Under the pieces are notes generated by a model that did not search any database, was not told the origin of the DNA, and worked only from the letters and a program-made list of their open reading frames with translations. 64,000 nt of DNA from Streptomyces niveus (GTDB lineage: Bacteria; Actinomycetota; Actinomycetes; Streptomycetales; Streptomycetaceae), in assembly GCF_002009175.1 (NCBI RefSeq), contig NZ_CP018047.1, positions 7,245,001-7,309,000 of the forward strand, read 5' to 3'. Below, piece by piece: positions 1 through 64,000 of this stretch (position 1 is its first letter; each line of letters opens with the position of its first letter). The position numbers were made by a program, and so were the translations under genes.

Positions 1-98
1 CGCCGCCCCGCCGTAGGCGGCCGGGTCCGTGCGCGGGAGAATACGAGCGGTCCAGGCACCGCTCGTGCGAGATCCCCGGATACCACGGAGGCCCCGAG

Positions 99-392
99 AT
101 GCTGATCGTCGCCGGCAAGGGATACGTCGAACCGGAGAGCCGTGAGGCGTTCCTCGCGGGCTTCGAGGCGGCCCAGTCGCGGGCGCGGGCCGAACCCGGC
201 TGTCTCGACTACGTGGTGGCCGCCGACCCCGTCGAGCCCGGACGTGTGAACGTGTACGAACGGTGGGAGTCACCGGAGCACCTGGCGGCTCATCTGGCCA
301 GGACGGCACGGGAGTCACAGCCGTCCCCGGTCGTGCTCAGCATGGAGATCAGGCAGTACGAGATCGGCGCCCCGGGCCCGCTCTCACCTTGA
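99..392 (+). CDS. Antibiotic biosynthesis monooxygenase (ABM) domain protein
   Basis: A 97-residue protein that is essentially one ABM (dimeric alpha/beta barrel) domain, residues 2 to about 75, including the typical EPGCLDY stretch and the NVYERWESPEHLAAHL segment. Family members are small cofactor-free quinol monooxygenases or YgiN-like enzymes; the substrate cannot be told from sequence. The ATG is preceded by GGAGG at 87-91. The gene converges on the TetR gene and their 3' ends overlap by 9 bases, so the two are probably not co-regulated as one transcript. Confidence 0.9.
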   Translation: MLIVAGKGYVEPESREAFLAGFEAAQSRARAEPGCLDYVVAADPVEPGRVNVYERWESPEHLAAHLARTARESQPSPVVLSMEIRQYEIGAPGPLSP

Positions 393-1064
393 CGCGCGTG
401 CCAGCAGCCCCGAGAGCACGACCTCCAGGACCTGCCGCAGCGTCGCCGTGAATTCGATCCGCAGTGCCGCGAGTGACGGGTCCGCCTCGTAGGCCGCGAT
501 CATCGCCGCCGACGGCTGGGTGTGCGTCCATATCGAGCCCGTCGTCATGACGCACAGAGCGGCGAACCGCAGCGCGTCCTCCTCGCCGAGTTCGGGCACG
601 CGGGCGCGCACCGAGCCGGCCAGCGCGCCGACGTTCGCGATCGCGGCGCGTTTGTACTCGGCCGCGACGGCCGGCGACACATTGCGCTCCAGGACCGCCG
701 CCTGGGAGCTGGTCAGGTCGCACAGGACCGGGCGGTCCGCCAGTGAACCGGCGACCACGGCCGCCACCCGGTCGCCGCGTTCCGGCAGCGGGGCGCCGGG
801 GTCCACGCCCGAGGCGAGCGCGCCCTCCAGCTGCTCCAGCCACTCCCGGCACGCCACGTCGAGCAGTTCGAGGAGTACGGCCTCACGCGACTCGAAGTAG
901 CGCAGGACGTTCGACTTCGCCAGCCCGACCCGTCGGCTCAGCTCGTTGAGGGTCACCTGGGCCACCGGCATCTCGGTCAGCATCGAGGCCGTGGTGTCGA
1001 GGATCGCCTGTCGGCGCTGGGAGCGCTGCTCCTCATTGCGTGCGCGCTGGAAGGTGTGTGCCAT
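384..1064 (-). CDS. TetR family transcriptional regulator
   Basis: 226 residues. The N-terminal TetR helix-turn-helix lies at about residues 20-60, with the recognition helix around [10 protein letters not shown]; the rest is a helical ligand-binding domain. It is divergent from the SDR gene, and the 129-base gap holds three palindromes it probably binds. No Shine-Dalgarno precedes the ATG, but TAGACT (1071-1076 on the complementary strand) ends 6 bases upstream of it, which would give a leaderless transcript whose promoter abuts the first palindrome. The likely role is repression of itself and the SDR. The ligand is unknown. Confidence 0.93.
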
Positions 1065-1076
1065 GGCACGAGTCTA

Positions 1077-1145
1077 CAGACCTGCGGTCTGTTGTTATCG
1101 GACCGGCGGTCTGCTAGCTTCGGAAGTGCAAGAGACCGACGGTCT
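1077..1145. promoter_or_regulatory. Three phased TetR-type operators in the tetR/SDR gap
   Basis: Three related inverted repeats share a 3-base spacer: 1076-1092 (arms ACAGACC/GGTCTGT, perfect), 1101-1111 (GACC/GGTC) and 1133-1145 (AGACC/GGTCT). Their centres are 1084, 1106 and 1139, that is 22 and 33 bases apart, so all would face the same side of the helix. They lie between the divergent TetR and SDR genes and are the obvious candidate binding sites for the adjacent TetR protein. Confidence 0.75.
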
Positions 1146-1193
1146 TCTACCGTCGCCGTCCACTGTTTCCGCATGTCACCCGGAGGAGTCACC

Positions 1194-2123
1194 ATGTACA
1201 CCGTCCCCGACCAGACCGGTAGGTACGCCGTCGTCACCGGCGCCAACAGCGGCACCGGCAAGGAGGCCGTCCGCCGCCTCGCCGACGCCGGGGCGCACGT
1301 CGTCATGGCCGTCCGTACGGTCGCCAAGGGCGAGCGGGCCCGCGACGAGATCCTGGCGAGGCACCCGCACGCCCGCCTCGACGTACGCCGGGTCGACCTC
1401 GCCGATCTGGCGTCCGTCCAGGAGTTCGCCGACGGGCTCGTCGCCGACGGCACCCCGCTCGACCTGCTGGTCAACAACGCCGGAGTGATGGCCCCGCCCT
1501 CCCGGCTGGAGACGGCCGACGGCTTCGAGCTCCAGATGGGCAGCAACTTCCTCGGCCCGTTCGCCCTGACCGTACGGCTCCTCCCGCTCCTGCTCGCCGC
1601 CGAGTCCCCGCGCGTCGCGACCATGAGCAGCGGCACGGCCAACTACGGCCGGATCGACTTCGCCGACCTCCAGTGGCGGAGCCGGCGCTACAGCGCGAAC
1701 CGCTCCTACGCGCAGTCCAAGCTCGCCGACCTCATCCTCACCAGGCAGCTCGCCCGTATCTCCGCCGAGCGCGGCTGGAACCTGCTGAGCACCGGCGCGC
1801 ACCCCGGCTACACCCGCACCAACCTCCAGACGGCGGGCGCGAGTCTGGGCAGCGGAAGGATGACCCTCACACGCCTGTTCACCAAGATCGACTTCCTGCC
1901 GTCGCAGGATGCGGAGCAAGGCACCGAACCCCTCCTGTACGCCGCGACCAGCCCCGACGCGGTGGCCGCCGGTTACTACGGCCCCGGCGGACGCTTCGGC
2001 CTCGTCGGCCCCACCACCACGGCACGCACGACCCGCCGGGCGCTCGACGACGCGCTCAACGCGCGGCTGTGGGCCGAGGCCGAACGCCTCACCGGTGTCG
2101 CGCTCCCCACGCACGCCGCCTGA
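1194..2123 (+). CDS. Short-chain dehydrogenase/reductase
   Basis: 309 residues from the ATG at 1194, chosen because GGAGGAG (1182-1188) lies just upstream; the frame is open further 5' but without a site. A classical SDR of the retinol-dehydrogenase/WW-oxidoreductase-like type: nucleotide-binding TGANSGTG at residues 15-22, NNAG near 95, a catalytic Ser in MSSGT and the YAQSK catalytic Tyr/Lys near 172-176. It is expected to be an NAD(P)H-dependent oxidoreductase of unknown substrate, controlled by the divergent TetR through the three palindromes upstream. Confidence 0.93.
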
Positions 2124-2211
2124 GAGAGACGATGTGCTTCAGACTCGTCCAAAAGGGTGAACCGGCCGTCGGGGTGGGTAGTTCAGGCGGCAGTGCCCGA
2201 CGTGGCCGTTT

Positions 2212-2221
2212 GGTCTAGACC
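2212..2221. promoter_or_regulatory. DasR-like (dre) palindrome upstream of the lactonase gene
   Basis: GGTCTAGACC is a perfect 10-base palindrome, preceded by T and about 90 bases before the lactonase start. It matches the core of the DasR-responsive element described for Streptomyces (core TGGTCTAGACCA), but the flanks diverge. DasR is the GntR-family regulator that responds to aminosugar phosphates. Assignment to DasR is inference. Confidence 0.5.
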
Positions 2222-2312
2222 GCCTGCTACCGTCGGCCGAAGGACAGAGCCGCGAGCGTGGCCGCACACCACGCGCGGACGCACAGAGCGATCGAGTGAC
2301 AGGGGACAGCCA

Positions 2313-3422
2313 GTGGACGGCACGAGCGACGGGCGGACCGGCGGACGCACGGAGGGGCGGACGGAGGGACCGGCCGACAGGCGGGTCTACATCGGGTCGT
2401 TCACCTCGGCGGGCGGCCGCGGCGTCATCGCCGCCACCGTGGACACGGACACCGGCGCCCTGACGGAACTCGGCGCCACCGACGCCCTGGCCGACCCCTC
2501 CTACCTGGCGCTCGCCCCCGACGGCTCGGTGCTCTACGCCGTCTCCGAGGGCGAGGAGGGCGCGGCAGCCGCCTTCGATGTCACACCCCGCGCGTCCGGC
2601 GGTACGTCGGCACCACGGCTGCTGGGTGAGCCGGTGGCGGTCTGCGGATCGGGCCCCACCCATCTCACCCTCGCAGCCGGACACCTGGTGACCGCGAACT
2701 ACGGCTCCGGCAGCGTCACCGTCCTGCCCGTCCGCGCCGACGGCACCCTCGGCGCCGCCACCGGGATCCTCCAGCACGAGGGCGGCGGACCCCACCCCGA
2801 CCGGCAGGAAGGCCCCCACGCCCACCAGGTGCTGCCCGACCCCGGCGGACGCTGGCTGCTCGCCGTCGACCTGGGCACCGACTCCGTACGGACGAGCACC
2901 GTCGACCCCGACAGCGGCGACATCACACCGCACGGCGAGACCGTGCTGCGCCCCGGCACGGGACCGCGCCATCTCGCCTTCCACCCGGCGGGCACCCACG
3001 CGTACGTGCTCAACGAACTGGAGCCGACGCTCACCGTCTGCCGCTGGGACGCCGACAAGGGCACGCTGGAGCCGGTCGGCGAGGCGCCCGTCCTCCCGGA
3101 CGGCACCGAGGAGGGGAGCTACGCCTCCGAGATAGTCGTCTCGCACGACGGCGGACACCTCTGGGCCGCCGTGCGCGGACACGACAGCATCGCCGTCCTG
3201 ACGCTCGACGAGAGCCGCGAGAGGCCCGTCCTGGTCACCACCGTGGACTGCGGCGGACGCTGGCCGCGTGACCTCACGCTGGATCCGGCGGGGCGCAGGC
3301 TCTATGTGTCGAACGAGCACTCCGGGGACGTGACCTGGTTCGACATCGATCCGGCGACCGGCGTGCCGTCCCGTGCGGGCTCGTTCGACGCGCCCGCCGC
3401 CTCGTGCGTGATCTTCGGCTGA
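2313..3422 (+). CDS. Lactonase family protein (6-phosphogluconolactonase-like beta-propeller)
   Basis: About 369 residues from GTG 2313, chosen because AGGGGACAG lies just upstream; the open frame extends to 2157 but with non-protein-like sequence. The body, from VYIGSFTS on, is a seven-bladed lactonase propeller of the YbhE/Pgl type, ending in the family-typical SNEHSGDVTWFDID segment. Such proteins hydrolyse sugar lactones, 6-phosphogluconolactone in YbhE, though many members have untested substrates. It is cytosolic, with no signal peptide. The first 25 residues are a Gly/Arg/Thr-rich low-complexity tail. A DasR-like palindrome lies upstream. It is convergent with the CbiX-like gene. Confidence 0.88.
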   Translation: MDGTSDGRTGGRTEGRTEGPADRRVYIGSFTSAGGRGVIAATVDTDTGALTELGATDALADPSYLALAPDGSVLYAVSEGEEGAAAAFDVTPRASGGTSAPRLLGEPVAVCGSGPTHLTLAAGHLVTANYGSGSVTVLPVRADGTLGAATGILQHEGGGPHPDRQEGPHAHQVLPDPGGRWLLAVDLGTDSVRTSTVDPDSGDITPHGETVLRPGTGPRHLAFHPAGTHAYVLNELEPTLTVCRWDADKGTLEPVGEAPVLPDGTEEGSYASEIVVSHDGGHLWAAVRGHDSIAVLTLDESRERPVLVTTVDCGGRWPRDLTLDPAGRRLYVSNEHSGDVTWFDIDPATGVPSRAGSFDAPAASCVIFG

Positions 3423-3451
3423 GACCCACGAGCTCACGAGGCCCACGCGAC

Positions 3452-3470
3452 CGACCCGGTCAACGGGTCG
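3452..3470. terminator. Bidirectional terminator hairpin between convergent genes
   Basis: Seven-base perfect arms CGACCCG/CGGGTCG with a 5-base loop, midway between the convergent stops of the lactonase (3422) and the CbiX-like gene (3517). No U-tract follows, as is common in Streptomyces. Confidence 0.5.
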
Positions 3471-3516
3471 CGCCGGACGGGCCCCACAGCCCGCCCGGCG
3501 CCCGGGGCCGAACCGG

Positions 3517-4437
3517 TCAGTGCGCCGGCGACCCTTGCGTCTGTGCCGAGATACCCAGCGCGCTCGTGTACTGCGACAGCACCAGCTTGCCGACGGCCGG
3601 GTACGCGCCGAGCGGCTCGGAAGCGGCGCAGTCGGCCTCCTTGAGCGCGACGTCGAGCAGGCCCGCGGGCAGCTCGGGGCCGATCAGGTACGGCGCGAGC
3701 GCGAGCTGCGTCGAACCGGAGTCGCGCAGTTGCTCGGCGATGGCCGCGACCGCGCCCTCGTCGTCGAGCGCCGCCGCCATCACCGGCACGGCGAGACGCG
3801 CGGCCAGCAGCATCCCGGTGATTCCCGCGGCCTGGACAGCCTCGTCGCCGCCCACCGTGGCGAGGATGATGCCGTCGGCGGCCGTGGCCACCGTGAAGAG
3901 CCTCGCCCGGTCGGCGCGGGCCAGGCCGGCCTCCGAAAGACGCACGTGCAGCGCCTCGGCGAGCAGCGGGTGCGGACCGAGGACATCGGTCATCTCCGCC
4001 ACGGCCTTGCTGTCCACCACGGCCTGACGTATGCGCCTGACCAGGGAGTTGTCGGGACCCGCGAGCAGCGGCACGACAACCGCCGAGATGCCCTCGGGCT
4101 CGCTGACCTCACGGCCGGCCGCCTTCGCCAGCTCGTAGCGCTCGACACGCTGCTCGGCGGTGTGGGCCAGGACGGTGCCCAGCGCTGGGTACTCGTCGTC
4201 GTCGCCGTCCAGATAGCCGATCCGGGCGTCGAGGCCCGGCAGTTCGGAGCGGGCGATGCTGACGACCTCCTCGCCGAGGCTCCGCACCTCGGGGCTCGGG
4301 TCGCCGGGCATGGCGAGCACGAGCGCGGGCGCGCCCTCGGGCGCCGCCACGGGTTCGGGTCGACGGTGCCGCCCCGACTGTCGAGGTCGGGGCATTCGTA
4401 CAGGCAGGCCGGGTGCCGGCCCAGTGGGGGAGCTCAT
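3517..4437 (-). CDS. CbiX/sirohydrochlorin chelatase-like protein
   Basis: 306 residues resembling the two-lobed CbiX/SirB-like chelatase proteins common in Streptomyces. An N-terminal Arg/Pro-rich stretch of about 30 residues is followed by a first lobe starting at ALVLAMPGDPS and a second lobe around residues 155-290 with LGPHPLLAEALHVRL and a LAPYLIGPELPAGLL segment. Authentic chelatases insert Co or Fe into sirohydrochlorin with histidines at the metal site; here the His of the second lobe (GPHPLL) is visible but the first lobe has lost the usual HG start. Function as a chelatase is therefore uncertain. No cobalamin or siroheme genes are near. Confidence 0.7.
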   Translation of the reverse strand: MSSPTGPAPGLPVRMPRPRQSGRHRRPEPVAAPEGAPALVLAMPGDPSPEVRSLGEEVVSIARSELPGLDARIGYLDGDDDEYPALGTVLAHTAEQRVERYELAKAAGREVSEPEGISAVVVPLLAGPDNSLVRRIRQAVVDSKAVAEMTDVLGPHPLLAEALHVRLSEAGLARADRARLFTVATAADGIILATVGGDEAVQAAGITGMLLAARLAVPVMAAALDDEGAVAAIAEQLRDSGSTQLALAPYLIGPELPAGLLDVALKEADCAASEPLGAYPAVGKLVLSQYTSALGISAQTQGSPAH

Positions 4438-4532
4438 GGCGCCGAATGCTACTGGTTTTGTGGGGTCGGCTGTTCGGGGAGGGTCCGGTCGTGTGTCATC
4501 TGTCCATATTTTTTCGATATGTTGCTTAACCC

Positions 4533-5561
4533 TTATTCGTCCTGCTCTGTCGGTACGGTCAACAGTCGCCCGTCGCGCGGCAGTCGGAGCGATCCGGTCG
4601 CGAGGGCCGCGGCGATCCGGAGCGCCCCCGTCAGCGGATCGCCCTCGGCCGACACCGTCCGGGCCCCCGGCAGCCGGTCGGCCAACTCGGCGCGAAGCGG
4701 TACGAGCAGTGGGTCACCCATCTTGAACAGCCCACCCGTCAGGGCGACTTCACACCCCTCTACCTGCGGGCACACCGCGACGGCCGCGTCCGCGACATGC
4801 CTCGCCGCCTCGTTGACGATCTCCGCCGCCACCGGGTCGTGGGATGCGCAGCGGGCCACCTCGGGGGCGAAGGAGGCGAGCACCGCGGGCCGGTCGGTAC
4901 GCGGATAGACGAGCCCCGGCATGTCCGGCGCGGGGCCGAACACGGCTTCCATCCGGGACAGCAGTGCGGCCGAACCGCCGCGCCGGCCGTCGTACGCGCG
5001 CATCGCCGCCTCCAGCCCCGCCCGGCCGATCCAGGCACCGCCGCCGCAGTCGCCGAGGAGGTGCCCCCAGCCGTCCGCGCGCTGCCAGGTGACCAGATCG
5101 GTGCCGAGCGCGATCATGCCCGTACCGGCGGCGACGACGGCGCCCGGCCGCTGGCCGAGCGCTCCCGCGTAGGCGGTGACGGCGTCGGCGGCGAGCGCCA
5201 ACCGCCGTACTCCCAGTGCGCTTTCCAGCGCGGCGGGCAGCTCCGCGCGGAGCCCGTCGCCTAGCGTCGCCATGCCGGCGGCGCCGATCGCGACGGCTGT
5301 GGGTGCCTCCGTGCCCGCCCGCGCGAGCAGTGTCTCCACGGCGGGCAGCAACTGCTCCAGCAGATGGGCGGGGTCGATGCCCGAAGGGCCGGTGCGGACC
5401 GGCTCGGTGGACACGGCGGTGCCGATCGTCCGGACCGCCGCCGCGCCGTCCGCCGAGGCGTCCGCGGCGCCGTCCGCGGCCGGGTCCGCCGAGCCGAGGG
5501 CGATCCGCAGACCGGACCCGCCGGAGTCCACGCCGAGGACCGGGCTCACGGCAGTTGCCAC
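4533..5561 (-). CDS. BadF/BadG/BcrA-type ATPase, N-acetylglucosamine kinase-like
   Basis: 342 residues of the ASKHA fold. Phosphate-1 loop [14 protein letters not shown] lies at about residues 9-22, phosphate-2 at [10 protein letters not shown] near 140, [11 protein letters not shown] near 170, and an adenosine loop ALTGGLF near 280. Proteins of this type phosphorylate N-acetylglucosamine or related sugars with ATP. It overlaps the end of ung. The ATG at 5561 gives a 16-base overlap; a GTG at 5549 would give a classic 4-base GTGA overlap. Either way it is translationally coupled to ung. That pairing has no obvious metabolic logic, but tight operons of unrelated genes are usual here. Confidence 0.88.
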
Positions 5562-6220
5562 TCGACGGGCTGAGCGCCCTGCTGGACGAGGAGTTCATTG
5601 GCCCGGCTGAACGGACGCGAGCCGAAGAAGCCACGGTCCGCCGACATGGGGGAGGGGTGCGACGACTCGATCGCGGGCAGCTGACCGAGGAGCGGCCGCA
5701 GATTGCGGGCGTCGCGCCCCCACAGGATGGACACGAGCGGCTTGTTCCGCGCGACCAGTGCCCGGATGGCCTGTTCGGTGACCTCTTCCCAGCCCTTGCC
5801 CCGGTGCGCCGCCGGCTTGCGGGGAGCGGTGGTGAGCGCCCTGTTGAGCAGCAGCACACCCTGGCGGGTCCACGGCGTCAGATCCCCGTTGGACGGCCGG
5901 GGAGCCCCGATGTCCGCGTGCATCTCCCGGAAGATGTTGTCCAGGCTCCCCGGCACCGGCCGCACGTCGGGCGCGACCGAGAAGCTCAGCCCCACCGCGT
6001 GCCCCGGTGTGGGATAGGGATCCTGGCCGACGATCAGGATGCGCACCTCGTCGAACGGCTGCTGAAAGGCGCGCAGCACATTCGGCCCGGCGGGCAGATA
6101 GGTCCGTCCCGCGGCGATCTCCGCGCGGAGGAAGTCGCCCATCGCGGTGATGCGTTGGGCGACGGGGGCGAGGGCGTCGGCCCATCCGGACTCGACGATT
6201 TCTTTGAGTTCACGTGCCAC
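5546..6220 (-). CDS. ung: Uracil-DNA glycosylase (family 1)
   Basis: 224 residues, the usual length. It carries the catalytic water-activating motif GQDPYPTPG (Asp67), the uracil-binding LLNRALTT block and the HPSP minor-groove loop near residue 190, followed by the family signature [14 protein letters not shown]. It removes uracil from DNA to start base excision repair. GTG start at 6220; no clear Shine-Dalgarno. It is the first gene of a two-gene unit with the sugar kinase. Streptomyces often carry two ung paralogues, so this may be one of a pair. Confidence 0.97.
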
Positions 6221-6377
6221 GGGGCGTCACTCTAATGGGCCGTCGGGCTTCGCGATCAACGAACCGGCCAAGGACCACGGCCCGCGCCGGCTGTCCCCGC
6301 TGCCCGTCCGGGCACACCGCTTCGCGTGGCACCGTCCCGGAGCGGGTGTGCTCGCGATTGCGGTCGCGAAGCCTTGC

Positions 6378-6401
6378 GGGCGGGGCTCCTGGGCCCCGCC
6401 C
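6378..6401 (-). terminator. Terminator hairpin after the aldo/keto reductase gene
   Basis: Nine-base perfect arms GGGCGGGGC/GCCCCGCCC with a 6-base loop, 16 bases past the reductase stop on the minus strand. There is no U-run. Confidence 0.6.
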
Positions 6402-6416
6402 CCACCGCGTTCCGCC

Positions 6417-7325
6417 TCAGCCCCGGCGGACGGAGCCGAGCAGCGCGATCTCCTCGGCCGACAGCCGGATTGCGCCGGCGGCCACGTTCTCGGCGAGATG
6501 GTCCGGATCGCCGGTGCCCGGGATGGCCAGGACATGCGGACCCTGTTCCAGTGTCCAGGCCAGCCGGACCTGCGCGGACGACACCCCGTGCGCGCGGGCG
6601 ACGGTGAGCACCGCGTCGTCGTCGGCGGAGACCGCGCCCTCCTCGCGCCGGCCGCCCGCGATCGCGAAGAACGGTACGAAGGCGATGCCGAGTTCACCGC
6701 ACTCCCGCAGGAGTTCCTGTTCCGTGCCCGGCGCGTCGACGCTGTAGGCGTTCTGTACGCAGACGACCGGCGCGATGGACCTGGCCTCGGCGAGATGCGC
6801 GGAGGTCACGTTGGATATGCCGAGGTGGCGGACGAGACCGGCGTCGCGCAGATCGGACAGCACGCCGAAGTGATCGGCGAGCGAGCCGTCGGCCCGGCTC
6901 GGCGGGAGCCGCAGATTCACCACGTCCAGGTGGTCACGGCCGAGCTGACGCAGGTTCTCCTCCACCTGGCCGCGCAACTGCTCCGGTTCCGCCCACCAGA
7001 ACTCGCCCGACGGGTCCCGGCCCGGCCAGACCTTGGTGGTGATGACCAGGTCGTCGGGGTACGGCGCGAGAGCCCGGTTGATCAGCTCGTTGGCGGAGCG
7101 CGTCGCGGAGAAGTAGAACGAGGCGGTGTCGATGTGGTTCACGCCGAGCTCGACGGCGCGCCGCAGCACGGCGACGGACCGCTCGCGGTCACTCGCCCCG
7201 CCGCCCGGTGCGAAGGGGGTGCCGCCGGTGAGGCGCATCGCGCCGAACCCGAGGCGGTTGACGGTCAGGTCACCCAGCTTCCAGGTACCGGCGGCCGCCG
7301 CGGGACGCGCACGCGTATCAGACAT
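6417..7325 (-). CDS. Aldo/keto reductase
   Basis: 302 residues, a TIM-barrel NADPH-dependent oxidoreductase. Visible features: GFGAMRLTGG near the N-terminus, catalytic Asp and Tyr in HIDTASFYFS, Lys in VITTKVWPG, and the cofactor-binding IPGTGDPDHLAEN near the C-terminus. The position of the usual catalytic His (QLH in most members) reads NLRL, so the tetrad is Asp-Tyr-Lys with the His replaced; a subgroup of actinobacterial members shares this, and the activity may differ. A strong terminator separates it from the ferredoxin reductase gene upstream, so it has its own promoter in 7326-7425. Confidence 0.92.
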   Translation of the reverse strand: MSDTRARPAAAAGTWKLGDLTVNRLGFGAMRLTGGTPFAPGGGASDRERSVAVLRRAVELGVNHIDTASFYFSATRSANELINRALAPYPDDLVITTKVWPGRDPSGEFWWAEPEQLRGQVEENLRQLGRDHLDVVNLRLPPSRADGSLADHFGVLSDLRDAGLVRHLGISNVTSAHLAEARSIAPVVCVQNAYSVDAPGTEQELLRECGELGIAFVPFFAIAGGRREEGAVSADDDAVLTVARAHGVSSAQVRLAWTLEQGPHVLAIPGTGDPDHLAENVAAGAIRLSAEEIALLGSVRRG

Positions 7326-7425
7326 GGATCTCCTCTGAGGATGGGAACGGGGGTGCTCAGGAAGTGCTCAGAAGGTGCTCAGGAGGTGCCGTCCGACCGG
7401 GCGGGGGTCGGCTGTGGGGGCATGC

Positions 7426-7469
7426 AAAAAGCCTCCCCGCGGCTCGGAAATCCGTGCCGAGGAAGGCTT
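7426..7469 (-). terminator. Intrinsic terminator with U-tract after the ferredoxin reductase gene
   Basis: Read on the minus strand, AAGCCT pairs with AGGCTT around an inner CC/GG and CGGC/GCCG stem, and the transcript then runs into a U-run (AAAAA at 7426-7430 on the plus strand). It is one of the few canonical U-tract terminators in the window and isolates the aldo/keto reductase from the upstream gene. Confidence 0.85.
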
Positions 7470-7566
7470 GAACGACGAGTCATCCTAGCATTCCAGCGGC
7501 TACGGGCCGCTTGCTTTCGCCGTTCTCGTACGCGAGTACGGGAGCCCGCCGCCCGCCACGCTCCCC

Positions 7567-8976
7567 CTACGTACGGGACGGCCCGTCCACCCCGCGTGCA
7601 GCGGCCAGCAGGCCCTCCCAGTCCGGGATCTTCACCGACCGCCGTCCCAGCGACGCTCCGAGCGCCGCCTCCGCGTCCTCGATCGCCAGCCACCCCGGCC
7701 ACTCGACCGGACGGTGCCCGGCCGCACGGAGCGCGTCGACCGGGTCCTCCGCGATCCGGCGCCCGGCCAGCCGCGGCGCGTCCGCCAGGAGCGAGACGAC
7801 CGTCTCCTTCGCACAGGCGCGATTGGTGCCGATCACCCCCGTCGGGCCGCGTTTGATCCACCCCGCCACGTACTCGCCCGGCGACGCCACCGCGTCCCGC
7901 AGCACCCGCCCCGCCAGATGCGGCACCGTGCCCGACGTCTCGTCGAACGGCAGCCCCGCGAGCGGCACCCCCCGGTATCCGACCGCCCGCAGTACCAGCC
8001 CCGCCTCGATCTCCTCGTAGCTCCCGGTGCCGCGCACCCCGCCCGCCCCGTCCGGTGCGGTGCGCTCGAACCGTACGGCCGTCACCCGTCCCTCCGTCCC
8101 GAGCAACTCCACCGGGCGCAGGAAGAACCGCAGGTGGATACGGCGCGCCCGGCCCTGGTCGGGCATCCCGGCCCAGCCGCGTACGACCTCGATGTTGCGC
8201 CGGTTCACGGCGGCGAGCGGAGAAGCCGACGGCGCCGGGTCCCGCCCCGGCCGGACCGTGTCGGTGACCGGGACCGGGGTGTACGCCGGATCGAGCGCCA
8301 GGTCCGCGGGCTCCACCCGTACCTCGGCCGAGGGCAGCGCGCCCAGTTCACGCAGTTCCTTCGTGGTGAACTTCGCCTGCGACGGACCCCGTCTGCCCAC
8401 CATGTGCACGTCCCGGACCGCGCTCCCGGTCAGCGCGCCGAGCGCCGGGTGCGGCACGTCCGTCGGCCGGAAGTCCTCCGCGCCGCGGGCCAGGACGCGC
8501 GCCACGTCGACGGCGACGTTGCCCACGCCGATCACCACGACCGAGCGCGTGCCGAGGCCGAAGCCGGCCGGCGCGGCGTCGGGGTGCGCGCTGTACCAGG
8601 AGACGAAGTCGGTCGCGGAGTGGCTGCCCGCCAGTTCCTCGCCGGGGATGCCGAGCCGGCGGTCCCGGGCGGCGCCGACGCAGTAGACGACCGCGTGGTA
8701 GAGACCCAGCAGTCGCTCGGGTGTGAGGCCGTGCGCGCCGATCTCCACGTTGCCGAGGAAGCGGACGCGGTCGTGCTCCAGCACCGAACGCAGTGTGTTC
8801 TGGAGCGACTTGATCTTCTCGTGGTCCGGTGCGACGCCGTAGCGCACGAGTCCGTACGGGGCGGGGAGCCGGTCCAGGACATCCACGAGGATGCCGGGGA
8901 CCAGCGGCTGCTGGACGAGGGCCTGGGCGGTGTAGACCCCGCTGGGGCCCGATCCGACGACGGCGATGCGCAGCAC
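7567..8976 (-). CDS. Ferredoxin/adrenodoxin-NADP reductase, FprA-like
   Basis: 469 residues from GTG 8976, chosen because GGAAGGAG lies 6 bases upstream and the protein then starts directly with the FAD Rossmann motif VVGSGPSG. The frame is open to 9126 but the extra 50 residues are Arg-rich and not family-like. The NADPH-binding motif GVGNVAVDVARVL lies near residue 150. The ERLPAPYGLVRYGVAPDH block is typical of the adrenodoxin reductase/FprA family, which passes electrons from NADPH to ferredoxins that feed P450s and other oxygenases. No ferredoxin or P450 gene is adjacent, so its partner lies elsewhere. Confidence 0.92.
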   Translation of the reverse strand: MLRIAVVGSGPSGVYTAQALVQQPLVPGILVDVLDRLPAPYGLVRYGVAPDHEKIKSLQNTLRSVLEHDRVRFLGNVEIGAHGLTPERLLGLYHAVVYCVGAARDRRLGIPGEELAGSHSATDFVSWYSAHPDAAPAGFGLGTRSVVVIGVGNVAVDVARVLARGAEDFRPTDVPHPALGALTGSAVRDVHMVGRRGPSQAKFTTKELRELGALPSAEVRVEPADLALDPAYTPVPVTDTVRPGRDPAPSASPLAAVNRRNIEVVRGWAGMPDQGRARRIHLRFFLRPVELLGTEGRVTAVRFERTAPDGAGGVRGTGSYEEIEAGLVLRAVGYRGVPLAGLPFDETSGTVPHLAGRVLRDAVASPGEYVAGWIKRGPTGVIGTNRACAKETVVSLLADAPRLAGRRIAEDPVDALRAAGHRPVEWPGWLAIEDAEAALGASLGRRSVKIPDWEGLLAAARGVDGPSRT

Positions 8977-9153
8977 GGCGCACTCCTTCCGGCGAGAGGC
9001 TTCCAGCATCGCACCGGTTGGTGGAGTCGGGGAGGAGCGGCGCCGTCGCCTCTTGAAGAAGAGTTGCCGGTGGCGGTACGGCAGTGCGCTGACCGAGTGC
9101 GATGCGAGCCGAGGCGTGTGTACCACGGCGATAAGGGAGAATTGCCTGATTAA

Positions 9154-9915
9154 GTGGTGAATGTGTCAGAACTTGAGATGACTTCCGCCGGTGAGCCCGC
9201 GACGCCTGTCTGGCCCCGGTGGGAGGTGCAGGGATATGGAACGGTCAACTGCGACACGCCGCCGGGTGGCCGCTGCGCACTCGCGCCGGATGAACTGGTA
9301 CCGCCCTGGGTCGACATCCGGCTGACATTCGCCGACGGGGCCCGCGTCGATGTGCTCGCCGTCCAGCGTGACGGTGTGATCGCCGTCGAGGACGCGCAGG
9401 CCGACCCGCCGCTGCCGCTGGCCGATCTGACCGAGCTGGGTGCCTGGATCGAGGCGCCGCTCGCGTACGCCCGTGGGGTGGTGGCGGGACAGCACCATGT
9501 GGAGGCCGCCCCGCTCGACGGCGGTGACGGTGACGGCGACGGCGGCGACGGGACGACTGGCCCGACGGGCCCGGCGGCGCCCGGTCCCGCGTCGCGTCGT
9601 ACACAGGACACTGTCGCCGTGGTGGCGGAGGACGAGGGGTACGAGTACGAGGGCGGCTCCGCGGCCGCCGACGCGCGGTTTCCTCCTGAGGAGGAGCCCG
9701 CGTCCGTCGGCCGGCACCGCGCCGACGACTCCGCTTCGTCCGACCGCGCGGACCGGCGCGGCGTGGCGGCGACGTACCGCAGGGCCCAGCAGTTGGGCCA
9801 GGACCCGGTCCTCGTGGTGATGTGCGCGACGGGGTACGGGCGCCGCAAGTCGCTCAGCCTGATCGCGAGTGCCCGCGACGACGGATACCTGACGCCCCGT
9901 CACCGCCGCCGCTGA
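9154..9915 (+). CDS. DUF6214-like protein
   Basis: 253 residues, resembling the Streptomyces DUF6214 family: a conserved N-terminal half (WPRWEVQGYG, PPWVDIRLTFADGARVDVLAV, VEDAQADPPLPLADLTELGAWIEAPL), a Gly/Asp-rich linker at about residues 125-150, and a C-terminal block with YRRAQQLGQDPVLVVM and SLIASARDDGYL. The function is unknown; there are no catalytic motifs, signal peptide or membrane segment. The start is uncertain: GTG 9154, GTG 9157 and ATG 9178 are all in frame, and GGGAGA at 9135-9140 favours the earliest. It is divergent from the ferredoxin reductase gene. Confidence 0.75.
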   Translation: MVNVSELEMTSAGEPATPVWPRWEVQGYGTVNCDTPPGGRCALAPDELVPPWVDIRLTFADGARVDVLAVQRDGVIAVEDAQADPPLPLADLTELGAWIEAPLAYARGVVAGQHHVEAAPLDGGDGDGDGGDGTTGPTGPAAPGPASRRTQDTVAVVAEDEGYEYEGGSAAADARFPPEEEPASVGRHRADDSASSDRADRRGVAATYRRAQQLGQDPVLVVMCATGYGRRKSLSLIASARDDGYLTPRHRRR

Positions 9916-9977
9916 CGGCCCTCCCGAGTAACCGCTTACGCTTCGCGCCCCGGTCCGGTGTCGGTTCCGGACGGGCG

Positions 9978-10655
9978 TTACAGCGAGCGCATCCGGTTGA
10001 TCTCGGACGTCTGCTGGGCGATCACATCGCTCGCCATCTCCTCGAGCTGGACGTTGTTGCCCGCCGAGAGGGCGTCGGTCGCCATCGTGACCGCACCCTG
10101 GTGGTGCGTGATCATGAGGCTGATGAAGAGCTCGTCGAACGCCTTGCCCTTCGCGGCGCGCAGCTTCGACAGCTGGGCCTCGGTGGCCATGCCCGGCATG
10201 TCCATCGCGCCGTGGTCGTGGCCGCCCTCCTTCTTCGCCTTCTCCTCGCCGCCGTTGAGCTTCAGCCAGCCCTCCATGGCGCCGATCTCCGGCTTCTGCG
10301 ACGCGTTGATGCGCTCGGCGAGCCGCTTCACCTGGCCGGATCCCGCCCGGTCCGGGGCGAGTTCGGTCATCACCAGCGCCTGGGCGTGATGCGTGATCAT
10401 CATCGTCGCGTAACCGAAGTCGGACGAGTTGGGCGTGTTGTCCGGGAGTTCCTTCGCCGCCTCCTCCGGGGAGAGGGTCCTGGACTTATCGCCGGGCTTG
10501 CCCGGGGCGATGATCTGCTCCGTGGCCCCGCTCTTGGTCTCACTCTTCGCGTCGTCGTCCCCCGAATCGCAGGCGCCCAGGGCGAGTAGGGCGACGAGGG
10601 CCGTGGCAGTCACGACAGGCCGGAGGACACGCGGACTCCTGGTCCGGATCAACAC
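9978..10655 (-). CDS. DUF305 domain lipoprotein
   Basis: 225 residues from GTG 10655, chosen because CCAGGAGG lies just upstream. The signal peptide ends in the lipobox LGAC, so it is a membrane-anchored extracytoplasmic protein. The body is a DUF305 four-helix (ferritin-like) domain with the paired motifs MMITHHAQALVM and SLMITHHQGAVTM and the Met/His-rich HDHGAMDMPGM segment, which suggest copper or other metal binding. DUF305 proteins are often linked to copper homeostasis, but biochemical roles are poorly defined. It is divergent from the secreted LVIVD protein, a pairing I recall as common in actinobacteria. Confidence 0.92.
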   Translation of the reverse strand: MLIRTRSPRVLRPVVTATALVALLALGACDSGDDDAKSETKSGATEQIIAPGKPGDKSRTLSPEEAAKELPDNTPNSSDFGYATMMITHHAQALVMTELAPDRAGSGQVKRLAERINASQKPEIGAMEGWLKLNGGEEKAKKEGGHDHGAMDMPGMATEAQLSKLRAAKGKAFDELFISLMITHHQGAVTMATDALSAGNNVQLEEMASDVIAQQTSEINRMRSL

Positions 10656-10694
10656 GGTGACCTCCTGGGGTGCTTGACGTGTATCTGGCATCTG

Positions 10695-10712
10695 GTTAGG
10701 AGCTTTCCTAAC
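10695..10712. promoter_or_regulatory. Inverted repeat in the DUF305/LVIVD divergent promoter region
   Basis: GTTAGGA and TCCTAAC, perfect 7-base arms with a 4-base spacer, lie 40 bases upstream of the DUF305 start and 133 bases upstream of the LVIVD start. The arms recall iron-box half-sites (TTAGG/CCTAA), but the spacing is 6 rather than 9 bases, so a DmdR/IdeR assignment is not supported. This is a candidate shared operator. Confidence 0.5.
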
Positions 10713-10844
10713 ACGCTTACGGGCACGAGTGATCGAAAACTTTCATTACATCTAGGTTTCCATCTGTTGTGATGTACATGAGAAGGACGATACTGCCCAG
10801 GTCCGTAAGCCGTTCAACTGAGAACGGATACAAGGGAGGACGCA

Positions 10845-12338
10845 GTGACTTCGTTGCACACCACGCGCGTGCGGCGTAGACGTCTCGGCGTGGCAGCTGC
10901 CGCTGCCGCCGGGCTCTTCGCCACTCTGCTGGCCGCCGGACCGGCGGTCGCCACACCCGACCCCGGTGACAAGCCTGCCAAGGAGGAGACCTCCAAGAGC
11001 CAGCAGGCCGAGGCCAGGAAGGCCATCGAGAACAACGACATACCCGGTGTGGACGAGATCATCCACAGCGACAACATGAGCCATGTCGCCAACGTCCCCA
11101 AGGAACACCTGAAGGGGACCAACTCGGACATCGCCTTCCAGGGGAAGTACGCCTTCTCCGGCAACTACGACGGCTTCCGGATCTTCGACATCAGCAAGCC
11201 GTCGAAGCCGAAGACCGTCGCCCAGGTCCTGTGCCCCGGTGGCCAGAACGACATATCCGTCTCGGGCGACCTGCTCTTCCTGTCGACGGACGCCTCGCGC
11301 AGTGACAACTCCTGTTCCAGCGTCTCGCAGCCGGCGACGGAGAAGTCCTCCTGGGAGGGCATGAAGATCTTCGACATCAGCGACAAGCGCAACCCCGAGT
11401 ACGTCGCGGCCATCGAGACCGCGTGTGGTTCGCACACGCACACGCTGGTGCCGGAGCGCAAGAACATCTACGTGTACGTCTCCTCGTACTCGCCCAACAC
11501 CGCGTTCCCGGACTGCCAGCCGCCGCACGACGGCATCAGCATCATCAAGGTGCCCCGCAAGGCTCCCGAGCAGTCGAAGATCGTCGACTTCCCGATCCTC
11601 TTCCCGGACGGCGGCAACCCGGGCGCGCCCACCAACCCGGGTGTCTCGGCGACCACCGGCTGCCACGACATCACGGTCCTCCCGTCCAAGGACGTCGCCG
11701 CCGGCGCCTGCATGGGTGACGGCATCCTGTTCGACATCAAGGACCCGGAGAAGCCGCGGGTCATCGACCGCGTCCAGGACAACGTCAACTTCGCCTTCTG
11801 GCACTCGGCCACCTTCAACCAGCGTGCCAACAAGATCGTCTTCACCGACGAGCTCGGCGGCGGCGGCGCGGCCACCTGCAACGAGGAGATCGGCCCGAAG
11901 CGCGGCGCCGACGGCATCTACGACATCCTCGGCAAGGGCGACAAGCGGACGCTGGAGTTCAAGAGCTACTTCAAGATCGACCGCCCGCAGGCGGACGCCG
12001 AGGTGTGCGTGGCGCACAACGGATCGCTGATCCCGGTCAAGGGCAAGGACATCATGGTCCAGGCCTGGTACCAGGGCGGCATCTCGGTCTGGGACTTCAC
12101 GGACTCCTCGAAGCCGAAGGAGATCGGCTACTTCGAGCGCGGCCCGGTCACCCTCGACCAGGTCACCACGGCCGGCCCGTGGTCGGCGTACTACTACAAC
12201 GGCTACATCTACTCGAACGACATCGCCAAGGGTCTGGACGTCATCAAGCTCGACGACCGCCGGACGGACGAGGCGAAGAAGGTGAAGATGGACGAGCTCA
12301 ACGTCCAGACGCAGCCTGACTACTTCGAGGACTTCTAA
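10845..12338 (+). CDS. Secreted LVIVD-repeat beta-propeller protein
   Basis: 497 residues from GTG 10845, with GGGAGGA at 10834-10840. A Sec/Tat-like signal peptide (RVRRRRLGVAAAAAAG, cleavage near AVA) is followed by LVIVD-type propeller blades: GFRIFDISKPSKP, GMKIFDISDKRNP and GISVWDFTDSSKP, each a beta strand ending in a xDIS/xDFT turn. The conserved histidines in HTHTL, CHDIT and CVAHNGS could hold a metal. The enzymatic role is unknown. It is divergent from the DUF305 lipoprotein; both are extracytoplasmic and probably co-regulated. Its stop lies 1 base from the convergent TetR stop. Confidence 0.9.
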   Translation: MTSLHTTRVRRRRLGVAAAAAAGLFATLLAAGPAVATPDPGDKPAKEETSKSQQAEARKAIENNDIPGVDEIIHSDNMSHVANVPKEHLKGTNSDIAFQGKYAFSGNYDGFRIFDISKPSKPKTVAQVLCPGGQNDISVSGDLLFLSTDASRSDNSCSSVSQPATEKSSWEGMKIFDISDKRNPEYVAAIETACGSHTHTLVPERKNIYVYVSSYSPNTAFPDCQPPHDGISIIKVPRKAPEQSKIVDFPILFPDGGNPGAPTNPGVSATTGCHDITVLPSKDVAAGACMGDGILFDIKDPEKPRVIDRVQDNVNFAFWHSATFNQRANKIVFTDELGGGGAATCNEEIGPKRGADGIYDILGKGDKRTLEFKSYFKIDRPQADAEVCVAHNGSLIPVKGKDIMVQAWYQGGISVWDFTDSSKPKEIGYFERGPVTLDQVTTAGPWSAYYYNGYIYSNDIAKGLDVIKLDDRRTDEAKKVKMDELNVQTQPDYFEDF

Positions 12339-12339
12339 G

Positions 12340-12960
12340 TCATCGGAGGCTCCGCCGGGCGGGCTCCCCGCCCGGCGGAGCGGCGTACGCCGGGTCCAGA
12401 CCGAAGCGGTGGAACAGCTCGTCCCGCAGGCTGGCCAGCGGCATCGCCGCCCCCGGCAGCAGAATCGCGAACACCGCGCCCATCATCAGCGCGCGCAGCA
12501 GCGGATAGTCGTTGTCCACGTCCGCCGACCCGTAGCGCACCATCGTCTCGCGCAGCAGCTCCGCGAGCCGCTGCTGCTCGGGGCACTGCACGAAGCCCTC
12601 GGCCTGGAGAATTCCGGCCATATGGGCACGCATCACCACCGGATGGTCGACCGTGAGGCCGAGCACGGCGTCGATGGCGCGCGCCAGCAGCTCCCGGCCG
12701 TCGTCGGTACGGGGCTCACGTTCCAGGGCCGCTTGCAGGGTGCGGTGCATCAGCCGGTGCACGGCCGACTGGAACATCGGACGCTTTCCGGGGAAGTAGT
12801 ACGAGACCAGTCCGCGTGCCGCTCCCGCCCGGTCGGCGATGTCGGCCAGCGTCGTTCCGTCGAAACCCCGCTCCTCGACCAGCTCCACGGTGGCCTGCAG
12901 AAGCCGTTCGCGGGAACGCCGGCGAAGTTCTTCATTGACCGATGGGCTCCGCGGGGACAT
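12340..12960 (-). CDS. TetR family transcriptional regulator
   Basis: 206 residues from ATG 12960, chosen because AGGAGT lies 8 bases upstream and an operator-promoter lies just 5' of it; the frame is open to 13101 but would read through that promoter. The TetR HTH is at about residues 12-55 (GTTLADIADRAGAARGLVSYYF), and the C-terminal helical domain binds an unknown ligand. It is probably autoregulated through the palindrome at 12978-12994, which overlaps the -10. The neighbouring genes are convergent or insulated by a hairpin, so the target outside its own promoter is not evident. Confidence 0.93.
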   Translation of the reverse strand: MSPRSPSVNEELRRRSRERLLQATVELVEERGFDGTTLADIADRAGAARGLVSYYFPGKRPMFQSAVHRLMHRTLQAALEREPRTDDGRELLARAIDAVLGLTVDHPVVMRAHMAGILQAEGFVQCPEQQRLAELLRETMVRYGSADVDNDYPLLRALMMGAVFAILLPGAAMPLASLRDELFHRFGLDPAYAAPPGGEPARRSLR

Positions 12961-12977
12961 GCTGGACTCCTGCGTTG

Positions 12978-12997
12978 ACTGGCTCCTAGCCAGTATA
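12978..12997 (-). promoter_or_regulatory. TetR autoregulatory operator overlapping the -10 box
   Basis: ACTGGCT and AGCCAGT, perfect 7-base arms with a 3-base spacer (12978-12994), overlap TATACT on the minus strand (12992-12997), a good -10 for the TetR gene starting at 12960. This is classical negative autoregulation geometry. Confidence 0.75.
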
Positions 12998-13049
12998 CTC
13001 GGCACGTCCTCGCGGACGGCCCGTCGGGCCTGGTCGGCGTGGGTGAAGG

Positions 13050-13092
13050 CTGTCTGTCTTGGGCGACGCGGGGGATCGCCCAAGACAGACAG
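13050..13092. terminator. 17-bp perfect hairpin terminator
   Basis: CTGTCTGTCTTGGGCGA (13050-13066) is the exact complement of 13076-13092, with a 9-base loop. It lies 44 bases past the stop of the M14 carboxypeptidase (minus strand) and upstream of the tetR promoter, so it ends the peptidase transcript. There is no U-tract. Confidence 0.85.
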
Positions 13093-13135
13093 TGCTACCA
13101 CCGCCCCGGTCGGGGACCGAGCCGGTGACGGTCTG

Positions 13136-14482
13136 TCAGGCCGTGCAGTACTGCGACTCCTTGCCGATGGACCGGTACATGCAGTCGGCGTTCTCCAGGA
13201 GTTGGAGGACCGCGTCCCGGTTGCGGCTCGTCTCGCGCTCGATCACCTCGTCGGGCGGGTAGAAACCGCCGCCGCCGGCGCTGCCCGGGTACATCTCGAA
13301 GGTGTACGCGAAGATCTTCTGGTTCCCCCACAGCCAGTCGTCGATCGACCCGTCCGTGATGTAGAGGTCGCTCGCCTGCTCCGCGGTGTAGCCGTTGCTC
13401 GCCGCCATCTTCCCGCCGACCGCGGCGAAGGCGTTCCGGTCGTCGATCGTCATGCCGGGAGCGGTGTCGGCCCGTGTGTAGCCGTACGGCCACAGCACCA
13501 GTTCGCTGTACGTGTGGAAGTCGATGGCCGCCTTGAGCTGCTGCCTGCCGCCGACGACCCGGCTGCGCGCGAAGTCCGCGACCACCTTGACCTCCGGGGC
13601 GGACTCGGCGCGCGGGCCGCGGTACGTCTCGGAGCCGGGGGTGCCGGAGGAGCCGCCGCAGCAGCCCCACTGGAAGGCCCAGTTGCGGTTGAGGTCCGTA
13701 CCGATCGCGGAGGAACCGGAGTTGGGCTGTCGGTTCAGGCGCCAGCTGCGGTAGGAACCGGTGGCGATGTCGTACTCGCCGCCGTCCGGGTTGACGTCCG
13801 GGACGATCCAGATCTCCCGGTTGTTCACGGCGCTGGTGACGCGTGAGTCGGTGCCGTAGGAGTCACCCAGCTCGCGGATCAGATACAGCGCCATCTCGAC
13901 GGTGAGGTGCTCGCGGGCGTGCTGGTGGTGCGTGAACAGCACCTCGGGCTCGTTCTCGTCCGTCGCCACGTTGTCGCTGATCTTGACCGCGATGATGTCG
14001 CGGCCCTGGTAGCTCTTGCCGATGACGCGCTTGCTGATGAGGCTGGGATGAGCCGCGATCCGCTGGTTGATCTCGGCGGTCATCTCCGCGTAGTTGTGAT
14101 AGCGCGAGTCGGCCGAGGGGAAGTCGAACGGCTCGGCGGCCCTGCCGTTCGTCCTGGCGGGCGGGCCGGGCAGTACGTCGAGCCGGTAGCCCTCCGCGCG
14201 CAGCTGCCGCGCCTGGGTGTCGGTGGCGCTGACGACCGTCGAGCGCTCGCCCGCCTCGTCCACCGATACGCCGCTGGAGGCGAGGGCGGTACGGCCCAGT
14301 ACGTCGGCCACGCCGGGTATCTCGTACTGCCGCACGCGCTCCTCGGCGGCTGTGGAGGACTCGGGAGCGGCCTTCGGATCCGGGGGCGCCGCCTCGGCCG
14401 TGAAGGGGACGGCCACGGCGAGTGCCAGCATGGCCGCGAGGGTGGCGGCCTTCCATCTGGCCTCGCGTACGCGAAGTCGCAT
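13136..14482 (-). CDS. Secreted M14 zinc carboxypeptidase
   Basis: 448 residues. The N-terminal signal peptide (hydrophobic [13 protein letters not shown], cleavage near AEA) is followed by a pro-region of about 90 residues and an M14 catalytic domain: zinc ligands His188 and Glu191 in HAREH and His323 in DFHTYSEL, substrate-binding DVNPDGG and LNRNW, and the catalytic Glu396 in TFEMYPG. All key residues are present, so it should be an active extracellular metallocarboxypeptidase cleaving C-terminal residues; it resembles the Streptomyces carboxypeptidase T/SG type. The leader carries a 9-bp hairpin. Confidence 0.96.
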
Positions 14483-14519
14483 GTTGTCTCCTGGATGTGG
14501 AGTCGTGTGGGGGGTTCAA

Positions 14520-14542
14520 CCGCCGCACATGGCGTGCGGCGG
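14520..14542 (-). promoter_or_regulatory. Leader hairpin upstream of the carboxypeptidase gene
   Basis: CCGCCGCAC and GTGCGGCGG form a perfect 9-base stem around 5 bases, 38 bases before the ATG at 14482. It could be an operator or an mRNA leader hairpin; it does not reach the ribosome site. Confidence 0.4.
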
Positions 14543-14712
14543 GCGGTTGTTCGCGCCACATCGTGGAGGGCTGACATGATCCGGTCAAGTGGTGAACTTC
14601 GGCCATCCGGACCGGTACCCGCGCATCGTCCGCTGTCCGGTGCCCGAAGCGGTACGGGAAGCGGTTCCGGCGGACGTTCGACGGGGCCCCGGCCGGTCGC
14701 GAGCACCACCTC

Positions 14713-14738
14713 CGGGGCGGGCGCCGGGGCCCGCCCCG
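14713..14738 (-). terminator. Terminator hairpin after the HAD gene
   Basis: Ten-base arms CGGGGCGGGC/GCCCGCCCCG with a 6-base loop, 112 bases past the HAD stop on the minus strand. There is no U-tract. Confidence 0.5.
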
Positions 14739-14849
14739 TGAAATGGTCCCGTATCCCGGCCGATTCGAGGTCCGGGCGCGCGGCGCCCCGCGCGCTCCGC
14801 GGACGCCCGAGGTCAACTGGCGCCGCTGCGGGGCGCGGTGGAGGCCCGC

Positions 14850-15545
14850 TCAGCGTGTGAGGGTGAGAACGGGCCGCAGGCCCGCCGGGCGCTCCTCCAC
14901 CGGCAGATGGTCGACGAAGTGCACGGCGCAGCCCAGTTCGGCCGCGCCGCCGTCCGCCTTCCGGTCGTCCCCGACCATCAGCACATCGCGCGGATCCTGT
15001 CCGATGGCCTCGCAGGCCGCGCCGAAGAGGCGTACGTCCGGCTTCTGGATGCCGTGCTCGTACGACAGCACGTAGGCGTCCACATAGTCGTCCATGCCGT
15101 GCGCGCGGAAGACCGGACGCAGGTCCCAGCCGATGTTGCTGATCACGCCTACGCCGATGCCCTCGCGCTTGAGGGTGCCGAGCACCTCCGCCGTATCGGC
15201 GTACGGCCGCCAGGCGTCCGGCGTCCGGTGGCGCTCGTAGAGGGCGTCGTACAGCCGCGGGTCCGGGAGTGCGACCTGCCGTGCGAGACCGGTGTACGCG
15301 GCCCTGTGCAGCTCCGCGCTCTCGTCGCGGGTGGCCCACAGCCCGGCCAGCTCCGGCGGCACCTGCTGCGGCGAGGGACCGCCGGGCAGCGCCCCCGCCA
15401 CGGCGAGCTGGACCGCGTACCGCCGGACCTCGGCGGGCGGCACGGGAACGCTCAATTCGTCGAGTACGGACCGGAGCCAGGAACCGGCCGATTCGATGCG
15501 GAACAGAGTCCCTGAGAAGTCGAAAAGCACACCCTTGATCTTCAT
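14850..15545 (-). CDS. HAD superfamily hydrolase with substituted second aspartate
   Basis: 231 residues of the HAD fold with a cap domain. Motif I reads VLFDFSGTLF: the nucleophile Asp9 is present, but the acid/base position two residues on, usually Asp, is Ser11. Motif II is VGVISNIG, and motif III/IV includes KPDVRLFGAACEAIGQDPRDVLMVGDDRKAD. Phosphatases of this family need the second Asp, while dehalogenases and phosphonatases replace it, so phosphatase activity should not be assumed. It belongs to an uninterrupted run of minus-strand genes (PAP2, M56, DUF5134), but the 19-base gap to PAP2 is the only tight linkage. Confidence 0.9.
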   Translation of the reverse strand: MKIKGVLFDFSGTLFRIESAGSWLRSVLDELSVPVPPAEVRRYAVQLAVAGALPGGPSPQQVPPELAGLWATRDESAELHRAAYTGLARQVALPDPRLYDALYERHRTPDAWRPYADTAEVLGTLKREGIGVGVISNIGWDLRPVFRAHGMDDYVDAYVLSYEHGIQKPDVRLFGAACEAIGQDPRDVLMVGDDRKADGGAAELGCAVHFVDHLPVEERPAGLRPVLTLTR

Positions 15546-15564
15546 GGCCCCGATCCTCGCCGGG

Positions 15565-16269
15565 TCACCGCCACCGGGACAAGGCCCGTCCGCCGTACGT
15601 GGCGACGGACAGGGCCACCAGACACGCTCCGAACAGCCAGCCGGCCACCACGTCCGAACTCCAGTGCACGCCCAGCCAGACCCGCGTGAACCCGGCGCCG
15701 AGAGCCGACACCACCCCCACCACCAGCGCGACCCGCCACAGCGGACCGCTCACACCGTGCCGTCGCAGCAGCCACAGAAGCATCCCGACGGTGACGGTGG
15801 CCGTCATCGCGTGGCCCGAGGGGAACGCCGCGAAATGCGCCGAGTCGACCGGGTCCGGCCAACTGGGGCGCTCGCGCCCGACGGCGGCCTTCACGCCCTG
15901 CGACACCAGGGCGCCCACCAGGCTCGTCAGGGCGACCCAGCAGGCGAGCAGGCGCTCGCGGCGGAACCAGAGGACGAAGAAGGCGACCGCGGTCAGCAGA
16001 CGCATCGTCCAGGGGTCCCACACCCAGTCCGTGAGGATCCGGTTCGCGTGGGTGAGTCCCGGCTCGGAGACCGCCCACCGGTGCAGATCCACGGAGACGG
16101 TCCGGTCCAGGGAGAGCAGCGGGCCCCACTTGGCGGCGACGAGTGCCAGCAGGATCAGGGAGGCGGCCCCGAGCACCGCGCCGACGCGGGCCGGCGTCAC
16201 GGGTCCGGGCGGTGTGGACGGTGCCGGCGAGGCCGGTCGTGGCGCCGGGGGCACCGCGGGGGATTGCAT
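15565..16269 (-). CDS. PAP2-type phosphatase, membrane
   Basis: 234 residues with about five transmembrane segments. The three PAP2 motifs are complete: K127...RERP, PSGH (150-153) and R196...H202...D206 in TRVWLGVHWSSD. Such enzymes dephosphorylate lipid phosphates or undecaprenyl pyrophosphate at the outer face of the membrane. A Pro-rich N-terminal tail of about 28 residues precedes the first membrane helix. The ATG at 16269 has GGATC upstream. It sits just ahead of the HAD gene. Confidence 0.94.
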   Translation of the reverse strand: MQSPAVPPAPRPASPAPSTPPGPVTPARVGAVLGAASLILLALVAAKWGPLLSLDRTVSVDLHRWAVSEPGLTHANRILTDWVWDPWTMRLLTAVAFFVLWFRRERLLACWVALTSLVGALVSQGVKAAVGRERPSWPDPVDSAHFAAFPSGHAMTATVTVGMLLWLLRRHGVSGPLWRVALVVGVVSALGAGFTRVWLGVHWSSDVVAGWLFGACLVALSVATYGGRALSRWR

Positions 16270-16302
16270 GGGGTGATCCTTAACGACGAAGGGCCCGCCA
16301 AG

Positions 16303-17238
16303 CTATCCCAGGGCGCGTAGTGCCGGGATGAAGGCCACCACGAGCGGAACGGCGGGCACCAGCGCCGCGGCCGCCGTCAGCCGCAGCCGACGGCCCGCCG
16401 TCAGCCGGGGGAGCGGTGTCAGCAGCCGGTCCACCCGGCGCGGCAGCTCGCCGTCGGGCGTCGGGCAGGGGCCGAACACTCCACGGTCCTCGTTCAGTTC
16501 GACCAGGGCGAGCGCGATCGTCAGCCTGCCGAAACGGCGGGACGCGACGTCGTCGGCGGCCAGTTCGACCAGGCGGTGCATCTCGGCCTGGAACGCGGCG
16601 AAGACCGGTATCTGCGGGAACCCGTTGGCCAGCGCCGACGAGCAGTGCAGCAGCCAGTCGTGCCGGGCGCGGGCGTGACCCTGCTCATGGGCCAGTACGG
16701 CATCGAGCTGGCGGCCCTTGAGCCGTCGCAGGGCGGCCGTGGTGACGACGAGTTGGGGCGCGGCGCCCGGCAGCCACCAGGCCCCCGGACGCTCGCCCTC
16801 CAGGACGACCAGCGGGCCCTGGCCGGGCTCCTCGCCGGGCAACAGCGGTGAACGGACGAGTAGTTCGGTACGGCGCCGCTTGCGGCGCGTGTGCGCCCGG
16901 TGGATCTCCCGCGTGAGCATGGCGCCCGTCCACACCCCGCCGGCCGCCAGGATCAGGGCCAGCGCCGCCGACCACGGACGGTGCGCGCCGAGCGCGTACG
17001 CCTCTACGACCCCGCTCGGGGCGGGGGCGAAGACATGTCCCCGTACGGCCAGCCAGGCCGCCGCCGCGCTGAACGTCATGGCGAGCCCGAAGCACAGCAG
17101 CACGGCCGCCACCACGCACTGCCAGACCCAGAGGGCCACCACGGGCTCGCGCTCGGGCCATTCGGCGCGGGCCAGCAGTCGCGGGGCGACCACGGCGGCC
17201 AGCGCACCGAGCGTCAGCAGCACGAGGGAGACCATCAT
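16303..17238 (-). CDS. M56 family membrane metallopeptidase
   Basis: 311 residues with membrane helices at both ends (residues 1-20, 40-65, 90-110 and near 290-310) and a cytoplasmic-facing zinc peptidase core: HEQGH at 184-188 and the third ligand Glu225 in ELAADD. This is the BlaR1/MecR1 peptidase type without a sensor domain. In many actinomycetes such a gene is paired with a BlaI/CopY repressor; none is present here, so its target is unknown. Two adjacent in-frame ATGs (17238 and 17235) are possible starts. Confidence 0.93.
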   Translation of the reverse strand: MMVSLVLLTLGALAAVVAPRLLARAEWPEREPVVALWVWQCVVAAVLLCFGLAMTFSAAAAWLAVRGHVFAPAPSGVVEAYALGAHRPWSAALALILAAGGVWTGAMLTREIHRAHTRRKRRRTELLVRSPLLPGEEPGQGPLVVLEGERPGAWWLPGAAPQLVVTTAALRRLKGRQLDAVLAHEQGHARARHDWLLHCSSALANGFPQIPVFAAFQAEMHRLVELAADDVASRRFGRLTIALALVELNEDRGVFGPCPTPDGELPRRVDRLLTPLPRLTAGRRLRLTAAAALVPAVPLVVAFIPALRALG

Positions 17239-17364
17239 GGTCGCCAGTTTATGAGTGCGGTGCCGCTCAGAGGGGCGGCCGCGGGCGGCAAGTGACGCAG
17301 GACACGGTCGTCGTGCGTGTCGTCGGGCGCCGCGGGCGGCCCGCCGGTCCCGTCGGTCGCCGCG

Positions 17365-18096
17365 TCAGAGCGTGAGCAGCATCGCCAGCATCGCGATGCC
17401 CATGGACAGCCGACAGGCCAGCGCCAGCTCCGGCCGGTCCTCGCAGAGGCCGGTCGCCGCGCCCGTGTCCGGCGCCGTATCCGTCACGACCCCCGCCGGT
17501 GCCGCCGCCACCCGGACGTCCCCCGGGGCACCGCCGACCACGCCCCCCGCCGCGCGGTCGGCGGCGCCCGCCCCCACCGGGCCCCCGCCCTCGGCCGCGG
17601 TCACGGTCTGCAACGGGAGCAGCCGGGCGCCCGTCCACAGCACGTATCCCGCGTAGTAGATCAGCAGCACACCCGTGGCCAGCGGCGTCCCGCCCGCGCT
17701 GTGCGCGCCGTGCGTACCGTCCGGCGGCAGCGCCATCGCCACCGCCATGTAGACCATGGCGAGCATGCCCACGAGATGGTGCAGATGGTGTGACGTCCTG
17801 CGGGCCGGTCCCAGTGCGCGCAGCGCGGCGACCCCGAACACCGCCACGTACACCAGCCAGACCCAGCGCGGTGGCGTGACCACCGCGGCCGGTACGGCCA
17901 TCGCCGCCATCCCGAACCCCATCAGGGCCTCGCCGCCCGCCATGCCCCCCGTCGTGCCCTGTGCCCTGCCCTGCACCGTGCCCCTTGCCGTGCCGCGTCG
18001 CGCGCCCGCGGCCCCGCGCAGCCGGAGCAGACAGTAGGTGCCGGCCGCCGCGCAGAGCGCCACGACCAGCCAGCCGGCCGTCGCCGGTCCGTGCAC
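17365..18096 (-). CDS. DUF5134 family multi-pass membrane protein
   Basis: 243 residues from GTG 18096, chosen because GGGGGAGGTG lies immediately upstream; the open frame goes to 18165 without support. About six hydrophobic segments are present, with conserved His and Trp residues in SHHLHHLVGMLAMVYMAVAM that match the DUF5134 family, plus low-complexity stretches rich in Arg/Gly (about residues 30-55) and Gly/Ala (near 165-200). Function unknown; some related families bind haem or copper. It is followed by the M56 peptidase after 126 bases. Confidence 0.82.
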   Translation of the reverse strand: MHGPATAGWLVVALCAAAGTYCLLRLRGAAGARRGTARGTVQGRAQGTTGGMAGGEALMGFGMAAMAVPAAVVTPPRWVWLVYVAVFGVAALRALGPARRTSHHLHHLVGMLAMVYMAVAMALPPDGTHGAHSAGGTPLATGVLLIYYAGYVLWTGARLLPLQTVTAAEGGGPVGAGAADRAAGGVVGGAPGDVRVAAAPAGVVTDTAPDTGAATGLCEDRPELALACRLSMGIAMLAMLLTL

Positions 18097-18504
18097 CGCG
18101 CACCTCCCCCTCGCCCGGGACCTGCCCTTGGAAGGCGGGTCCCGGCTCCAACGATGTCCACACAAACGGTGTCAACGGTGAAATGCCCCAGTCGTTCGAG
18201 GCGCACGCGAGCGCAGGGAGACACGGGGGGAGCGCACCGGGGGGACACGGTCCGCGATCAAGGACGCGGAAACCACGTGCTTTTCGCATTCCGCTGGAAA
18301 CGGAAAACGTAAAGAAAATAGGCTGACAAGTTCATTTGAATTGGTCTGGACAAAGCCTCCGCACGGGCCTTGTGGCGGCCAACTGAAAGCGGTTACTTTG
18401 CAATGGTGCGCCGTGGAGGCGGGCGGGCTGCCGCCGCCTGTAATTCCCCCCACCTCCATGGATTCCCGTATTTCAGGCAGATTTCTAGTGGGAGGAAATA
18501 CTCC
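18097..18504. other. Gene-free divergent promoter region upstream of the GH99-like gene
   Basis: About 400 bases with no convincing gene. Positions 18290-18360 are notably AT-richer than the rest of the window. The region contains TTGGTCTGGACAA at 18341-18353, a degenerate relative of the GGTCTRGACC elements seen before Streptomyces chitinase and aminosugar genes, followed by a long leader and a GGGAGGA ribosome site at 18490-18496. Confidence 0.55.
18341..18353. promoter_or_regulatory. Degenerate GGTCTGGAC element upstream of the GH99-like gene
   Basis: TTGGTCTGGACAA is an imperfect palindrome related to the DasR/chitinase-type element, about 150 bases before the start of a secreted glycan-active protein. 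The match is partial. Confidence 0.35.
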
Positions 18505-19776
18505 GTGAGTATTTCAAGACGCGCCGTCATCGCATCGGCGCTGGCCGGCACAGCAGCGGCCGGTGGTGTCCTCGGCACTCCGCAGGCGGGCGCCGCGCCC
18601 GCGCCGCGAGGCAGGGCCCAGGCGGCACCCGCCGCGAGTCCCCCCGGCGACGTGGTCGGTAAGATCAGCGTCGGGTATCAGGGCTGGTTCGCCTGCAAGG
18701 GCGACGGCTCCCCCATCGACAGCTGGTGGCACTGGAGCCAGAACGCCGGCCAGCCGCCGTCCCTCAGCAATACGACCATCAAGTCGTGGCCCGATATGCG
18801 GGAGTACACACGTACTTTCCCCACGGCCTATCCGAATCTGAACAATGGGCAGCCGGCCTCGCTGTTCTCCTCGCACGACCAGCAGACCGTCGACACCCAC
18901 TTCCGGTGGATGCGCGAGAACAACTGCGACACCGCCGCGCTCCAGCGCTTCAGCCCCATGGGCGGCGAAGGCCCGATCCGGGACGCGATGGCGCGCAAGG
19001 TGCGCCAGTCGGCGGAGGCGAACGGCCGGAAGTTCTACATCATGTACGACGTCACCGACTGGCGGGCCATGCAGTCGGAGATCAAGCAGGACTGGACCAA
19101 CAAGATGAAGGCGTACACGTCTTCGAGCATGTACGCCAAGCAGAACGGCAAGCCCGTCGTCTGCATCTGGGGCTTCGGATTCGCCGACGACAAACGCCCG
19201 TTCGCGCCCGCGGAGTGCCTGGACGTCATCAACTGGTTCAAGGGGCAGGGCTGTTACGTCATCGGCGGTGTGCCGACGCACTGGCGCAACGGCAACAGCG
19301 ACTCCCGGCCCGGCTTCTCCGGTGTCTACCACGCGTTCAACATGATCTCGCCGTGGATGGTCGGACGGATGGGCACCGTCGCCCAGGCCGACCAGTTCTA
19401 CCGGGACGTCAACACGCCCGACAAGGCCGACTGCGACGCCAGTGGCATCGACTACCAGCCGTGCGTGATGCCGGGAGACCTCCAGTCCAGGCATCGCGCC
19501 CACGGCGACTTCATGTGGCGGCAGTTCTACAACATGTGCCGGCTGGGCGTCGCGGGGATCTACATCTCCATGTTCGACGAGTACAACGAGGGCAACCAGA
19601 TCGCCAAGACGGCGGAGAACGGCTCGATGGTCCCCTCGGGCTCCGGCATCTGGGCCCTCGACGAGGACGGCACGTCCTGCTCGTCCGACTACTACCTCCG
19701 GCTCACCGGTGACGGTGGGCGGATGCTGAAGAAGCAGATCGGGCTCACCGCGACCCGGCCGACGCCGCCGAGGTAA
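18505..19776 (+). CDS. Secreted GH99/GH71-like glycoside hydrolase domain protein
   Basis: 423 residues from GTG 18505, supported by GGGAGGA 8 bases upstream. The N-terminus is a twin-arginine-type signal (SRRAVIASALAG, cleavage near AGA), so it is probably exported folded. The mature part matches the GH99/GH71-like barrel family: VGYQGWFACKGDG, WWHWS, the DTHFRWMRENNCDTAALQRF block, KFYIMYDVTDW, GVYHAFNMISPWMVGR and ISMFDEYNEG. Related enzymes are endo-alpha-mannanases or glucanases; the substrate here is unknown. It is the first of several carbohydrate genes in 18-34 kb. It converges on the ROK-fusion gene, 55 bases between stops. Confidence 0.88.
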   Translation: MSISRRAVIASALAGTAAAGGVLGTPQAGAAPAPRGRAQAAPAASPPGDVVGKISVGYQGWFACKGDGSPIDSWWHWSQNAGQPPSLSNTTIKSWPDMREYTRTFPTAYPNLNNGQPASLFSSHDQQTVDTHFRWMRENNCDTAALQRFSPMGGEGPIRDAMARKVRQSAEANGRKFYIMYDVTDWRAMQSEIKQDWTNKMKAYTSSSMYAKQNGKPVVCIWGFGFADDKRPFAPAECLDVINWFKGQGCYVIGGVPTHWRNGNSDSRPGFSGVYHAFNMISPWMVGRMGTVAQADQFYRDVNTPDKADCDASGIDYQPCVMPGDLQSRHRAHGDFMWRQFYNMCRLGVAGIYISMFDEYNEGNQIAKTAENGSMVPSGSGIWALDEDGTSCSSDYYLRLTGDGGRMLKKQIGLTATRPTPPR

Positions 19777-19831
19777 CGGGGCGTCCGCGCCGGCCGCCGG
19801 GGGTCCTCGTACCTCCCTGCGGCCGGTGCGG

Positions 19832-22525
19832 TCAGCCGGCGGGCAGGTGTCGCGCCCGTGTCTCCCGTCCCCGCAGCCTCGGGGTGAACGTCGCGTGGAA
19901 GATCGTGGACGCGGCCCCCACGGCGGCGGCCCCCGCGCTCAGCACCGACGGCTCCACCTCGACCCGGCGCAGCCGCCGGGCGGTCGGGTACTCGTTGACC
20001 GTACAGGCGATCTCGGACAGGTAGAAGTCGGCGACGTCGTCCGTGAAGAAGGGCCCCCCGAGGACGATCAGATCGATGTCCAGCAGATCGATCAGCCCCA
20101 GCGCGCCCCGCCCGACGGCCTGCGCCACCTCGCGTACGGCCGCCTTCGCGGCCCGGTCGCCGGCCGCCGCCGCCCGGCCCACGGCCAGATACGCGGCGGT
20201 GCTCCCGCTTGTCGTGGCCGCCGGACGCAGGCCGCCGCGCGCCGCCAGATCGGGTACGGACACCGGCGGATTGCACTCGGGCAGGATCTCCGGACGGCCG
20301 TCCTCGTCCACCCTCCCCAGCGCGATGGCGCAGAGCTGGCCGAACTCGCCCGCGTTCGAGCTGACGCCCCGGTAGATGTCACCGTTCAGATAGAGCCCGG
20401 TGCCGACGCCCGTACCGAGGTAGAGGTACGCGAAGTCCCTGGCCCGCCGGTCGCGGCCGATCCAGCGCTCGCCCGCCGCTGCGGCGGTTGAGTCCTTCTC
20501 CATGATGACCGGGCACGGGAAGTGGTCCTTGAGGAGATACAGCAGCGGAAGATCGCCCCAGGCCGACATCAGGGGCGGTCCCAGTACGGTCCCGGACGCG
20601 ATGTCCACCGGGCCCGGCACCGCGACCCCGATCCCCAGGAACCCCTCGGGCCGTACGGCGCCGCCCGCCTCGGCCAGCGTCTCCCGGCCCAGCGCCGCGA
20701 CCCGCTCGACGAACTCCGCCGGGTCGGTGTCCGCGCTGACGGACCGGGTGCGGGTGCAGACGATCGCGCCGTCGAGGTCGATCACGACCGCCGTGAGCAG
20801 TTCGGGGTCGATATGAATCCCGAGCGCGTGCGCGGCGGCTCCGCGCAGCCGTACGGGAGTACGCGGTTTGCCCGATGTCGCGCGCAGCTGAGCGTCCTCG
20901 ATCAGGATGCCCCGGTCGAGCAGGGAGCGGGCGATCCGGGACACCGACTGCTGGGTGAGGCCGGTGCGATGGGCGATCTCGCCGCGCGTGATGGTGCCGG
21001 AGAGCCGTACGGTCTCGATGACCACGCACTCGTTGAAGGAGCCCAGATCGATCTGGTTGACACCGCTCCAGGTGTGACCGCGCACGGAGTTGGCCGTCGC
21101 GTCCCCGGTCCCGAGATGTCCCGCGACGTTCTCGCGCAGCCACCGCACGGTGCGGTACGGGTCGTCGGCGCGGCCCGCCGCGTACCGCTCCAGCTCGGCG
21201 GCCAGATCGAGATAGACGCGCCGGGAGGACTCCGGATGACTGGTGCTGTCGAGAGCGATCATGGCCCGCAGGAAGGTGCGCCAGGTGGACCGCGCGGGAA
21301 TGTGATGAGACGTCACCGGGCGTGTGGGGTCAGGTGGTTGAGGGGCAGCGTCGGCGGGCGCGTCGTCCCACAGGGTGATCGCGTGCAGCGCGAGATCCGG
21401 ATGACGCCGGCTTGCCTGCGCGAGATACGCACCCAGCGCGTGGTCGCCTTCGGCGGTGAGGTGGGTGGTGTGGCCGGTCGCCGTGTGCCGCGCCGGGCCG
21501 TGCCCGGTGGGCGTGGCGTACACGTCGGTGCTGTGCGCCGGAACGCCGCGCGCGGCGTCGGTGGCGGCGTGCGTGGTGTGGCTGGGGCCGGTCTGTGCAG
21601 GGCGGCGAGTCGCTGCCTCGGTACCCGTGCCGGGGGCTGGGTGGCCTTCGGTCGTGGCCGCTGTTTCGGCGGTGTGGCCGGTCGCCGTGTACCGCGCCGG
21701 GCCGTGCCCGGTGGGCGTGGCGTACACGCCGGTGCTGTGCGCCGGAACGCTGCGATCGCCTCCGGCGGTGGCGTGCTCCGCGTTGTTGTGACCGGCGGGC
21801 GTGGTGTGCGAGCTGGGGCCGGGCCCGGCGTCGTTGCCCGGGCCGTGGTTCGCGGCCCGGTGGGCAGCCGCCCCCGCTCGGTGAGCGTTGTCCACGACGG
21901 TCGCCGACTCCGGGCCGGAGGCCCGTCGTGCCGTGTCCAGGGCGTGGTCCAGGCTCGCCAGGACGTCCGCGCCTATCACCGTGCCCGCCGTGGCCGGGGT
22001 GCTCGGGACCAGTCGGGTGCCGGCCAGCAGGACCGCGCGGTGGGCGTCCACGTACAGGCCCATCACCCACACGTCGGCGTCCGGCAGTGGCGGCCGGGTC
22101 GGTACCGACGGGGCGACCGGCTCGTCGGGGACGAGCCGCCAGCGGCGCCGGATGCCGGCCACCGTGGCGTGCGAGAGGCCCAACTCCCGTGCCACCGCCC
22201 GCGACGCGCCGCTGCCGCCGGGCGCGAGCAGCGTACGCGTGACGACCTCGGCCTCGTCGACCGTCGCCGGTCTGCCGGTACGCGGCCGGTGTTCGAGACC
22301 GTCGATGCCGGCGCTCGTCCAGCGCTGGCGCCAACTGCCCACCGTCTGCCGCGACACCCCGAGCCGGCGCGAGATCTCCGCGTCACGCAGCCCCTCGGCC
22401 GCCAGCAGCACGACCCCGGCGCGGGTGGCGAGCGGACCCCCCTCGTCGGCCCAGCGGCGCAGGACGGCGCGGAGTTCGGGGGAGAGCGCGCCCTCGGCCG
22501 CGGACGGCGGCGCCGGCTCAGACAC
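19832..22525 (-). CDS. Fusion regulator: IS630-type transposase N-terminus plus ROK repressor
   Basis: 897 residues, about twice the ROK norm. Residues 1-130 match the N-terminus of IS630 transposases: a first HTH (VVLLAAEGLRDAEISRRLG, SRQTVGSWRQRW), the DGLEHRPRTGRP hinge, and a second HTH (AVARELGLSHATVAGIRRRW). Residues 150-220 resemble the DDE core (VWVMGLYVD, ATVVDN with Asp212) but the first acidic motif reads LLAGTRL and the last Glu is absent. Residues 215-360 are a His/Thr/Gly-rich linker with a 26-residue direct repeat. LGAYLAQASRRHPDLALHAI (364-383) matches a later IS630 segment. Residues 507-541 form a ROK-type winged HTH (GEIAHRTGLTQQSVSRIARSLL), and 565-880 a ROK sugar domain in which the zinc Cys motif and signature His are lost. 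GTG 22525 has AAGGGGG upstream and overlaps the GH38-like stop by 8 bases. Confidence 0.92.
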   Translation of the reverse strand: MSEPAPPSAAEGALSPELRAVLRRWADEGGPLATRAGVVLLAAEGLRDAEISRRLGVSRQTVGSWRQRWTSAGIDGLEHRPRTGRPATVDEAEVVTRTLLAPGGSGASRAVARELGLSHATVAGIRRRWRLVPDEPVAPSVPTRPPLPDADVWVMGLYVDAHRAVLLAGTRLVPSTPATAGTVIGADVLASLDHALDTARRASGPESATVVDNAHRAGAAAHRAANHGPGNDAGPGPSSHTTPAGHNNAEHATAGGDRSVPAHSTGVYATPTGHGPARYTATGHTAETAATTEGHPAPGTGTEAATRRPAQTGPSHTTHAATDAARGVPAHSTDVYATPTGHGPARHTATGHTTHLTAEGDHALGAYLAQASRRHPDLALHAITLWDDAPADAAPQPPDPTRPVTSHHIPARSTWRTFLRAMIALDSTSHPESSRRVYLDLAAELERYAAGRADDPYRTVRWLRENVAGHLGTGDATANSVRGHTWSGVNQIDLGSFNECVVIETVRLSGTITRGEIAHRTGLTQQSVSRIARSLLDRGILIEDAQLRATSGKPRTPVRLRGAAAHALGIHIDPELLTAVVIDLDGAIVCTRTRSVSADTDPAEFVERVAALGRETLAEAGGAVRPEGFLGIGVAVPGPVDIASGTVLGPPLMSAWGDLPLLYLLKDHFPCPVIMEKDSTAAAAGERWIGRDRRARDFAYLYLGTGVGTGLYLNGDIYRGVSSNAGEFGQLCAIALGRVDEDGRPEILPECNPPVSVPDLAARGGLRPAATTSGSTAAYLAVGRAAAAGDRAAKAAVREVAQAVGRGALGLIDLLDIDLIVLGGPFFTDDVADFYLSEIACTVNEYPTARRLRRVEVEPSVLSAGAAAVGAASTIFHATFTPRLRGRETRARHLPAG
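21467..21750. repeat. 80-bp direct repeat inside the ROK-fusion gene
   Basis: Copies at 21467-21546 and 21671-21750 are identical at 78 of 80 positions and lie 204 bases (68 codons) apart. They encode the repeated VPAHST...YATPTGHGPAR...TATGHT segments of the linker at residues 260-285 and 328-353. Recombination between copies would remove 68 codons in frame. Confidence 0.9.
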
Positions 22526-25500
22526 CCGAGCCCCCTTCCGCGCCGCCGCCGCGGACCAGCCGCAGCGTCAGGATCTGGAAGGGCCGCAGCGTCAGCGCCA
22601 CCGACCGGCCGGTGTGCGCGCGGACCGCGAGCGTGTCCTCCAGGAGGTCCGTCTCCCGTACGGCGGCCACGGGGAAACCCGCGGTCAGCGTCGTACGGGC
22701 CCGGCCGCCCCGCGACTCGTACAGCCGCACGACCACATCGCCCGACCGGTCGTCGGCGAGCTTCACGGCCTCGATGACCACATCCGGATCGTCCACGGCC
22801 ACCAGCGGTTCCGCCGGCCCCGCAGACGGGCCCGGCCGCAGCGGCAGGTTGAGGGCGTAACCCTCGGAGATCGCGTCACCGACGTCGGCGCCGGGGCGCA
22901 GCGTGTGCCGGAAGCGGTGCGGCCCGCGGTCGGCGTGCGGGTCGGGGCTGTGGGCGGCACGCAGCAGCGAGAGGCGGACGAGCGTGGTGGTCCCGGCGTC
23001 GGCGCGGGTGTGGCGCGACACGTCGTATCCGTACGTCGCGTCCGACGCCAACGACACCCCCCAGCCGTGCTCGCCGACATGGATCCAGCGGTGCGCCCAC
23101 TGCTCGTAACGGGCCGCGTCCCAGCTGGTGTTCTCGTGCGTGGGGCGCTCGACATGGCCGTACTGGATCTCGCCGCGGCTGTTCTCCGCGTGCACGTCCA
23201 GCGACCAGGCCGCCTTGAGCAGTGTGTCCTGTTCGCGCCAGTCGACGTCGGTGTCGATCGTCAGCGCACGGCTGCCGGCCGTCAGGGTCAGCCGCTGCGT
23301 GACGGTGGACCTGCCCGTGCCGCGCTCGACCCGGATCCGCCCCAACAGCGGCCCACTGTCGGTCACTTCGACACACGACGCGGTGTCGAGATCGCGCCGG
23401 GTGCCGCGCGCGGGGTCACCGAGAGCGTCGGCGCGCGGCGCGTCGAGGCCGGACGCGCTCCACCGCGCGGGGTCGTCCCGGTGCAGTTGGAGCAGATTGC
23501 CCGCGCCACCGGGCGCGATGGCCTCGCGGTCCGCCGTCAGATCGCGCGCCGAGCGCACGAGCCCCGCCGAGTCGACGTGGACCCGCAGCAGCCCGTTGTC
23601 CAGCAGATGCCCGCCGCCCCGGTCCGGATCGGCGGCGGTGACGGTCACCGGCGCCGTGCCGCCGAGCGGCAGCCCGGCCGTACCCCGGCCGAGCCCGGGG
23701 GCCTCGGCCAGCACGGCGAGCCGCCCGCCGGACAGCGGCTGGCCCGCCTCCACCGCGCCAGGCCCGGTGAGCCGGTACCGGTCGAGGACGACCACCTCGC
23801 GGCGGGCGCGCGGCCCGGCGTTGAGGACCGTGTCCCCGTCCGGCCCGCCCGCCGACCTGAGGATCAGGCTCTCGAGCCTGCGACGGATCTCGCGGTGGGC
23901 CTGCTCCGCCTCCTCGTGCACCCAAGCGATGGCGCCGCCCGCCAGGATGTCGCGGCTCTGGTGCAGCAGGACCCGCTTCCACAGGGCGTCCAGTTCGTCG
24001 TACGGATAGGGCACCGCGTCCCGTACGGCCGCCGTCGCCGACCACAACTCGGCCTCGCGCAGCAGCGATTCGCTTCGGCGGTTGCCACGCTTGGTACGGG
24101 CCTGGCTGGTGTACGACCCGTGGTGCGTCTGCGCGTACACCTCGCCGCGCCACACCGGCGCGTGCGGATACTCGTCGAGCGCGTCCCGGAAGAAGTGCGC
24201 GGGGTGCTGGATCTCGACGCGCGGTGAGCCCTCCAGATCGGCCAGCCTGCGGGCGCGTTCGAGCATCTCGCGGGTGGGGCCGTCCTGTTCGCGGTCCGCG
24301 CCGTCGTCACTGTCGGCTCCCCGGTCCCCGCCGAACGGCAGCAGCGAGCGGCTGCCGCCGCCCTTGTCCGCGTACGCCGCGACCACGTCGGCCAACTCGG
24401 GCCCGGTGAGCGTCGCGTGGTGCGCGCCGGCGGGCGGGCAGTGTGTGAAGATCCGGCTGCCGTCGGCGCCCTCCCACCAGAACGTGTGGTGGGGAAGGGA
24501 GTTGGTGTCGTGCTCGGCGAGCGTGTGGCCGAGCAGCCAGCGCGCCCCGGTCAGCGCGGCGAGCTGTGGAATCGCGCCGGTCATACCGCCGGAGCCGGGC
24601 AGCCAGACGCCGTCGGAGTCCAGGCCCAGCTCCTCCCGATAGAAGCGCCGGCCGTGTACGAGCTGTCGCGCCAGCGACTCCCCGCCGGGCACGATCGCGT
24701 CCGGTTCCACCCACATGCCGCCCACCGGCACCCAGTTGCCCCGTGCGACGGCCTTGCGAATCCGCTCGAACACGTGTGGATGCTGGTCCTTCATCCAGGC
24801 GTGCTGCTGCGCGGACGAGGCGGCGAACACCAGCTCCGGGTACTCCTCGGCCAGCGCGGCCATGCTGCTGAAGGCGCGGGCGCTCGCGCGCACGCTCTCA
24901 CGCATCGGCCGCAGCCGGGCCGCTCCGGAGCGCGCGTGACCGACGGCCGCGACGGTGTGCGCGGACTCGTGCGCCCGGCGCGCGAGAGCCGGCGCGAGGA
25001 TGTCCCGCGCATAGGCGGCCGTCCCCGGGATGTCACGCGGGTCGACCGCGTCCACGGTCCGCTCCAGGGCCCGCAGGATCTCGTGCCGGCGCGGCAGTTC
25101 GGCGGGCAGGGCGCGCATCAGGCTGTACAGGACATCGATGTCATGAATGAGCTGCCAAATGTTCTCGTCGCGTACGGCGAGGTCCGCGCGGAGCAATTGG
25201 TGAAGCGGTTCGTCCCCGGCGGTGACCGGGTCGCCGAAATGGGCCCCGGCGCCCGTGGCGGCGTCGATCGCCGGATTGGCCGCGGCCTCGACGAGCAGCC
25301 GTACGGGCTCGCCGCCGCGCGCGGCGGCCGTCACGGTCACGGTCCTGTTGTGCGGGTGCAGACCCTGGAGCGGTGTGCCGTGCTCGTCGTGGACCAGCCC
25401 CTCCGCCCCCTCGCCGCCGAGGTCTACGACCGCCTCGACCCGCAGGCCCGCCCACCGCTCGGGGATGTCCGCGCCGAGCCGGAACCAGCTGGTGGACCAG

Positions 25501-25697
25501 GGTCCGCCGCCCCAGGTCCCGCCGACGACGAACGGCGTGTATTCGGCGCGCAGCGCGACATCGACGGGCACCGGCTCGCCCGGGATGTGCCAGGCCCCGA
25601 TCTCCATGGGAAGCCGCCCGGTGTACAGCGCGGGACGCAGCCGGCAGTCGAGGAAATGGGCTATTCGCGCCTCTCCGGACTTCCTTCGGTCATGCAT
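22518..25697 (-). CDS. GH38 alpha-mannosidase-like protein lacking catalytic residues
   Basis: 1059 residues with complete GH38 architecture: N-terminal beta domain to about 240, catalytic barrel from 249, three-helix bundle around 500-610, C-terminal beta sandwiches. Family landmarks are preserved (NWVPVGGMWVEPDA, HHTFWWEG, GPTREMLERAR, SYTSQARTKRGNRRSE, KRVLLHQ). But VGHAHID is VGHARSG (His256 to Arg, Asp258 to Gly), WLPDSFG is WLPGSGG (nucleophile Asp368 to Gly), and the QFHDILPG His is Arg (QSRDILAG, residue 582). These match all four zinc ligands and the nucleophile of characterised GH38 enzymes, so hydrolysis is very unlikely. No signal peptide is present; it should be cytosolic. ATG 25697 has AAGGG upstream. 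It is translationally coupled to the ROK fusion. Confidence 0.9.
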   Translation of the reverse strand: MHDRRKSGEARIAHFLDCRLRPALYTGRLPMEIGAWHIPGEPVPVDVALRAEYTPFVVGGTWGGGPWSTSWFRLGADIPERWAGLRVEAVVDLGGEGAEGLVHDEHGTPLQGLHPHNRTVTVTAAARGGEPVRLLVEAAANPAIDAATGAGAHFGDPVTAGDEPLHQLLRADLAVRDENIWQLIHDIDVLYSLMRALPAELPRRHEILRALERTVDAVDPRDIPGTAAYARDILAPALARRAHESAHTVAAVGHARSGAARLRPMRESVRASARAFSSMAALAEEYPELVFAASSAQQHAWMKDQHPHVFERIRKAVARGNWVPVGGMWVEPDAIVPGGESLARQLVHGRRFYREELGLDSDGVWLPGSGGMTGAIPQLAALTGARWLLGHTLAEHDTNSLPHHTFWWEGADGSRIFTHCPPAGAHHATLTGPELADVVAAYADKGGGSRSLLPFGGDRGADSDDGADREQDGPTREMLERARRLADLEGSPRVEIQHPAHFFRDALDEYPHAPVWRGEVYAQTHHGSYTSQARTKRGNRRSESLLREAELWSATAAVRDAVPYPYDELDALWKRVLLHQSRDILAGGAIAWVHEEAEQAHREIRRRLESLILRSAGGPDGDTVLNAGPRARREVVVLDRYRLTGPGAVEAGQPLSGGRLAVLAEAPGLGRGTAGLPLGGTAPVTVTAADPDRGGGHLLDNGLLRVHVDSAGLVRSARDLTADREAIAPGGAGNLLQLHRDDPARWSASGLDAPRADALGDPARGTRRDLDTASCVEVTDSGPLLGRIRVERGTGRSTVTQRLTLTAGSRALTIDTDVDWREQDTLLKAAWSLDVHAENSRGEIQYGHVERPTHENTSWDAARYEQWAHRWIHVGEHGWGVSLASDATYGYDVSRHTRADAGTTTLVRLSLLRAAHSPDPHADRGPHRFRHTLRPGADVGDAISEGYALNLPLRPGPSAGPAEPLVAVDDPDVVIEAVKLADDRSGDVVVRLYESRGGRARTTLTAGFPVAAVRETDLLEDTLAVRAHTGRSVALTLRPFQILTLRLVRGGGAEGGSGV

Positions 25698-25729
25698 GGG
25701 CGGCCCTTCCTGTCCAGCCAGTAACCGCC

Positions 25730-25758
25730 ATGTAAAACCAAGAGTGTTATCAAGTCAA
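25730..25758 (-). promoter_or_regulatory. Promoter of the GH38-like/ROK-fusion operon
   Basis: On the minus strand TTGACT (25753-25758) and TTACAT (25730-25735) are separated by 17 bases, a good vegetative-type promoter, about 32 bases before the ATG at 25697. I see no perfect palindrome overlapping it. Confidence 0.65.
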
Positions 25759-25951
25759 CGCCTGTCCCGATTACTTCTGAGTTCCTGGTGGTGAGGGCCT
25801 TGCGATCGAATTGTCAGTTGAATTCCCGCCCGGAAAGTTCTCCTCCTGGACATTAATTGGCCTGACGATTCGGACGGGAAGAACGGTCCGGGAGCGGCTG
25901 GGGGGCGGTTGTGAAGCCGCTGGCGAGGGGCGGCCGGGGGCGGGGCATGAA

Positions 25952-25985
25952 GAACGGCAGGAAGGCCGCCGCCTTCCTGCCGTTC
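25952..25985 (-). terminator. 15-bp perfect hairpin terminator
   Basis: GAACGGCAGGAAGGC (25952-25966) pairs exactly with 25971-25985 around the loop CGCC, 40 bases past the Gfo/Idh stop. It separates the IclR-racemase-ThuA-Gfo operon from the GH38-like operon. Confidence 0.88.
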
Positions 25986-26024
25986 GTATGGGGGTGGGGG
26001 CGGCCGGGCCGACCCGCGCCGGTT

Positions 26025-27104
26025 TTACGGCCGCACGGGCTCCGGCCTCGCGCACCCGCTGCGCACCGGCAGCCACAGGCCCTCGCGTGCCGCGTCGAGC
26101 AGTGTCAGCATGGTGTCGAGGACATGGTGGGCGAGTTCGGCGGACGCCCGGTGCGGCCGGTCGTCGGCGAGCGCGGTCGCCAGATCGGCGAGTCCGGTCC
26201 CGCGCCCGGCGTCCCGGTAGCCGCCCGTCACCGGCAGCCGTTCCCACTCGCCCCCGGCCCGGTGCAGCTCCACCGGCCCGTCGAAACCGTTGGGGTCCGG
26301 CACGGAGAGCGAACCCTCGGTGCCGTGCACCTCGATACGCGGCAGCCGCGCCGCGTGGACGTCGAAGCTCATGACCAGTGTGGTGAGCGCGCCGCCCGTG
26401 TGCTCCAGGAGCCCGGTGACATGGGTGTCCACCTCGGTGTCGAAGCGCTCGCCCGCACGCGGCCCGCTGCCGATGGTCCGCTCGGCGCGCGGCCGGGACG
26501 CGGCGCCGGTGACCCGGCCGACCGGCCCGAGCAGATGGACGAGCGCGGAGAGGTAGTACGGGCCCATGTCGAGCAGCGGCCCGCCGCCGGGGCGGTAGTA
26601 GAACTCCGGGTCGGGATGCCAGCGTTCGTGCCCTGGCGTGGTCATGAACGCGGTGGCGGCCACCGGCGCGCCGATGAGCCCGTCGTCCACCGCCGCCCGC
26701 GCGCTCTGCGTCGCCGTACCCAGCACGGTGTCGGGGGCGCAGCCGATCCGCAGCCCCCGCTCCCGCGCCAGGGTGAGCAGACCGTCGGCCTCTTCGCACG
26801 TCATGGCCAGGGGTTTCTCGCCGTACACATGCTTTCCCGCGTCGAGCGCGGCGCGCGCCACCTCTGCGTGCACGGCGGGCAGGGTCAGGTTCAGTACGGC
26901 GTCGACGTCGGGGCGCCGGACCAGTTCGGCGACCGAGGCGGCGACGGCGACGCCCGGTGTGCGCGCGGCGACGGCCTCGGCGCGGCCCGTGTCGAGGTCG
27001 GTCACGGCGGTGAGCCTGACGTCGTCCAGCCGTTCCAGTGTCTTCAGATACTCGCCGCTGATCTTGCCCGCGCCGACCATGCCGATCCTCAGCGGCTCGC
27101 CCAC
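26025..27104 (-). CDS. Gfo/Idh/MocA family oxidoreductase
   Basis: 359 residues from GTG 27104, which overlaps the ThuA stop by 16 bases with GAGAGGGG upstream. The NAD(P)-binding Rossmann motif IGMVGAGKISGEYL is at residues 7-20, the cofactor/substrate motif EKPLAMTCEEADGL near 95, and the catalytic-region GPYYLSALVHLLG near 175. The family oxidises or epimerises sugars and inositols with NAD(P). Coupled to ThuA and a racemase-type enzyme, it probably acts in catabolism of the sugar imported by the divergent ABC system. Confidence 0.94.
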   Translation of the reverse strand: MGEPLRIGMVGAGKISGEYLKTLERLDDVRLTAVTDLDTGRAEAVAARTPGVAVAASVAELVRRPDVDAVLNLTLPAVHAEVARAALDAGKHVYGEKPLAMTCEEADGLLTLARERGLRIGCAPDTVLGTATQSARAAVDDGLIGAPVAATAFMTTPGHERWHPDPEFYYRPGGGPLLDMGPYYLSALVHLLGPVGRVTGAASRPRAERTIGSGPRAGERFDTEVDTHVTGLLEHTGGALTTLVMSFDVHAARLPRIEVHGTEGSLSVPDPNGFDGPVELHRAGGEWERLPVTGGYRDAGRGTGLADLATALADDRPHRASAELAHHVLDTMLTLLDAAREGLWLPVRSGCARPEPVRP

Positions 27105-27793
27105 AGCAGCCCCCTCTCGGTCAGCGTCCGTACCTCGGGCACGTCGAAGTCGTCCATCTTGTGGCCGATCGTGGAGACGAAGACGCGGCCCGCGCCCCAG
27201 TTCCTGGTCCATACGGCGGGCATCGTGACCGGCCGCGACCGGTGTTCGTCCGCCTCGAAGCCGATGGTCGCCAGGACGTCGATCAGGGGGTCGGTGGCCG
27301 TCCAGTACCGCTCGGTGTGCACGTCGAAGTCGGCGAGGCCCCCGACGACCGGATGGTCCGCCAGCTCCGGCGGGATCCGCACGGTGTGGTCGGCGAAGCC
27401 GGGCGGATGCATCAGGAACTGTCCGCCGGTGAGGAGTTGGTAGTCGACGCTGCCGCGGAAGGAGTCCACGATGCCGCCGTGCCAGCCGCCCAGACCCGTT
27501 CCCGCGCGGACCGCCGCGGTGAGTCCGGCGCACTGCTCGGCGCTGATCTCGCCCATGGTCCAGCACTGGACGACGAGGTCGGTGGCGGCCAGCAGCGCGG
27601 TGTCGGTGTAGACGTCCAGGGTGTCGGCCGTCTCGACCGTGAAGCCGTTCTCCCGGAGGAACGGCAGGAAGAGGTCCGTGGTCCTGACGGGCTCGTGGCC
27701 CTCCCAGCCGCCACGGACGACCAGCGCGCGCCGGGAGCCGGGTGCGGAGCCGGAGCCGGGGGTGGGCGGTGGGCCGGAGGTGTGGGGGGTCAT
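27089..27793 (-). CDS. ThuA-like domain protein
   Basis: 234 residues of the ThuA (trehalose-utilisation, glutamine-amidotransferase-like) family: RALVVRGGWEGHEPVRTTDLF near the start, GLGGWHGGIVDSF near residue 98, HPPGF, the DFDVHTERYW region and a C-terminal GAGRVFVSTIGHKMDDFDVPEV. Members work in sugar catabolism, including keto-sugar metabolism alongside Gfo/Idh/MocA enzymes. The ATG overlaps the racemase stop by 4 bases (ATGA) and the Gfo start overlaps its own end, so the three are translationally coupled. Confidence 0.93.
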   Translation of the reverse strand: MTPHTSGPPPTPGSGSAPGSRRALVVRGGWEGHEPVRTTDLFLPFLRENGFTVETADTLDVYTDTALLAATDLVVQCWTMGEISAEQCAGLTAAVRAGTGLGGWHGGIVDSFRGSVDYQLLTGGQFLMHPPGFADHTVRIPPELADHPVVGGLADFDVHTERYWTATDPLIDVLATIGFEADEHRSRPVTMPAVWTRNWGAGRVFVSTIGHKMDDFDVPEVRTLTERGLLWASR

Positions 27794-29076
27794 GGTCGTT
27801 GCACGCTCCCGTCGGTGTTGCGCAGCAGGGCCCAGCGGTCGTGTTCCAGCGGCTCGGGTACCGGATACCGGCGTGCCGCCGCCTCGTCGAAGTCGACCCC
27901 GTGACCGGGTGTCTCGTGCGGGGACAGCGCGCCGTCGTGCGCCACGACGGTACCGGGGAACACATCGAGCACGGCAGGCTTGAACACGGCGGCCTCCTGC
28001 ACCCCGAAGGCATGACTGCTGATGTTCATGGCGAGTGTGGCGGCCTGCGCGACCGGGCTGACATCGGCGGGACCGTGCGGAGCGAGCCGTACTCCGCGCA
28101 GTTCGCAGTAGACGGCGAGCTTGCGGGCCGGGGTGAGTCCGCCGAGCGTGGGGACCCGGATCCGGGCGAAGTCGATGTCGGGGCCGTCGAGCAGCGGCAG
28201 GAACTGGCCGACGTCGTGGAAGAGTTCACCCACGGCGAGCGGTACGGGGGAGCCGGCGCGCAGCGCGGCGAAGTGGCGCGCGTCCTCCGGGGCGAGCAGA
28301 TCCTCCACGAAGTACAGCCCCGCGTCCTCGACCCGGCGCAGGAAGTCCCGGGCCTGCCGGGGATCGAGCCGTTCGTGTACGTCGTGCAGCAACTCGACCT
28401 CGTCGCCGACCTGTTCGCGTACCGCCGTCAGGACGCGTGGCACGGTGCGTACGTACGCGGCGGAGTCCCACGGCACCGAGCGGGTGCGCAGCGCGTGCGC
28501 GTCTGCGGATCCGGCGGCGGCGGTGCCGTAGGTGTCGGAGCCGGGTACGGAGGCCTGGACACGGACATGGCGGTAGCCGCGCTCGCGCGCCGCCACGACC
28601 TTCGCGGCGATCTCGTCGGCGTCGGCGCCGCTGACATGGGTGTAGGCCTCGGCGTGGGTACGGACCCGGCCGCCGAACAGCGAGTACAGGGGGGCGCCGA
28701 GGCGTTTGGCCTTGAGGTCCCACAGGGCGACGTCGACACCGCCGAGCGCGTTGCCGGTGACCGAACCGCCTCTCCAGTAGGCGCTGTTGAGCAGCAGCCG
28801 GTGGATGTCGTCGATGTCGTCGGGATCGCGCCCGACGAGCATCGGGGCCAGGTAGTCGTCGAGCACGGAGCGTACGGCGAGGGTGCGCTGCGGGTCGCTC
28901 GCGCAGCCGAGGCCGTAGAGCCCCGGCTCGTTGGTCTCGACGCGGACGACGAGATGGGGGCAGCCGTGCGGTGCGGTGAGGAAGGTGGAGACGGCCGTGA
29001 TGCGGATCTTCGCACCGCGTTCCTCGACCCAGGGAGCGGGCGCGAGGATGTCGGAGCGGGCATCAGGCTGAGCCAT
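27790..29076 (-). CDS. Enolase-superfamily sugar-acid dehydratase (mannonate dehydratase/RspA-like)
   Basis: 428 residues from ATG 29076; the longer open frame upstream reads through the promoter. The enolase fold has an N-terminal capping domain (to about 125) and a barrel with metal ligands Asp232, Glu258 (FVEDLL) and Glu284 (VGELFH), the catalytic His234 in DVHERLD, and His334 in APHGPADVSPV. This matches the mannonate dehydratase/RspA group, which dehydrates sugar acids such as D-mannonate or D-gluconate. First gene of a coupled unit with ThuA and Gfo/Idh. A palindrome that may bind the upstream IclR lies in its leader. Confidence 0.9.
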   Translation of the reverse strand: MAQPDARSDILAPAPWVEERGAKIRITAVSTFLTAPHGCPHLVVRVETNEPGLYGLGCASDPQRTLAVRSVLDDYLAPMLVGRDPDDIDDIHRLLLNSAYWRGGSVTGNALGGVDVALWDLKAKRLGAPLYSLFGGRVRTHAEAYTHVSGADADEIAAKVVAARERGYRHVRVQASVPGSDTYGTAAAGSADAHALRTRSVPWDSAAYVRTVPRVLTAVREQVGDEVELLHDVHERLDPRQARDFLRRVEDAGLYFVEDLLAPEDARHFAALRAGSPVPLAVGELFHDVGQFLPLLDGPDIDFARIRVPTLGGLTPARKLAVYCELRGVRLAPHGPADVSPVAQAATLAMNISSHAFGVQEAAVFKPAVLDVFPGTVVAHDGALSPHETPGHGVDFDEAAARRYPVPEPLEHDRWALLRNTDGSVQRP

Positions 29077-29093
29077 ACGAACTCCAGCGTACA

Positions 29094-29118
29094 GATAGCA
29101 GGATGGTGTACTGCTATC
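29094..29118. promoter_or_regulatory. Candidate IclR operator upstream of the racemase-type gene
   Basis: GATAGCA and TGCTATC, perfect 7-base arms 11 bases apart, lie between the -10 and the start codon of the gene at 29076, next to the IclR gene. A bound protein here would block transcription. Confidence 0.65.
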
Positions 29119-29120
29119 CG

Positions 29121-29150
29121 AACGTAGAGAGAGCGTCTTTAATTTGTCAA
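29121..29150 (-). promoter_or_regulatory. Promoter of the racemase-ThuA-Gfo operon
   Basis: On the minus strand TTGACA (29145-29150) and TACGTT (29121-29126) are 18 bases apart. The -35 is a perfect consensus hexamer, rare in this window. Confidence 0.7.
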
Positions 29151-29180
29151 TGAGTTTACCAAATAAGGGGGGAGCGGTCT

Positions 29181-29975
29181 TCAGTGCTGCCCGAGCCGTT
29201 TGAGGAGGGTCCGCAGTGAATGTGCGGCCTCCGTGACGGCCCCGGCGATCTCGCGTACGCGGGTGTCGTCCATCCGGCTCTTGGGCGCCGAACAGCTGAT
29301 GGCGTCGCCGCCGCCGTGCCCGGTGCCGAGCGCCACGGCCACGCACCGGATGTCCACGGAGTTCTCGCCGTCGTCCATCGCCCAGCCCTGCAACCGCGCC
29401 TCGGCGAGCTGGCGGATCAGCTCGTCGGGATCGGTCACGGTGTCGGGGGTGAGCCTGGCCAGCGGCCAGTCCAGCCGGCGCTGCACCTCGGCCGCGTCGT
29501 ACTGCGACAGCATCGCCTTGCCGAGTGCCGTCGCGTGCGCCGGCAGCCGGCGGCCCACCGCCGAGTACATCCGCAGCGCGTGCCGCGACTCGCGTTTGGC
29601 CAGGTAGACGACGTCCGTTCCGTCCAGCCTGCCCAGATGCACCGATTCGCCCGTCTCCTCGGCGAGGGAGTCGAGCACCGGCCCGGCGAGGCTCGCGACG
29701 TCGTCGCCCTCCAGATACGCGGTGCCCGTGAGCAGGGCCTTGAGCCCGAGGCTGTAGCGGGTGCCCGAGGCATCCAGGTCCACCCAGCGCCGTGCCTCCA
29801 TCGTCCGCAGGATCGCGTGCAGGCTGCTCTTCGGCACGGCCATCGCGCTCGCCATCTCGGCGAGCGAGAGCCGGGCGCCCTCGGTGCCGAGCAGTTCGAG
29901 CACCTCGAGTACCCGAGCCGCGGACTTGACCTCCTCGGGCTTACGCCCTCGCGCTGCTGCTGCCACCGATTCCAC
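29181..29975 (-). CDS. IclR family transcriptional regulator
   Basis: 264 residues from GTG 29975, chosen because GGAGCGGAGG sits 5 bases upstream; the frame is open to 29996. The N-terminal winged HTH (residues about 15-70, LSLAEMASAMAVPKSSLHAIL) is followed by the C-terminal effector domain with ESVHLGRLDGTDVVYLAKRES and SCSAPKSR. It sits between the sugar-acid operon and the divergent ABC importer and probably controls both: palindromes lie upstream of each. Such regulators usually respond to the sugar or a degradation product. Confidence 0.94.
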   Translation of the reverse strand: MESVAAAARGRKPEEVKSAARVLEVLELLGTEGARLSLAEMASAMAVPKSSLHAILRTMEARRWVDLDASGTRYSLGLKALLTGTAYLEGDDVASLAGPVLDSLAEETGESVHLGRLDGTDVVYLAKRESRHALRMYSAVGRRLPAHATALGKAMLSQYDAAEVQRRLDWPLARLTPDTVTDPDELIRQLAEARLQGWAMDDGENSVDIRCVAVALGTGHGGGDAISCSAPKSRMDDTRVREIAGAVTEAAHSLRTLLKRLGQH

Positions 29976-30041
29976 GTCAACCTCCGCTCCCCGCACCGGC
30001 GCCCCTCGGCGAACCGGTCAGCACGATTCTCGACGTGCGTC

Positions 30042-30070
30042 TTGACGCTATATCACCGCAACCATAAGTT
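30042..30070 (+). promoter_or_regulatory. Promoter of the sugar ABC importer operon
   Basis: TTGACG (30042-30047) and TAAGTT (30065-30070) with a 17-base spacer, about 55 bases before the ATG at 30126. The start of an inverted repeat (GTTCAG at 30068) overlaps the -10. Confidence 0.65.
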
Positions 30071-30102
30071 CAGTCACTCCAACGTCATTCGGCCTTCTGA
30101 AC
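30068..30102. promoter_or_regulatory. Inverted repeat at the ABC operon start site
   Basis: GTTCAG and CTGAAC, 6-base arms separated by 23 bases, beginning in the -10 box and ending 24 bases before the ATG. A candidate operator for the divergent IclR; the arms do not resemble the GATAGCA site at 29094. Confidence 0.35.
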
Positions 30103-30125
30103 GGGTTGATTCTTAGGTAGGGGCC

Positions 30126-31505
30126 ATGCGCATATCTTTCGCACGGAATGTCCGGCTCGTGGCTCTGGCCACGACCACCGCGCTCACACTCACCACCCTC
30201 TCCGCCTGCGGCGGCTCCGACTCCGGCTCCGACTCCAAGTCGCTGGAGATGTGGACCTTCAAGCAGTCCCACGTCGGTGCCCTGCGCGCGGCGGCCACCG
30301 AGTTCAAGAAGGAGACCGGCATCTCGGTGAAGGTCGAGGTGTACACACCCGACGACGCCTACACCACCAAGGTGCAGAGCGCCGCCAAGACCAACGGCCT
30401 CCCCGACGTCCTCGAAGTGCACTCCGACGGCGAGGACTTCGTCCTCGGCGCGGCAGGCGTCACCGCCGACCTCCAGGACCAGGTCCCCGACGCCTGGAGC
30501 GGCCGCTTCCAGGAGGCGATCAAGGGCTCCGGCACCGTCACCCCGCAGAAGTTCAAGGAGTCGCAGGCCAAGGACTCCACGTTCAAGGGCGTCGAGGAGG
30601 GCCAGCGCTTCAGCGTGCCCCTGACCGCCGGCACGTTCGGCATCGTCTACGCCAACAAGCGGAAACTCGCCGACGCCGGGATCACCAAGGCCCCCGCCAC
30701 CTGGGAGGAGTTCCTCGCGGCGGTCGAGGCCACGCACCACAAGGACCCGAAGACGGGCGGCATCAGCCTCGGCCTGAAGGTCAAGTCGACCGGACTGACC
30801 TGGGTGCTCCAGCCGCTGGCGTTCGCGCAGCTCGGCAAGCAGGCGTACTGGGACCTCTTCGGCAAGGACAAGGCCGGCGACTTCGGCTCGGCCAACGGCA
30901 CCAAGGTCCTGAGCATGTACGACCAGCTCACCCCGTACTGGATGCCCGGCACCCAGACACTCAGCATCGACGAGGCCGACCAGGCGTTCGCCCAGGGCAA
31001 GTCGGCCTTCGCCGTCGGCGGCACCTTCACCCTCGCCTTCCTCCAGCAGAACGACATGAAGGCCGACGACGTCTTCGCCTTCGGACTGCCGGCGCCCAAG
31101 GGCGGCGCCGTACCCGACCGGGCGCTCGGCCCGCTCGCGCTCACCGGACTGAGCCTCACCGCCACCAGCGAGCAGCCCGAGAACGCCAAGAAGTGGATGG
31201 AGTTCCTCTCCGGCACCGATGTCGCCGCGCGGTTCGCCAAGGAATCGGCCGACCTGCCCGCCACCGAGCTGGGAGCCGACTCCGCGAAGGTCCTCGGCCC
31301 CGCGCTGACCGCCATGATCGAGAGCTTCGACGGCACCGGGGAGACCACGTACGACCCCAGCCTCAACGACTTCCGGCCGCCCGGCTACGACCAGGACGTG
31401 GCCGGTGAGGTCCTCACCAATCTGAGCCCGCTCGGCCGGGAGACACCGGCACAGACGGGAGCCAAGCTCCGCGAACTCAACAGCGACTACTGGGCGACCC
31501 AGTGA
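30126..31505 (+). CDS. Extracellular sugar-binding lipoprotein of an ABC importer
   Basis: 459 residues, solute-binding protein family 1. The signal peptide ends in a lipobox (LTTLSACGGSD), so it is lipid-anchored outside the membrane. Typical features: WTFKQSHV at the start of the mature fold, LPDVLEVHSDG, the VPLTAGTFGIVYANKRKLADAG block and a C-terminal ENAKKWMEFLSGTDVAARF. The ligand cannot be read from sequence. First gene of a tightly overlapping importer operon with two permeases and an NAD-dependent sugar enzyme, without its own ATPase; a shared MsiK-type ATPase elsewhere is the usual Streptomyces solution. Confidence 0.95.
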   Translation: MRISFARNVRLVALATTTALTLTTLSACGGSDSGSDSKSLEMWTFKQSHVGALRAAATEFKKETGISVKVEVYTPDDAYTTKVQSAAKTNGLPDVLEVHSDGEDFVLGAAGVTADLQDQVPDAWSGRFQEAIKGSGTVTPQKFKESQAKDSTFKGVEEGQRFSVPLTAGTFGIVYANKRKLADAGITKAPATWEEFLAAVEATHHKDPKTGGISLGLKVKSTGLTWVLQPLAFAQLGKQAYWDLFGKDKAGDFGSANGTKVLSMYDQLTPYWMPGTQTLSIDEADQAFAQGKSAFAVGGTFTLAFLQQNDMKADDVFAFGLPAPKGGAVPDRALGPLALTGLSLTATSEQPENAKKWMEFLSGTDVAARFAKESADLPATELGADSAKVLGPALTAMIESFDGTGETTYDPSLNDFRPPGYDQDVAGEVLTNLSPLGRETPAQTGAKLRELNSDYWATQ

Positions 31506-32518
31506 CCACAGCACCTCGGCCCACCTCGGTGGGGGAGGCCGGGAGCGGCGGCGGGAGCTGTACGCTCCCGGCCGGTGCGGCGGACACCGCCCCCCGCCCC
31601 GGCAAGCGGCCCCGGCGCCGCGGGCCCGGCGGCGAGGCCCTCTCCGGCTATCTGTTCGTCGCCCCCGCTGTCGTCCTCTTCGCCGTCATGGGCCTGTACA
31701 CCGTCGGCTACGGCTTCCTGCTGAGCTTCGCGTCCTGGAACGGCTTCACGCCGCACTGGACCTGGGTCGGCCTGGACAACTACGCCGACCTGCTCTGGCG
31801 CAGCCCCGTCTACGCGCCACGCGTGCGCAGCGCGGGGCTCAACACCCTCTGGGTGATGATCGCCGTACCGGTGCTCACGGTCATGGTCTCGTTTCCACTG
31901 GCCGTCCTGCTCAACCAGGCGCGCAGGATGCAGGGCGTCCTGCGCTCGGTGTTCTTCCTGCCGTACGTGACCAGCGGTATCGCCGTCTTCTTCGCCTGGC
32001 AGTACATCCTCCGGCCCGACGGCGCCGTCAACCTGCTGCTCGACGGGATCGGACTCGGCTCACTCCAGCAGCCCCAGGGCTGGCTCGGCAACCCCGACAC
32101 CGCCCTGCCCACGCTGATCGTGGTGACCGTGTGGGGCGCCGTGCCCGTCTCCATGCTGCTGTATCTGACCGGGCTCCAGACCATCGACCGCAGCCTGCTG
32201 GAAGCGGCGCAGCTCGACGGCGCCGGCTGGTGGCGTACGAACGCGTCGGTCGTCTGGCCGCTGCTGCGCCCCATCACCGCGATCGTCGTCCTGCTCAATC
32301 TGCGCGACTCGCTCCAGGGCTTCCAGACCTTCCTGGTGATGACCAACGGCGGACCGGGCGACCACACCAACGTGCTGGGCCTGGAGGCGTACAGCCTGGC
32401 CTTCCTGAAACAGCTCCGCCCCACCCTCGGGCTCGCCAGCGCACTCGGCTGGCTGCTGTTCGCCGCCGCCCTGGTACTGGCCCTGATCAATCTGCGAGCG
32501 CTGCGGAGCAAGACATGA
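31502..32518 (+). CDS. ABC sugar transporter permease (MalF-like)
   Basis: 338 residues, six transmembrane helices after a cytoplasmic Arg/Pro-rich tail of about 40 residues. The EAA loop reads EAAQLDGAGWWRTNASVVWPLLRP near residue 235. The GTG start overlaps the binding-protein stop by 4 bases (GTGA), and its own stop overlaps the next gene by ATGA, so the operon is translationally chained. It partners with the second permease to form the channel. Confidence 0.95.
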   Translation: MTTAPRPTSVGEAGSGGGSCTLPAGAADTAPRPGKRPRRRGPGGEALSGYLFVAPAVVLFAVMGLYTVGYGFLLSFASWNGFTPHWTWVGLDNYADLLWRSPVYAPRVRSAGLNTLWVMIAVPVLTVMVSFPLAVLLNQARRMQGVLRSVFFLPYVTSGIAVFFAWQYILRPDGAVNLLLDGIGLGSLQQPQGWLGNPDTALPTLIVVTVWGAVPVSMLLYLTGLQTIDRSLLEAAQLDGAGWWRTNASVVWPLLRPITAIVVLLNLRDSLQGFQTFLVMTNGGPGDHTNVLGLEAYSLAFLKQLRPTLGLASALGWLLFAAALVLALINLRALRSKT

Positions 32519-33435
32519 CCTCGATCCCCGTGGCGGACAAGCGCCCCCGCACGACCGCACACCCCGACCGGGCGGGCGCGATGGGAAAGCGGCCGGGCGG
32601 CGGCGGAGCCCGTAACCGCCGGAGACTGGCGCGCTTCGTCGTCGGTCTGCTGCTCGCCGGATACGCGGCGGTGAGCGTCTATCCGTTCCTCTGGATGGTG
32701 TCGGCCGCCTTCAAGGACCAGCTGGAGGTGGTCAGCGGCGGTCATCTGATCCCGGAGAACCCCACCTTCGACACCCTGATCGACACCTGGAACAAGCTCC
32801 ACTTCTTCGACTTCTTCCTCAACAGCCTGCTGGTCACCCTCTACACCGTGGTCCTCACGCTGGTGGTCTACGCGGCGGCCGGCTACGCCTTCGCCGTGCT
32901 CCGCTTCCCCGGACGCACCTTCCTGTCCCGGCTGTTCGTCTCCCTGCTCTTCGTTCCCGGTGTGACGGTGATGCTGCCGATCGTGCTGCTGGAGAACGAG
33001 CTGGGCATCCTCGGCACCCACTGGGGGCTGGTACTGCCCTTCGTCAACGGCGGTGCCCCGCTGTCGATCCTGCTCATGACCGGCGCGTTCGGCGCCATCC
33101 CCGCAGAACTGCGCGACTCCGCACGGGTCGACGGCGCGAGTGAGTTCCGGATCTTCCTCAACATCTATCTGCCACTGGCCCAACCCGCCCTGATCACCGT
33201 CGCGTTGCTCACCGCGATCCCGACCTGGAACGAGTACTTGCTCACCCGCGTCTCACTCACCGACCGGTCCACCTTCACCCTGCCGCTCGGCCTCCAGACC
33301 CTCGCCGCCGAGAACGTCCCCCACTACAACAACCTGATGGCCGGAGCCCTCATCGTGGTCATCCCCGTCGTGCTGCTCTTCCTCTGTCTCCAGCGCTACT
33401 TCGTCAACGGACTCGTCGGGGCGGTGAAGGGCTGA
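32515..33435 (+). CDS. ABC sugar transporter permease (MalG-like)
   Basis: 306 residues from ATG 32515, which overlaps the previous stop (ATGA); a longer frame upstream is only a shadow in the first permease. Six membrane helices, with the EAA motif LRDSARVDGASEFRIFLNIYLPLAQP near residue 205 and the CUT1-family C-terminal QRYFVNGLVGAVKG. Ends in a TGATG overlap with the epimerase gene. Confidence 0.95.
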   Translation: MTSIPVADKRPRTTAHPDRAGAMGKRPGGGGARNRRRLARFVVGLLLAGYAAVSVYPFLWMVSAAFKDQLEVVSGGHLIPENPTFDTLIDTWNKLHFFDFFLNSLLVTLYTVVLTLVVYAAAGYAFAVLRFPGRTFLSRLFVSLLFVPGVTVMLPIVLLENELGILGTHWGLVLPFVNGGAPLSILLMTGAFGAIPAELRDSARVDGASEFRIFLNIYLPLAQPALITVALLTAIPTWNEYLLTRVSLTDRSTFTLPLGLQTLAAENVPHYNNLMAGALIVVIPVVLLFLCLQRYFVNGLVGAVKG

Positions 33436-34331
33436 TGCGCGTTCTGGTCACCGGAGCCGCCGGACACATCGGCGGCCATGTCATCGACGACCTGCTGGCC
33501 CACGGCCACCGGATCGTCGCCGCCGACCTCGTCCCCGTCGACGACCCCCGGCTCGACCGTGTCCACACGGGAGATCTCCGCGATCCCGGCCTGGTGCGCG
33601 ACGCCATGGCCGGCGCCGAGGCCGTCGTCCATCTCGGTGCCATCCCGCACCCCAACTCCGATGACGACAGCGCCCTGTTCGCCACCAACTGCCTCACCGC
33701 GCACCGGGTCCTGGACGAGGCGGGCCGCACCGGCGTCCGCCGTGTCGTCGCCGCCTCCAGCCTGGCGGCCGTGGGACTCGCCTGGTCGCCGAAGCCGCAG
33801 TCCCCGCGCTACGTACCGCTGGACGAGGAGCACCCCACCCTGGTCCAGGACCCCTACGGGCTCTCCAAGGTCGTGCTGGAGGAGACGGCCCGCGCCACGC
33901 ACCGGCGCCACGGCACCGACATCGTCTGCATGCGCTTCCCGTTCACCGGCACCGGCGAGCGGCTGGCGGGGCAACTCGCCGCCGTACGCGACGATCCGGC
34001 CGCCCACCGCATGGACCTGTGGGGGTGGCTCGACACCAGGGACGCCGCGAGGGCCGTACGGTACGCGCTCCACGCCGAACTGACGGGCTGTCATGTGCTC
34101 AACGTGGCGGCGGACGACACGTCCTCGCCCGTACCGACGGCCCAACTGCTCGACGAGTACCACCCCGGTGTGCCGTACTTCGCCGAGCTGACCGGACACG
34201 CCTCGCTGTTCGACACCACGGCGTGCGCGCGGCTGCTGGGCTTCGCCCCCGAGCACCGTAGGAGCGCGCTCGGCACGGACGCCGGTACCGGCGCCGCGGC
34301 GAGTGCGGAGACGGGCGCCGAGAAGCGGTAG
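33435..34331 (+). CDS. NAD-dependent epimerase/dehydratase (uronate dehydrogenase-like)
   Basis: 298 residues, extended SDR. The Rossmann motif VTGAAGHIGG is at residues 5-14, HLGAIPHPN near 70, a Ser in AASSLAAVG, and the catalytic YGLSK Tyr/Lys near 140. The short form and the HLGAI segment recall uronate dehydrogenases and related sugar dehydrogenases. Its start overlaps the permease stop (TGATG), so it is made together with the importer and probably acts on the imported sugar; the product could pass to the dehydratase encoded by the divergent operon. Confidence 0.9.
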   Translation: MRVLVTGAAGHIGGHVIDDLLAHGHRIVAADLVPVDDPRLDRVHTGDLRDPGLVRDAMAGAEAVVHLGAIPHPNSDDDSALFATNCLTAHRVLDEAGRTGVRRVVAASSLAAVGLAWSPKPQSPRYVPLDEEHPTLVQDPYGLSKVVLEETARATHRRHGTDIVCMRFPFTGTGERLAGQLAAVRDDPAAHRMDLWGWLDTRDAARAVRYALHAELTGCHVLNVAADDTSSPVPTAQLLDEYHPGVPYFAELTGHASLFDTTACARLLGFAPEHRRSALGTDAGTGAAASAETGAEKR

Positions 34332-34446
34332 TGAGGGGTACGCGGACCGGACGATCGGCCCGTGCACCCCACTGACATGCCTCCGGGACGTGGGGTTAGG
34401 CTCGGGCGCGCCGCCCCCCGCGGCCGAGAATCGGAGAACGCGCACC

Positions 34447-35007
34447 ATGAACACCGCACCGCACCCCGCTCCCGGTCAGCTCACCTACCGGGACGCCACC
34501 GGGGAGGACGTCAAGCCGCTCGTCGCGCTCGTGGAGGCCGCCTACCGCGGCAAGGACGCCCGTGCCTCCTGGACCTCGGAGGCCGACCTGCTCGGCGGCC
34601 AGCGCACCGACGAGCGAGGCGTACTCGAAGTGATCGAGGCCCCCGGCAGCCGCCTGATCATGGTCGAGGCGGACGGCGTACTGGTCGCCTGCTGCCAGCT
34701 GGAGCACCGCGGCCCCGCCGCGTACTTCGGCATGTTCGCCGTCCACCCGGACGCCCAGGGCGGCGGGCTCGGCAAGCGCGTCATAGCCGAGGCGGAGCGC
34801 CGCGCCCGCGCGGAATGGGGCGCCGGCGAGATGCACATGACCGTGATCATCCAGCGCGAGGACCTCATCGCCTGGTACGAGCGCCGCGGCTATCGCCGTA
34901 CGGGACAGCTGACCCCCTTCCCGTACGGCGACGAGCGCTACGGAATACCGCAGCGCGACGACCTGGCGTTCGAGCTCCTGGTCAAGGCGCTGGACCAGGA
35001 CGCCTGA
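34447..35007 (+). CDS. GNAT family N-acetyltransferase
   Basis: 186 residues from ATG 34447. GNAT fold with the acetyl-CoA-binding motif A (FAVHPDAQGGGLGKRVI) near residues 98-114 and the WYERRGYRRTGQLTPFPYGDERYG C-terminal block. The substrate is unknown; the RSxxSW-like KDARASWTSEADLL segment is common in a Streptomyces clade of putative small-molecule acetyltransferases. Gene stands alone, 115 bases after the importer operon, and is convergent with the GDPD gene. Confidence 0.92.
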   Translation: MNTAPHPAPGQLTYRDATGEDVKPLVALVEAAYRGKDARASWTSEADLLGGQRTDERGVLEVIEAPGSRLIMVEADGVLVACCQLEHRGPAAYFGMFAVHPDAQGGGLGKRVIAEAERRARAEWGAGEMHMTVIIQREDLIAWYERRGYRRTGQLTPFPYGDERYGIPQRDDLAFELLVKALDQDA

Positions 35008-35037
35008 CCGACTGGGCCCGGCGCGGCGGCCACACCC

Positions 35038-35056
35038 GGCCGGTCCGGCACCGGCC
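35038..35056. terminator. Hairpin between convergent GNAT and GDPD genes
   Basis: GGCCGGT and ACCGGCC, perfect 7-base arms with a 5-base loop, in the 105-base gap between convergent stops. Probable bidirectional terminator. Confidence 0.45.
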
Positions 35057-35112
35057 CCGCACGACCGGGCTGCCACCCGCCCCGTCCGGCCGGGCCTCTC
35101 GTACAGGACCCG

Positions 35113-35796
35113 TCAGGCCGTGAACCGGCCGGTGCGCCGGATCTCCGGGAAGTCCGTGGTCGCCCCGTCCAGGCCGAACGCCCTGACGAGCCGCAGCTGG
35201 TCCGGTGTGTTCACCACCCACCCGATGACCCCGAGCCCGGCCTCGTGCGCACGTTCGACGACCTCCAGCGTCAGACGCCGGATGTTCAGCGCGAGCGAGT
35301 CCGCGCCCACCGCCACCGCCCTGTCGACCACGTCGGCGCCCCAGCGGCTGGCGATCAGCACCGTCCGTACACCCGGCACCAGGGCGGAGATCTCGGCGAC
35401 GGTCTCGTCGTGGAACGAGGACACCTCCACCCGCCCCACCAGCTTCCGCCGGTGCATCACCTCGGCCAGCGCGCGGGCCGCCGCCACATCCTTGATCTCC
35501 GCCTGGAGCGGGGACCCCACCGCGTCCAGGACCTCCTCGAAGACCGGCACCCGCTCGCCCCGCCCCGCGTCGAGCTCCCGCAGCTCGGCGAGGGTCCGGT
35601 CGGCGATCGGACCCGTGCCGTCCGTCGTGCGGTCCAGTTCGGCGTCGTGCATGACGACGAGCGCGCCGTCCTTGCTCAGATGAAGGTCGAGCTCGATGGC
35701 GTCCATGCCGGCCCGTTCGGCGTGCAGGAAGGAGCGCAGGGTGTTCTCCGGTTCGACACCCATCACTCCACGATGACCGATGGTGAGGAAAGTCAA
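35113..35796 (-). CDS. Glycerophosphodiester phosphodiesterase family protein
   Basis: 227 residues from TTG 35796, chosen because the protein then starts at the family N-terminus (LTFLTIGHRG); the frame is open to 36126 but that part has no similarity to the family. Catalytic features of GDPD are all visible: HRGVMGVEPENTLRSF (His, Arg, Glu), ELDLHLSKDGALVVMHD (metal-binding Glu/Asp and catalytic His), LQAEIKD (Glu/Lys). It hydrolyses glycerophosphodiesters to glycerol-3-phosphate and an alcohol. No signal peptide, so it is cytosolic. Confidence 0.93.
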   Translation of the reverse strand: MTFLTIGHRGVMGVEPENTLRSFLHAERAGMDAIELDLHLSKDGALVVMHDAELDRTTDGTGPIADRTLAELRELDAGRGERVPVFEEVLDAVGSPLQAEIKDVAAARALAEVMHRRKLVGRVEVSSFHDETVAEISALVPGVRTVLIASRWGADVVDRAVAVGADSLALNIRRLTLEVVERAHEAGLGVIGWVVNTPDQLRLVRAFGLDGATTDFPEIRRTGRFTA

Positions 35797-35987
35797 GGCT
35801 GACTCGCTTCCGTCGTCGGCGGCTCCCGCGCGGCGCTGGTGCCCCACGCGGCACGGCGGCAGCCTAACGGTCAGCGCGCCGGACGGACCCGGGTCGGACC
35901 CGTGCGCGCCGGAGCCTGCCGTCCGCACCACCAACGGCAGGAAAATCGCCCGTAAACCTTGGGTGCGGCAGGATAATTTGTCTCGCG

Positions 35988-36045
35988 CTCCCTTGTACGG
36001 GAGAATCAGAGACCTATACGGTGCTTTGACGCCCGCTTCTCCCGT
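35988..36045 (+). promoter_or_regulatory. Leader with competing hairpins upstream of the DUF6421 gene
   Basis: Two mutually exclusive pairings share one strand: CTCCC (35988-35992) with GGGAG (35999-36003), and the 9-base ACGGGAGAA (35997-36005) with TTCTCCCGT (36037-36045), whose end abuts the GGAGG ribosome site (36046-36050) 8 bases before the ATG. A GATAAT -10-like box at 35972-35977 would place both in the mRNA. The layout resembles a translation-controlling leader. Confidence 0.45.
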
Positions 36046-36057
36046 GGAGGACGTGAC

Positions 36058-37455
36058 ATGACGGAAATTCTTGTGCAGGACCGGACCGCACGGCATACGG
36101 CCGACGACGAGCGGGTGATCGAGCACCCCGCCTGGACCGAGCTCAAGAACGCCGTCGAGGAGATCCGTCCCTGGCAGTCCAAGGACGGCTCCATAGACTT
36201 CGACGCGCAGGACGCGCCCGCGCGCGCCGTCGTCGACGTCACGCTCGACCGCGTGATCGCCGCCGTCGAACAGCTCTCATCCCTGCTGCCGCACGATGCC
36301 GCCTACCACCGGGCGCTCGTCTCGGACCTCCGCAAGTGGGCCGACGGCGCCTTCGGCGTACCCGACTTCCTGGACTCGCTGCTGGCCTTCCAGCCGGCGG
36401 CCGAGCGCGTGGACCGGCTCCAACACCTCGTCGTCTTCCCCATGTACACGCAGAACGGCAACCCGGACCGCAACCTCGAAGCGGTCGTCCTGCGCATGGT
36501 CTGGCCCGAGTGGCTCTCCGAACTGGAGCGCACCCGCTACGACAACCCCCTCTTCTGCGGCATCACCTTCGAGGACTTCACCGCCGGGTACGACACCAAC
36601 TCCGCGGTCCTGTTCCCCGAGACGATCGCCGTGCGGAAGGCCCCCGAGCGGTTCAGCTGGGGCGGTATCTTCTGCGACCGCGAGGCCGCCCGCTTCCGCC
36701 GGGTCACCGAGGCCGCTGTCGGCATCCTCGGAGTCGAACTCCCCGACGACATCCGCGAGATGGTCGGCGACCAGGACCGCTGCCAGCAGGCGTTCGTGCT
36801 CTGGGACATGATCCACGACCGCACCCACAGCCACGGCGACCTGCCGTTCGACCCCTTCATGATCAAGCAGCGCCAGCCGTTCTGGATGTACGGCCTGGAG
36901 GAGCTGCGCTGCGACCTCACCGCCTTCCGGGAGGCCGTGAAGCTCCAGGCCGACGGTGTCACGCAGGGCCGTGACGTGCAGTACGCGGTCCTCTTCGACC
37001 GGATGTTCCGCTTCCCCGTCACCGGCGCCCGCGAGCGCAACTACGACGGCCTCGGCGGCCAGCTGCTCTTCTCCTATCTCCACAAGCACGACGTGGTGCG
37101 CTGGACGGACAACACCCTGCGCATCGACTGGGACAGGGCCCCGGAGGTCACCCAGCGGCTCCTGGACGAGATCGAGACCCTCTACCGGGCCGGTATCGAC
37201 CGCCCGAAGCTGGTCCACTGGTTCGCCGCCTACGACCTCGTCTCCACCTATCTGGCCCCGCACCCCGGATCCCGCTGGGCCAAGGGCCCGGACGCCCTCG
37301 ACCTGGATCTGCCCCCGCGCAAGCTCGTGGACGACGTGCTTCCCGACGAGTTTCCGCTCAGCATGTTCTACGAGGCACTGGCCAAGAAGCTCAAGACCGT
37401 GATCGCCTCGACCAAGGGCATCACGGCGGCCGGTGCCGAGCAGCGAGCCGCGTGA
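36058..37455 (+). CDS. DUF6421 family protein
   Basis: 465 residues, cytosolic, with no signal or membrane segment, matching the Streptomyces family DUF6421 over its length. The most conserved-looking part is WDMIHDRTHSHGDLPFDPFMIKQRQPFWMYGLEELRCDL near residues 255-295, whose His, Asp and Glu residues could form a metal site; this is inference. The function is unknown. GTGGAGG lies 8 bases before the ATG. It heads a group with an SDR and a threonine-aldolase-like enzyme. Confidence 0.9.
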   Translation: MTEILVQDRTARHTADDERVIEHPAWTELKNAVEEIRPWQSKDGSIDFDAQDAPARAVVDVTLDRVIAAVEQLSSLLPHDAAYHRALVSDLRKWADGAFGVPDFLDSLLAFQPAAERVDRLQHLVVFPMYTQNGNPDRNLEAVVLRMVWPEWLSELERTRYDNPLFCGITFEDFTAGYDTNSAVLFPETIAVRKAPERFSWGGIFCDREAARFRRVTEAAVGILGVELPDDIREMVGDQDRCQQAFVLWDMIHDRTHSHGDLPFDPFMIKQRQPFWMYGLEELRCDLTAFREAVKLQADGVTQGRDVQYAVLFDRMFRFPVTGARERNYDGLGGQLLFSYLHKHDVVRWTDNTLRIDWDRAPEVTQRLLDEIETLYRAGIDRPKLVHWFAAYDLVSTYLAPHPGSRWAKGPDALDLDLPPRKLVDDVLPDEFPLSMFYEALAKKLKTVIASTKGITAAGAEQRAA

Positions 37456-37531
37456 GTCCACGACCCGACCGGGCCGTGACAATGAAGCCGACGCAGACAA
37501 CGCCGAGAACGCCGACACGGGGGACACCGGG

Positions 37532-38314
37532 ATGACGGAGAGCACGACCATGAGCGGAAGCAGCGGAACGGGCGCGCTGGACGGCGCCGTCGTGGCGGTC
37601 GCCGGAGCGGGCGGGCCCGCCGGGCGTGCGACGCTGCTGCGCCTCGCCGGAGCCGGCGCGACCGTCGTCGGCGCCGACGCGGACGCCGACAGTCTCGCGG
37701 AGGCCGTCGACGCCGCCCGGCGCGCGCACAGCGGCGCCACCGTCACCGGCGAGACCGTCGACCTCCTCGACCCGGCGGCCACCCGCGCGTGGGCGGCCAG
37801 GACCGAGCAGGACCACGGCAGGGGCCGTATTGACGGACTGGTCCACCTCGTCGGCGGCTGGCGCGGCGGCAAGACCTTCGCCGACACCGACCTCGCCGAC
37901 TGGGACCTGCTGGAGAAGCTGCTCATCCGCACCGTCCAGCACACCTCCCTCGCCTTTCACGACGGGCTGCTGCGCAGTGACCGCGGTCGCTACGTACTGG
38001 TCAGCGCCGCCGGGGCGAGCAAACCCACGGCGGGCAACGCCGCCTACGCCGCGGCCAAGGCGGCGGCCGAGGCCTGGACACTGGCGCTGGCGGACGACTT
38101 CCGCAAGGCCGGGGGCGACGAAGGACCGCGCGCGGCGGCTGCGATCCTGGTCATCAAGGCACTGGTGCACGACGCGATGCGCGCCGAGCGCCCCAATGCG
38201 AAGTTCGCGGGCTTCACGGACGCCGGAGAGCTGGCCGACGCCATCGCCGGAGTCTGGGACCGGCCCGCCGGTGAAGTGAACGGAAACCGCCTGTGGCTGA
38301 CCCCCGAGTCATGA
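37532..38314 (+). CDS. SDR family oxidoreductase
   Basis: 260 residues from ATG 37532, with GGGGGAC upstream; ATG 37550 and an earlier GTG at 37433 that overlaps the previous gene are alternatives. The Rossmann glycine motif is unusual (VAGAGGPAGRA rather than TGxxxGxG), but the catalytic Ser in LVSAAGAS and Tyr/Lys in AYAAAKAAAEAW are present. The substrate is unknown. The 77-base gap after DUF6421 and ATGA overlap with the next gene suggest one operon. Confidence 0.88.
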   Translation: MTESTTMSGSSGTGALDGAVVAVAGAGGPAGRATLLRLAGAGATVVGADADADSLAEAVDAARRAHSGATVTGETVDLLDPAATRAWAARTEQDHGRGRIDGLVHLVGGWRGGKTFADTDLADWDLLEKLLIRTVQHTSLAFHDGLLRSDRGRYVLVSAAGASKPTAGNAAYAAAKAAAEAWTLALADDFRKAGGDEGPRAAAAILVIKALVHDAMRAERPNAKFAGFTDAGELADAIAGVWDRPAGEVNGNRLWLTPES

Positions 38315-39381
38315 GGGCCCGTACGACGGCCGCGCGTGCGCACCACGACCCCGGCACGCGCGGCTTCGCCAGCGACAACTACGCCGGCGCCCACCCCGAG
38401 GTGCTGGCCGCGCTCGCCGTCGCCAACGGCGGCCACCAGATCGCGTACGGCGACGACGAGTACACCGACCATCTCCAGCGCGTCATGCACGGCCACTTCG
38501 GCCCCACCGCGCAGGCGTTCCCCGTCTTCAACGGCACGGGGGCGAACGTCGTGGCGCTCCAGGCCATGACCGACCGCTGGGGTGCGGTGATCTGCGCCGA
38601 GTCCGCGCACATCAACGTGGACGAGGGCGGTGCGCCCGAGCGGGTCGGCGGGCTCAAACTGCTGACCGTGCCCACCCCGGACGGCAAACTCACCCCGGAG
38701 CTGGTCGACCGGCAGGCGTGGGGCTTCGATGACGAGCACCGTGCCATGCCGCAGGTCGTGTCGATCACCCAGAACACCGAACTGGGCACCGTCTACACCC
38801 CGGACGAGATCCGCGCGCTGTGCGAACACGCCCACGAGCGGGGCATGAAGGTCCATCTCGACGGTGCCCGGATATCCAACGCCGCCGCCTTCCTCGACGT
38901 ACCGATGCGCACCTTCACCAACACCGTCGGTGTGGACGTGCTGAGTTACGGCGGCACGAAGAACGGCGCGATCTTCGGCGAGGCCGTCGTCGTCATCGAC
39001 CCGGACGCGGTGCGCGAGATGAAGCGGCTGCGCAAGCTGTCGATGCAGCTCAGCTCCAAGATGCGGTTCGTCTCCGTGCAGTTGGAGGCGCTGCTGGCCG
39101 GTGATCTGTGGCTGCGCAACGCCCGGCACAGCAACGCCATGGCGCAGCGGCTCGCCGACGGGGTGCGCGGGGTCGACGGGGTCGAGATCCTGCACCCCGT
39201 CCAGGCCAACGCCGTCTTCGCCCGGCTCCCGCACGACGTGTCCGTACGCCTCCAGCGGCGGTTCCGCTTCTACTTCTGGGACGAGGCGGCCGGCGACGTG
39301 CGCTGGATGTGCGCCTTCGACACCACCGAGGACGACGTCGACGCGTTCGTCCAGGCCCTCAAGGAAGAGATGGCCAGGTAA
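38311..39381 (+). CDS. Low-specificity L-threonine aldolase-like PLP enzyme
   Basis: 356 residues from ATG 38311 (ATGA overlap with the SDR stop); GTG 38293 is possible. Fold-type I PLP enzyme: FASDNYAGAHPEVLAAL at the N-terminus, FNGTGANVVAL near 75, HLDGARISNAA near 180 with the Asp that contacts the pyridine nitrogen, and the PLP lysine in SYGGTKNGAIFGEAVV near 215. The family cleaves L-threonine or L-allo-threonine to glycine and acetaldehyde. The C-terminal segment RFRFYFWDEAAGDVRWMCAFDTTEDDV is typical. Confidence 0.93.
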   Translation: MRARTTAARAHHDPGTRGFASDNYAGAHPEVLAALAVANGGHQIAYGDDEYTDHLQRVMHGHFGPTAQAFPVFNGTGANVVALQAMTDRWGAVICAESAHINVDEGGAPERVGGLKLLTVPTPDGKLTPELVDRQAWGFDDEHRAMPQVVSITQNTELGTVYTPDEIRALCEHAHERGMKVHLDGARISNAAAFLDVPMRTFTNTVGVDVLSYGGTKNGAIFGEAVVVIDPDAVREMKRLRKLSMQLSSKMRFVSVQLEALLAGDLWLRNARHSNAMAQRLADGVRGVDGVEILHPVQANAVFARLPHDVSVRLQRRFRFYFWDEAAGDVRWMCAFDTTEDDVDAFVQALKEEMAR

Positions 39382-39478
39382 CCGTAGACCGGGGACCTCG
39401 GCTCGGGTGGTGCATTACAGTGGACCTCATGGTGTGCCGTGGTGCACCGCTTCCGTATGTCCCGAGGCAAGGCTGACG

Positions 39479-40171
39479 ATGACCCTGACTCTCACCGTGT
39501 CGGACGAGGTGCACACCCTCGTCCCCGGCTTCACCCCGCTCGCCGTCGAGGCCCACGGCCTGGTGAACGGCCCCAGCAACGAGGCCAGTTCCGCGCTGCT
39601 GGACGACGCCGCCCGCCGGCTCGCCGAGCGCCTCGACGGGCGCGCCCCGCACGAGGACCCGCACATGGTCGCCTGGCGCGCCGCGTACACGGCCTTCGGC
39701 AGCAAGCCGTCCCGTACCCGCAACTCCGCCGAGGCACTGGCCAAACGGGCGCTCGCCGACGGTGGTCTGCCCCGGATCAATCTCCTGGTGGACCTCTACA
39801 ACGCCATCAGCGTGGCCCATCTGATCCCCGTGGGCGGCGAGGACATCGACAGCGTCGTGGGCGCCATGCGGCTCGTACGGGCCACCGGCGAAGAACCGTT
39901 CCACACCGCCGCCGGCGGCGAGCCCGCCGTCGAACACCCGGACGCGGGCGAGGTGGTGTGGCGCGACGACGAGGGCGTCACCTGCCGGCGCTGGAACTGG
40001 CGCCAGGGCGTGCGCACCCGGCTCACCGAGGAGTCGGTGAACGCGGTCTTCCTGCTTGAGAGCCTGGCTCCCATGACCCGCGCGGAACTCGACGCCGCGG
40101 GTACCGAACTCGCCGAATCGCTGGAGAAGTTGAGCCCCGGGGCACGGATCACCGTCCACCCCGCGGGCTGA
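39479..40171 (+). CDS. B3/B4 tRNA-binding domain protein
   Basis: 230 residues from ATG 39479. It is one B3/B4 domain, as in the editing region of the phenylalanyl-tRNA synthetase beta chain: AAYTAFGSKPSRTRNSAEALAKR and LPRINLLVDLYNAISVAHLIPVGGED are hallmarks. Stand-alone members may edit mischarged tRNA or bind other ligands; no function has been shown for most. It follows the threonine aldolase after 97 bases and may have its own promoter. It converges on PlsC with a shared terminator. Confidence 0.92.
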   Translation: MTLTLTVSDEVHTLVPGFTPLAVEAHGLVNGPSNEASSALLDDAARRLAERLDGRAPHEDPHMVAWRAAYTAFGSKPSRTRNSAEALAKRALADGGLPRINLLVDLYNAISVAHLIPVGGEDIDSVVGAMRLVRATGEEPFHTAAGGEPAVEHPDAGEVVWRDDEGVTCRRWNWRQGVRTRLTEESVNAVFLLESLAPMTRAELDAAGTELAESLEKLSPGARITVHPAG

Positions 40172-40180
40172 CGCCCCACC

Positions 40181-40220
40181 CGGCGACCGCCCCAGCAGTG
40201 ACGTTTCGGTGCGGTCGCCG
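40181..40220. terminator. Bidirectional terminator between B3/B4 and PlsC genes
   Basis: CGGCGACCGC (40181-40190) and GCGGTCGCCG (40211-40220), perfect 10-base arms with a 20-base loop, between stops at 40171 and 40232. Confidence 0.6.
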
Positions 40221-40231
40221 CACGGGCGCGG

Positions 40232-40954
40232 TCAGTTGGCCTCGCGGACCTCGGCCGGTGTCGGAGCCGTACCGCCGAGATGCGCCGGTACCCACCAGGT
40301 GTCGCTCGCGTCCCTGGGCCGTACCGGATAGGCGCGCTGGGCCGCTTCGAGCAGTTCCTGCACCCGCTCGCGGAGCCGCCGGGTGATCGCCCCCGCGTAC
40401 TGGTCGGCGGGGGCGTCCATCGGCTCGCCGACCCGCATCGTCACGGGGATGTGGCTGCGCCGGAAGTTGCGCGGGCGTCCCTTGGTCCAGATCCGCTGGG
40501 TGCCCCACAGCGCCATCGGGATCAGCGGCACACCTGCCTCCTGCGCCAGGCGCGCCGCGCCCGACTTGAAGGACTTGAGCGTGAACGACTGCGAGATGGT
40601 CGCCTCGGGGAACACGCCGACGATTTCGCCGGAGCGCAGCGAGTCGAGCGCGTGCGCGTAGGCGCTCTCGCCCTGTTTTCGGTCCACCGGGATGTGTTTC
40701 ATGCCGCGCATGAGCGGCCCGGAGACCTTGTGGCGGAAGACGGAGTCCTTCGCCATGAAGCGCACGAGACGCTTCTGGGGGAGCGCGGTGAGTCCGGTGA
40801 AGATGAAGTCCAGATAGCTGATGTGGTTGCTGACGAGCACGGCACCGCCGGTACGCGGGATGTTCTCGGAGCCCTGAGTCTCGATCTTGAGGTCCAGCGC
40901 CTTGAACATCGTGCGGGCGGCGCCGACGACCGGCCGGTAGACGAGCTCTGCCAT
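40232..40954 (-). CDS. 1-acyl-sn-glycerol-3-phosphate acyltransferase (PlsC-like)
   Basis: 240 residues from ATG 40954. The acyltransferase motif NHISYLD (H-x4-D) lies near residue 43, FPEATIS near 115 and a PMALWGTQRIW block near 150. It transfers an acyl chain to lysophosphatidate or a related lysolipid on the membrane, in phospholipid or triacylglycerol synthesis. Streptomyces have several paralogues. Only a weak AAGGG site precedes the ATG. Confidence 0.93.
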   Translation of the reverse strand: MAELVYRPVVGAARTMFKALDLKIETQGSENIPRTGGAVLVSNHISYLDFIFTGLTALPQKRLVRFMAKDSVFRHKVSGPLMRGMKHIPVDRKQGESAYAHALDSLRSGEIVGVFPEATISQSFTLKSFKSGAARLAQEAGVPLIPMALWGTQRIWTKGRPRNFRRSHIPVTMRVGEPMDAPADQYAGAITRRLRERVQELLEAAQRAYPVRPRDASDTWWVPAHLGGTAPTPAEVREAN

Positions 40955-41130
40955 CTGGAGGAGACCCTTCTGTTCCCGGGGAGGGTTCTCCCGACGGAAG
41001 TTACGCAGCCGTAGGTTTTCGGCATTGGGCAGATCGTGCCCCAAACGAGGGCCTGTGGCCAGTCCTGCCGACGGCGCGGAGCGAGATTCTCATCACGTCA
41101 TTCCCGGGTGATCGGGGAGTCAGCCGCAGC

Positions 41131-41547
41131 TCAACGCGGGGCAGCGGCCGTGCGGCGCAGCAGCAGGTACATCTCGCAGCCGAGGCAGTAGGCGAAGGCG
41201 GCGTTGAGGAAGACGGCCGCCAGCGCGCACCCCGTGGCGGCCAGCGCGAGCCAGGGCGGACCCCACAGATAGCCCGCCAACCCGGCCAGGGCGAAGACCA
41301 GTCCGACCGCCTGCGCGAAGCGCGGCGGCCGCGGGGACTCGAACTCGGTGGGCGGTCCGAGCCTCGGCCGTACGACGGTGCGGAACAGCCATCCGTACGG
41401 AGAGCGCCCCACACCGGCCACCGCGCCCACCGCGAAGCACAGCGCCTGCCAGCCGAGCAGCGCGCCGCTGCCGGTGACGAGAACCATGGCCAGGACGACG
41501 GTGGTGAGGGCCGCGCCGAAGCGGGGGCCCCTGACATCTATGTTCAT
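41131..41547 (-). CDS. DUF4395 membrane protein
   Basis: 138 residues from ATG 41547; the longer frame to 41616 has no support. Four hydrophobic segments, the FAVGAVAG...PYGWLFRTVVRPRLGPP signature and a C-terminal CLGCEMYLLL pair of cysteines, typical of DUF4395. It is divergent from a membrane-anchored thioredoxin, a pairing frequent in actinobacteria, which suggests an extracytoplasmic thiol function such as sulphur or redox transfer. That role is inference. Confidence 0.9.
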   Translation of the reverse strand: MNIDVRGPRFGAALTTVVLAMVLVTGSGALLGWQALCFAVGAVAGVGRSPYGWLFRTVVRPRLGPPTEFESPRPPRFAQAVGLVFALAGLAGYLWGPPWLALAATGCALAAVFLNAAFAYCLGCEMYLLLRRTAAAPR

Positions 41548-41621
41548 GACACCAGCATCACTCAGGGCCGTCCGGCCGGGACCGCGGAATATTTTGCGGT
41601 CGTGTGAACGCTTCACCTGGG

Positions 41622-42062
41622 ATGACGACGACAGGGCTGTGGGTGTGCGTGGCGGTGCTCGCGGCGGCGAGCCTCTTCGGCGTGCTGCACCGCCGTACGA
41701 ACGGGAGGCTCAAGGTGCGCGGGCGTGACGGCGAAAGGCGGCTCGGCGCCGCCGAGTTGGGCGCGGAGTTGGGGGAGCGCGCCACGCTCGTCCAGTTCTC
41801 CAGCGCGTTCTGCCAGCCCTGCCGCGCGACCCGGCGCACGCTCGCCGAGGTGACCGGCATCGTCGACGGCGTTGCCCATGTGGAGATCGACGCCGAGGAC
41901 CGGCTGGAGCTGGTACGGGAGTTGGGCATCCTCAGGACACCGACGGTGCTCGTCCTCGACGCGGCAGGCCGGATCGTCCGCCGGGCCTCGGGGGCGCCGC
42001 GGAAGGCCGATGTGATCGCCGCGCTGGGCGCGGCCGTGCCGGGTGCGGCGCCCGGCGCCTGA
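41622..42062 (+). CDS. Membrane-anchored thioredoxin-fold protein
   Basis: 146 residues from ATG 41622; GTG 41604 in the same frame adds six residues and cannot be excluded. One N-terminal membrane helix (GLWVCVAVLAAASLFGVL) is followed by a thioredoxin fold with the redox motif CQPC in QFSSAFCQPCRATRR and the cis-proline TPTVLVLD. Probably acts on the outer face of the membrane with the DUF4395 protein encoded divergently. Confidence 0.92.
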   Translation: MTTTGLWVCVAVLAAASLFGVLHRRTNGRLKVRGRDGERRLGAAELGAELGERATLVQFSSAFCQPCRATRRTLAEVTGIVDGVAHVEIDAEDRLELVRELGILRTPTVLVLDAAGRIVRRASGAPRKADVIAALGAAVPGAAPGA

Positions 42063-42260
42063 GAGTTCCCGGTCGGCGGGCCGGTGCGCGTTGGGAAGGT
42101 CACAGTTCAAAGCGATTGCTCAGCGGGCATCAGATGGATGTACTGGCGAGTAATATTATGGTCGGTGCGCCGGTCGACCTGACCGGAAAACCTCCCATCA
42201 GGCGCCTATGCTGCGAGCAACAAGGCAGCCCAGAAATGACGATGCAGTAGGAGAGCCGGC

Positions 42261-43052
42261 GTGAGCTTGAGGATCGTTGTCTGTGTGAAGTACGTGCCCG
42301 ACGCCACGGGCGACCGGCATTTCGCCGATGACCTGACGCTGGACCGTGACGATGTGGACGGTCTGCTGTCCGAGCTGGACGAGTACGCGGTCGAGCAGGC
42401 GCTCCAGATCGCCGGGGACCACTCCGGTGACGACGCGGAGGTCACCGTCCTGACGGTGGGCCCCGAGGACGCCAAGGACGCGCTGCGCAAGGCGCTGTCG
42501 ATGGGCGCGCACAAGGCGGTCCACGTCGAGGACGACGATCTGCACGGCACGGACGCCCTCGGCACCTCGCTGGTCCTCGCGAAGGCGATCGAGAAGACCG
42601 GCTACGACCTGGTCATCTGCGGAATGGCCTCCACCGACGGCACGATGGGCGTACTGCCCGCGATGCTCTCGGAGCGTCTGGGCGTACCGCAGGTGACGCT
42701 GCTGTCCGAGGTGTCGGTCGAGGGCGGCACCGTCAAGGGCCGCCGTGACGGCGACGCGGCGACCGTACAGCTCGAAGCCTCCCTACCGGCCGTCGTGTCG
42801 GTGACGGACCAGTCGGGCGAGGCCCGCTACCCCTCGTTCAAGGGGATCATGGCGGCGAAGAAGAAGCCGGTGGAGTCGCTGGACCTGGAGGACCTGGACA
42901 TCGAGGCCGGGGACGTCGGCCTCGAAGGCGCGTGGACCGCGGTCGACTCGGCCACGGAGCGCCCCGCCCGTACGGCGGGCACGATCGTCAACGACGAGGG
43001 CAAGGGCGGCGATGAGCTGGCCGAGTTCCTCGTGAGCCAGAAGTTCATCTGA
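42261..43052 (+). CDS. etfB: Electron transfer flavoprotein subunit beta
   Basis: 263 residues from GTG 42261, with AGGAGAG at 42248-42254. Complete ETF-beta: LRIVVCVKYVPDATGD start, EQALQIAGDH, GPEDAKDALRKALSMGAHKAVHV (AMP-binding region) and the recognition-loop-like LPAVVSVTDQSGEARYPSFKGIMAAKKKPVE. With EtfA it carries electrons from acyl-CoA and other dehydrogenases to the quinone pool. The 198-base leader region upstream carries an AT-richer TAATATTATG stretch. Confidence 0.97.
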   Translation: MSLRIVVCVKYVPDATGDRHFADDLTLDRDDVDGLLSELDEYAVEQALQIAGDHSGDDAEVTVLTVGPEDAKDALRKALSMGAHKAVHVEDDDLHGTDALGTSLVLAKAIEKTGYDLVICGMASTDGTMGVLPAMLSERLGVPQVTLLSEVSVEGGTVKGRRDGDAATVQLEASLPAVVSVTDQSGEARYPSFKGIMAAKKKPVESLDLEDLDIEAGDVGLEGAWTAVDSATERPARTAGTIVNDEGKGGDELAEFLVSQKFI

Positions 43053-43125
43053 CGGGTGCGGCCCACCGCCCCCGTAGCCGGTCCCGGAACCCTCACGTAC
43101 ACGCCTTCGCAGGAGAACAGAACCC

Positions 43126-44088
43126 ATGGCTGAAGTCCTCGTCTATGTCGATCATGTGGACGGTGCCGTCCGCAAGCCCACCCTGGAACTGCTGACGCTG
43201 GCCCGTCGCCTCGGTGACCCGGTCGCCGTCGCGCTCGGCGCGGGCGCCGCGGACACCGCCGCCAAGCTGGCGGAGCACGGCGCGGTGAAGGTGCTGACCG
43301 CCGACGCCCCCGAGTTCGCCGACTACCTCGTCGTCCCGAAGGTCGACGCGCTGCAGGCCGCGTACGAGAGCGTGTCCCCGGTCGCCGTACTCGTCCCCTC
43401 GTCCGCCGAGGGCAAGGAGATCGCCGCCCGTCTCGCCGTGCGTATCGGCTCGGGGCTGATCACCGACGCGATCGACCTGACGGCCGATGACAAGGGTCCG
43501 GTGGCGACGCAGTCCGTGTTCGCCGCCGCGTACACCACCAACTCCCGTGTCACCAAGGGCACTCCGGTCATCACGGTGAAGCCCAACGCCGCCCCCGTCG
43601 AGCCGGCCGCGGCCGCGGGCACCGTCGAGGCGCTGTCCGTCCCCTTCGGCGAGGCGGCCACCGGCACCAAGGTCGTCGGCCGCACCCCGCGCGAGTCCAC
43701 GGGGCGCCCGGAGCTGACCGAGGCCGCGATCGTCGTCTCGGGCGGACGCGGCGTCAACGGCGCCGAGAACTTCGCGATCATCGAGGCGCTCGCCGACTCC
43801 CTCGGCGCGGCCGTCGGCGCCTCGCGCGCCGCCGTCGACGCCGGCTGGTACCCGCACTCCAACCAGGTCGGCCAGACCGGCAAGTCGGTCTCCCCGCAGC
43901 TGTACATCGCCTCCGGCATCTCCGGCGCGATCCAGCACCGCGCGGGCATGCAGACCTCGAAGACGATCGTCGCGATCAACAAGGACGCCGAGGCGCCGAT
44001 CTTCGACCTCGTCGATTACGGCGTCGTAGGCGACCTCTTCCAGGTCGTCCCCCAGCTCACCGAGGCCATCAAGGCGCGCAAGGGCTGA
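43126..44088 (+). CDS. etfA: Electron transfer flavoprotein subunit alpha
   Basis: 320 residues, ATG 43126, 73 bases after etfB and in the same transcript. The C-terminal FAD-binding domain shows SGGRGVNGAENFAII, the DAGWYPHSNQVGQTGKSVSPQLY block and SGAIQHRAGMQTSKTIVAINKDAEAPIFDLVDYGVVGD, all hallmarks of EtfA. Forms the heterodimer with EtfB. A 17-bp hairpin follows the stop. Confidence 0.98.
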   Translation: MAEVLVYVDHVDGAVRKPTLELLTLARRLGDPVAVALGAGAADTAAKLAEHGAVKVLTADAPEFADYLVVPKVDALQAAYESVSPVAVLVPSSAEGKEIAARLAVRIGSGLITDAIDLTADDKGPVATQSVFAAAYTTNSRVTKGTPVITVKPNAAPVEPAAAAGTVEALSVPFGEAATGTKVVGRTPRESTGRPELTEAAIVVSGGRGVNGAENFAIIEALADSLGAAVGASRAAVDAGWYPHSNQVGQTGKSVSPQLYIASGISGAIQHRAGMQTSKTIVAINKDAEAPIFDLVDYGVVGDLFQVVPQLTEAIKARKG

Positions 44089-44100
44089 GCCGGCACATCC

Positions 44101-44138
44101 CGGGGGCCGCGCGGTGGAACGCCACCGCGCGGCCCCCG
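44101..44138 (+). terminator. 17-bp perfect terminator hairpin after etfA
   Basis: CGGGGGCCGCGCGGTGG (44101-44117) pairs exactly with 44122-44138 around the loop AACG, 13 bases after the etfA stop. Very stable; no U-tract. Confidence 0.9.
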
Positions 44139-44160
44139 TGTGCTGCGTACTCGCTTCCAC

Positions 44161-44208
44161 GCCCGCTCCGGGCCACCATTGACGCAGCCCGGAGCGGGCG
44201 ACTAACTT
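44161..44208 (+). promoter_or_regulatory. Promoter embedded in a 12-bp inverted repeat upstream of the DUF6986 gene
   Basis: GCCCGCTCCGGG (44161-44172) and CCCGGAGCGGGC (44188-44199) are perfect 12-base arms. The -35 TTGACG (44179-44184) lies in the loop and the -10 TAACTT (44203-44208) follows the second arm, with an 18-base spacer. A protein binding the repeat would occlude the -35. Confidence 0.6.
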
Positions 44209-44226
44209 CACCATGCGGATGATTGA

Positions 44227-44241
44227 TTCCATATAGCGGAA
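44227..44241. promoter_or_regulatory. TTCC-N7-GGAA element in the DUF6986 leader
   Basis: TTCCATATAGCGGAA lies about 20 bases past the -10. The TTCC/GGAA form is reminiscent of IclR-family operators; the match is short. Confidence 0.4.
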
Positions 44242-44269
44242 ATCGAGCGCGGCAGACGGAGGCGTGGGA

Positions 44270-45574
44270 ATGGGTCAGGGCCAGCAGGAGAACGTGGCGA
44301 CGAGCCTCGCGGACGAGGTCGGAGCGGGCATCAGCGCCTCGCTCGCACCGGTCGACGCCGAACTCGCCCGCCGCTACCCGGGAGACCCCGGCACCCGCCA
44401 GCCCGTCCACACCGTCTACGTCCCCGCCGACGCCTTCGACGCGGGCACCGTCCGCTCCTGGGGGGACCGGGCACTCGCCGCCCTCGACGAACACGCCCCC
44501 GACGCCGCCTCGCTGGCGCGCGCCCTCGGCCTCTCCGGCGAACTGGCGGGACCGGTGTACGAGCGGGTGCGGGCCAAGCTGGAGCGCGAGCCCGTCGAAG
44601 ACCTGCGGATCGACTTCGAGGACGGCTACGGCCCGCGCTCCGACGAGGAGGAGGACATCGCCGCCGCCCGCGCCGCGCGCCTCGTCCACGCGGCGTACGG
44701 CGACGGCACCGCCGCCCCCTACATGGGCATCCGGATGAAGTGCCTGGAGGCGCCCGTACGGGACCGGGCCATCCGCACCCTCGACATCTTCCTGAGCGGA
44801 CTGATGGAGGCCGGCGGACTCCCCGAAGGGCTCGTCCTCACGCTGCCCAAGGTCACCTATCCCGAACAGGTCACCGCGATGGTGCGGCTGGTGGAGGAGT
44901 TCGAGAAGGCGCGGGGGCTGGAGCACGGCCGCATCGGCTTCGAGATCCAGATCGAGACCAGCCAGTCCATCCTCGCCGCCGACGGCACCGCCGCCGTGGC
45001 CCGCATGATCGTCGCGGCGGACGGCCGCGCCACCGGACTGCACTACGGCACCTTCGACTACAGCGCCTGCGTCGGCGTCAGCGCGGCCTACCAGTCGAGC
45101 GACCACCCGGCCGCCGACCACGCCAAGGCCGTCATGCAGGTCGCCGCCGCCGGCACCGGCGTACGAGTCTCCGACGGCTCGACCAACGTGCTGCCGGTCG
45201 GCCCCACCAGCCAGGTCCACGAGGCGTGGCGGCTCCACTACGGGCTCACCCGCCGCGCCCTGGCCCGCGCCTACTACCAGGGCTGGGACATGCACCCCGG
45301 CCATCTGCCCACGCGCTACGCGGCCGTCTACGCCTTCTACCGGGAGGGCCTGGAGCCGGCCGCCGGGCGACTGGCGGCGTACGTGGCGAAGGCCGGCGGC
45401 GACGTGATGGACGAGCCCGCCACCGCCAAGGCGCTCAGCGGCTATCTGCTGCGCGGCCTGGACTGCGGAGCCCTGGACAGCGACGAGGTCACCCGGCTGA
45501 CCGGCCTCACCCGCGCCGAACTGGAGAGCTACGCGTCCCCACGCCGCGCGGACCTCACGGTCTCGGCGCCGTAG
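44270..45574 (+). CDS. DUF6986 family protein (HpcH/HpaI aldolase-like)
   Basis: 434 residues from ATG 44270, 8 bases after GACGGAGG; GTG 44264 is an alternative. A TIM-barrel of the HpcH/HpaI/citrate-lyase-beta type: RIDFEDGYGPRSDEEE with metal-binding acidic residues near 120, LPKVTYPEQV near 200, FEIQIETSQSIL near 225 and LHYGTFDYSACVGVS near 260. Family members cleave or form 2-keto acids or acyl-CoAs; the substrate here is unknown. Monocistronic, with its own repressible-looking promoter and terminators on both sides. Confidence 0.88.
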   Translation: MGQGQQENVATSLADEVGAGISASLAPVDAELARRYPGDPGTRQPVHTVYVPADAFDAGTVRSWGDRALAALDEHAPDAASLARALGLSGELAGPVYERVRAKLEREPVEDLRIDFEDGYGPRSDEEEDIAAARAARLVHAAYGDGTAAPYMGIRMKCLEAPVRDRAIRTLDIFLSGLMEAGGLPEGLVLTLPKVTYPEQVTAMVRLVEEFEKARGLEHGRIGFEIQIETSQSILAADGTAAVARMIVAADGRATGLHYGTFDYSACVGVSAAYQSSDHPAADHAKAVMQVAAAGTGVRVSDGSTNVLPVGPTSQVHEAWRLHYGLTRRALARAYYQGWDMHPGHLPTRYAAVYAFYREGLEPAAGRLAAYVAKAGGDVMDEPATAKALSGYLLRGLDCGALDSDEVTRLTGLTRAELESYASPRRADLTVSAP

Positions 45575-45690
45575 GCGCTGTCCGGCGGGCGCGCGCCGGC
45601 CGGCACGGCGCTTTGCCGCGTTGTCGGAGTGCCACGTACGGCCGGTCCATCCCCAAGGACGATCCGCCGCCCCGCGATGCACCGCGGTGA

Positions 45691-45724
45691 GCGCCGCGCG
45701 CCCCGCCCTGCGGGCGGACGGCGC
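45691..45724. terminator. Two-part hairpin between convergent DUF6986 and lacI genes
   Basis: Outer arms GCGCCG/CGGCGC (45691-45696, 45719-45724) enclose an inner CCGCCC/GGGCGG stem with a TGC loop, followed by TATTT on the plus strand. Lies between convergent stops at 45574 and 45799. Confidence 0.5.
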
Positions 45725-45798
45725 TATTTGGTCAGACACGGCCCTGATCCTGTCCGGCGGATCGGGGGCTCGGCGGCCGCGAGTGGCCCGCGTCGGGT

Positions 45799-46842
45799 CT
45801 ACCGGTCCGCCGGCGGCGGCAGTTCGCCCGAGCCGCGTGCGATCAGCCTGGTGGGGACGACCACCTGGCCGGGCGCCTCGGGCGCCCCGTCCAGCCTGCG
45901 GAACAGCCGCTCCGCCGCCGTACGCCCCAGGGTGGCCGCGTCCTGCGCGATGACCGTGACCCCGGGGTTCAGCAGGTCGGCCAGCTCGATGTCGTCGAAG
46001 CCGACCAGGGCGACGGGCCGCTCGTGCGCGGCCAGCGCCCGTACGACCGTCACCGTCACCCGGTTGTTGCCGGTGAGGATCGCCGTGACCGGCTCCGGGG
46101 CCTTGAGCATCGAGACGACGGCCTCGTGGACCCGCTCGGGAACCGTCGTGCCCAGCGACACCCAGGAGTCCTCCACCGGCAGACCGGCCTCGGCCATCGC
46201 CGCGCGGTAGCCGCCCAGCCGCTCGACCGCCGTGTGGATCCGGGGCTGGTCACCGATGAAACCGATCCGCCGGTGGCCGTGGGCGACCAGATGGGCGGTG
46301 CCCGAACGCGCGCCGCCGAAGCTGTCGGAGAGCACCGCGTCCGCCTCGATCCGGCCGGCGGGACGGTCGACGAAGACCGTCGCGACCCCGGCCTTGATCT
46401 CCGGCTCCAGATAGCGGTGGTCATGACCCGCGGGAATGATGATCAGTCCGTCCACCCGACGCGCGCACAGGGCGAGCACCAACTCCTGCTCGCGGTCCGG
46501 GTCCTCGGCGCTCGACCCGTTGATCAGCAGCGCGCCGTGGGCGCGCGCGACCTCTTCGATCGCACGGTTCAGCGGGCCGTAGAAGGGGTCGGCGAGGTCT
46601 TCGAGCACCAGCCCGATGCTGGCGGTACGGCCCTTGCGCAGCACCCGCGCCGAGTCGTTGCGGCGAAAGCCCAGCGCGTCGATGGCCTCCTGGACGCGCC
46701 GTTCGGTGTCGGGGGTCACGCCCGGCTCCGCGTTGACCACACGGGACACCGTCTTGAGGCCGACACCGGCACGGGCTGCCACGTCTTTCATGGTGGGCCG
46801 ATTACCGTAGCGGGGCTCAGGGTGACGGGCGGTGTCGGCCAC
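45799..46842 (-). CDS. LacI family transcriptional regulator
   Basis: 347 residues from GTG 46842; the longer frame upstream lacks support. The LacI HTH is MKDVAARAGVGLKTVSRVVN at residues 18-37 with the hinge NDSARVLRKGRTASIGLV, then the periplasmic-binding-like effector domain (FYGPLNRAIEEVARAHG, FVDRPAGRIEADAVLSDSFGG, GFDDIELADLLNPGVTVIAQD). It is divergent from the ROK kinase gene, and a central-CG palindrome between them is its probable operator, so it should repress the kinase and perhaps itself until a sugar binds. Confidence 0.95.
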   Translation of the reverse strand: MADTARHPEPRYGNRPTMKDVAARAGVGLKTVSRVVNAEPGVTPDTERRVQEAIDALGFRRNDSARVLRKGRTASIGLVLEDLADPFYGPLNRAIEEVARAHGALLINGSSAEDPDREQELVLALCARRVDGLIIIPAGHDHRYLEPEIKAGVATVFVDRPAGRIEADAVLSDSFGGARSGTAHLVAHGHRRIGFIGDQPRIHTAVERLGGYRAAMAEAGLPVEDSWVSLGTTVPERVHEAVVSMLKAPEPVTAILTGNNRVTVTVVRALAAHERPVALVGFDDIELADLLNPGVTVIAQDAATLGRTAAERLFRRLDGAPEAPGQVVVPTRLIARGSGELPPPADR

Positions 46843-46905
46843 GGTGCGCTGTCCTGTCGTCGTTCGGTTGTCGTGCAAGGCTTGTGGCTTTGAGCATAGG
46901 CCCTG

Positions 46906-46917
46906 GACAACGTTGTC
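46906..46917. promoter_or_regulatory. LacI-type operator between lacI and the ROK kinase gene
   Basis: GACAACGTTGTC is a perfect 12-base palindrome with the central CG typical of LacI-family sites, flanked by CCTG and AGG. It is 64 bases upstream of the LacI start and 98 before the kinase ATG. Confidence 0.7.
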
Positions 46918-47014
46918 AGGTGAATGGAGACTGTTCCACGAACCCGCAGGTCCCACGCGCGTCCCCACCACCCCCGCCCGCGGGGAACACTCGTCCACTG
47001 GAGATCCGACACTG

Positions 47015-47998
47015 ATGCATAACGACCTCGTAGCCGCTCTCGACATCGGCGGCACCAAGATCGCCGGGGCGTTGGTGGACGGTGACGGGAAAATCCTCGT
47101 ACAGGCCCGCCGGCCGACCCCGGCGACCGAGGACGGCGAGTCGGTGATGCGCGCGGTCACGGAGGTGCTGGCGGAGGTCGGCGCCTCGCCGCTGTGGACG
47201 CGCGCGACGGCCCTCGGTATCGGCAGCGCGGGCCCCGTGGACGCGGCGGCCGGCACCGTCAGCCCGGTGAACGTTCCCGGCTGGCGCGGCTTCCCGCTGG
47301 TGGAGCGGGTCCGGCTGGCCACCGGCGGTCTGCCGGTGACGCTCGTCGGCGACGGCGTCGCCATGACGGCCGCCGAACACTGGCAGGGCGCGGCCCGCGG
47401 CTACGACAACGCCCTGTGCATGGTGGTCTCCACCGGCGTCGGCGGCGGTCTGGTGCTCGGCGGCAAGCTCCATCCCGGCCCCTCCGGCAACTCCGGCCAT
47501 ATCGGCCACATCAGCGTCGACCTCGACGGTGACCTCTGCCCGTGCGGCGGGCGCGGCTGTGTCGAGCGCATCGCCAGCGGCCCCAACATCGCCCGGCGCG
47601 CCCTGGAGGGCGGCTGGCGGCCGGGACCGGACGGTGACACCTCCGCGGCGGCGGTCGCGGCGGCGGCCCGTACCGGCGACGCGGTCGCGATCGCCTCGTT
47701 CGAGCGCGCCGCGCAGGCGCTGGCCGCGGGGATCGCCGCGACGGCGACGCTCGTGGAGATCGGCATCGCGGTCGTCGGCGGGGGAGTGGCGAACGCGGGC
47801 GACGTGCTCTTCCTGCCGCTGCGCCGGTCGTTGCGCGAGTACGCGACGCTGTCCTTCGTCCGGAACCTCACCGTGGCACCGGCGCTGACCGGTACGAACG
47901 CGGGTCTGGTGGGCGCCGCGGCGGCCGCCGCGCTGGGCCGCGTGCCCGCCGCGCAGATTCCGGCCGACACGGCGATGAGCGCTCCGACGGCACTGTGA
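47015..47998 (+). CDS. ROK family sugar kinase
   Basis: 327 residues from ATG 47015, with GGAG 11 bases upstream. No DNA-binding domain, so a kinase rather than a repressor. ATP-binding ALDIGGTKIAGALVD at 9-23, catalytic Asp in VGDGVAM near 110, ROK signature VSTGVGGGLVLGGKLHPGPSGNSGHIGH with the zinc His, and the zinc cysteines CPCGGRGCVE near 175. Glucokinase/NAG-kinase type, phosphorylating a hexose with ATP. Regulated by the divergent LacI. Confidence 0.95.
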   Translation: MHNDLVAALDIGGTKIAGALVDGDGKILVQARRPTPATEDGESVMRAVTEVLAEVGASPLWTRATALGIGSAGPVDAAAGTVSPVNVPGWRGFPLVERVRLATGGLPVTLVGDGVAMTAAEHWQGAARGYDNALCMVVSTGVGGGLVLGGKLHPGPSGNSGHIGHISVDLDGDLCPCGGRGCVERIASGPNIARRALEGGWRPGPDGDTSAAAVAAAARTGDAVAIASFERAAQALAAGIAATATLVEIGIAVVGGGVANAGDVLFLPLRRSLREYATLSFVRNLTVAPALTGTNAGLVGAAAAAALGRVPAAQIPADTAMSAPTAL

Positions 47999-48087
47999 CG
48001 GTTCGTCACGGGTGCTTCACGAAGGAGATGTGACGGGCCGTCAACTCCCTCCCCGGGAGAGGAGAGAGATCCAACCCTCGCGTTCGG

Positions 48088-48267
48088 TCAGGAGGTGGAG
48101 TCCCTGGACTGCTGCGGCACCACCACGACGAGGAAGACGTCCGACTCCAGGTCCATCACCACCTCCGCGGGGGTGCCCTCGTCCCGCCGCGCCCGCGCGA
48201 ACTCCTCGGCGGGCCGGCTTCCCCGTGGGTCCCCGGCCGGGAACGTCTCCAGTACGACGCGGTGCAT
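48088..48267 (-). CDS. Small conserved-looking hypothetical protein
   Basis: 59 residues from ATG 48267, preceded by AAGGGGGG 5 bases upstream, a strong ribosome site. Short soluble alpha/beta-like sequence with FARARRDEGTPAEVVMDLESDVFLVVVV; no known motif. The longer reading frame to 48471 is Arg-rich and unsupported. Divergent from the P-loop/NUDIX gene with 229 bases between. Function unknown. Confidence 0.65.
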   Translation of the reverse strand: MHRVVLETFPAGDPRGSRPAEEFARARRDEGTPAEVVMDLESDVFLVVVVPQQSRDSTS

Positions 48268-48496
48268 CGCATCCCCCCTTGTCACATCCGTCTCCAACGA
48301 CCTTCTGTCCGTATGTGTTACGGCTCCGGCTGAAAACGCTCCCTGCGCCAGGACGCGCCGCCGCCTCCTTAAGAGGTGGCGATCAGGCCACGGACCGGCA
48401 ACGGCGAGGTGTCGACCGGGCAGCCGGAATCGGCCACGTGTTTCCACTGCCGGGTGTTGCGGGCAATCCACATGGGGCTACGGAAGAGGGGGAACC

Positions 48497-49543
48497 GTGA
48501 TCGTCTGGATCAACGGTGCGTTCGGAGCGGGCAAGACCAGTACGGCGCGCGAGCTGATCGACATGATCCCGAACAGCACCCTGTACGACCCCGGAGTGAT
48601 CGGTGCCGGGCTGCGGGAGCTGCTCCCGCAGAAGAGACTCGCCGAGGTGAGCGACTACCAGGACCTGCCCATCTGGCGCCGGCTGGTCGTGGACACGGCC
48701 GCCGCGCTGCTCGACGACGCGGGCGGGGTGCTCGTCGTCCCGATGACACTGCTCCGCCAGGAGTACCGGGACGAGATCTTCGGCGGTCTGGCATCCCGCC
48801 GCATTCCCGTACGGCATGTGCTGCTGGCGCTGGACGAAACGATTTTGCGCGGGCGAATAGCGGGCCGGGCGAGCGGCGCCGACGCCGCCGACGACCCGGC
48901 CAGGACCGAACGCGCCCGGCAGTGGGCGTACGAACACATCGAGCCGTACGGCGCCGCGCTCGGCTGGCTCACGGCCGACGCGCTGGTCGTCGACACCGGA
49001 GGGCTCACACCGGCGCAGAGCGCGGCGCTCGTCGCCGACGCCGTCAACGCGGGCTCGGCGGGGCTCTGCGAGATCGTGCAGACACCCGAGCCGACGGCGG
49101 AGACCGTCGCGGCGGGGGTGCTCCTCTTCGACGAGCGGGACCGGGTGCTGCTCGTCGATCCCACCTACAAACCGGGCTGGGAGTTCCCGGGCGGTGTGGT
49201 CGAGCGCGGCGAGGCGCCCGCCCGTGCCGGGATGCGCGAGGTCACCGAGGAGATCGGGATCGAACTCGACCAGGTGCCGAGACTGCTGGTCGTCGACTGG
49301 GAGCCGCCGAGACCGCCCGGCTTCGGCGGACTGCGGCTGCTCTTCGACGGCGGCCGGCTGCCCGACCGCGACGCCGAGCGGCTGCTGCTGCCCGGGTCGG
49401 AGCTGCGCGGCTGGCGGTTCGTCACCGAGGACGAGGCGGCGTCGCTGCTGCCGCCCGCCCGCTACGAGCGGCTGCGCTGGGCCCTACGCGCCCGGGAGCG
49501 GCGGACCGTACTCAATCTGGAGGCCGGTGTCCCGGTCGGCTGA
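48497..49543 (+). CDS. P-loop kinase/NUDIX hydrolase fusion protein
   Basis: 348 residues from GTG 48497, with GAGGGGG upstream. The N-terminal half (1 to about 180) is a P-loop NTPase of the small-molecule or tRNA-modification kinase type: Walker A GAFGAGKTS at 7-15, ALDETILRGRIAGR and DTGG. The C-terminal half (about 197-340) is a NUDIX domain with an exact NUDIX box (GVVERGEAPARAGMREVTEE...G). Two nucleotide-handling activities in one chain suggest modification of a nucleotide or coenzyme and clean-up of its product; the substrate is unknown. The 3' end overlaps the convergent MBL gene by 60 bases. Confidence 0.93.
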   Translation: MIVWINGAFGAGKTSTARELIDMIPNSTLYDPGVIGAGLRELLPQKRLAEVSDYQDLPIWRRLVVDTAAALLDDAGGVLVVPMTLLRQEYRDEIFGGLASRRIPVRHVLLALDETILRGRIAGRASGADAADDPARTERARQWAYEHIEPYGAALGWLTADALVVDTGGLTPAQSAALVADAVNAGSAGLCEIVQTPEPTAETVAAGVLLFDERDRVLLVDPTYKPGWEFPGGVVERGEAPARAGMREVTEEIGIELDQVPRLLVVDWEPPRPPGFGGLRLLFDGGRLPDRDAERLLLPGSELRGWRFVTEDEAASLLPPARYERLRWALRARERRTVLNLEAGVPVG

Positions 49544-50227
49544 CACGCGCAGCTCGGACGCCGCGTCCCTGGTGGCGTCGGTGACGAGCGGATCGCCGTG
49601 GCCGAAACAGACGGTCGACGGACCGAGGGCGGCCAGCCGGATCATGGACCGTTTGGCGCTCTCGCGGTTGACGTTGAACACGCCCAGCATCACCCGGCGT
49701 TCGGCGGCGGCCACGGCGTCACCCGTGAACAGCACGCCGTGGTACGGCAGATGGACGGCGATGGATCCGTACGTGTGCCCCGGTACGTGAACCACCCGGG
49801 CACCGTCGCCGAAAGGCAGCTCGTCGCCGTCCTCCAGCTCCCGGTCCACCCGCGTGGGCGGCGCGGGCGGCACGGTAAGACCGCGCTCGTACAGGGGGAT
49901 CTCCCAGTCGAGGAGCAGCGGGTCGGGCACCGGCCACTCGCCGCGGATGACGGGCGCCTCCAGCCGGTGCGCCATGATCTCGGCGCCGTACCGCCCCGCC
50001 AGCTCCTGCGCCGCGCCCACATGGTCGCGATGGCAGTGGGTGAGGACGATACGGCGCAGATTCCCGGGATTGAGACCGAGATCGCGGATGGCGTATTCGA
50101 TGTCCGGTGCCGCGTAGACGTGTCCGGAGTCGACGAGTGTCAGCTCGTTCTCGTCCTGCCACAAGTACGCCTGACCGATGGGGAAACGGAGCATATGCAG
50201 CCGTGGACTGATCGCAACGAGATCCAT
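49484..50227 (-). CDS. MBL-fold metallo-hydrolase
   Basis: 247 residues, metallo-beta-lactamase fold: LTHCHRDHVGAA (HxHxDH zinc motif) near residues 62-73, VVHVPGHTYGSIAVH near 145, FTGDAVAA near 165 and CFGHGDPL near 208. All metal ligands are present. Glyoxalase II-like hydrolase; substrate unknown. It overlaps the 3' end of the convergent NUDIX gene by 60 bases, which is more than usual and means both C-termini are encoded on opposite strands of the same DNA. Confidence 0.94.
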   Translation of the reverse strand: MDLVAISPRLHMLRFPIGQAYLWQDENELTLVDSGHVYAAPDIEYAIRDLGLNPGNLRRIVLTHCHRDHVGAAQELAGRYGAEIMAHRLEAPVIRGEWPVPDPLLLDWEIPLYERGLTVPPAPPTRVDRELEDGDELPFGDGARVVHVPGHTYGSIAVHLPYHGVLFTGDAVAAAERRVMLGVFNVNRESAKRSMIRLAALGPSTVCFGHGDPLVTDATRDAASELRVSADRDTGLQIEYGPPLPGA

Positions 50228-50364
50228 GTGTCGAATGTATGCATTGGGGAAGGGGCGTGTGCGGCACTTCGCTCACGGCGATTTCCGCTGTCCGCAGAAC
50301 GACCGGGCGGCCCATCGGGTGAACCGCCGCGCCCAAGTCCACGTCAGGGGCCCGAAGGCACGCC

Positions 50365-51729
50365 CTAACCCTGCTTCGACCGTGCGTAGTTGACCAGGAA
50401 GTGCGCCTCGGCCACCGACAGCCGCTCCAACTCCTCGGGCGACACGCTCTCGTTGACCGCGTGGATCTGCGCCTCCGGCTCGCTCAGCCCGATCAGCAGG
50501 ATCTCCGCGGCCGGGTACAGCGCCGCCAGCGTGTTGCAGAGCGGGATGGAGCCGCCCATACCGGCTGTCTGCATCTCCTCGCCCGGATAGGCGACACGCA
50601 TCGCCTCGGCCATCGAGCTGTACGCGGGGCTGGAGGTGTCCGCGCGGAACGGCTGACCCTGCCCGACCTGTTCGACCGCCACCCGCGCGCCCCACGGGGT
50701 GTGCGCCTCAAGGTGCGCGGTGAGCAGCTTCGTCGCCTCGACGGCGTCCTGCCCCGGCGGCACCCGCAGGCTGATCTGCGCGCGGGCGCTCGCCTGCACC
50801 GACGGCGTCGCGCCGACCACCGGCGGGCAGTCGATGCCGATGACGGTGACCGCGGGCCTGGCCCAGACCCGGTCGGCGACCGTGCCCCGGCCGATCAGCC
50901 CGACACCGTCCAGCACCTTGGCGTCCTTGCGGAAGTCGGCCTCGGGGTAGTCGAGTCCGTCCCAGTCGGCGTCGGCGGCCAGGCCGTCCACGGTCGTCGA
51001 ACCGTCCTGCGCCCGCAGCGAGGCGAGCAGTTGGATGAGCGCGGCGAGCGCGTCCGGCGCGGCGCCGCCGAACTGGCCCGAATGCAGGTTGCCTTCGAGG
51101 GTGTCGACCTGGACGCGCAGCATCGTCATCCCGCGCAGCGTCGCCGTGACCGTCGGCAGCCCGACCCGGAAGTTGCCGGTGTCACCGATGACGATCGTGT
51201 CCGCGGCCAGCAACTCCGGGTGCTCCTCGGCGTACCGCTCCAGACCGCCCGTGCCCTGCTCCTCCGAACCCTCCACGATCATCTTGACGGCGACGGGCAC
51301 ACCGCCGGCCGCCTTGAGGGCGCGCAGCGCGAGCAGATGCATCACGAAGCCGCCCTTGCAGTCGGCCGCCCCGCGTCCGTACCAGCGGCCGTCGCGCTCC
51401 GTCAGCTCGAACGGCGGCGTCACCCACGCGCTCTCGTCGAGCGGCGGCTGTACGTCGTAGTGCGCGTACAGCAGCACCGTCGGGGCCCCTTCGGGGCCGG
51501 GCAGGAAGCCGTACACGGACTGGCTGCCGTCCGGGGTGTCCAGCGCCGCGACGTCCCTGAAGCCCTCGGCGCGCAGCGCGTCCGCCACCCACGACGCGGC
51601 GGCCTCGCACTCCTCGCGGGGGAACTGCGCGGGATCCGCCACCGACCGGAAGGCCACCAGCTCCGCGAGTTCGGCCCGTGCGCGCGGCATCAGCGAAGTG
51701 ACGGTTTCGGCGATCGGACTGACGGACAT
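50365..51729 (-). CDS. M20 family dipeptidase
   Basis: 454 residues from ATG 51729, with GGAG upstream; an earlier in-frame start at 51801 is unlikely. M20 zinc peptidase: first ligand in LLYAHYDVQP, the bridging Asp in GAADCKGGFVMH, catalytic Glu in EGSEEQGTGGL, and the lid/dimerisation domain from about 200 to 310 (TLEGNLHSGQFGGAAPDAL). Cleaves dipeptides or related amides in the cytosol. Transcribed alone. Confidence 0.95.
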   Translation of the reverse strand: MSVSPIAETVTSLMPRARAELAELVAFRSVADPAQFPREECEAAASWVADALRAEGFRDVAALDTPDGSQSVYGFLPGPEGAPTVLLYAHYDVQPPLDESAWVTPPFELTERDGRWYGRGAADCKGGFVMHLLALRALKAAGGVPVAVKMIVEGSEEQGTGGLERYAEEHPELLAADTIVIGDTGNFRVGLPTVTATLRGMTMLRVQVDTLEGNLHSGQFGGAAPDALAALIQLLASLRAQDGSTTVDGLAADADWDGLDYPEADFRKDAKVLDGVGLIGRGTVADRVWARPAVTVIGIDCPPVVGATPSVQASARAQISLRVPPGQDAVEATKLLTAHLEAHTPWGARVAVEQVGQGQPFRADTSSPAYSSMAEAMRVAYPGEEMQTAGMGGSIPLCNTLAALYPAAEILLIGLSEPEAQIHAVNESVSPEELERLSVAEAHFLVNYARSKQG

Positions 51730-51878
51730 GGGCACGCTCCAGGCGGGTACGACGTTGTGTGTTTGTGTGTGCGTCGAGGAACAGGCCCGATCCTCCCACA
51801 ACGGACCGGGCCCGCAGGCGCCGTAGGATGCCGTGCGACAGCAAGGGCCACCGGTCGGATCAGGAGCAGAAGCACATC

Positions 51879-53252
51879 GTGAGCAGCGAGAACGCAGACG
51901 CCGGAAGTGAACCTGGAAGCGCGCCCGGGACCGGTCCCGAGGCCGGCCCCGAGGGTGGGACCGACCGGTCGGTGTGGGATGTCGTCGTGGTCGGCGCGGG
52001 CCCGGCGGGAGCGTCCGCGGCCTACGCGGCGGCCGTCGCGGGCCGTCGGGTGCTGCTGCTGGAGAAGGCGGAGTTGCCCCGCTACAAGACCTGTGGCGGC
52101 GGCATCATCGGCCCCTCGCGCGACGCCCTGCCACCCGGCTTCGAACTGCCCCTGCGCGACCGGGTGCACGCGGTCACCTTCTCGATGAACGGCCGGCTGG
52201 CCCGCACCCGCCGCTCCCGGCGCATGCTCTTCGGGCTCATCAACAGGCCCGAGTTCGACGCGAGTCTGGTGGAGCACGCCCAGAAGGCGGGCGCCGTGCT
52301 CCGTACGGGCGCCTCGGTCTCCCGGGTCCAGCAGCACGGCCCGGCCGTCCCCGACCGCCGTACGGTCGCCGTCGTCCTCGCCGACGGCGAGACGATCCTG
52401 GCGCGCGCGGTCGTCGGCGCCGACGGCAGCGCGGGCCGGATAGGCGCTCATGTCGGGGTGAAGCTCGACCAGGTCGATCTCGGTCTCGAGTTGGAGATCC
52501 CGGTGCCCCCGACGGTCGCCGAGGACTGGGCCGGACGGGTACTCATCGACTGGGGCCCGCTGCCGGGCAGTTACGGCTGGGTGTTCCCCAAGGGCGACAC
52601 CCTCACCGTCGGTGTCATCTCGGCGCGCGGTGACGGCGCCGCGACGAAGCGCTATCTGGAGGACTTCGTCGCCAAGCAGGGGCTCGCAGGGTTCGAGCCC
52701 GCGGTCTCGTCGGGCCATCTGACGCGCTGCCGCAGCGACGACTCGCCCCTTTCGCGCGGCCGGGTGCTGGTCTGCGGCGACGCGGCGGGGTTGCTGGAGC
52801 CGTGGACCAGGGAGGGCATCTCCTTCGCGCTGCGTTCGGGCCGGCTGGCGGGGGAGTGGGCGGTACGGATCGCGGAGGCGCACGACGCGGTGGACGCCCG
52901 CCGCCAGGCGCTGAACTACGCGTTCGCGATCAAGGCGGGTCTCGGCGTGGAGATGAGCGTCGGCCGGCGGATGCTCTCCGTCTTCGAGCGCAGGCCCGGT
53001 CTGCTGCACGCGGTGATCACCGGTTTCCGCCCGGCCTGGAAGGCGTTCGCCGACATCACGCGCGGGGTGACGTCCCTGGGCGGTCTCGTACGGACCCATC
53101 CGCTGGCCCGGCGCGCGCTGGACGTGCTCGACCGCCAGCAGGCGGGCGCCGCGCGGAGCACGGAGAAGGGCGCGCGGGACCAGGAGCGGGAGTCGGCGCG
53201 GGACGGCGACGACCGGGACAAGGACCCGAAGGACGGCGCGGTCACCACATGA
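51879..53252 (+). CDS. Geranylgeranyl reductase family flavoprotein
   Basis: 457 residues from GTG 51879, with CAGGAGC upstream. An acidic, Gly-rich leader of about 30 residues precedes the FAD Rossmann motif DVVVVGAGPAGASAAYAAA, then the family signature RYKTCGGGIIGP, VVGADGSAGRIG and RVLVCGDAAGLLEPWTREGISFALRSG. Such enzymes reduce isoprenoid double bonds of lipids or quinones (menaquinone saturation, archaeal-type lipids) using FADH2. The C-terminus ends in a charged low-complexity tail. Convergent with the DDN-type gene, 12 bases between stops. Confidence 0.94.
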   Translation: MSSENADAGSEPGSAPGTGPEAGPEGGTDRSVWDVVVVGAGPAGASAAYAAAVAGRRVLLLEKAELPRYKTCGGGIIGPSRDALPPGFELPLRDRVHAVTFSMNGRLARTRRSRRMLFGLINRPEFDASLVEHAQKAGAVLRTGASVSRVQQHGPAVPDRRTVAVVLADGETILARAVVGADGSAGRIGAHVGVKLDQVDLGLELEIPVPPTVAEDWAGRVLIDWGPLPGSYGWVFPKGDTLTVGVISARGDGAATKRYLEDFVAKQGLAGFEPAVSSGHLTRCRSDDSPLSRGRVLVCGDAAGLLEPWTREGISFALRSGRLAGEWAVRIAEAHDAVDARRQALNYAFAIKAGLGVEMSVGRRMLSVFERRPGLLHAVITGFRPAWKAFADITRGVTSLGGLVRTHPLARRALDVLDRQQAGAARSTEKGARDQERESARDGDDRDKDPKDGAVTT

Positions 53253-53264
53253 GGCCGGACCCGC

Positions 53265-53723
53265 TCACGAGTCCGTGATCAGGAAGACGGGGTGGTCGGG
53301 GGCCGCCGCCAGGATCTCCTCGTCGGAGGACTTGGCGGTGACCCCCTCGAAGAATCGGCCGACCTCCCAGCCCCAGCGCTTGAGATAGCCGCGCAGCACG
53401 GCGACCTTCTCCGCGTCCGGGATCTCGACGGCGGTGAAGGCCCGCACCCGGCGGCCGACGCGCAGCTCGCCGCCCCCGGCCGCCTTCATGTTGAGCGTCC
53501 ACTGGGAGTGTCCGCGCGCCGAGATCAGATACTGACTGCCTTCGTACGTGAACGGGTTGACGGGGACGCGTTGCGTCCGTCCGCTCTTGCGGCCGCGCAC
53601 GGAGAGCTCCGCCGAGCCGAAGAAGCTCACACCGCGCCGGGCGAGAGACCCGATGAGGCTGTTGAACCGGGCGTCCCCCTTGCTCGGTTTGAAGTAGAAC
53701 GGCTTCGATCGCGGCTGCGACAT
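53265..53723 (-). CDS. DDN-type nitroreductase/quinone reductase family protein (F420-dependent type)
   Basis: 152 residues from ATG 53723, with GGAG upstream. The split-barrel fold shows ELSVRGRKSGRTQRVPVNPF near residue 40 and YLISARGHSQWTLNMKAAGGGELRVG near 75, characteristic of the deazaflavin (F420)-dependent nitroreductase family of actinobacteria. Physiological substrates are probably quinones or other reducible small molecules. Divergent from a TetR gene with two palindromes in the gap, so probably repressed by it. Confidence 0.92.
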   Translation of the reverse strand: MSQPRSKPFYFKPSKGDARFNSLIGSLARRGVSFFGSAELSVRGRKSGRTQRVPVNPFTYEGSQYLISARGHSQWTLNMKAAGGGELRVGRRVRAFTAVEIPDAEKVAVLRGYLKRWGWEVGRFFEGVTAKSSDEEILAAAPDHPVFLITDS

Positions 53724-53746
53724 GGTGGGCTCCAGGACGTGATTGC

Positions 53747-53813
53747 GAGAGCGGTGCTCTCTCTTGTGAGCAGTCTGCCTCGATGGGGTCCGAAATAGCA
53801 AGAGCACTGCTCT
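53747..53813. promoter_or_regulatory. Two TetR-type operators between the DDN and tetR genes
   Basis: GAGAGC-GGT-GCTCTC (53747-53761, perfect 6-base arms) and AGAGC-ACT-GCTCT (53801-53813) share arms and a 3-base spacer; a half-site GGTGCTCT lies at 53825-53832, nearer the TetR start. Probable binding sites of the adjacent regulator. Confidence 0.75.
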
Positions 53814-53853
53814 CGTATTTGAACGGTGCTCTGCCGCATGTCACCCTGTCCCC

Positions 53854-54558
53854 ATGACGACCATCCGTGGAGCGAGGGAACGGGCCCGTATCGAGGTCAC
53901 CGCGGCGATCAAGGACGAGGCCCGCAGACGCCTGGCCGAGGAGGGCGCGGTGAAGCTGTCGCTACGCGCCGTGGCCCGTGAACTGGGCATGGTCTCGTCC
54001 GCGCTCTACCGCTACTTCCCCAGCCGGGACGAACTGCTGACCGCTCTCATCATCGACGCGTTCGACGCTGTCGGCGAGGCGGCGGAGGGCGCGCTCGCCG
54101 AAGGCGCGCCCGGTGGCGGCGGAGCGGGGGACCACGTTGCCCGCTGGGACGCCATCTGCGCGCGGGTACGGGCCTGGGCCCTCGCCCACCCGCACGAGTA
54201 CGCCCTCATCCACGGCTCGCCCGTCCCCGACTACACCGCGCCGATGTCCACCGCCGTGCCCGCGTCCCGCGTGGCCCTCACCCTCATCTCCGTACTCCGC
54301 GACGCCCACCAACAGGGTGTCCTCGCCCCGCCGGCGCCGGCCGCGAACCTGCGTGCAGAGGACCGGCGGCTGGCCGAGGAGTTCGCGCCCGGACTGCCGC
54401 CGGGTACGGGCGTCGCCATCGTCGCGGCCTGGGCGCAGCTCTACGGTCTGATCTCCTTCGAGGTCTTCGGCCAGTTCAACCGGGTGGTGGAGGCCCGCGA
54501 CGAACTCTTCGCCCAGGCGACGACACGCCTCGCCCACGACGTGGGCCTGAGCCGCTGA
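53854..54558 (+). CDS. TetR family regulator with WHG-type C-terminal domain
   Basis: 234 residues. TetR HTH at about 10-60 (GAVKLSLRAVARELGMVSSALYRYF), then a C-terminal domain with HPHEYALIHGSPVPDY and WAQLYGLISFEVFGQF, typical of the WHG-domain branch. Divergent from the F420-type reductase, which it most likely represses. No Shine-Dalgarno is visible before the ATG. Confidence 0.95.
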   Translation: MTTIRGARERARIEVTAAIKDEARRRLAEEGAVKLSLRAVARELGMVSSALYRYFPSRDELLTALIIDAFDAVGEAAEGALAEGAPGGGGAGDHVARWDAICARVRAWALAHPHEYALIHGSPVPDYTAPMSTAVPASRVALTLISVLRDAHQQGVLAPPAPAANLRAEDRRLAEEFAPGLPPGTGVAIVAAWAQLYGLISFEVFGQFNRVVEARDELFAQATTRLAHDVGLSR

Positions 54559-54575
54559 GTCCGCGGCGTCACCGC

Positions 54576-54593
54576 GTACTCCACCGGGAGTAC
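54576..54593. promoter_or_regulatory. GTACTCC-N4-GGAGTAC box upstream of the two-component genes
   Basis: Perfect 7-base arms with a 4-base spacer, flanked by ACCGC and CGCGGT so the symmetry extends outward. Centre about 55 bases upstream of the -10 (TAGCGT at 54640-54645), an activator position. A closely similar 20-base element precedes the ABC operon at 60772. Confidence 0.7.
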
Positions 54594-54639
54594 ACGCGGT
54601 CACCACGCCCGGCGGACGCCCGGCATCCGCCCGCCGGTC

Positions 54640-54645
54640 TAGCGT
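54640..54645 (+). promoter_or_regulatory. -10 element giving a leaderless histidine kinase transcript
   Basis: TAGCGT ends 7 bases before ATG 54653, and no ribosome site lies between, so transcription probably begins at or next to the start codon. Confidence 0.45.
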
Positions 54646-54652
54646 GACGGTC

Positions 54653-55894
54653 ATGGAACAGCAGATCAGCCGTGCCGGGTTCCGTCCCCCCTGGTTCAGG
54701 GGCGGATGCGTGCCGGGCGGCGGGACGGACAAGGGGCCGGACGGCGGCGCGGGGCTGTCACGGCTGCCCTGGTTCTCCAGCCTGGTCCTCGCCGTCTTCG
54801 TCACGGTCGGTACCGGCTTCGCCGCCGAGGCGCAGCCGGACCGCGAACCGCTCGACGCGTTCGCCCGTGTCCTGCTGCTCGCCGGCCCCGCGCTGCTCGT
54901 GCTGCGCCACCGCCACCCCGTCTTCTGCGTCTTCGGTGTCGCTCTCTCGGCGGCGCTGTACCTCGGCGCGGGCTACCCCTACGGCCCGATCTTCATCACC
55001 GTCGCGGTCGCCTGCTTCGCCGCGATCGTCGCCGGACACCGCGCGGCGGCCTGGTGGGCGATCGGTCTTCTCTGGGTGAGCCATCTGCTGGTCGGCCATC
55101 TGCTCTACCCGTACCTGCCGCCGGAAGGCGACGCCGGCGCTCCGTGGGGGCCCGAAGTGGGCGTCGCCGCCTGGGTGGTGGCCGTACTCGTCGGCTCCGA
55201 ACTCGTCCGGGTGCGCCGGGAGCAGTGGATCCACGCGCGGGCCGAGCGTGCCGCCGCCGAGGCGCGCCGTGCCGACGAGGAGCGGCTGCGAATCGCGCGG
55301 GAACTCCACGACGTGCTCGCGCACTCCATCTCGGTCATCAACGTCCAGGCGGGTGTGGGGCTCGCGCTCCTCGACTCCGACCCGGAACAGGCCCGCACCG
55401 CGCTCACCACCATCAAGGCGGCGAGCAAGGAGGCGCTGGGCGAGGTACGGCAGGTCCTCGACACGCTCAGGACCTCCGGCGACGCCCCGCGCGCCCCCGC
55501 GCCGGGACTCGACCGGCTCCCCGAGCTGGTGGAGCAGGCCGCCGCCGCCGGTCTGACCGTCGGGACCGAGACCCTGGGCGACCGCGTCGCGCTGTCGCCC
55601 GGCGCCGATCTCGCCGCCTTCCGCATCGTCCAGGAAGCCCTCACCAATGTGGTGCGGCACTCCGGATCCCGTACCGCGCACGTCCAGGTCGGCTACGGCG
55701 CCGGCGTGCTCACCCTGCGCGTCGACGACGAGGGACCGGCCACCGGTGACGAGGCCGGCGGCGGCGGCAACGGACTGGTGGGGATGCGGGAGAGGGCCGC
55801 CGCCCTCGGTGGCACCATCGAGGCGGGCCCGCGCCCGGACGGGGGCTTCCGTGTCAAGGCCGTCCTCCCCCTGAAGCCCAAGGAGACACCGTGA
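54653..55894 (+). CDS. Sensor histidine kinase, NarL/LiaS type
   Basis: 413 residues from ATG 54653, placed by the leaderless -10; GTG 54644 is in frame. Four or more membrane helices between about residues 40 and 165, then a HisKA_3 dimerisation domain with the phospho-His in RELHDVLAHSISVI near 220, and a HATPase domain (FRIVQEALTNVVRHS, GNGLVGMRERAAALGG). No large extracellular sensor, so it is an intramembrane-sensing kinase, often linked to cell-envelope stress and efflux pumps. The response regulator overlaps its end (GTGA). Confidence 0.95.
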   Translation: MEQQISRAGFRPPWFRGGCVPGGGTDKGPDGGAGLSRLPWFSSLVLAVFVTVGTGFAAEAQPDREPLDAFARVLLLAGPALLVLRHRHPVFCVFGVALSAALYLGAGYPYGPIFITVAVACFAAIVAGHRAAAWWAIGLLWVSHLLVGHLLYPYLPPEGDAGAPWGPEVGVAAWVVAVLVGSELVRVRREQWIHARAERAAAEARRADEERLRIARELHDVLAHSISVINVQAGVGLALLDSDPEQARTALTTIKAASKEALGEVRQVLDTLRTSGDAPRAPAPGLDRLPELVEQAAAAGLTVGTETLGDRVALSPGADLAAFRIVQEALTNVVRHSGSRTAHVQVGYGAGVLTLRVDDEGPATGDEAGGGGNGLVGMRERAAALGGTIEAGPRPDGGFRVKAVLPLKPKETP

Positions 55895-56556
55895 TCCGTG
55901 TCCTGCTCGCCGACGACCAGTCGCTGGTACGGGCGGGTTTCCGCGCGCTGCTCGACGCCCAGCCGGACATCGAGGTCGTGGGGGAGGCCGCCGACGGCGA
56001 CCAGGCACTGCGCGCGGTGCGCGAACTCACCCCGGACGTCGTCCTGATGGACATCCGGATGCCCGTCATGGACGGGCTCGACGCCACCCGCCGGATCACC
56101 GGGGACGGCGGCCTCGACGAGGTGAAGGTGGTCATGCTCACCACCTTCGAACTCGACGAGTACGTCTTCGAGGCCCTGCGTTCGGGCGCGTCCGGTTTCC
56201 TGGTGAAGGACACCGAACCGGAGGAACTGCTGCGCGCCGTACGGGCGGTGGTGGACGGCGACGCGCTGCTGTCGCCCGGGGTGACGCGGCGGCTGATCGC
56301 GGAGTTCGCCTCGCGCTCCAAGCCCCCGTCCTCCGCCGACGGCCTCGGTGAACTCACCGAGCGCGAGCGGGAGGTGATGGCACTCGTCGGGATCGGGCTC
56401 TCCAACGAGGAGATCGCCCGCAGGCTGGTCGTCAGCCCGCTCACCGCCAAGACCCATGTGAGCCGCACGATGGTGAAGCTCGGTGCCCGGGACCGGGCCC
56501 AACTGGTCGTCAGGGCCTACGAGTCGGGGCTCGTGCGCCCCGGCTGGCTGGGCTGA
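55891..56556 (+). CDS. NarL/LuxR-type response regulator
   Basis: 221 residues. Receiver domain with acidic pocket in LLADDQ, phospho-acceptor Asp in VVLMDIRMPVMDGLDATR near 54 and Lys in FLVKDTEPEELLRAVR near 105; C-terminal LuxR HTH ELTEREREVMALVGIGLSNEEIARRLVVSPLTAKTHVSRTMVKL. GTG overlaps the kinase stop by 4 bases. Candidate target sites: its own promoter box at 54576 and the box before the ABC operon at 60772. Confidence 0.96.
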   Translation: MIRVLLADDQSLVRAGFRALLDAQPDIEVVGEAADGDQALRAVRELTPDVVLMDIRMPVMDGLDATRRITGDGGLDEVKVVMLTTFELDEYVFEALRSGASGFLVKDTEPEELLRAVRAVVDGDALLSPGVTRRLIAEFASRSKPPSSADGLGELTEREREVMALVGIGLSNEEIARRLVVSPLTAKTHVSRTMVKLGARDRAQLVVRAYESGLVRPGWLG

Positions 56557-56563
56557 CGGACGG

Positions 56564-56935
56564 TCAGGCCTCGCGAGGCGTACGCACGTGGCCCGTCCGG
56601 TCGTTCAGCAGCCGGACGAACGCCCCGATGGCCGCGGCCTGGACGAGCACGGAGGCGATGAGCGCCACGTACCCGAACGCGGAGGACGAGGCGAACGACT
56701 CGCCTATCGCCGATCCGCCGGCGAAGAAGAGGAAGACGGTGGGCGCCGCGAGGGCGAAGAGCCACACCCCGGCGAACGACGCGTCGTCGGTGTGCACGAA
56801 CAGTGTGTCCACGGTGACGAGGACCGCCGCCGCGGCGACCAGGGCGAGGTAGATCCGCGAGGCCCGGTTGTCGTGGACGAGCCGGGTGCGGCCCTTGGCG
56901 AGCCGGGCCAGTGCGTTCAGACGTCCTGACTTCAT
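56564..56935 (-). CDS. SCO4225-like small membrane protein
   Basis: 123 residues from ATG 56935, with GGAGAG upstream. Three to four hydrophobic helices (IYLALVAAAAVLVTVDTLFV, VWLFALAAPTVFLFFAGG, AFGYVALIASVLVQAAAIGAFVRLL) after a basic N-terminus. Resembles the Streptomyces SCO4225 family; function unknown. Convergent with the response regulator, 7 bases between stops. Confidence 0.8.
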   Translation of the reverse strand: MKSGRLNALARLAKGRTRLVHDNRASRIYLALVAAAAVLVTVDTLFVHTDDASFAGVWLFALAAPTVFLFFAGGSAIGESFASSSAFGYVALIASVLVQAAAIGAFVRLLNDRTGHVRTPREA

Positions 56936-57006
56936 GATGCTCTCCCGTGTCGGTTGGATTCCTCCATGGTGGGACGGCCCGAACGGGTGTGCCTGAGTAC
57001 GGCTAC

Positions 57007-58416
57007 TCATCCCTTCTGGTGCGCGGTGCGGGCCGTCGCGTCCGCCGGGACATCGGCCCGGACCTCCCTCACGGCCTCCCGCGTGCCCTCCGCCGGGGTT
57101 CCCGCCGGGGTTCCCGACCGGGCGGCCGAAGTCGGTTCGGGCGCCGAGACGTTGCGCGCCGAGTAGGCGATGAGGGCTGCCGCTCCGGCCAGCAGGGCGA
57201 CGGTGGTCAGCGCCACGGGCAGCGAGAACCAGTCGGCGAGGAAGCCGATCGCGGGCGGCCCGAGCAGCATGCCGCCGTAGCCCAGCGTGGACGCGGCGGC
57301 GACACCGCTCGGTCCGGCGAGCGCGCCCGCCCTGGCCACGGCCACCGGGAAGATGTTGGCCAGACCGAGTCCGGTGACTGCGAAGCCGAGCAGTGCGAGC
57401 CAGGTCGTGGGCGCGAGGGCGCCGAGGAGCATGCCGAGCGCGGCGACCGCGCCGCCGGCGACCAGGGTGCGGGTCTGGCCGAGCCGTTCGAGCAGGGCCG
57501 TACCGGACAGGCGTCCCACCGTCATGGCGAGGGCGAACAGCGAGTACCCGGCGGCGGCGAGTCCGGCACCGGCGTCCAGGTCCTGGGCGAGGTGCAGGGC
57601 GCCCCAGTCCGCGAGGGCGCCTTCCCCGTACGCCGTGCACAGCGCGATCACGCCGAACAGGACGACGAGCCGGCGCGTGCGCCGGTCGAGCCGCCGGGGG
57701 ACGGCCTTCCCGCCCGCACCGCCCCGCACGGCGGCGGGCGCGGGGTCCGGACCAGGGTCCGGACCGGGGTCCGGACCAGGCGCCGCGGGCACGGTGTGGC
57801 GCAGCAGCGACGGCCCCGCGAGCGCGGTGACGAGCAGTCCGACGCCCGTGAGGGCGAGGAGGTGCGCCGAGGCGGAGAGGCCACCGGCCACCAGACCGCC
57901 AAGTCCCGCGCCCACCATGCCTCCCAGGCTGAACGCGGCGTGGAAGCTCGACATCACGGGACGGCGCATCGCGGCGACGAGATCGACGGCGGCGCTGTTC
58001 ATCGAGACGTTGAGCGAGCCGTACGCGGCACCGAAGACGAGCAGGACCAGGCCCAGGGTCAGTGCCGAGTGCGTCTGCGCGGGCAGGGCGATGCTCAGTG
58101 CCAGCAGCACCGAACTGACCACGGTCACCGGATGACTGCCGAACCGTCGGCACATCCGCCCCGTGAACATCATCGTCACCACGGCCCCGGCGGACACCCC
58201 GAGCAGGGCCAGCCCGAGGTCGCTCGCCGACGCGCCGGTCTGCTGCTTGATGGCGGGAATGCGGACGACCCAGCCGGCGAAGAGGAAGCCGTCCAGGGCG
58301 AAGAACACGGTCAGGGTGATACGGAGGCGGGTGAGGGAGGACAGCGGGGCGTCGCCGGCGGGATCTCCGCCGCGGCCCCCGGATATGGCCGTCCGGAGTT
58401 TGTTTAGGTTCGGCAC
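57007..58416 (-). CDS. MFS transporter
   Basis: 469 residues from GTG 58416, twelve predicted membrane helices, with a Pro/Arg-rich loop mid-protein (about 215-250) and a long polar C-terminal tail. The MFS loop motif AGAVVTMMFTGRMCRRFGSH (helix 2-3) is visible, and GYGGMLLGPPAIGFLADW is its second-half counterpart. Resembles the fucose/glucose-permease-like YbjJ group. The start lies 6 bases past a -10 box with no ribosome site, so it is probably translated from a leaderless mRNA. Divergent from a ROK repressor that probably controls it. Confidence 0.88.
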   Translation of the reverse strand: MPNLNKLRTAISGGRGGDPAGDAPLSSLTRLRITLTVFFALDGFLFAGWVVRIPAIKQQTGASASDLGLALLGVSAGAVVTMMFTGRMCRRFGSHPVTVVSSVLLALSIALPAQTHSALTLGLVLLVFGAAYGSLNVSMNSAAVDLVAAMRRPVMSSFHAAFSLGGMVGAGLGGLVAGGLSASAHLLALTGVGLLVTALAGPSLLRHTVPAAPGPDPGPDPGPDPAPAAVRGGAGGKAVPRRLDRRTRRLVVLFGVIALCTAYGEGALADWGALHLAQDLDAGAGLAAAGYSLFALAMTVGRLSGTALLERLGQTRTLVAGGAVAALGMLLGALAPTTWLALLGFAVTGLGLANIFPVAVARAGALAGPSGVAAASTLGYGGMLLGPPAIGFLADWFSLPVALTTVALLAGAAALIAYSARNVSAPEPTSAARSGTPAGTPAEGTREAVREVRADVPADATARTAHQKG

Positions 58417-58419
58417 AAA
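58399..58419. promoter_or_regulatory. Candidate operator over the MFS start codon
   Basis: TTTGT and ACAAA arms 11 bases apart (58399-58419), AT-rich in a GC-rich region, covering the MFS start at 58416. A repressor bound here would block the leaderless transcript; the divergent ROK repressor is the obvious candidate. Confidence 0.4.
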
Positions 58420-58422
58420 AGA

Positions 58423-58452
58423 AGGATAGGGGCTCGGGGCCGATCCGTACAA
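58423..58452 (-). promoter_or_regulatory. Promoter of the MFS gene
   Basis: On the minus strand TTGTAC (58447-58452) and TATCCT (58423-58428) with an 18-base spacer; the GTG start codon begins 7 bases after the -10. Confidence 0.55.
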
Positions 58453-58492
58453 GGCGGCGGCTCAGCGCCGGGATCATGGGAGACTCACCTCC

Positions 58493-59716
58493 ATGAACGG
58501 CAGGGCCGACAAGGCGACGACGACCAGGACACGACTGGAGAGAGGCCGCAGCGCGCTGGGCCCCGCACTGGAACTGGTTCACACGGGCCGCGCGCCCACC
58601 CGCGCCGTGCTCACCTCCGAACTGGGTGTCACCCGCGCGACGGCCGGCGCGGTCGCCGCCGAACTGGAAGCGCTCGGCCTGATCCGGGTCGACTCCCGGC
58701 CCGGCGCCGCGGCCGGCTCCCAGGGCCGCCCCTCGCACCGCCTCTCCGTCGACGACACCGGTCCCGTGGTCCTCGCCGCCCAGGTCCACGCCGACGGCTT
58801 CCGCGCCGCGCTGGTCGCCCTCGGCGGCCGTACGGTCGCCACCGCGCCCGGCTGCGTCACGGTCTCCTCCGACCCCGCCCAGGTACTGGGCGCCGTCGTC
58901 GCCGAGGGCGCCAAGCTCCTGCGCGACAGCGGACGACGCTGCGTCGGCGCCGGTCTCGCCGTCCCCTCGGCCGTCGCCGAACCGGAGGGCACCGCCCTCA
59001 ACCCGCTGCACCTCGCCTGGCCCGCCGGCGCGCCCGTACGCGACCTCTTCATCGAACAGGTGCGCGCCGCCGGTATCGAGGGCCCCGCCTTCACCGGCAA
59101 CGACGTCAACCTGGCGGCCCTCGCCGAGCACCGGCACGGAGCGGGCCGGGGCGCCGCCCAACTCCTCTGTGTCGCCACGGGACATCGTGGCGTCGGGGGC
59201 GCGCTCGTCGTGGACGGCCGTCTGCACACGGGCAGTTCGGGTCTCGCCCTCGAAGTCGGCCATCTGACCGTCAACCCCGAGGGCAGGCCCTGCCATTGCG
59301 GCAGCCGGGGCTGTCTCGACGTCGAGACCGACCCGCTGGCCTTCCTCGACGCGGCAGGCCGCGACCCCGGCCCCGAGGTGTCGCTGCTCCAGCAGTCCCG
59401 CGACCTGCTCCGTACGGAGTACGGCGACCGCTCCGTACGCGCGGCGGCCGAGCAACTCATCGACCGGCTGGGCCAGGGGCTCGCGGGACTGGTGAACATC
59501 CTCAACCCCGACCGGGTCATCCTCGGCGGACTGCACCGTGAACTGCTCGACGCCGACCCCGCCCGGCTGCGCGCCGTCGTCGCCGACCGCAGCCTGTGGG
59601 GCCGCAGCGGGAGCGTGCCGATCCTCGCGTGCACGCTGGACCACAACAGCCTGGTCGGCGCCGCCGAACTGGCCTGGCAGCCGCTCCTGGACGATCCGCT
59701 GGCCGCACTGACCTGA
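58493..59716 (+). CDS. ROK family transcriptional repressor
   Basis: 407 residues. N-terminal winged HTH (RAPTRAVLTSELGVTRATAGAVAAELEALGLI, about 25-60) followed by a ROK domain with VGAGLAVPSAV, catalytic-type Asp in TGNDVNLAALAEHRHG, ROK signature GVGGALVVDGRLHTGSSGLALEVGHLTVN and the zinc cysteines CHCGSRGCLD near 265. Unlike the fusion regulator at 19832, its zinc site is intact. Divergent from the MFS transporter and probably its sugar-responsive repressor. Confidence 0.94.
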   Translation: MNGRADKATTTRTRLERGRSALGPALELVHTGRAPTRAVLTSELGVTRATAGAVAAELEALGLIRVDSRPGAAAGSQGRPSHRLSVDDTGPVVLAAQVHADGFRAALVALGGRTVATAPGCVTVSSDPAQVLGAVVAEGAKLLRDSGRRCVGAGLAVPSAVAEPEGTALNPLHLAWPAGAPVRDLFIEQVRAAGIEGPAFTGNDVNLAALAEHRHGAGRGAAQLLCVATGHRGVGGALVVDGRLHTGSSGLALEVGHLTVNPEGRPCHCGSRGCLDVETDPLAFLDAAGRDPGPEVSLLQQSRDLLRTEYGDRSVRAAAEQLIDRLGQGLAGLVNILNPDRVILGGLHRELLDADPARLRAVVADRSLWGRSGSVPILACTLDHNSLVGAAELAWQPLLDDPLAALT

Positions 59717-59732
59717 CGGGCCGGGCCCCGGC

Positions 59733-59748
59733 CTGACGGGCCCGTCAG
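59733..59748. terminator. Palindromic element after the ROK repressor gene
   Basis: CTGACGGGCCCGTCAG is a perfect 16-base palindrome 17 bases after the ROK stop; CCTGACGGG also occurs at 59712-59720 as a direct repeat, allowing alternative hairpins with the GGCCGGGGCCCGGCC-like stretch between. Probable terminator. Confidence 0.5.
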
Positions 59749-59829
59749 CCCACGCCGCGTCACCGCCCCACCACCCGTCCGGCGGTACCACGGACGGCCC
59801 GCCGCACCATCGCGGGTAGGTCACCCCCT

Positions 59830-60684
59830 ATGACCGAGACGCCCCCCGGCATCGAGCCCCCGCCGCCCCCGCCGCGCTGGTTCCAGCGCCTCGACCGGCG
59901 GCTGCGCCTCTCACCGCTCGGGGTCGCCTGGACGAGCGGGCGCGAGATGGAGCTGATGCACCGGGCCATGGGCTTCGCGGCGCTCGGATTCCTCACCCTC
60001 GTCCCCGTGCTGGTGCTGGTCGCGGCGGCCCAGCCCTCCAGCGGCCACGGCTTCGCGCGCTGGCTCGGGCAGGCCATCGGCGTCACCCATGAGTCCCAGC
60101 TACAGGTCGAGCGGCTGTTCGGCGTGCCCAACACGGCGCTCCAGCGCACCACAGCCTTCGGTCTCGCCGCGCTCGCCGTCTTCGGACTGACCTTCGGCTC
60201 CGCCGTACAGACCGGCTACGAGAAGGTCTGGGATCTGCCCACCGCCCGCTGGCACACCATGTGGCGCCATGTCGTCTTCCTCGCCCTGCTGGTCGGCGCG
60301 CTGCTCGGCTTCGTCAACACGCCCGCCCCCTCCGGCGATGTCACCGGTCCGCTGACGGTCGTCGTGCTGGATCTCATCGGCACCTTCCTGTTCTTCTGGA
60401 TCGCCCAGCACATCCTGCTCGGCGGGCGCGTCCGCTGGATCGCCCTGCTGCCGGGCGCCGTGGCCACGACCCTCGGGCTGCTGGGCCTGCGGGGCTTCTC
60501 GCAGCTCGTCTTCTCCCCGCTGATCGCCTCCAGCGCCGTCACCTACGGCCCCTTCGGCACCGTCCTGGTCGTCCAGTCGTGGCTCGTCGGCGTGGGGTTC
60601 GTCGTCTACGGAGGGGCACTGGTGGGCCGTCTCGCCCACGAGGGACGGGTGTTCCGGCGATTGAAGGACCAGGACGAGACCTGA
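59830..60684 (+). CDS. YihY/BrkB family membrane protein
   Basis: 284 residues with about six membrane helices (near 45-65, 105-125, 145-165, 180-200, 210-230, 240-265) after a Pro-rich N-terminus. The FGSAVQTGYEKVWDL segment and the C-terminal YGPFGTVLVVQSWLVGVGFVVYGGALVGR match the YihY/BrkB (once called RNase BN) family. Transport or envelope function is unproven. Monocistronic. Confidence 0.9.
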   Translation: MTETPPGIEPPPPPPRWFQRLDRRLRLSPLGVAWTSGREMELMHRAMGFAALGFLTLVPVLVLVAAAQPSSGHGFARWLGQAIGVTHESQLQVERLFGVPNTALQRTTAFGLAALAVFGLTFGSAVQTGYEKVWDLPTARWHTMWRHVVFLALLVGALLGFVNTPAPSGDVTGPLTVVVLDLIGTFLFFWIAQHILLGGRVRWIALLPGAVATTLGLLGLRGFSQLVFSPLIASSAVTYGPFGTVLVVQSWLVGVGFVVYGGALVGRLAHEGRVFRRLKDQDET

Positions 60685-60771
60685 GAGGTACGCCGCCGCC
60701 CCCGGCCGGCCCGTCCCGCCCCCGGCCCGCGCCGCCCCGCCCCGGTCGCCGGGAGCAGCCGTGCCGGGCCC

Positions 60772-60791
60772 GCGTACTCCCCGGGAGGTAC
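60772..60791. promoter_or_regulatory. GTACTCC-type box upstream of the SHOCT/ABC operon
   Basis: GCGTACTCCCCGGGAGGTAC shares GCGTACTCC, CCGGGAG and TAC, in the same order and the same total length of 20, with the element at 54574-54593 before the two-component genes. About 105 bases before the ATG at 60896. Confidence 0.6.
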
Positions 60792-60835
60792 CCGTACTGC
60801 CGCTGGCCGTACGACGACTCGGCCCCCCTCCCGGC

Positions 60836-60875
60836 GCGACTCTCGGAAGCGACGGAGAAACACCGAGAGAGTCGC
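60836..60875 (+). promoter_or_regulatory. Leader inverted repeat before the SHOCT gene
   Basis: GCGACTCTC (60836-60844) and GAGAGTCGC (60867-60875), perfect 9-base arms 22 bases apart, ending just before the GAGGAG ribosome site at 60881-60886. Could be a second operator or a leader hairpin. Confidence 0.4.
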
Positions 60876-60895
60876 GAACCGAGGAGTTGACCGAG

Positions 60896-61222
60896 ATGAA
60901 CACCCTTGCGAACAGTGGCGGACCCGGCCCCTGGATCCTGTTCTTCCCGCTCGTCTGGGCAGCCGTGATCGTCGTGGGCGTCACCCTCCTGCGCCGGACG
61001 CTCTGGCGCGGATGCCGGGGCGGCCCCCCGTGGCGGTCCGGCCGCTTCGAGCGGGACGCCCGGGACGTACGGGAGATGACCGACCGGCACGACGCGCAGT
61101 CGCCCATCGCGATGCTGGGCCGAAGGTTCGCCTCCGGTGAGATCGACGAGGACGAGTACTGGCGCCGGCTCTCCGTACTGGACGAGCAGTTCGGCCGTAC
61201 GGGCAAGGGCGGTGCGGCGTGA
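60896..61222 (+). CDS. Small SHOCT-domain membrane protein
   Basis: 108 residues from ATG 60896, 9 bases after GAGGAG. One membrane helix (WILFFPLVWAAVIVVGVTLL, about 13-32), a basic linker and a C-terminal SHOCT domain (PIAMLGRRFASGEIDEDEYWRRLSVLDEQF). SHOCT is an oligomerisation or docking motif often encoded beside ABC transporters. First gene of an operon with the ATPase and the permease; the GTGA overlap couples it to the ATPase. Confidence 0.9.
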   Translation: MNTLANSGGPGPWILFFPLVWAAVIVVGVTLLRRTLWRGCRGGPPWRSGRFERDARDVREMTDRHDAQSPIAMLGRRFASGEIDEDEYWRRLSVLDEQFGRTGKGGAA

Positions 61223-62010
61223 GCGCCGCCACGGCGCACACCGCCACCACCCACGCCGCCCGGGTCGTCGACGCGGTCAAGGTCTACGGCAGGGGCGACA
61301 CGGAGGTCAGGGCCCTGGACGGGGTGAGCGTCGGCTTCCCGGCCGGCCGCTTCACCGCGATCATGGGGCCCTCGGGCTCCGGCAAGTCCACCCTCATGCA
61401 CAGCGCGGCCGGACTCGACACACTGACCTCCGGCTCCGCGCTCATCGGCGACACCGACCTGAGCACACTGGACGACCGGAGACTGACGCTGCTGCGCCGC
61501 GAGCGTGTCGGCTTCGTCTTCCAGGCCTTCAATCTGATCCCGACCCTCACCGTCGCCGAGAACATCACCCTCCCGGCGGACCTCGCGGGCGACCCGCGCG
61601 ACGACGAGTGGTACGAAGCCCTCATCGACGTCATCGGTCTGCGCGACCGCCTGCACCACCGTCCCGGCGAACTCTCCGGCGGCCAGCAGCAGCGCGTCGC
61701 GGTGGCCCGTGCCTTCGCGGGCAGCCCCGACGTCGTCTTCGCGGACGAGCCGACCGGCAATCTCGACTCCCGCTCCGGCGAGGAGGTCCTGCGGCTGCTG
61801 GGCAGCACCGTGCGCCGTACGAACCGCACGGTCGTGATGGTCACGCACGACCCCCTCGCCGCCGCCCACGCCGACGAGGTCCTCTTCCTCGCCGACGGAC
61901 GGCTCGTGGACCGGATGCCGGACCCGACCGCCGAACGGGTGCTCGACCGGCTGAAAGCCTTCGACACCGAGGCGGCCGGGCCGGCCGCGAGCCGGGGAGC
62001 GCGGGCATGA
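61219..62010 (+). CDS. ABC transporter ATP-binding protein (MacB/LolD-like)
   Basis: 263 residues. Walker A GPSGSGKSTL near 50, Q-loop FVFQAFNLIP, signature LSGGQQQRVAVARA near 155, Walker B VVFADEPTGNLDS and switch VMVTHD. It matches the LolD/MacB type that pairs with FtsX-fold permeases for export or for envelope mechanotransmission, not import. GTGA overlap with the SHOCT gene and ATGA with the permease. Confidence 0.97.
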   Translation: MSAATAHTATTHAARVVDAVKVYGRGDTEVRALDGVSVGFPAGRFTAIMGPSGSGKSTLMHSAAGLDTLTSGSALIGDTDLSTLDDRRLTLLRRERVGFVFQAFNLIPTLTVAENITLPADLAGDPRDDEWYEALIDVIGLRDRLHHRPGELSGGQQQRVAVARAFAGSPDVVFADEPTGNLDSRSGEEVLRLLGSTVRRTNRTVVMVTHDPLAAAHADEVLFLADGRLVDRMPDPTAERVLDRLKAFDTEAAGPAASRGARA

Positions 62011-64000
62011 GCGGGATCCGTGCCTGCGCACGTATCAGCGTCTCCTCGCTCCGCGCGCGGAAGCGGCGCTTCGCCGGGACCTTCACCGCCGTCCTGCTCG
62101 GTGTCTCCTTCCTGACGGGCACCCTCGTCATGGGCGACACCCTGCGCGGCAGCTTCGACACCATGTTCGGCGACGCGGCGGGCGGCACCGACGCCGTCGT
62201 CCGCGGCGCCGACGTCGTGACCGTGCCCGGCGACGCGCTCGGCACCCGCGAACCGGTCGACACCGCCCTGATCGAGACGATCGAGCGGACCCCCGGCGTC
62301 GCCGCCGCGGCACCCAGGATCGAGGGCGCGGGACAGCTCCTCGGCTCCGACGGCGAGCCCGTCGGCGGCCAGGGGCCGCCCACCGTCGCGGGGAACTGGA
62401 TCGACGACGCACAGCTCAACCCGTACCGCCTCGCCGAGGGCCGGCTGCCGGAGAAGAGCGGCGAGGTCGTCCTCAACCGCGGCGCCGCGAAGGCGGGGAA
62501 GCTGGCGATCGGCGACACCACCGTGCTCCGCACGCCCGATCCCGTACGGGTGACGGTCGTCGGACTCGCGACGTTCGGCGGCGAGGACGGCATGGCCCAG
62601 GTCACCTACACGGGAATGACCAGGGCCGACGCGGAGAAGTACCTCGTGCCGGAGCCCGGCGAGGCCACGAGCATCCAGGTACGCGCCGGTCCCGGCACCG
62701 GCCAGGAAGAACTCGTGGACTCGCTCGGCGCGGTCCTGCCGTCCGGCGTCGAGGCGATCACGGGACAGCGGTCCGCCGACGAGAACCAGGAAATGATCTC
62801 CGGTCAGTTCCTCGGCCTCTTCACCACACTGCTCATCGTCTTCTCGGGCATCGTGCTGCTCGTCGCGACGTTCTCCATCCACAACACCTTCGCGATCGTG
62901 GTGGCCCAGCGAGCCCGGGAGAACGCGCTCCTGCGGGCCATCGGCGCCTCCCGGCGCCAGGTCGTCGGCACCACGCTCGCCGAGGCGAGCGTCGTCGCGG
63001 TGGTCGCGTCGGCCGCCGGGCTCCTCGGCGGCGTCGGTGTCGCCGCCGGTCTGCGGGCGCTGTTCCCGGTCATCGGATTCCCCTTCCCCGAGGGGCCGTT
63101 GGTGATCAGCGCCCTGTCGATGCTGCTGCCGCTCGCCGTCGGCGTGGCCGTCTGTCTCGGCTCGGCGCTGCTGCCCGCCGTACGGGCCGGGCGCACCGCG
63201 CCGCTGGCCGCGCTGCGCGAGACGGCCGTGGACGACTCGGGCGCCTCCAGGACGAGGGCCGTCGTCGGTACGGCGGTGGGCCTGGCCGGGACCGGCACGA
63301 TCCTGCTCGGTCTCTTCGCCGCGCCGTCCCTCGTGCTCGCCGGAACGGGCGCCGTCCTCGCCCTGGCCGCCTTCGTGGTGCTCGGCCCGGTGGCCGCCAC
63401 CCACGCCGTACGGCTCCTGGGCGGGCCGCTGGACCGGCTGCGCGGCGTCTCGGGCGCCCTGGCGAAGCGCAACGCCCTGCGCAGCCCCACACGCACGGCG
63501 GCGACCGCCACCGCGCTGATGATCGGTGTCGCCGTGGTGTCCCTGTTCACCATCTTCGGCGCCTCGCTGAAGGCCACCATGGACCGGACGGTGTCCCTCT
63601 CCTTCGCCGGCGATCTCGCGGTCAGCGCCCCGGCCTTCGGCGGTGGAGGAAGCGGACTGAGCCCGGGGCTCACGCCCGCGCTGGCCGAACTCCCCGAAGT
63701 GGGCTCGGCGGTGGGGCTCGGCAGGGGAGTGGCGAAGGTCGACGGCGACGGCCGTCAACTGACCGTCACCGACCCGGCCGCGCTGGCCAGGGGCTTCGAT
63801 CTCGGGTCCGTGGACGGCTCGTTCGAGGGATTCGGCACCAAGGGCATCGCCGTGTCGCGGGCGCAGGCGGAGGAACGGAATCTGCGGACCGGCGGCACGA
63901 CGCGACTGACCTTCACCGACGGCGGCGTGGAGACCTTCACCGTCAAGGCGGTCTACGAGCGGTCCGAACTCGCGGGCGACTACGTCATCACCCGCGCGGC
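62007..64000 (+). CDS. FtsX/MacB-type ABC permease, truncated by the window edge
   Basis: At least 664 residues, open at the right edge. N-terminal membrane helix (FAGTFTAVLLGVSFLTGTLVMG), a large extracytoplasmic domain (about 45-260), then an FtsX core (FLGLFTTLLIVFSGIVLLVATFSIHNTFAIVVAQRARENALLRAIGASRRQV) with three helices to about 400, then a second set of helices (410-475) and a second FtsX-like half beginning SGALAKRNALRSPTRTAATATALMIGVAVV. This is the long 10-helix permease type seen in Gram-positive antibiotic-peptide or lipid exporters. The ATG overlaps the ATPase stop (ATGA). Confidence 0.95.
   Translation, partial: MSGIRACARISVSSLRARKRRFAGTFTAVLLGVSFLTGTLVMGDTLRGSFDTMFGDAAGGTDAVVRGADVVTVPGDALGTREPVDTALIETIERTPGVAAAAPRIEGAGQLLGSDGEPVGGQGPPTVAGNWIDDAQLNPYRLAEGRLPEKSGEVVLNRGAAKAGKLAIGDTTVLRTPDPVRVTVVGLATFGGEDGMAQVTYTGMTRADAEKYLVPEPGEATSIQVRAGPGTGQEELVDSLGAVLPSGVEAITGQRSADENQEMISGQFLGLFTTLLIVFSGIVLLVATFSIHNTFAIVVAQRARENALLRAIGASRRQVVGTTLAEASVVAVVASAAGLLGGVGVAAGLRALFPVIGFPFPEGPLVISALSMLLPLAVGVAVCLGSALLPAVRAGRTAPLAALRETAVDDSGASRTRAVVGTAVGLAGTGTILLGLFAAPSLVLAGTGAVLALAAFVVLGPVAATHAVRLLGGPLDRLRGVSGALAKRNALRSPTRTAATATALMIGVAVVSLFTIFGASLKATMDRTVSLSFAGDLAVSAPAFGGGGSGLSPGLTPALAELPEVGSAVGLGRGVAKVDGDGRQLTVTDPAALARGFDLGSVDGSFEGFGTKGIAVSRAQAEERNLRTGGTTRLTFTDGGVETFTVKAVYERSELAGDYVITRA

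Follow-up and report, generated by a model that had tools for sequence, protein, structure and literature searches.

A ROK-type regulator of Streptomyces fused to an IS630 transposase-derived arm, and its predicted composite operator

A ROK-type regulator of Streptomyces niveus carries the N-terminal part of an IS630 transposase in the same reading frame. The gene lies in a window of 64,000 nucleotides (contig NZ_CP018047.1, positions 7,245,001 to 7,309,000), which is the whole stretch of DNA analysed; positions below are those of the window. The ROK-IS630 fusion is real, old, and conserved in Streptomyces and its relatives, and its residues ~31-475 go back to an IS630 (Tc1/mariner-type) transposase. 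We consider it likely, with a probability of about two in three (0.66), that this host-transposase fusion holds a composite operator of roughly 135 bp with both arms. What the data show is the fusion, its ancestry, the selection acting on it, and the conservation and distribution of two promoter elements, named E1 and E2.

Gene and domain organization

The fused regulator (897 aa, GTG start) is encoded at 19832..22525 on the minus strand. The open frame runs uninterrupted from 22525 to 19832, as an earlier note on this DNA had claimed, and shares 8 bp with the upstream GH38 gene. In the 7.99-Mb single-contig genome, only the fused gene gave a match covering the arm (E <= 0.001); five weak, sub-cut-off IS630-type HTH matches were found elsewhere. 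The 13 other genome matches to the fused protein begin at query residue 472 or later.

The N-terminal arm contains an IS630-type paired HTH region (residues ~31-135; 22121..22435, minus strand), identified by Pfam, NCBIfam, and profile comparison. The HTH1 helix spans residues 53-69 and the HTH2 helix residues 112-129, with the hinge DGLEHRPRTGRP between the two units (residues 75-86; 22268-22303, minus strand). The two transposase-type HTHs and hinge described previously were therefore recovered. Pfam assigned HTH_29 to residues 35-93 (58.4 bits); HTH_32 scored 29.7 bits, under its cut-off of 33.7. Two remnants of the DDE core follow, both on the minus strand. Part 1 (residues 146-205; 21911..22090) contains WVMGLYVDAHRAVLLAGTR and has no first Asp motif; in part 2 (residues 363-475; 21101..21439), LHAITLWD replaces the LDN motif and WRTFLRA replaces WxNxVE. 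Between them lies a hypervariable low-complexity insert (residues ~206-362; 21440..21910, minus strand), which holds a 'VDN' and a 26-residue repeat that occurs twice; Tandem Repeats Finder returned 0 rows for this insert. Residues ~211-360 are lineage-specific, with 76-88% gaps among 28 representatives. The low-complexity segment of the earlier note is thus present, but it interrupts the DDE remnant and is not only a linker before the ROK part. Full-length homologues vary from about 700 to 1021 aa.

Residues ~486-897 form a complete ROK regulator with its own winged HTH, also as first proposed. The winged HTH (residues 486-560; 20846..21070, minus strand) has the recognition-helix region HRTGLTQQSVSRI, and the ligand-binding fold covers residues 561-880 (19886..20845, minus strand). 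Pfam placed a MarR_2 winged HTH at 502-541 and ROK (PF00480) at 570-873 with 108 bits. The CxCGxxGCxE zinc motif, preceded by GExGH, is a usual ROK feature. Both were seen in the rows of the Listeria repressor Lmo0178 in our comparison and not in the query, which has no Cys cluster and reads GEFGQ where Lmo0178 has GEFGH. With the full model, all 50 Foldseek rows shown were ROK regulators and sugar kinases; the best structural matches were 5f7q/5f7p, and Mlc (1z6r) was also matched.

Origin of the N-terminal arm

Profile comparison of the arm (32 sequences) with 19 Streptomyces IS630 transposases gave an hhalign probability of 99.7 and an E value of 8e-27. The HTH part alone matched the IS630 profile at 1.2e-27 (124 columns, 36% identity); the DDE part alone gave a weak match (probability 51, E 1.6e-4), which counts against the assignment. 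A database search with the arm profile retrieved 44 proteins, including IS630 transposases carrying PF13358. The best of these matched at E 1.9e-37 with 32% identity, covering 88% of the first query sequence, so the suspected IS630 origin of the N-terminus stood up to this similarity check. The NCBIfam IS630 model matched residues 35-128 through profile positions 2-107 of 299, significantly but below the curated cut-off (60 bits, cut-off 100). The paired N-terminal HTHs and hinge of IS630 transposases are present in the arm.

The intact DDE triad is not. All three acidic positions are absent in 7/7 fusion rows aligned with true IS630 transposases: the VDEKSQIQAL block is missing, and the LDN Asp and WxNxVE Glu are substituted. 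Several fusion rows have an Asp two residues past the LDN position (LWD), which is absent in divergent rows. Since the acidic positions are lost, the natural reading is that the DDE core is catalytically dead. The degraded core of the earlier note was thus borne out for the first acidic motif and the last Glu. The retained 'VDN' did not survive as a catalytic motif: VVDNAH (210-215) opens the lineage-specific insert.

A sequence search of the arm against the PDB found SETMAR (E 3.3e-6), followed by Pax5 (9.8e-5), Pax8, Prd, and Pax6, with Pax5/8/6 at 9.8e-5 to 1.4e-3. Foldseek also ranked SETMAR first (E 0.02), with Pax5, Mos1, Tc3, and Pax6 within the first seven rows; no row fell under E 0.001, and the Pax matches had E values of 0.11-0.28. 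Pfam PAX gave a weak match in one member of the second fused subfamily (20.2 bits, cut-off 22). VIA-align aligned mainly residues 1-73; the best rows were generic HTHs (sigma region 4), and Pax5 was at rank 11. These rows and the modest Foldseek E value count against the transposase reading. The 50 VIA-align rows shown had no RNase H-like row beyond transposase entries aligned over their HTHs, and neither structure search (Foldseek, VIA-align) recovered an RNase H-like core from the arm. The predicted arm fold (pLDDT 86.4) consists of the HTHs, then strands and helices, in an order that in this model is compatible with a truncated RNase H-like core.

Distribution, phylogeny and selection

The protein search identified 192 relatives; among the 120 listed, 115 are at least 690 aa and thus fusion-sized. 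Of the named full-length homologues, a Streptomyces niveus protein is the nearest, at 97% over the whole length. The survey of the spread of the fusion found named loci in six genera: Streptomyces, Actinacidiphila, Streptacidiphilus, Catenulispora, Actinospica, and Nonomuraea. Within Streptomyces the fusion is patchy, as only 9/121 genomes drawn had a match (E <= 1e-100). When 148 genomes from across the class were searched at E 1e-60, the fusion turned up in the own genome only, and 4 gave ROK-only matches. Unfused ROK orthologues (49-56% identical) occur in Kribbella, Glycomyces, Leifsonia, Humibacter, Phytomonospora, and Microlunatus, in metagenome-assembled genomes labelled Microbacteriaceae or Actinomycetales, and in one entry under the name Streptomyces sp. 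SID13031. Two conserved ROK peptides served to retrieve the loci, and one of the two lies inside the recognition-helix region; sharing of the recognition helix is therefore partly by selection of the loci.

Quick phylogenetic trees with SH-aLRT support were reconstructed for the ROK part and for the arm. In the ROK tree, the unfused ROKs fall into a single clade (98) whose neighbour is fusion clade I (98), which comprises 41 fused and 3 cut rows. A second fused subfamily falls outside these two clades (89), where long branches meet the outgroup. Four loci (L056, L057, L074, L077) were scored fused by tblastn, the cut contigs L062, L079, L082, and L131 were kept apart, L124-L126 served as outgroup, and L002-L008, L063, L091, L099, L111, L120, L123, and L127 were left out. 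The fused versus unfused state requires one change on the ROK tree; fusion arms and IS630 transposases are also separated by one change on the arm tree (support 74), in which the long-branch 'transposase' P0157 groups with the fusions. The simplest reading of these trees is a single capture of the transposase part; alternatively, the unfused clade may have lost it, or capture may have happened twice.

Fusion subfamily II (L128:7980-10157 and L129:7944-10154, two intact genes) has an arm about 40% and a ROK part 47-51% identical, and its genes are also near GH38 genes. Its recognition helix is TGLTPQAVSRI in place of TGLTQQSVSRI. Genome G055 holds both subfamilies, and G037 subfamily II only.

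Within the arm, conservation among 28 representatives (<85% identical) is highest in the HTH pair; a second conserved domain is made up of residues 146-205 and 363-475. The dN/dS ratios were estimated by the Nei-Gojobori method from 25 sequences, using only pairs with pS<0.5; they are rough, since the pairs are non-independent and the genomes very GC-rich. The median was 0.24 for the HTH pair (286 pairs), 0.48 and 0.48 for the DDE remnants (227 and 163 pairs), 1.7 for the insert (30 measurable pairs), 0.07 for the ROK winged HTH (299 pairs), and 0.18 for the ROK domain (287 pairs). The value for the HTH pair is in the purifying range, and the arm therefore looks translated and used. The fusion is orthologous among its hosts, under selection, and non-mobile, as expected of a host-transposase fusion.

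Locus context

The gene directly upstream, of GH38 alpha-mannosidase type (22518..25697, minus strand), is the first of a two-gene operon with the fusion. Further upstream are Gfo/Idh/MocA, ThuA, enolase-superfamily, and IclR regulator genes (26025..29996, minus strand). On the other side lies a conserved convergent neighbour (18505..19776, plus strand), GH71-like by weak match and a possible locus partner; it has no Pfam match at E 0.001 and is possibly an unnamed glycoside hydrolase. The frequent gene order among fused loci is IclR, enolase-superfamily, ThuA, Gfo, GH38, fusion, and then in many the convergent GH71-like gene. GH38 is within the fetched stretch in 33/38 loci with arm and ROK: directly upstream in 27 as scored by script, overlapping the fusion by a few bases in two further loci (L048 and L075), and downstream on the opposite strand in four. 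Among the 34 unfused loci, GH38 matches were found in none of the fetched stretches. In the two of these read gene by gene (L086 and L108), a sugar-binding protein (by Pfam for L086 only), permeases, and an enolase-superfamily gene lead into the ROK. In L077:8037-10474 (Streptomyces sp. 150FB), arm and ROK are in different frames, consistent with a frameshift or sequencing error; both E1 and E2 are kept there.

Operator elements

E1 (TAACACWCWTGGTTTTA; 25730..25753, minus strand) is a 17-bp imperfect dyad between the -35 (TTGACT, 25758-25753) and the -10 (TTACAT, 25735-25730) of the operon promoter, which are 17 bp apart. In the locus comparison it was scored present at up to 3 mismatches. It was found in 33/33 main fused loci with upstream DNA, in 8/8 divergent fused loci (Catenulispora, Streptacidiphilus, Actinospica, and Actinacidiphila oryziradicis), and in 32/34 unfused loci, where the misses (L104, L114) are contigs ending before that place. 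These promoter counts exclude L045, L062, L079, and L082, which are cut or have no DNA upstream, as well as three Streptomyces fragments (L091, L099, and L120); L135 is the same locus as L078, so that 34 main fused rows are 33 loci. At the same threshold, 111 kb of control loci gave 0 matches, and the two intact subfamily-II loci lack E1. In the 7.99-Mb own genome E1 occurs at one place (3 mismatches). At 1 mismatch it occurs once each in 8/121 Streptomyces genomes, which are exactly those with a main-type fusion gene; the ninth fusion genome, G037, has subfamily II only. Fused and unfused lineages alike carry E1, which makes it the probable ROK operator; a site within the promoter implies that the regulator represses. 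In three loci with GH38 absent from the stretch (L059, L072, L084), E1 and E2 precede the fusion gene itself, which points to autoregulation; in the divergent locus L080, E1 is in front of another gene. Many Kribbella loci (e.g. L086:14746, L089:14835) have a second E1 about 12-14 kb off in the opposite orientation, which suggests a larger regulon in the unfused lineage.

E2 (GTCAGGCCAATT...GAATTCAACTGAC; 25813..25866, no strand assigned) is an inverted repeat upstream of E1 and the predicted site of the arm. It consists of two inverted copies of TGTCAGNNNAATTA and lies about 115 bp upstream of E1; the distance from the start of the pattern GTCA-N44..48-TGAC to the E1 core is 112-117 or 149 bp. 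The dyad was found in 32/33 main fused promoters (L061 lacks it) and in 1/8 divergent ones, at another position (163). In 31 unfused loci, none of the 49 E1 sites had it, a count made without L095 and L105, which have too little upstream DNA. After thinning to <80% identity, the counts were 29/30 main fused versus 0/42 unfused. Shuffled sequences contained the dyad in 73/6800 (1.1%, mononucleotide) and 63/6800 cases (0.9%, dinucleotide). The fused loci share descent and are not independent replicates, which weakens these statistics. The half-site consensus is tTGTCAGgc.AATTa (42 half-sites, 21 promoters <80% identical). Information was 1.15/1.12 bits in the arms, inflated by GTCA as the anchor, 0.55 in the spacer, and 0.44/0.50 in the flanks; the AATT, which was not anchored on, is kept in 30-41 of 42 half-sites depending on position. 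Centre to centre, the half-sites are separated by 42 bp, or about four helical turns, and so face the same side of the DNA, and the shift from 116 to 149 bp is 33 bp, about three turns. The exact pattern occurs at one place in the own genome. Comparative footprinting, with E1 common to both groups and E2 in fused loci only, thus argues for the long composite operator that the earlier note had suggested.

Some promoters depart from this arrangement, and the divergent fused and subfamily-II loci among them speak against the model. Five of the eight divergent fused promoters have another dyad, GTCA-N27-TGAC, at 126-127. The two intact subfamily-II genes have no E2 of the usual span, and a 67-bp TGTCA..TGACA pair in L128 was taken as chance. 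In some Actinacidiphila promoters (L055, L057, L058), a further palindrome, GCAGGTCACGACCTGC, is found between E2 and E1. Terminal repeats taken from around other IS630 copies were also compared: a few read GTCANNAATT (GAGTCAGGAATTC, GAGTCATTAATTC) versus GTCANNNNAATT in E2, and repeats such as CTAGTCTTCTGAGTCAGGAATTC (L142, L144, L150, L153) have GTCA-NN-AATT versus GTCA-NNNN-AATT in E2. An E2-like terminal repeat was seen in 4/21 rows of one set and 0/16 of the other, and the likeness is post hoc.

Alternative explanations

Judged largely from one clade, E2 is probably bound by the transposase-derived arm. Against the composite operator is the very fact that E2 follows essentially one clade, so that any co-inherited regulator would fit; the transposase-derived part might have been kept for dimerisation, spacing, or protein contact, with E2 the site of an unrelated regulator. 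The other dyad of the divergent fused loci also speaks for this explanation, which we regard as unlikely, at odds of about one to three. Against it, the HTH helices are the best-conserved and most constrained piece of the arm, and E2, where present, keeps its fixed distances from E1. The single exact match in the own genome is unlike the site of a global regulator. The obvious candidate, the IclR of the locus, was rejected as the E2 binder: four genomes (G047, G105, G261, G262) keep E2 without an IclR orthologue, their best paralogues being 44-46% identical versus 82-100% elsewhere.

In favour of an internal translation start, with only the ROK part functional and the N-terminus a relic, are a small number of late-starting database entries (such as P0159 and P0160, 481-482 aa) and some annotated N-terminal fragments that stand alone (P0122). 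However, these late entries begin inside the DDE remnant, the frames are open across fused loci, and the HTH pair is under purifying selection. The idea that only the ROK part is made, raised in the earlier note, is contradicted by the median dN/dS of this pair, on which both the pseudogene and the internal-start readings were rejected; we hold it to be very improbable. No supporting point was found for an artefact of assembly or frame, nor for an IS that inserted recently. The same architecture in six genera, and the single arm match in the genome, leave this explanation almost no weight.

Proposed mechanism

The bivalent reading of E1 and E2 suggests the following model. Within actinobacteria, probably on a single occasion, a ROK-type repressor gained the N-terminal portion of an IS630 transposase. 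Selection retained the paired HTH, and the DDE core decayed until it was no longer catalytic. The winged HTH of the ROK part would, in the main fused group, bind E1 in the promoter of the GH38-regulator operon, and the transposase arm the two inverted TGTCAGNNNAATTA half-sites of E2, the centres of E1 and E2 being roughly 100 bp apart. We infer the assignment of arms to sites, an oligomer, a loop, repression, and a ligand: a dimer or higher oligomer might bind bivalently, perhaps with a DNA loop, which would make one dedicated, tight, autoregulated switch, and a ligand at the ROK domain would lead to release of E1. The most economical way to read this is as a repressor that binds bivalently, controls its own gene, and has few targets.

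Comparison with known systems

Like the ROK repressors Mlc, NagC, Lmo0178, CsnR, and RokB, the query has a winged HTH, a ROK fold, and a predicted operator in the promoter. For RokB, AACACACGTG in the site reported as 28 bp, in the part of the source consulted, resembles AACACWCWTG of the query E1 (PMC4856308). The query differs from these repressors in its extra N-terminal arm of ~480 residues, its second, distant operator element, and the absence of CxCGxxGCxE, with GEFGQ instead of GExGH. The arm shares the paired HTH and the collinear DDE region with IS630 transposases; it differs in the loss of the three acidic positions, a shrunken core, a single copy in this genome, and a fixed operon place.

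The eukaryotic PAX and SETMAR proteins resemble the fusion in principle. PAX domains have a Tc1/mariner origin, and in animals new transcription factors are recognised to arise when regulators take over the DNA-binding domains of transposases. The PAX paired domain and SETMAR show paired-HTH sequence similarity to the arm with a weak fold match; unlike them, the query is bacterial and fused to a metabolite-sensing repressor, and the family gave only a weak Pfam PAX match, in the one member of the second fused subfamily. The accessible part of a 2025 paper places SETMAR with DNA-binding host-transposase fusion genes that regulate expression (PMC12062965). ROK regulators and transposase capture are each already known. 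No paper in the literature surveyed joins the two with a matching composite operator in bacteria; the titles and abstract openings there, with most subscription journals outside coverage, described no ROK-transposase fusion.

It appears somewhat more probable than otherwise that the fusion is a bacterial counterpart of PAX/SETMAR capture, in which the paired domain brought terminal-repeat-like recognition and E2 arose beside a pre-existing ROK operator. The fusion is a candidate case of bacterial capture in which the catalytic core is dead, the sister lineages are unfused, and the predicted operator element occurs only next to the fusion. How a captured domain and the site that it targets evolve together is directly testable here with small proteins and short DNA. 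If this is true, the unfused and fused lineages would represent the before and after of operator evolution.
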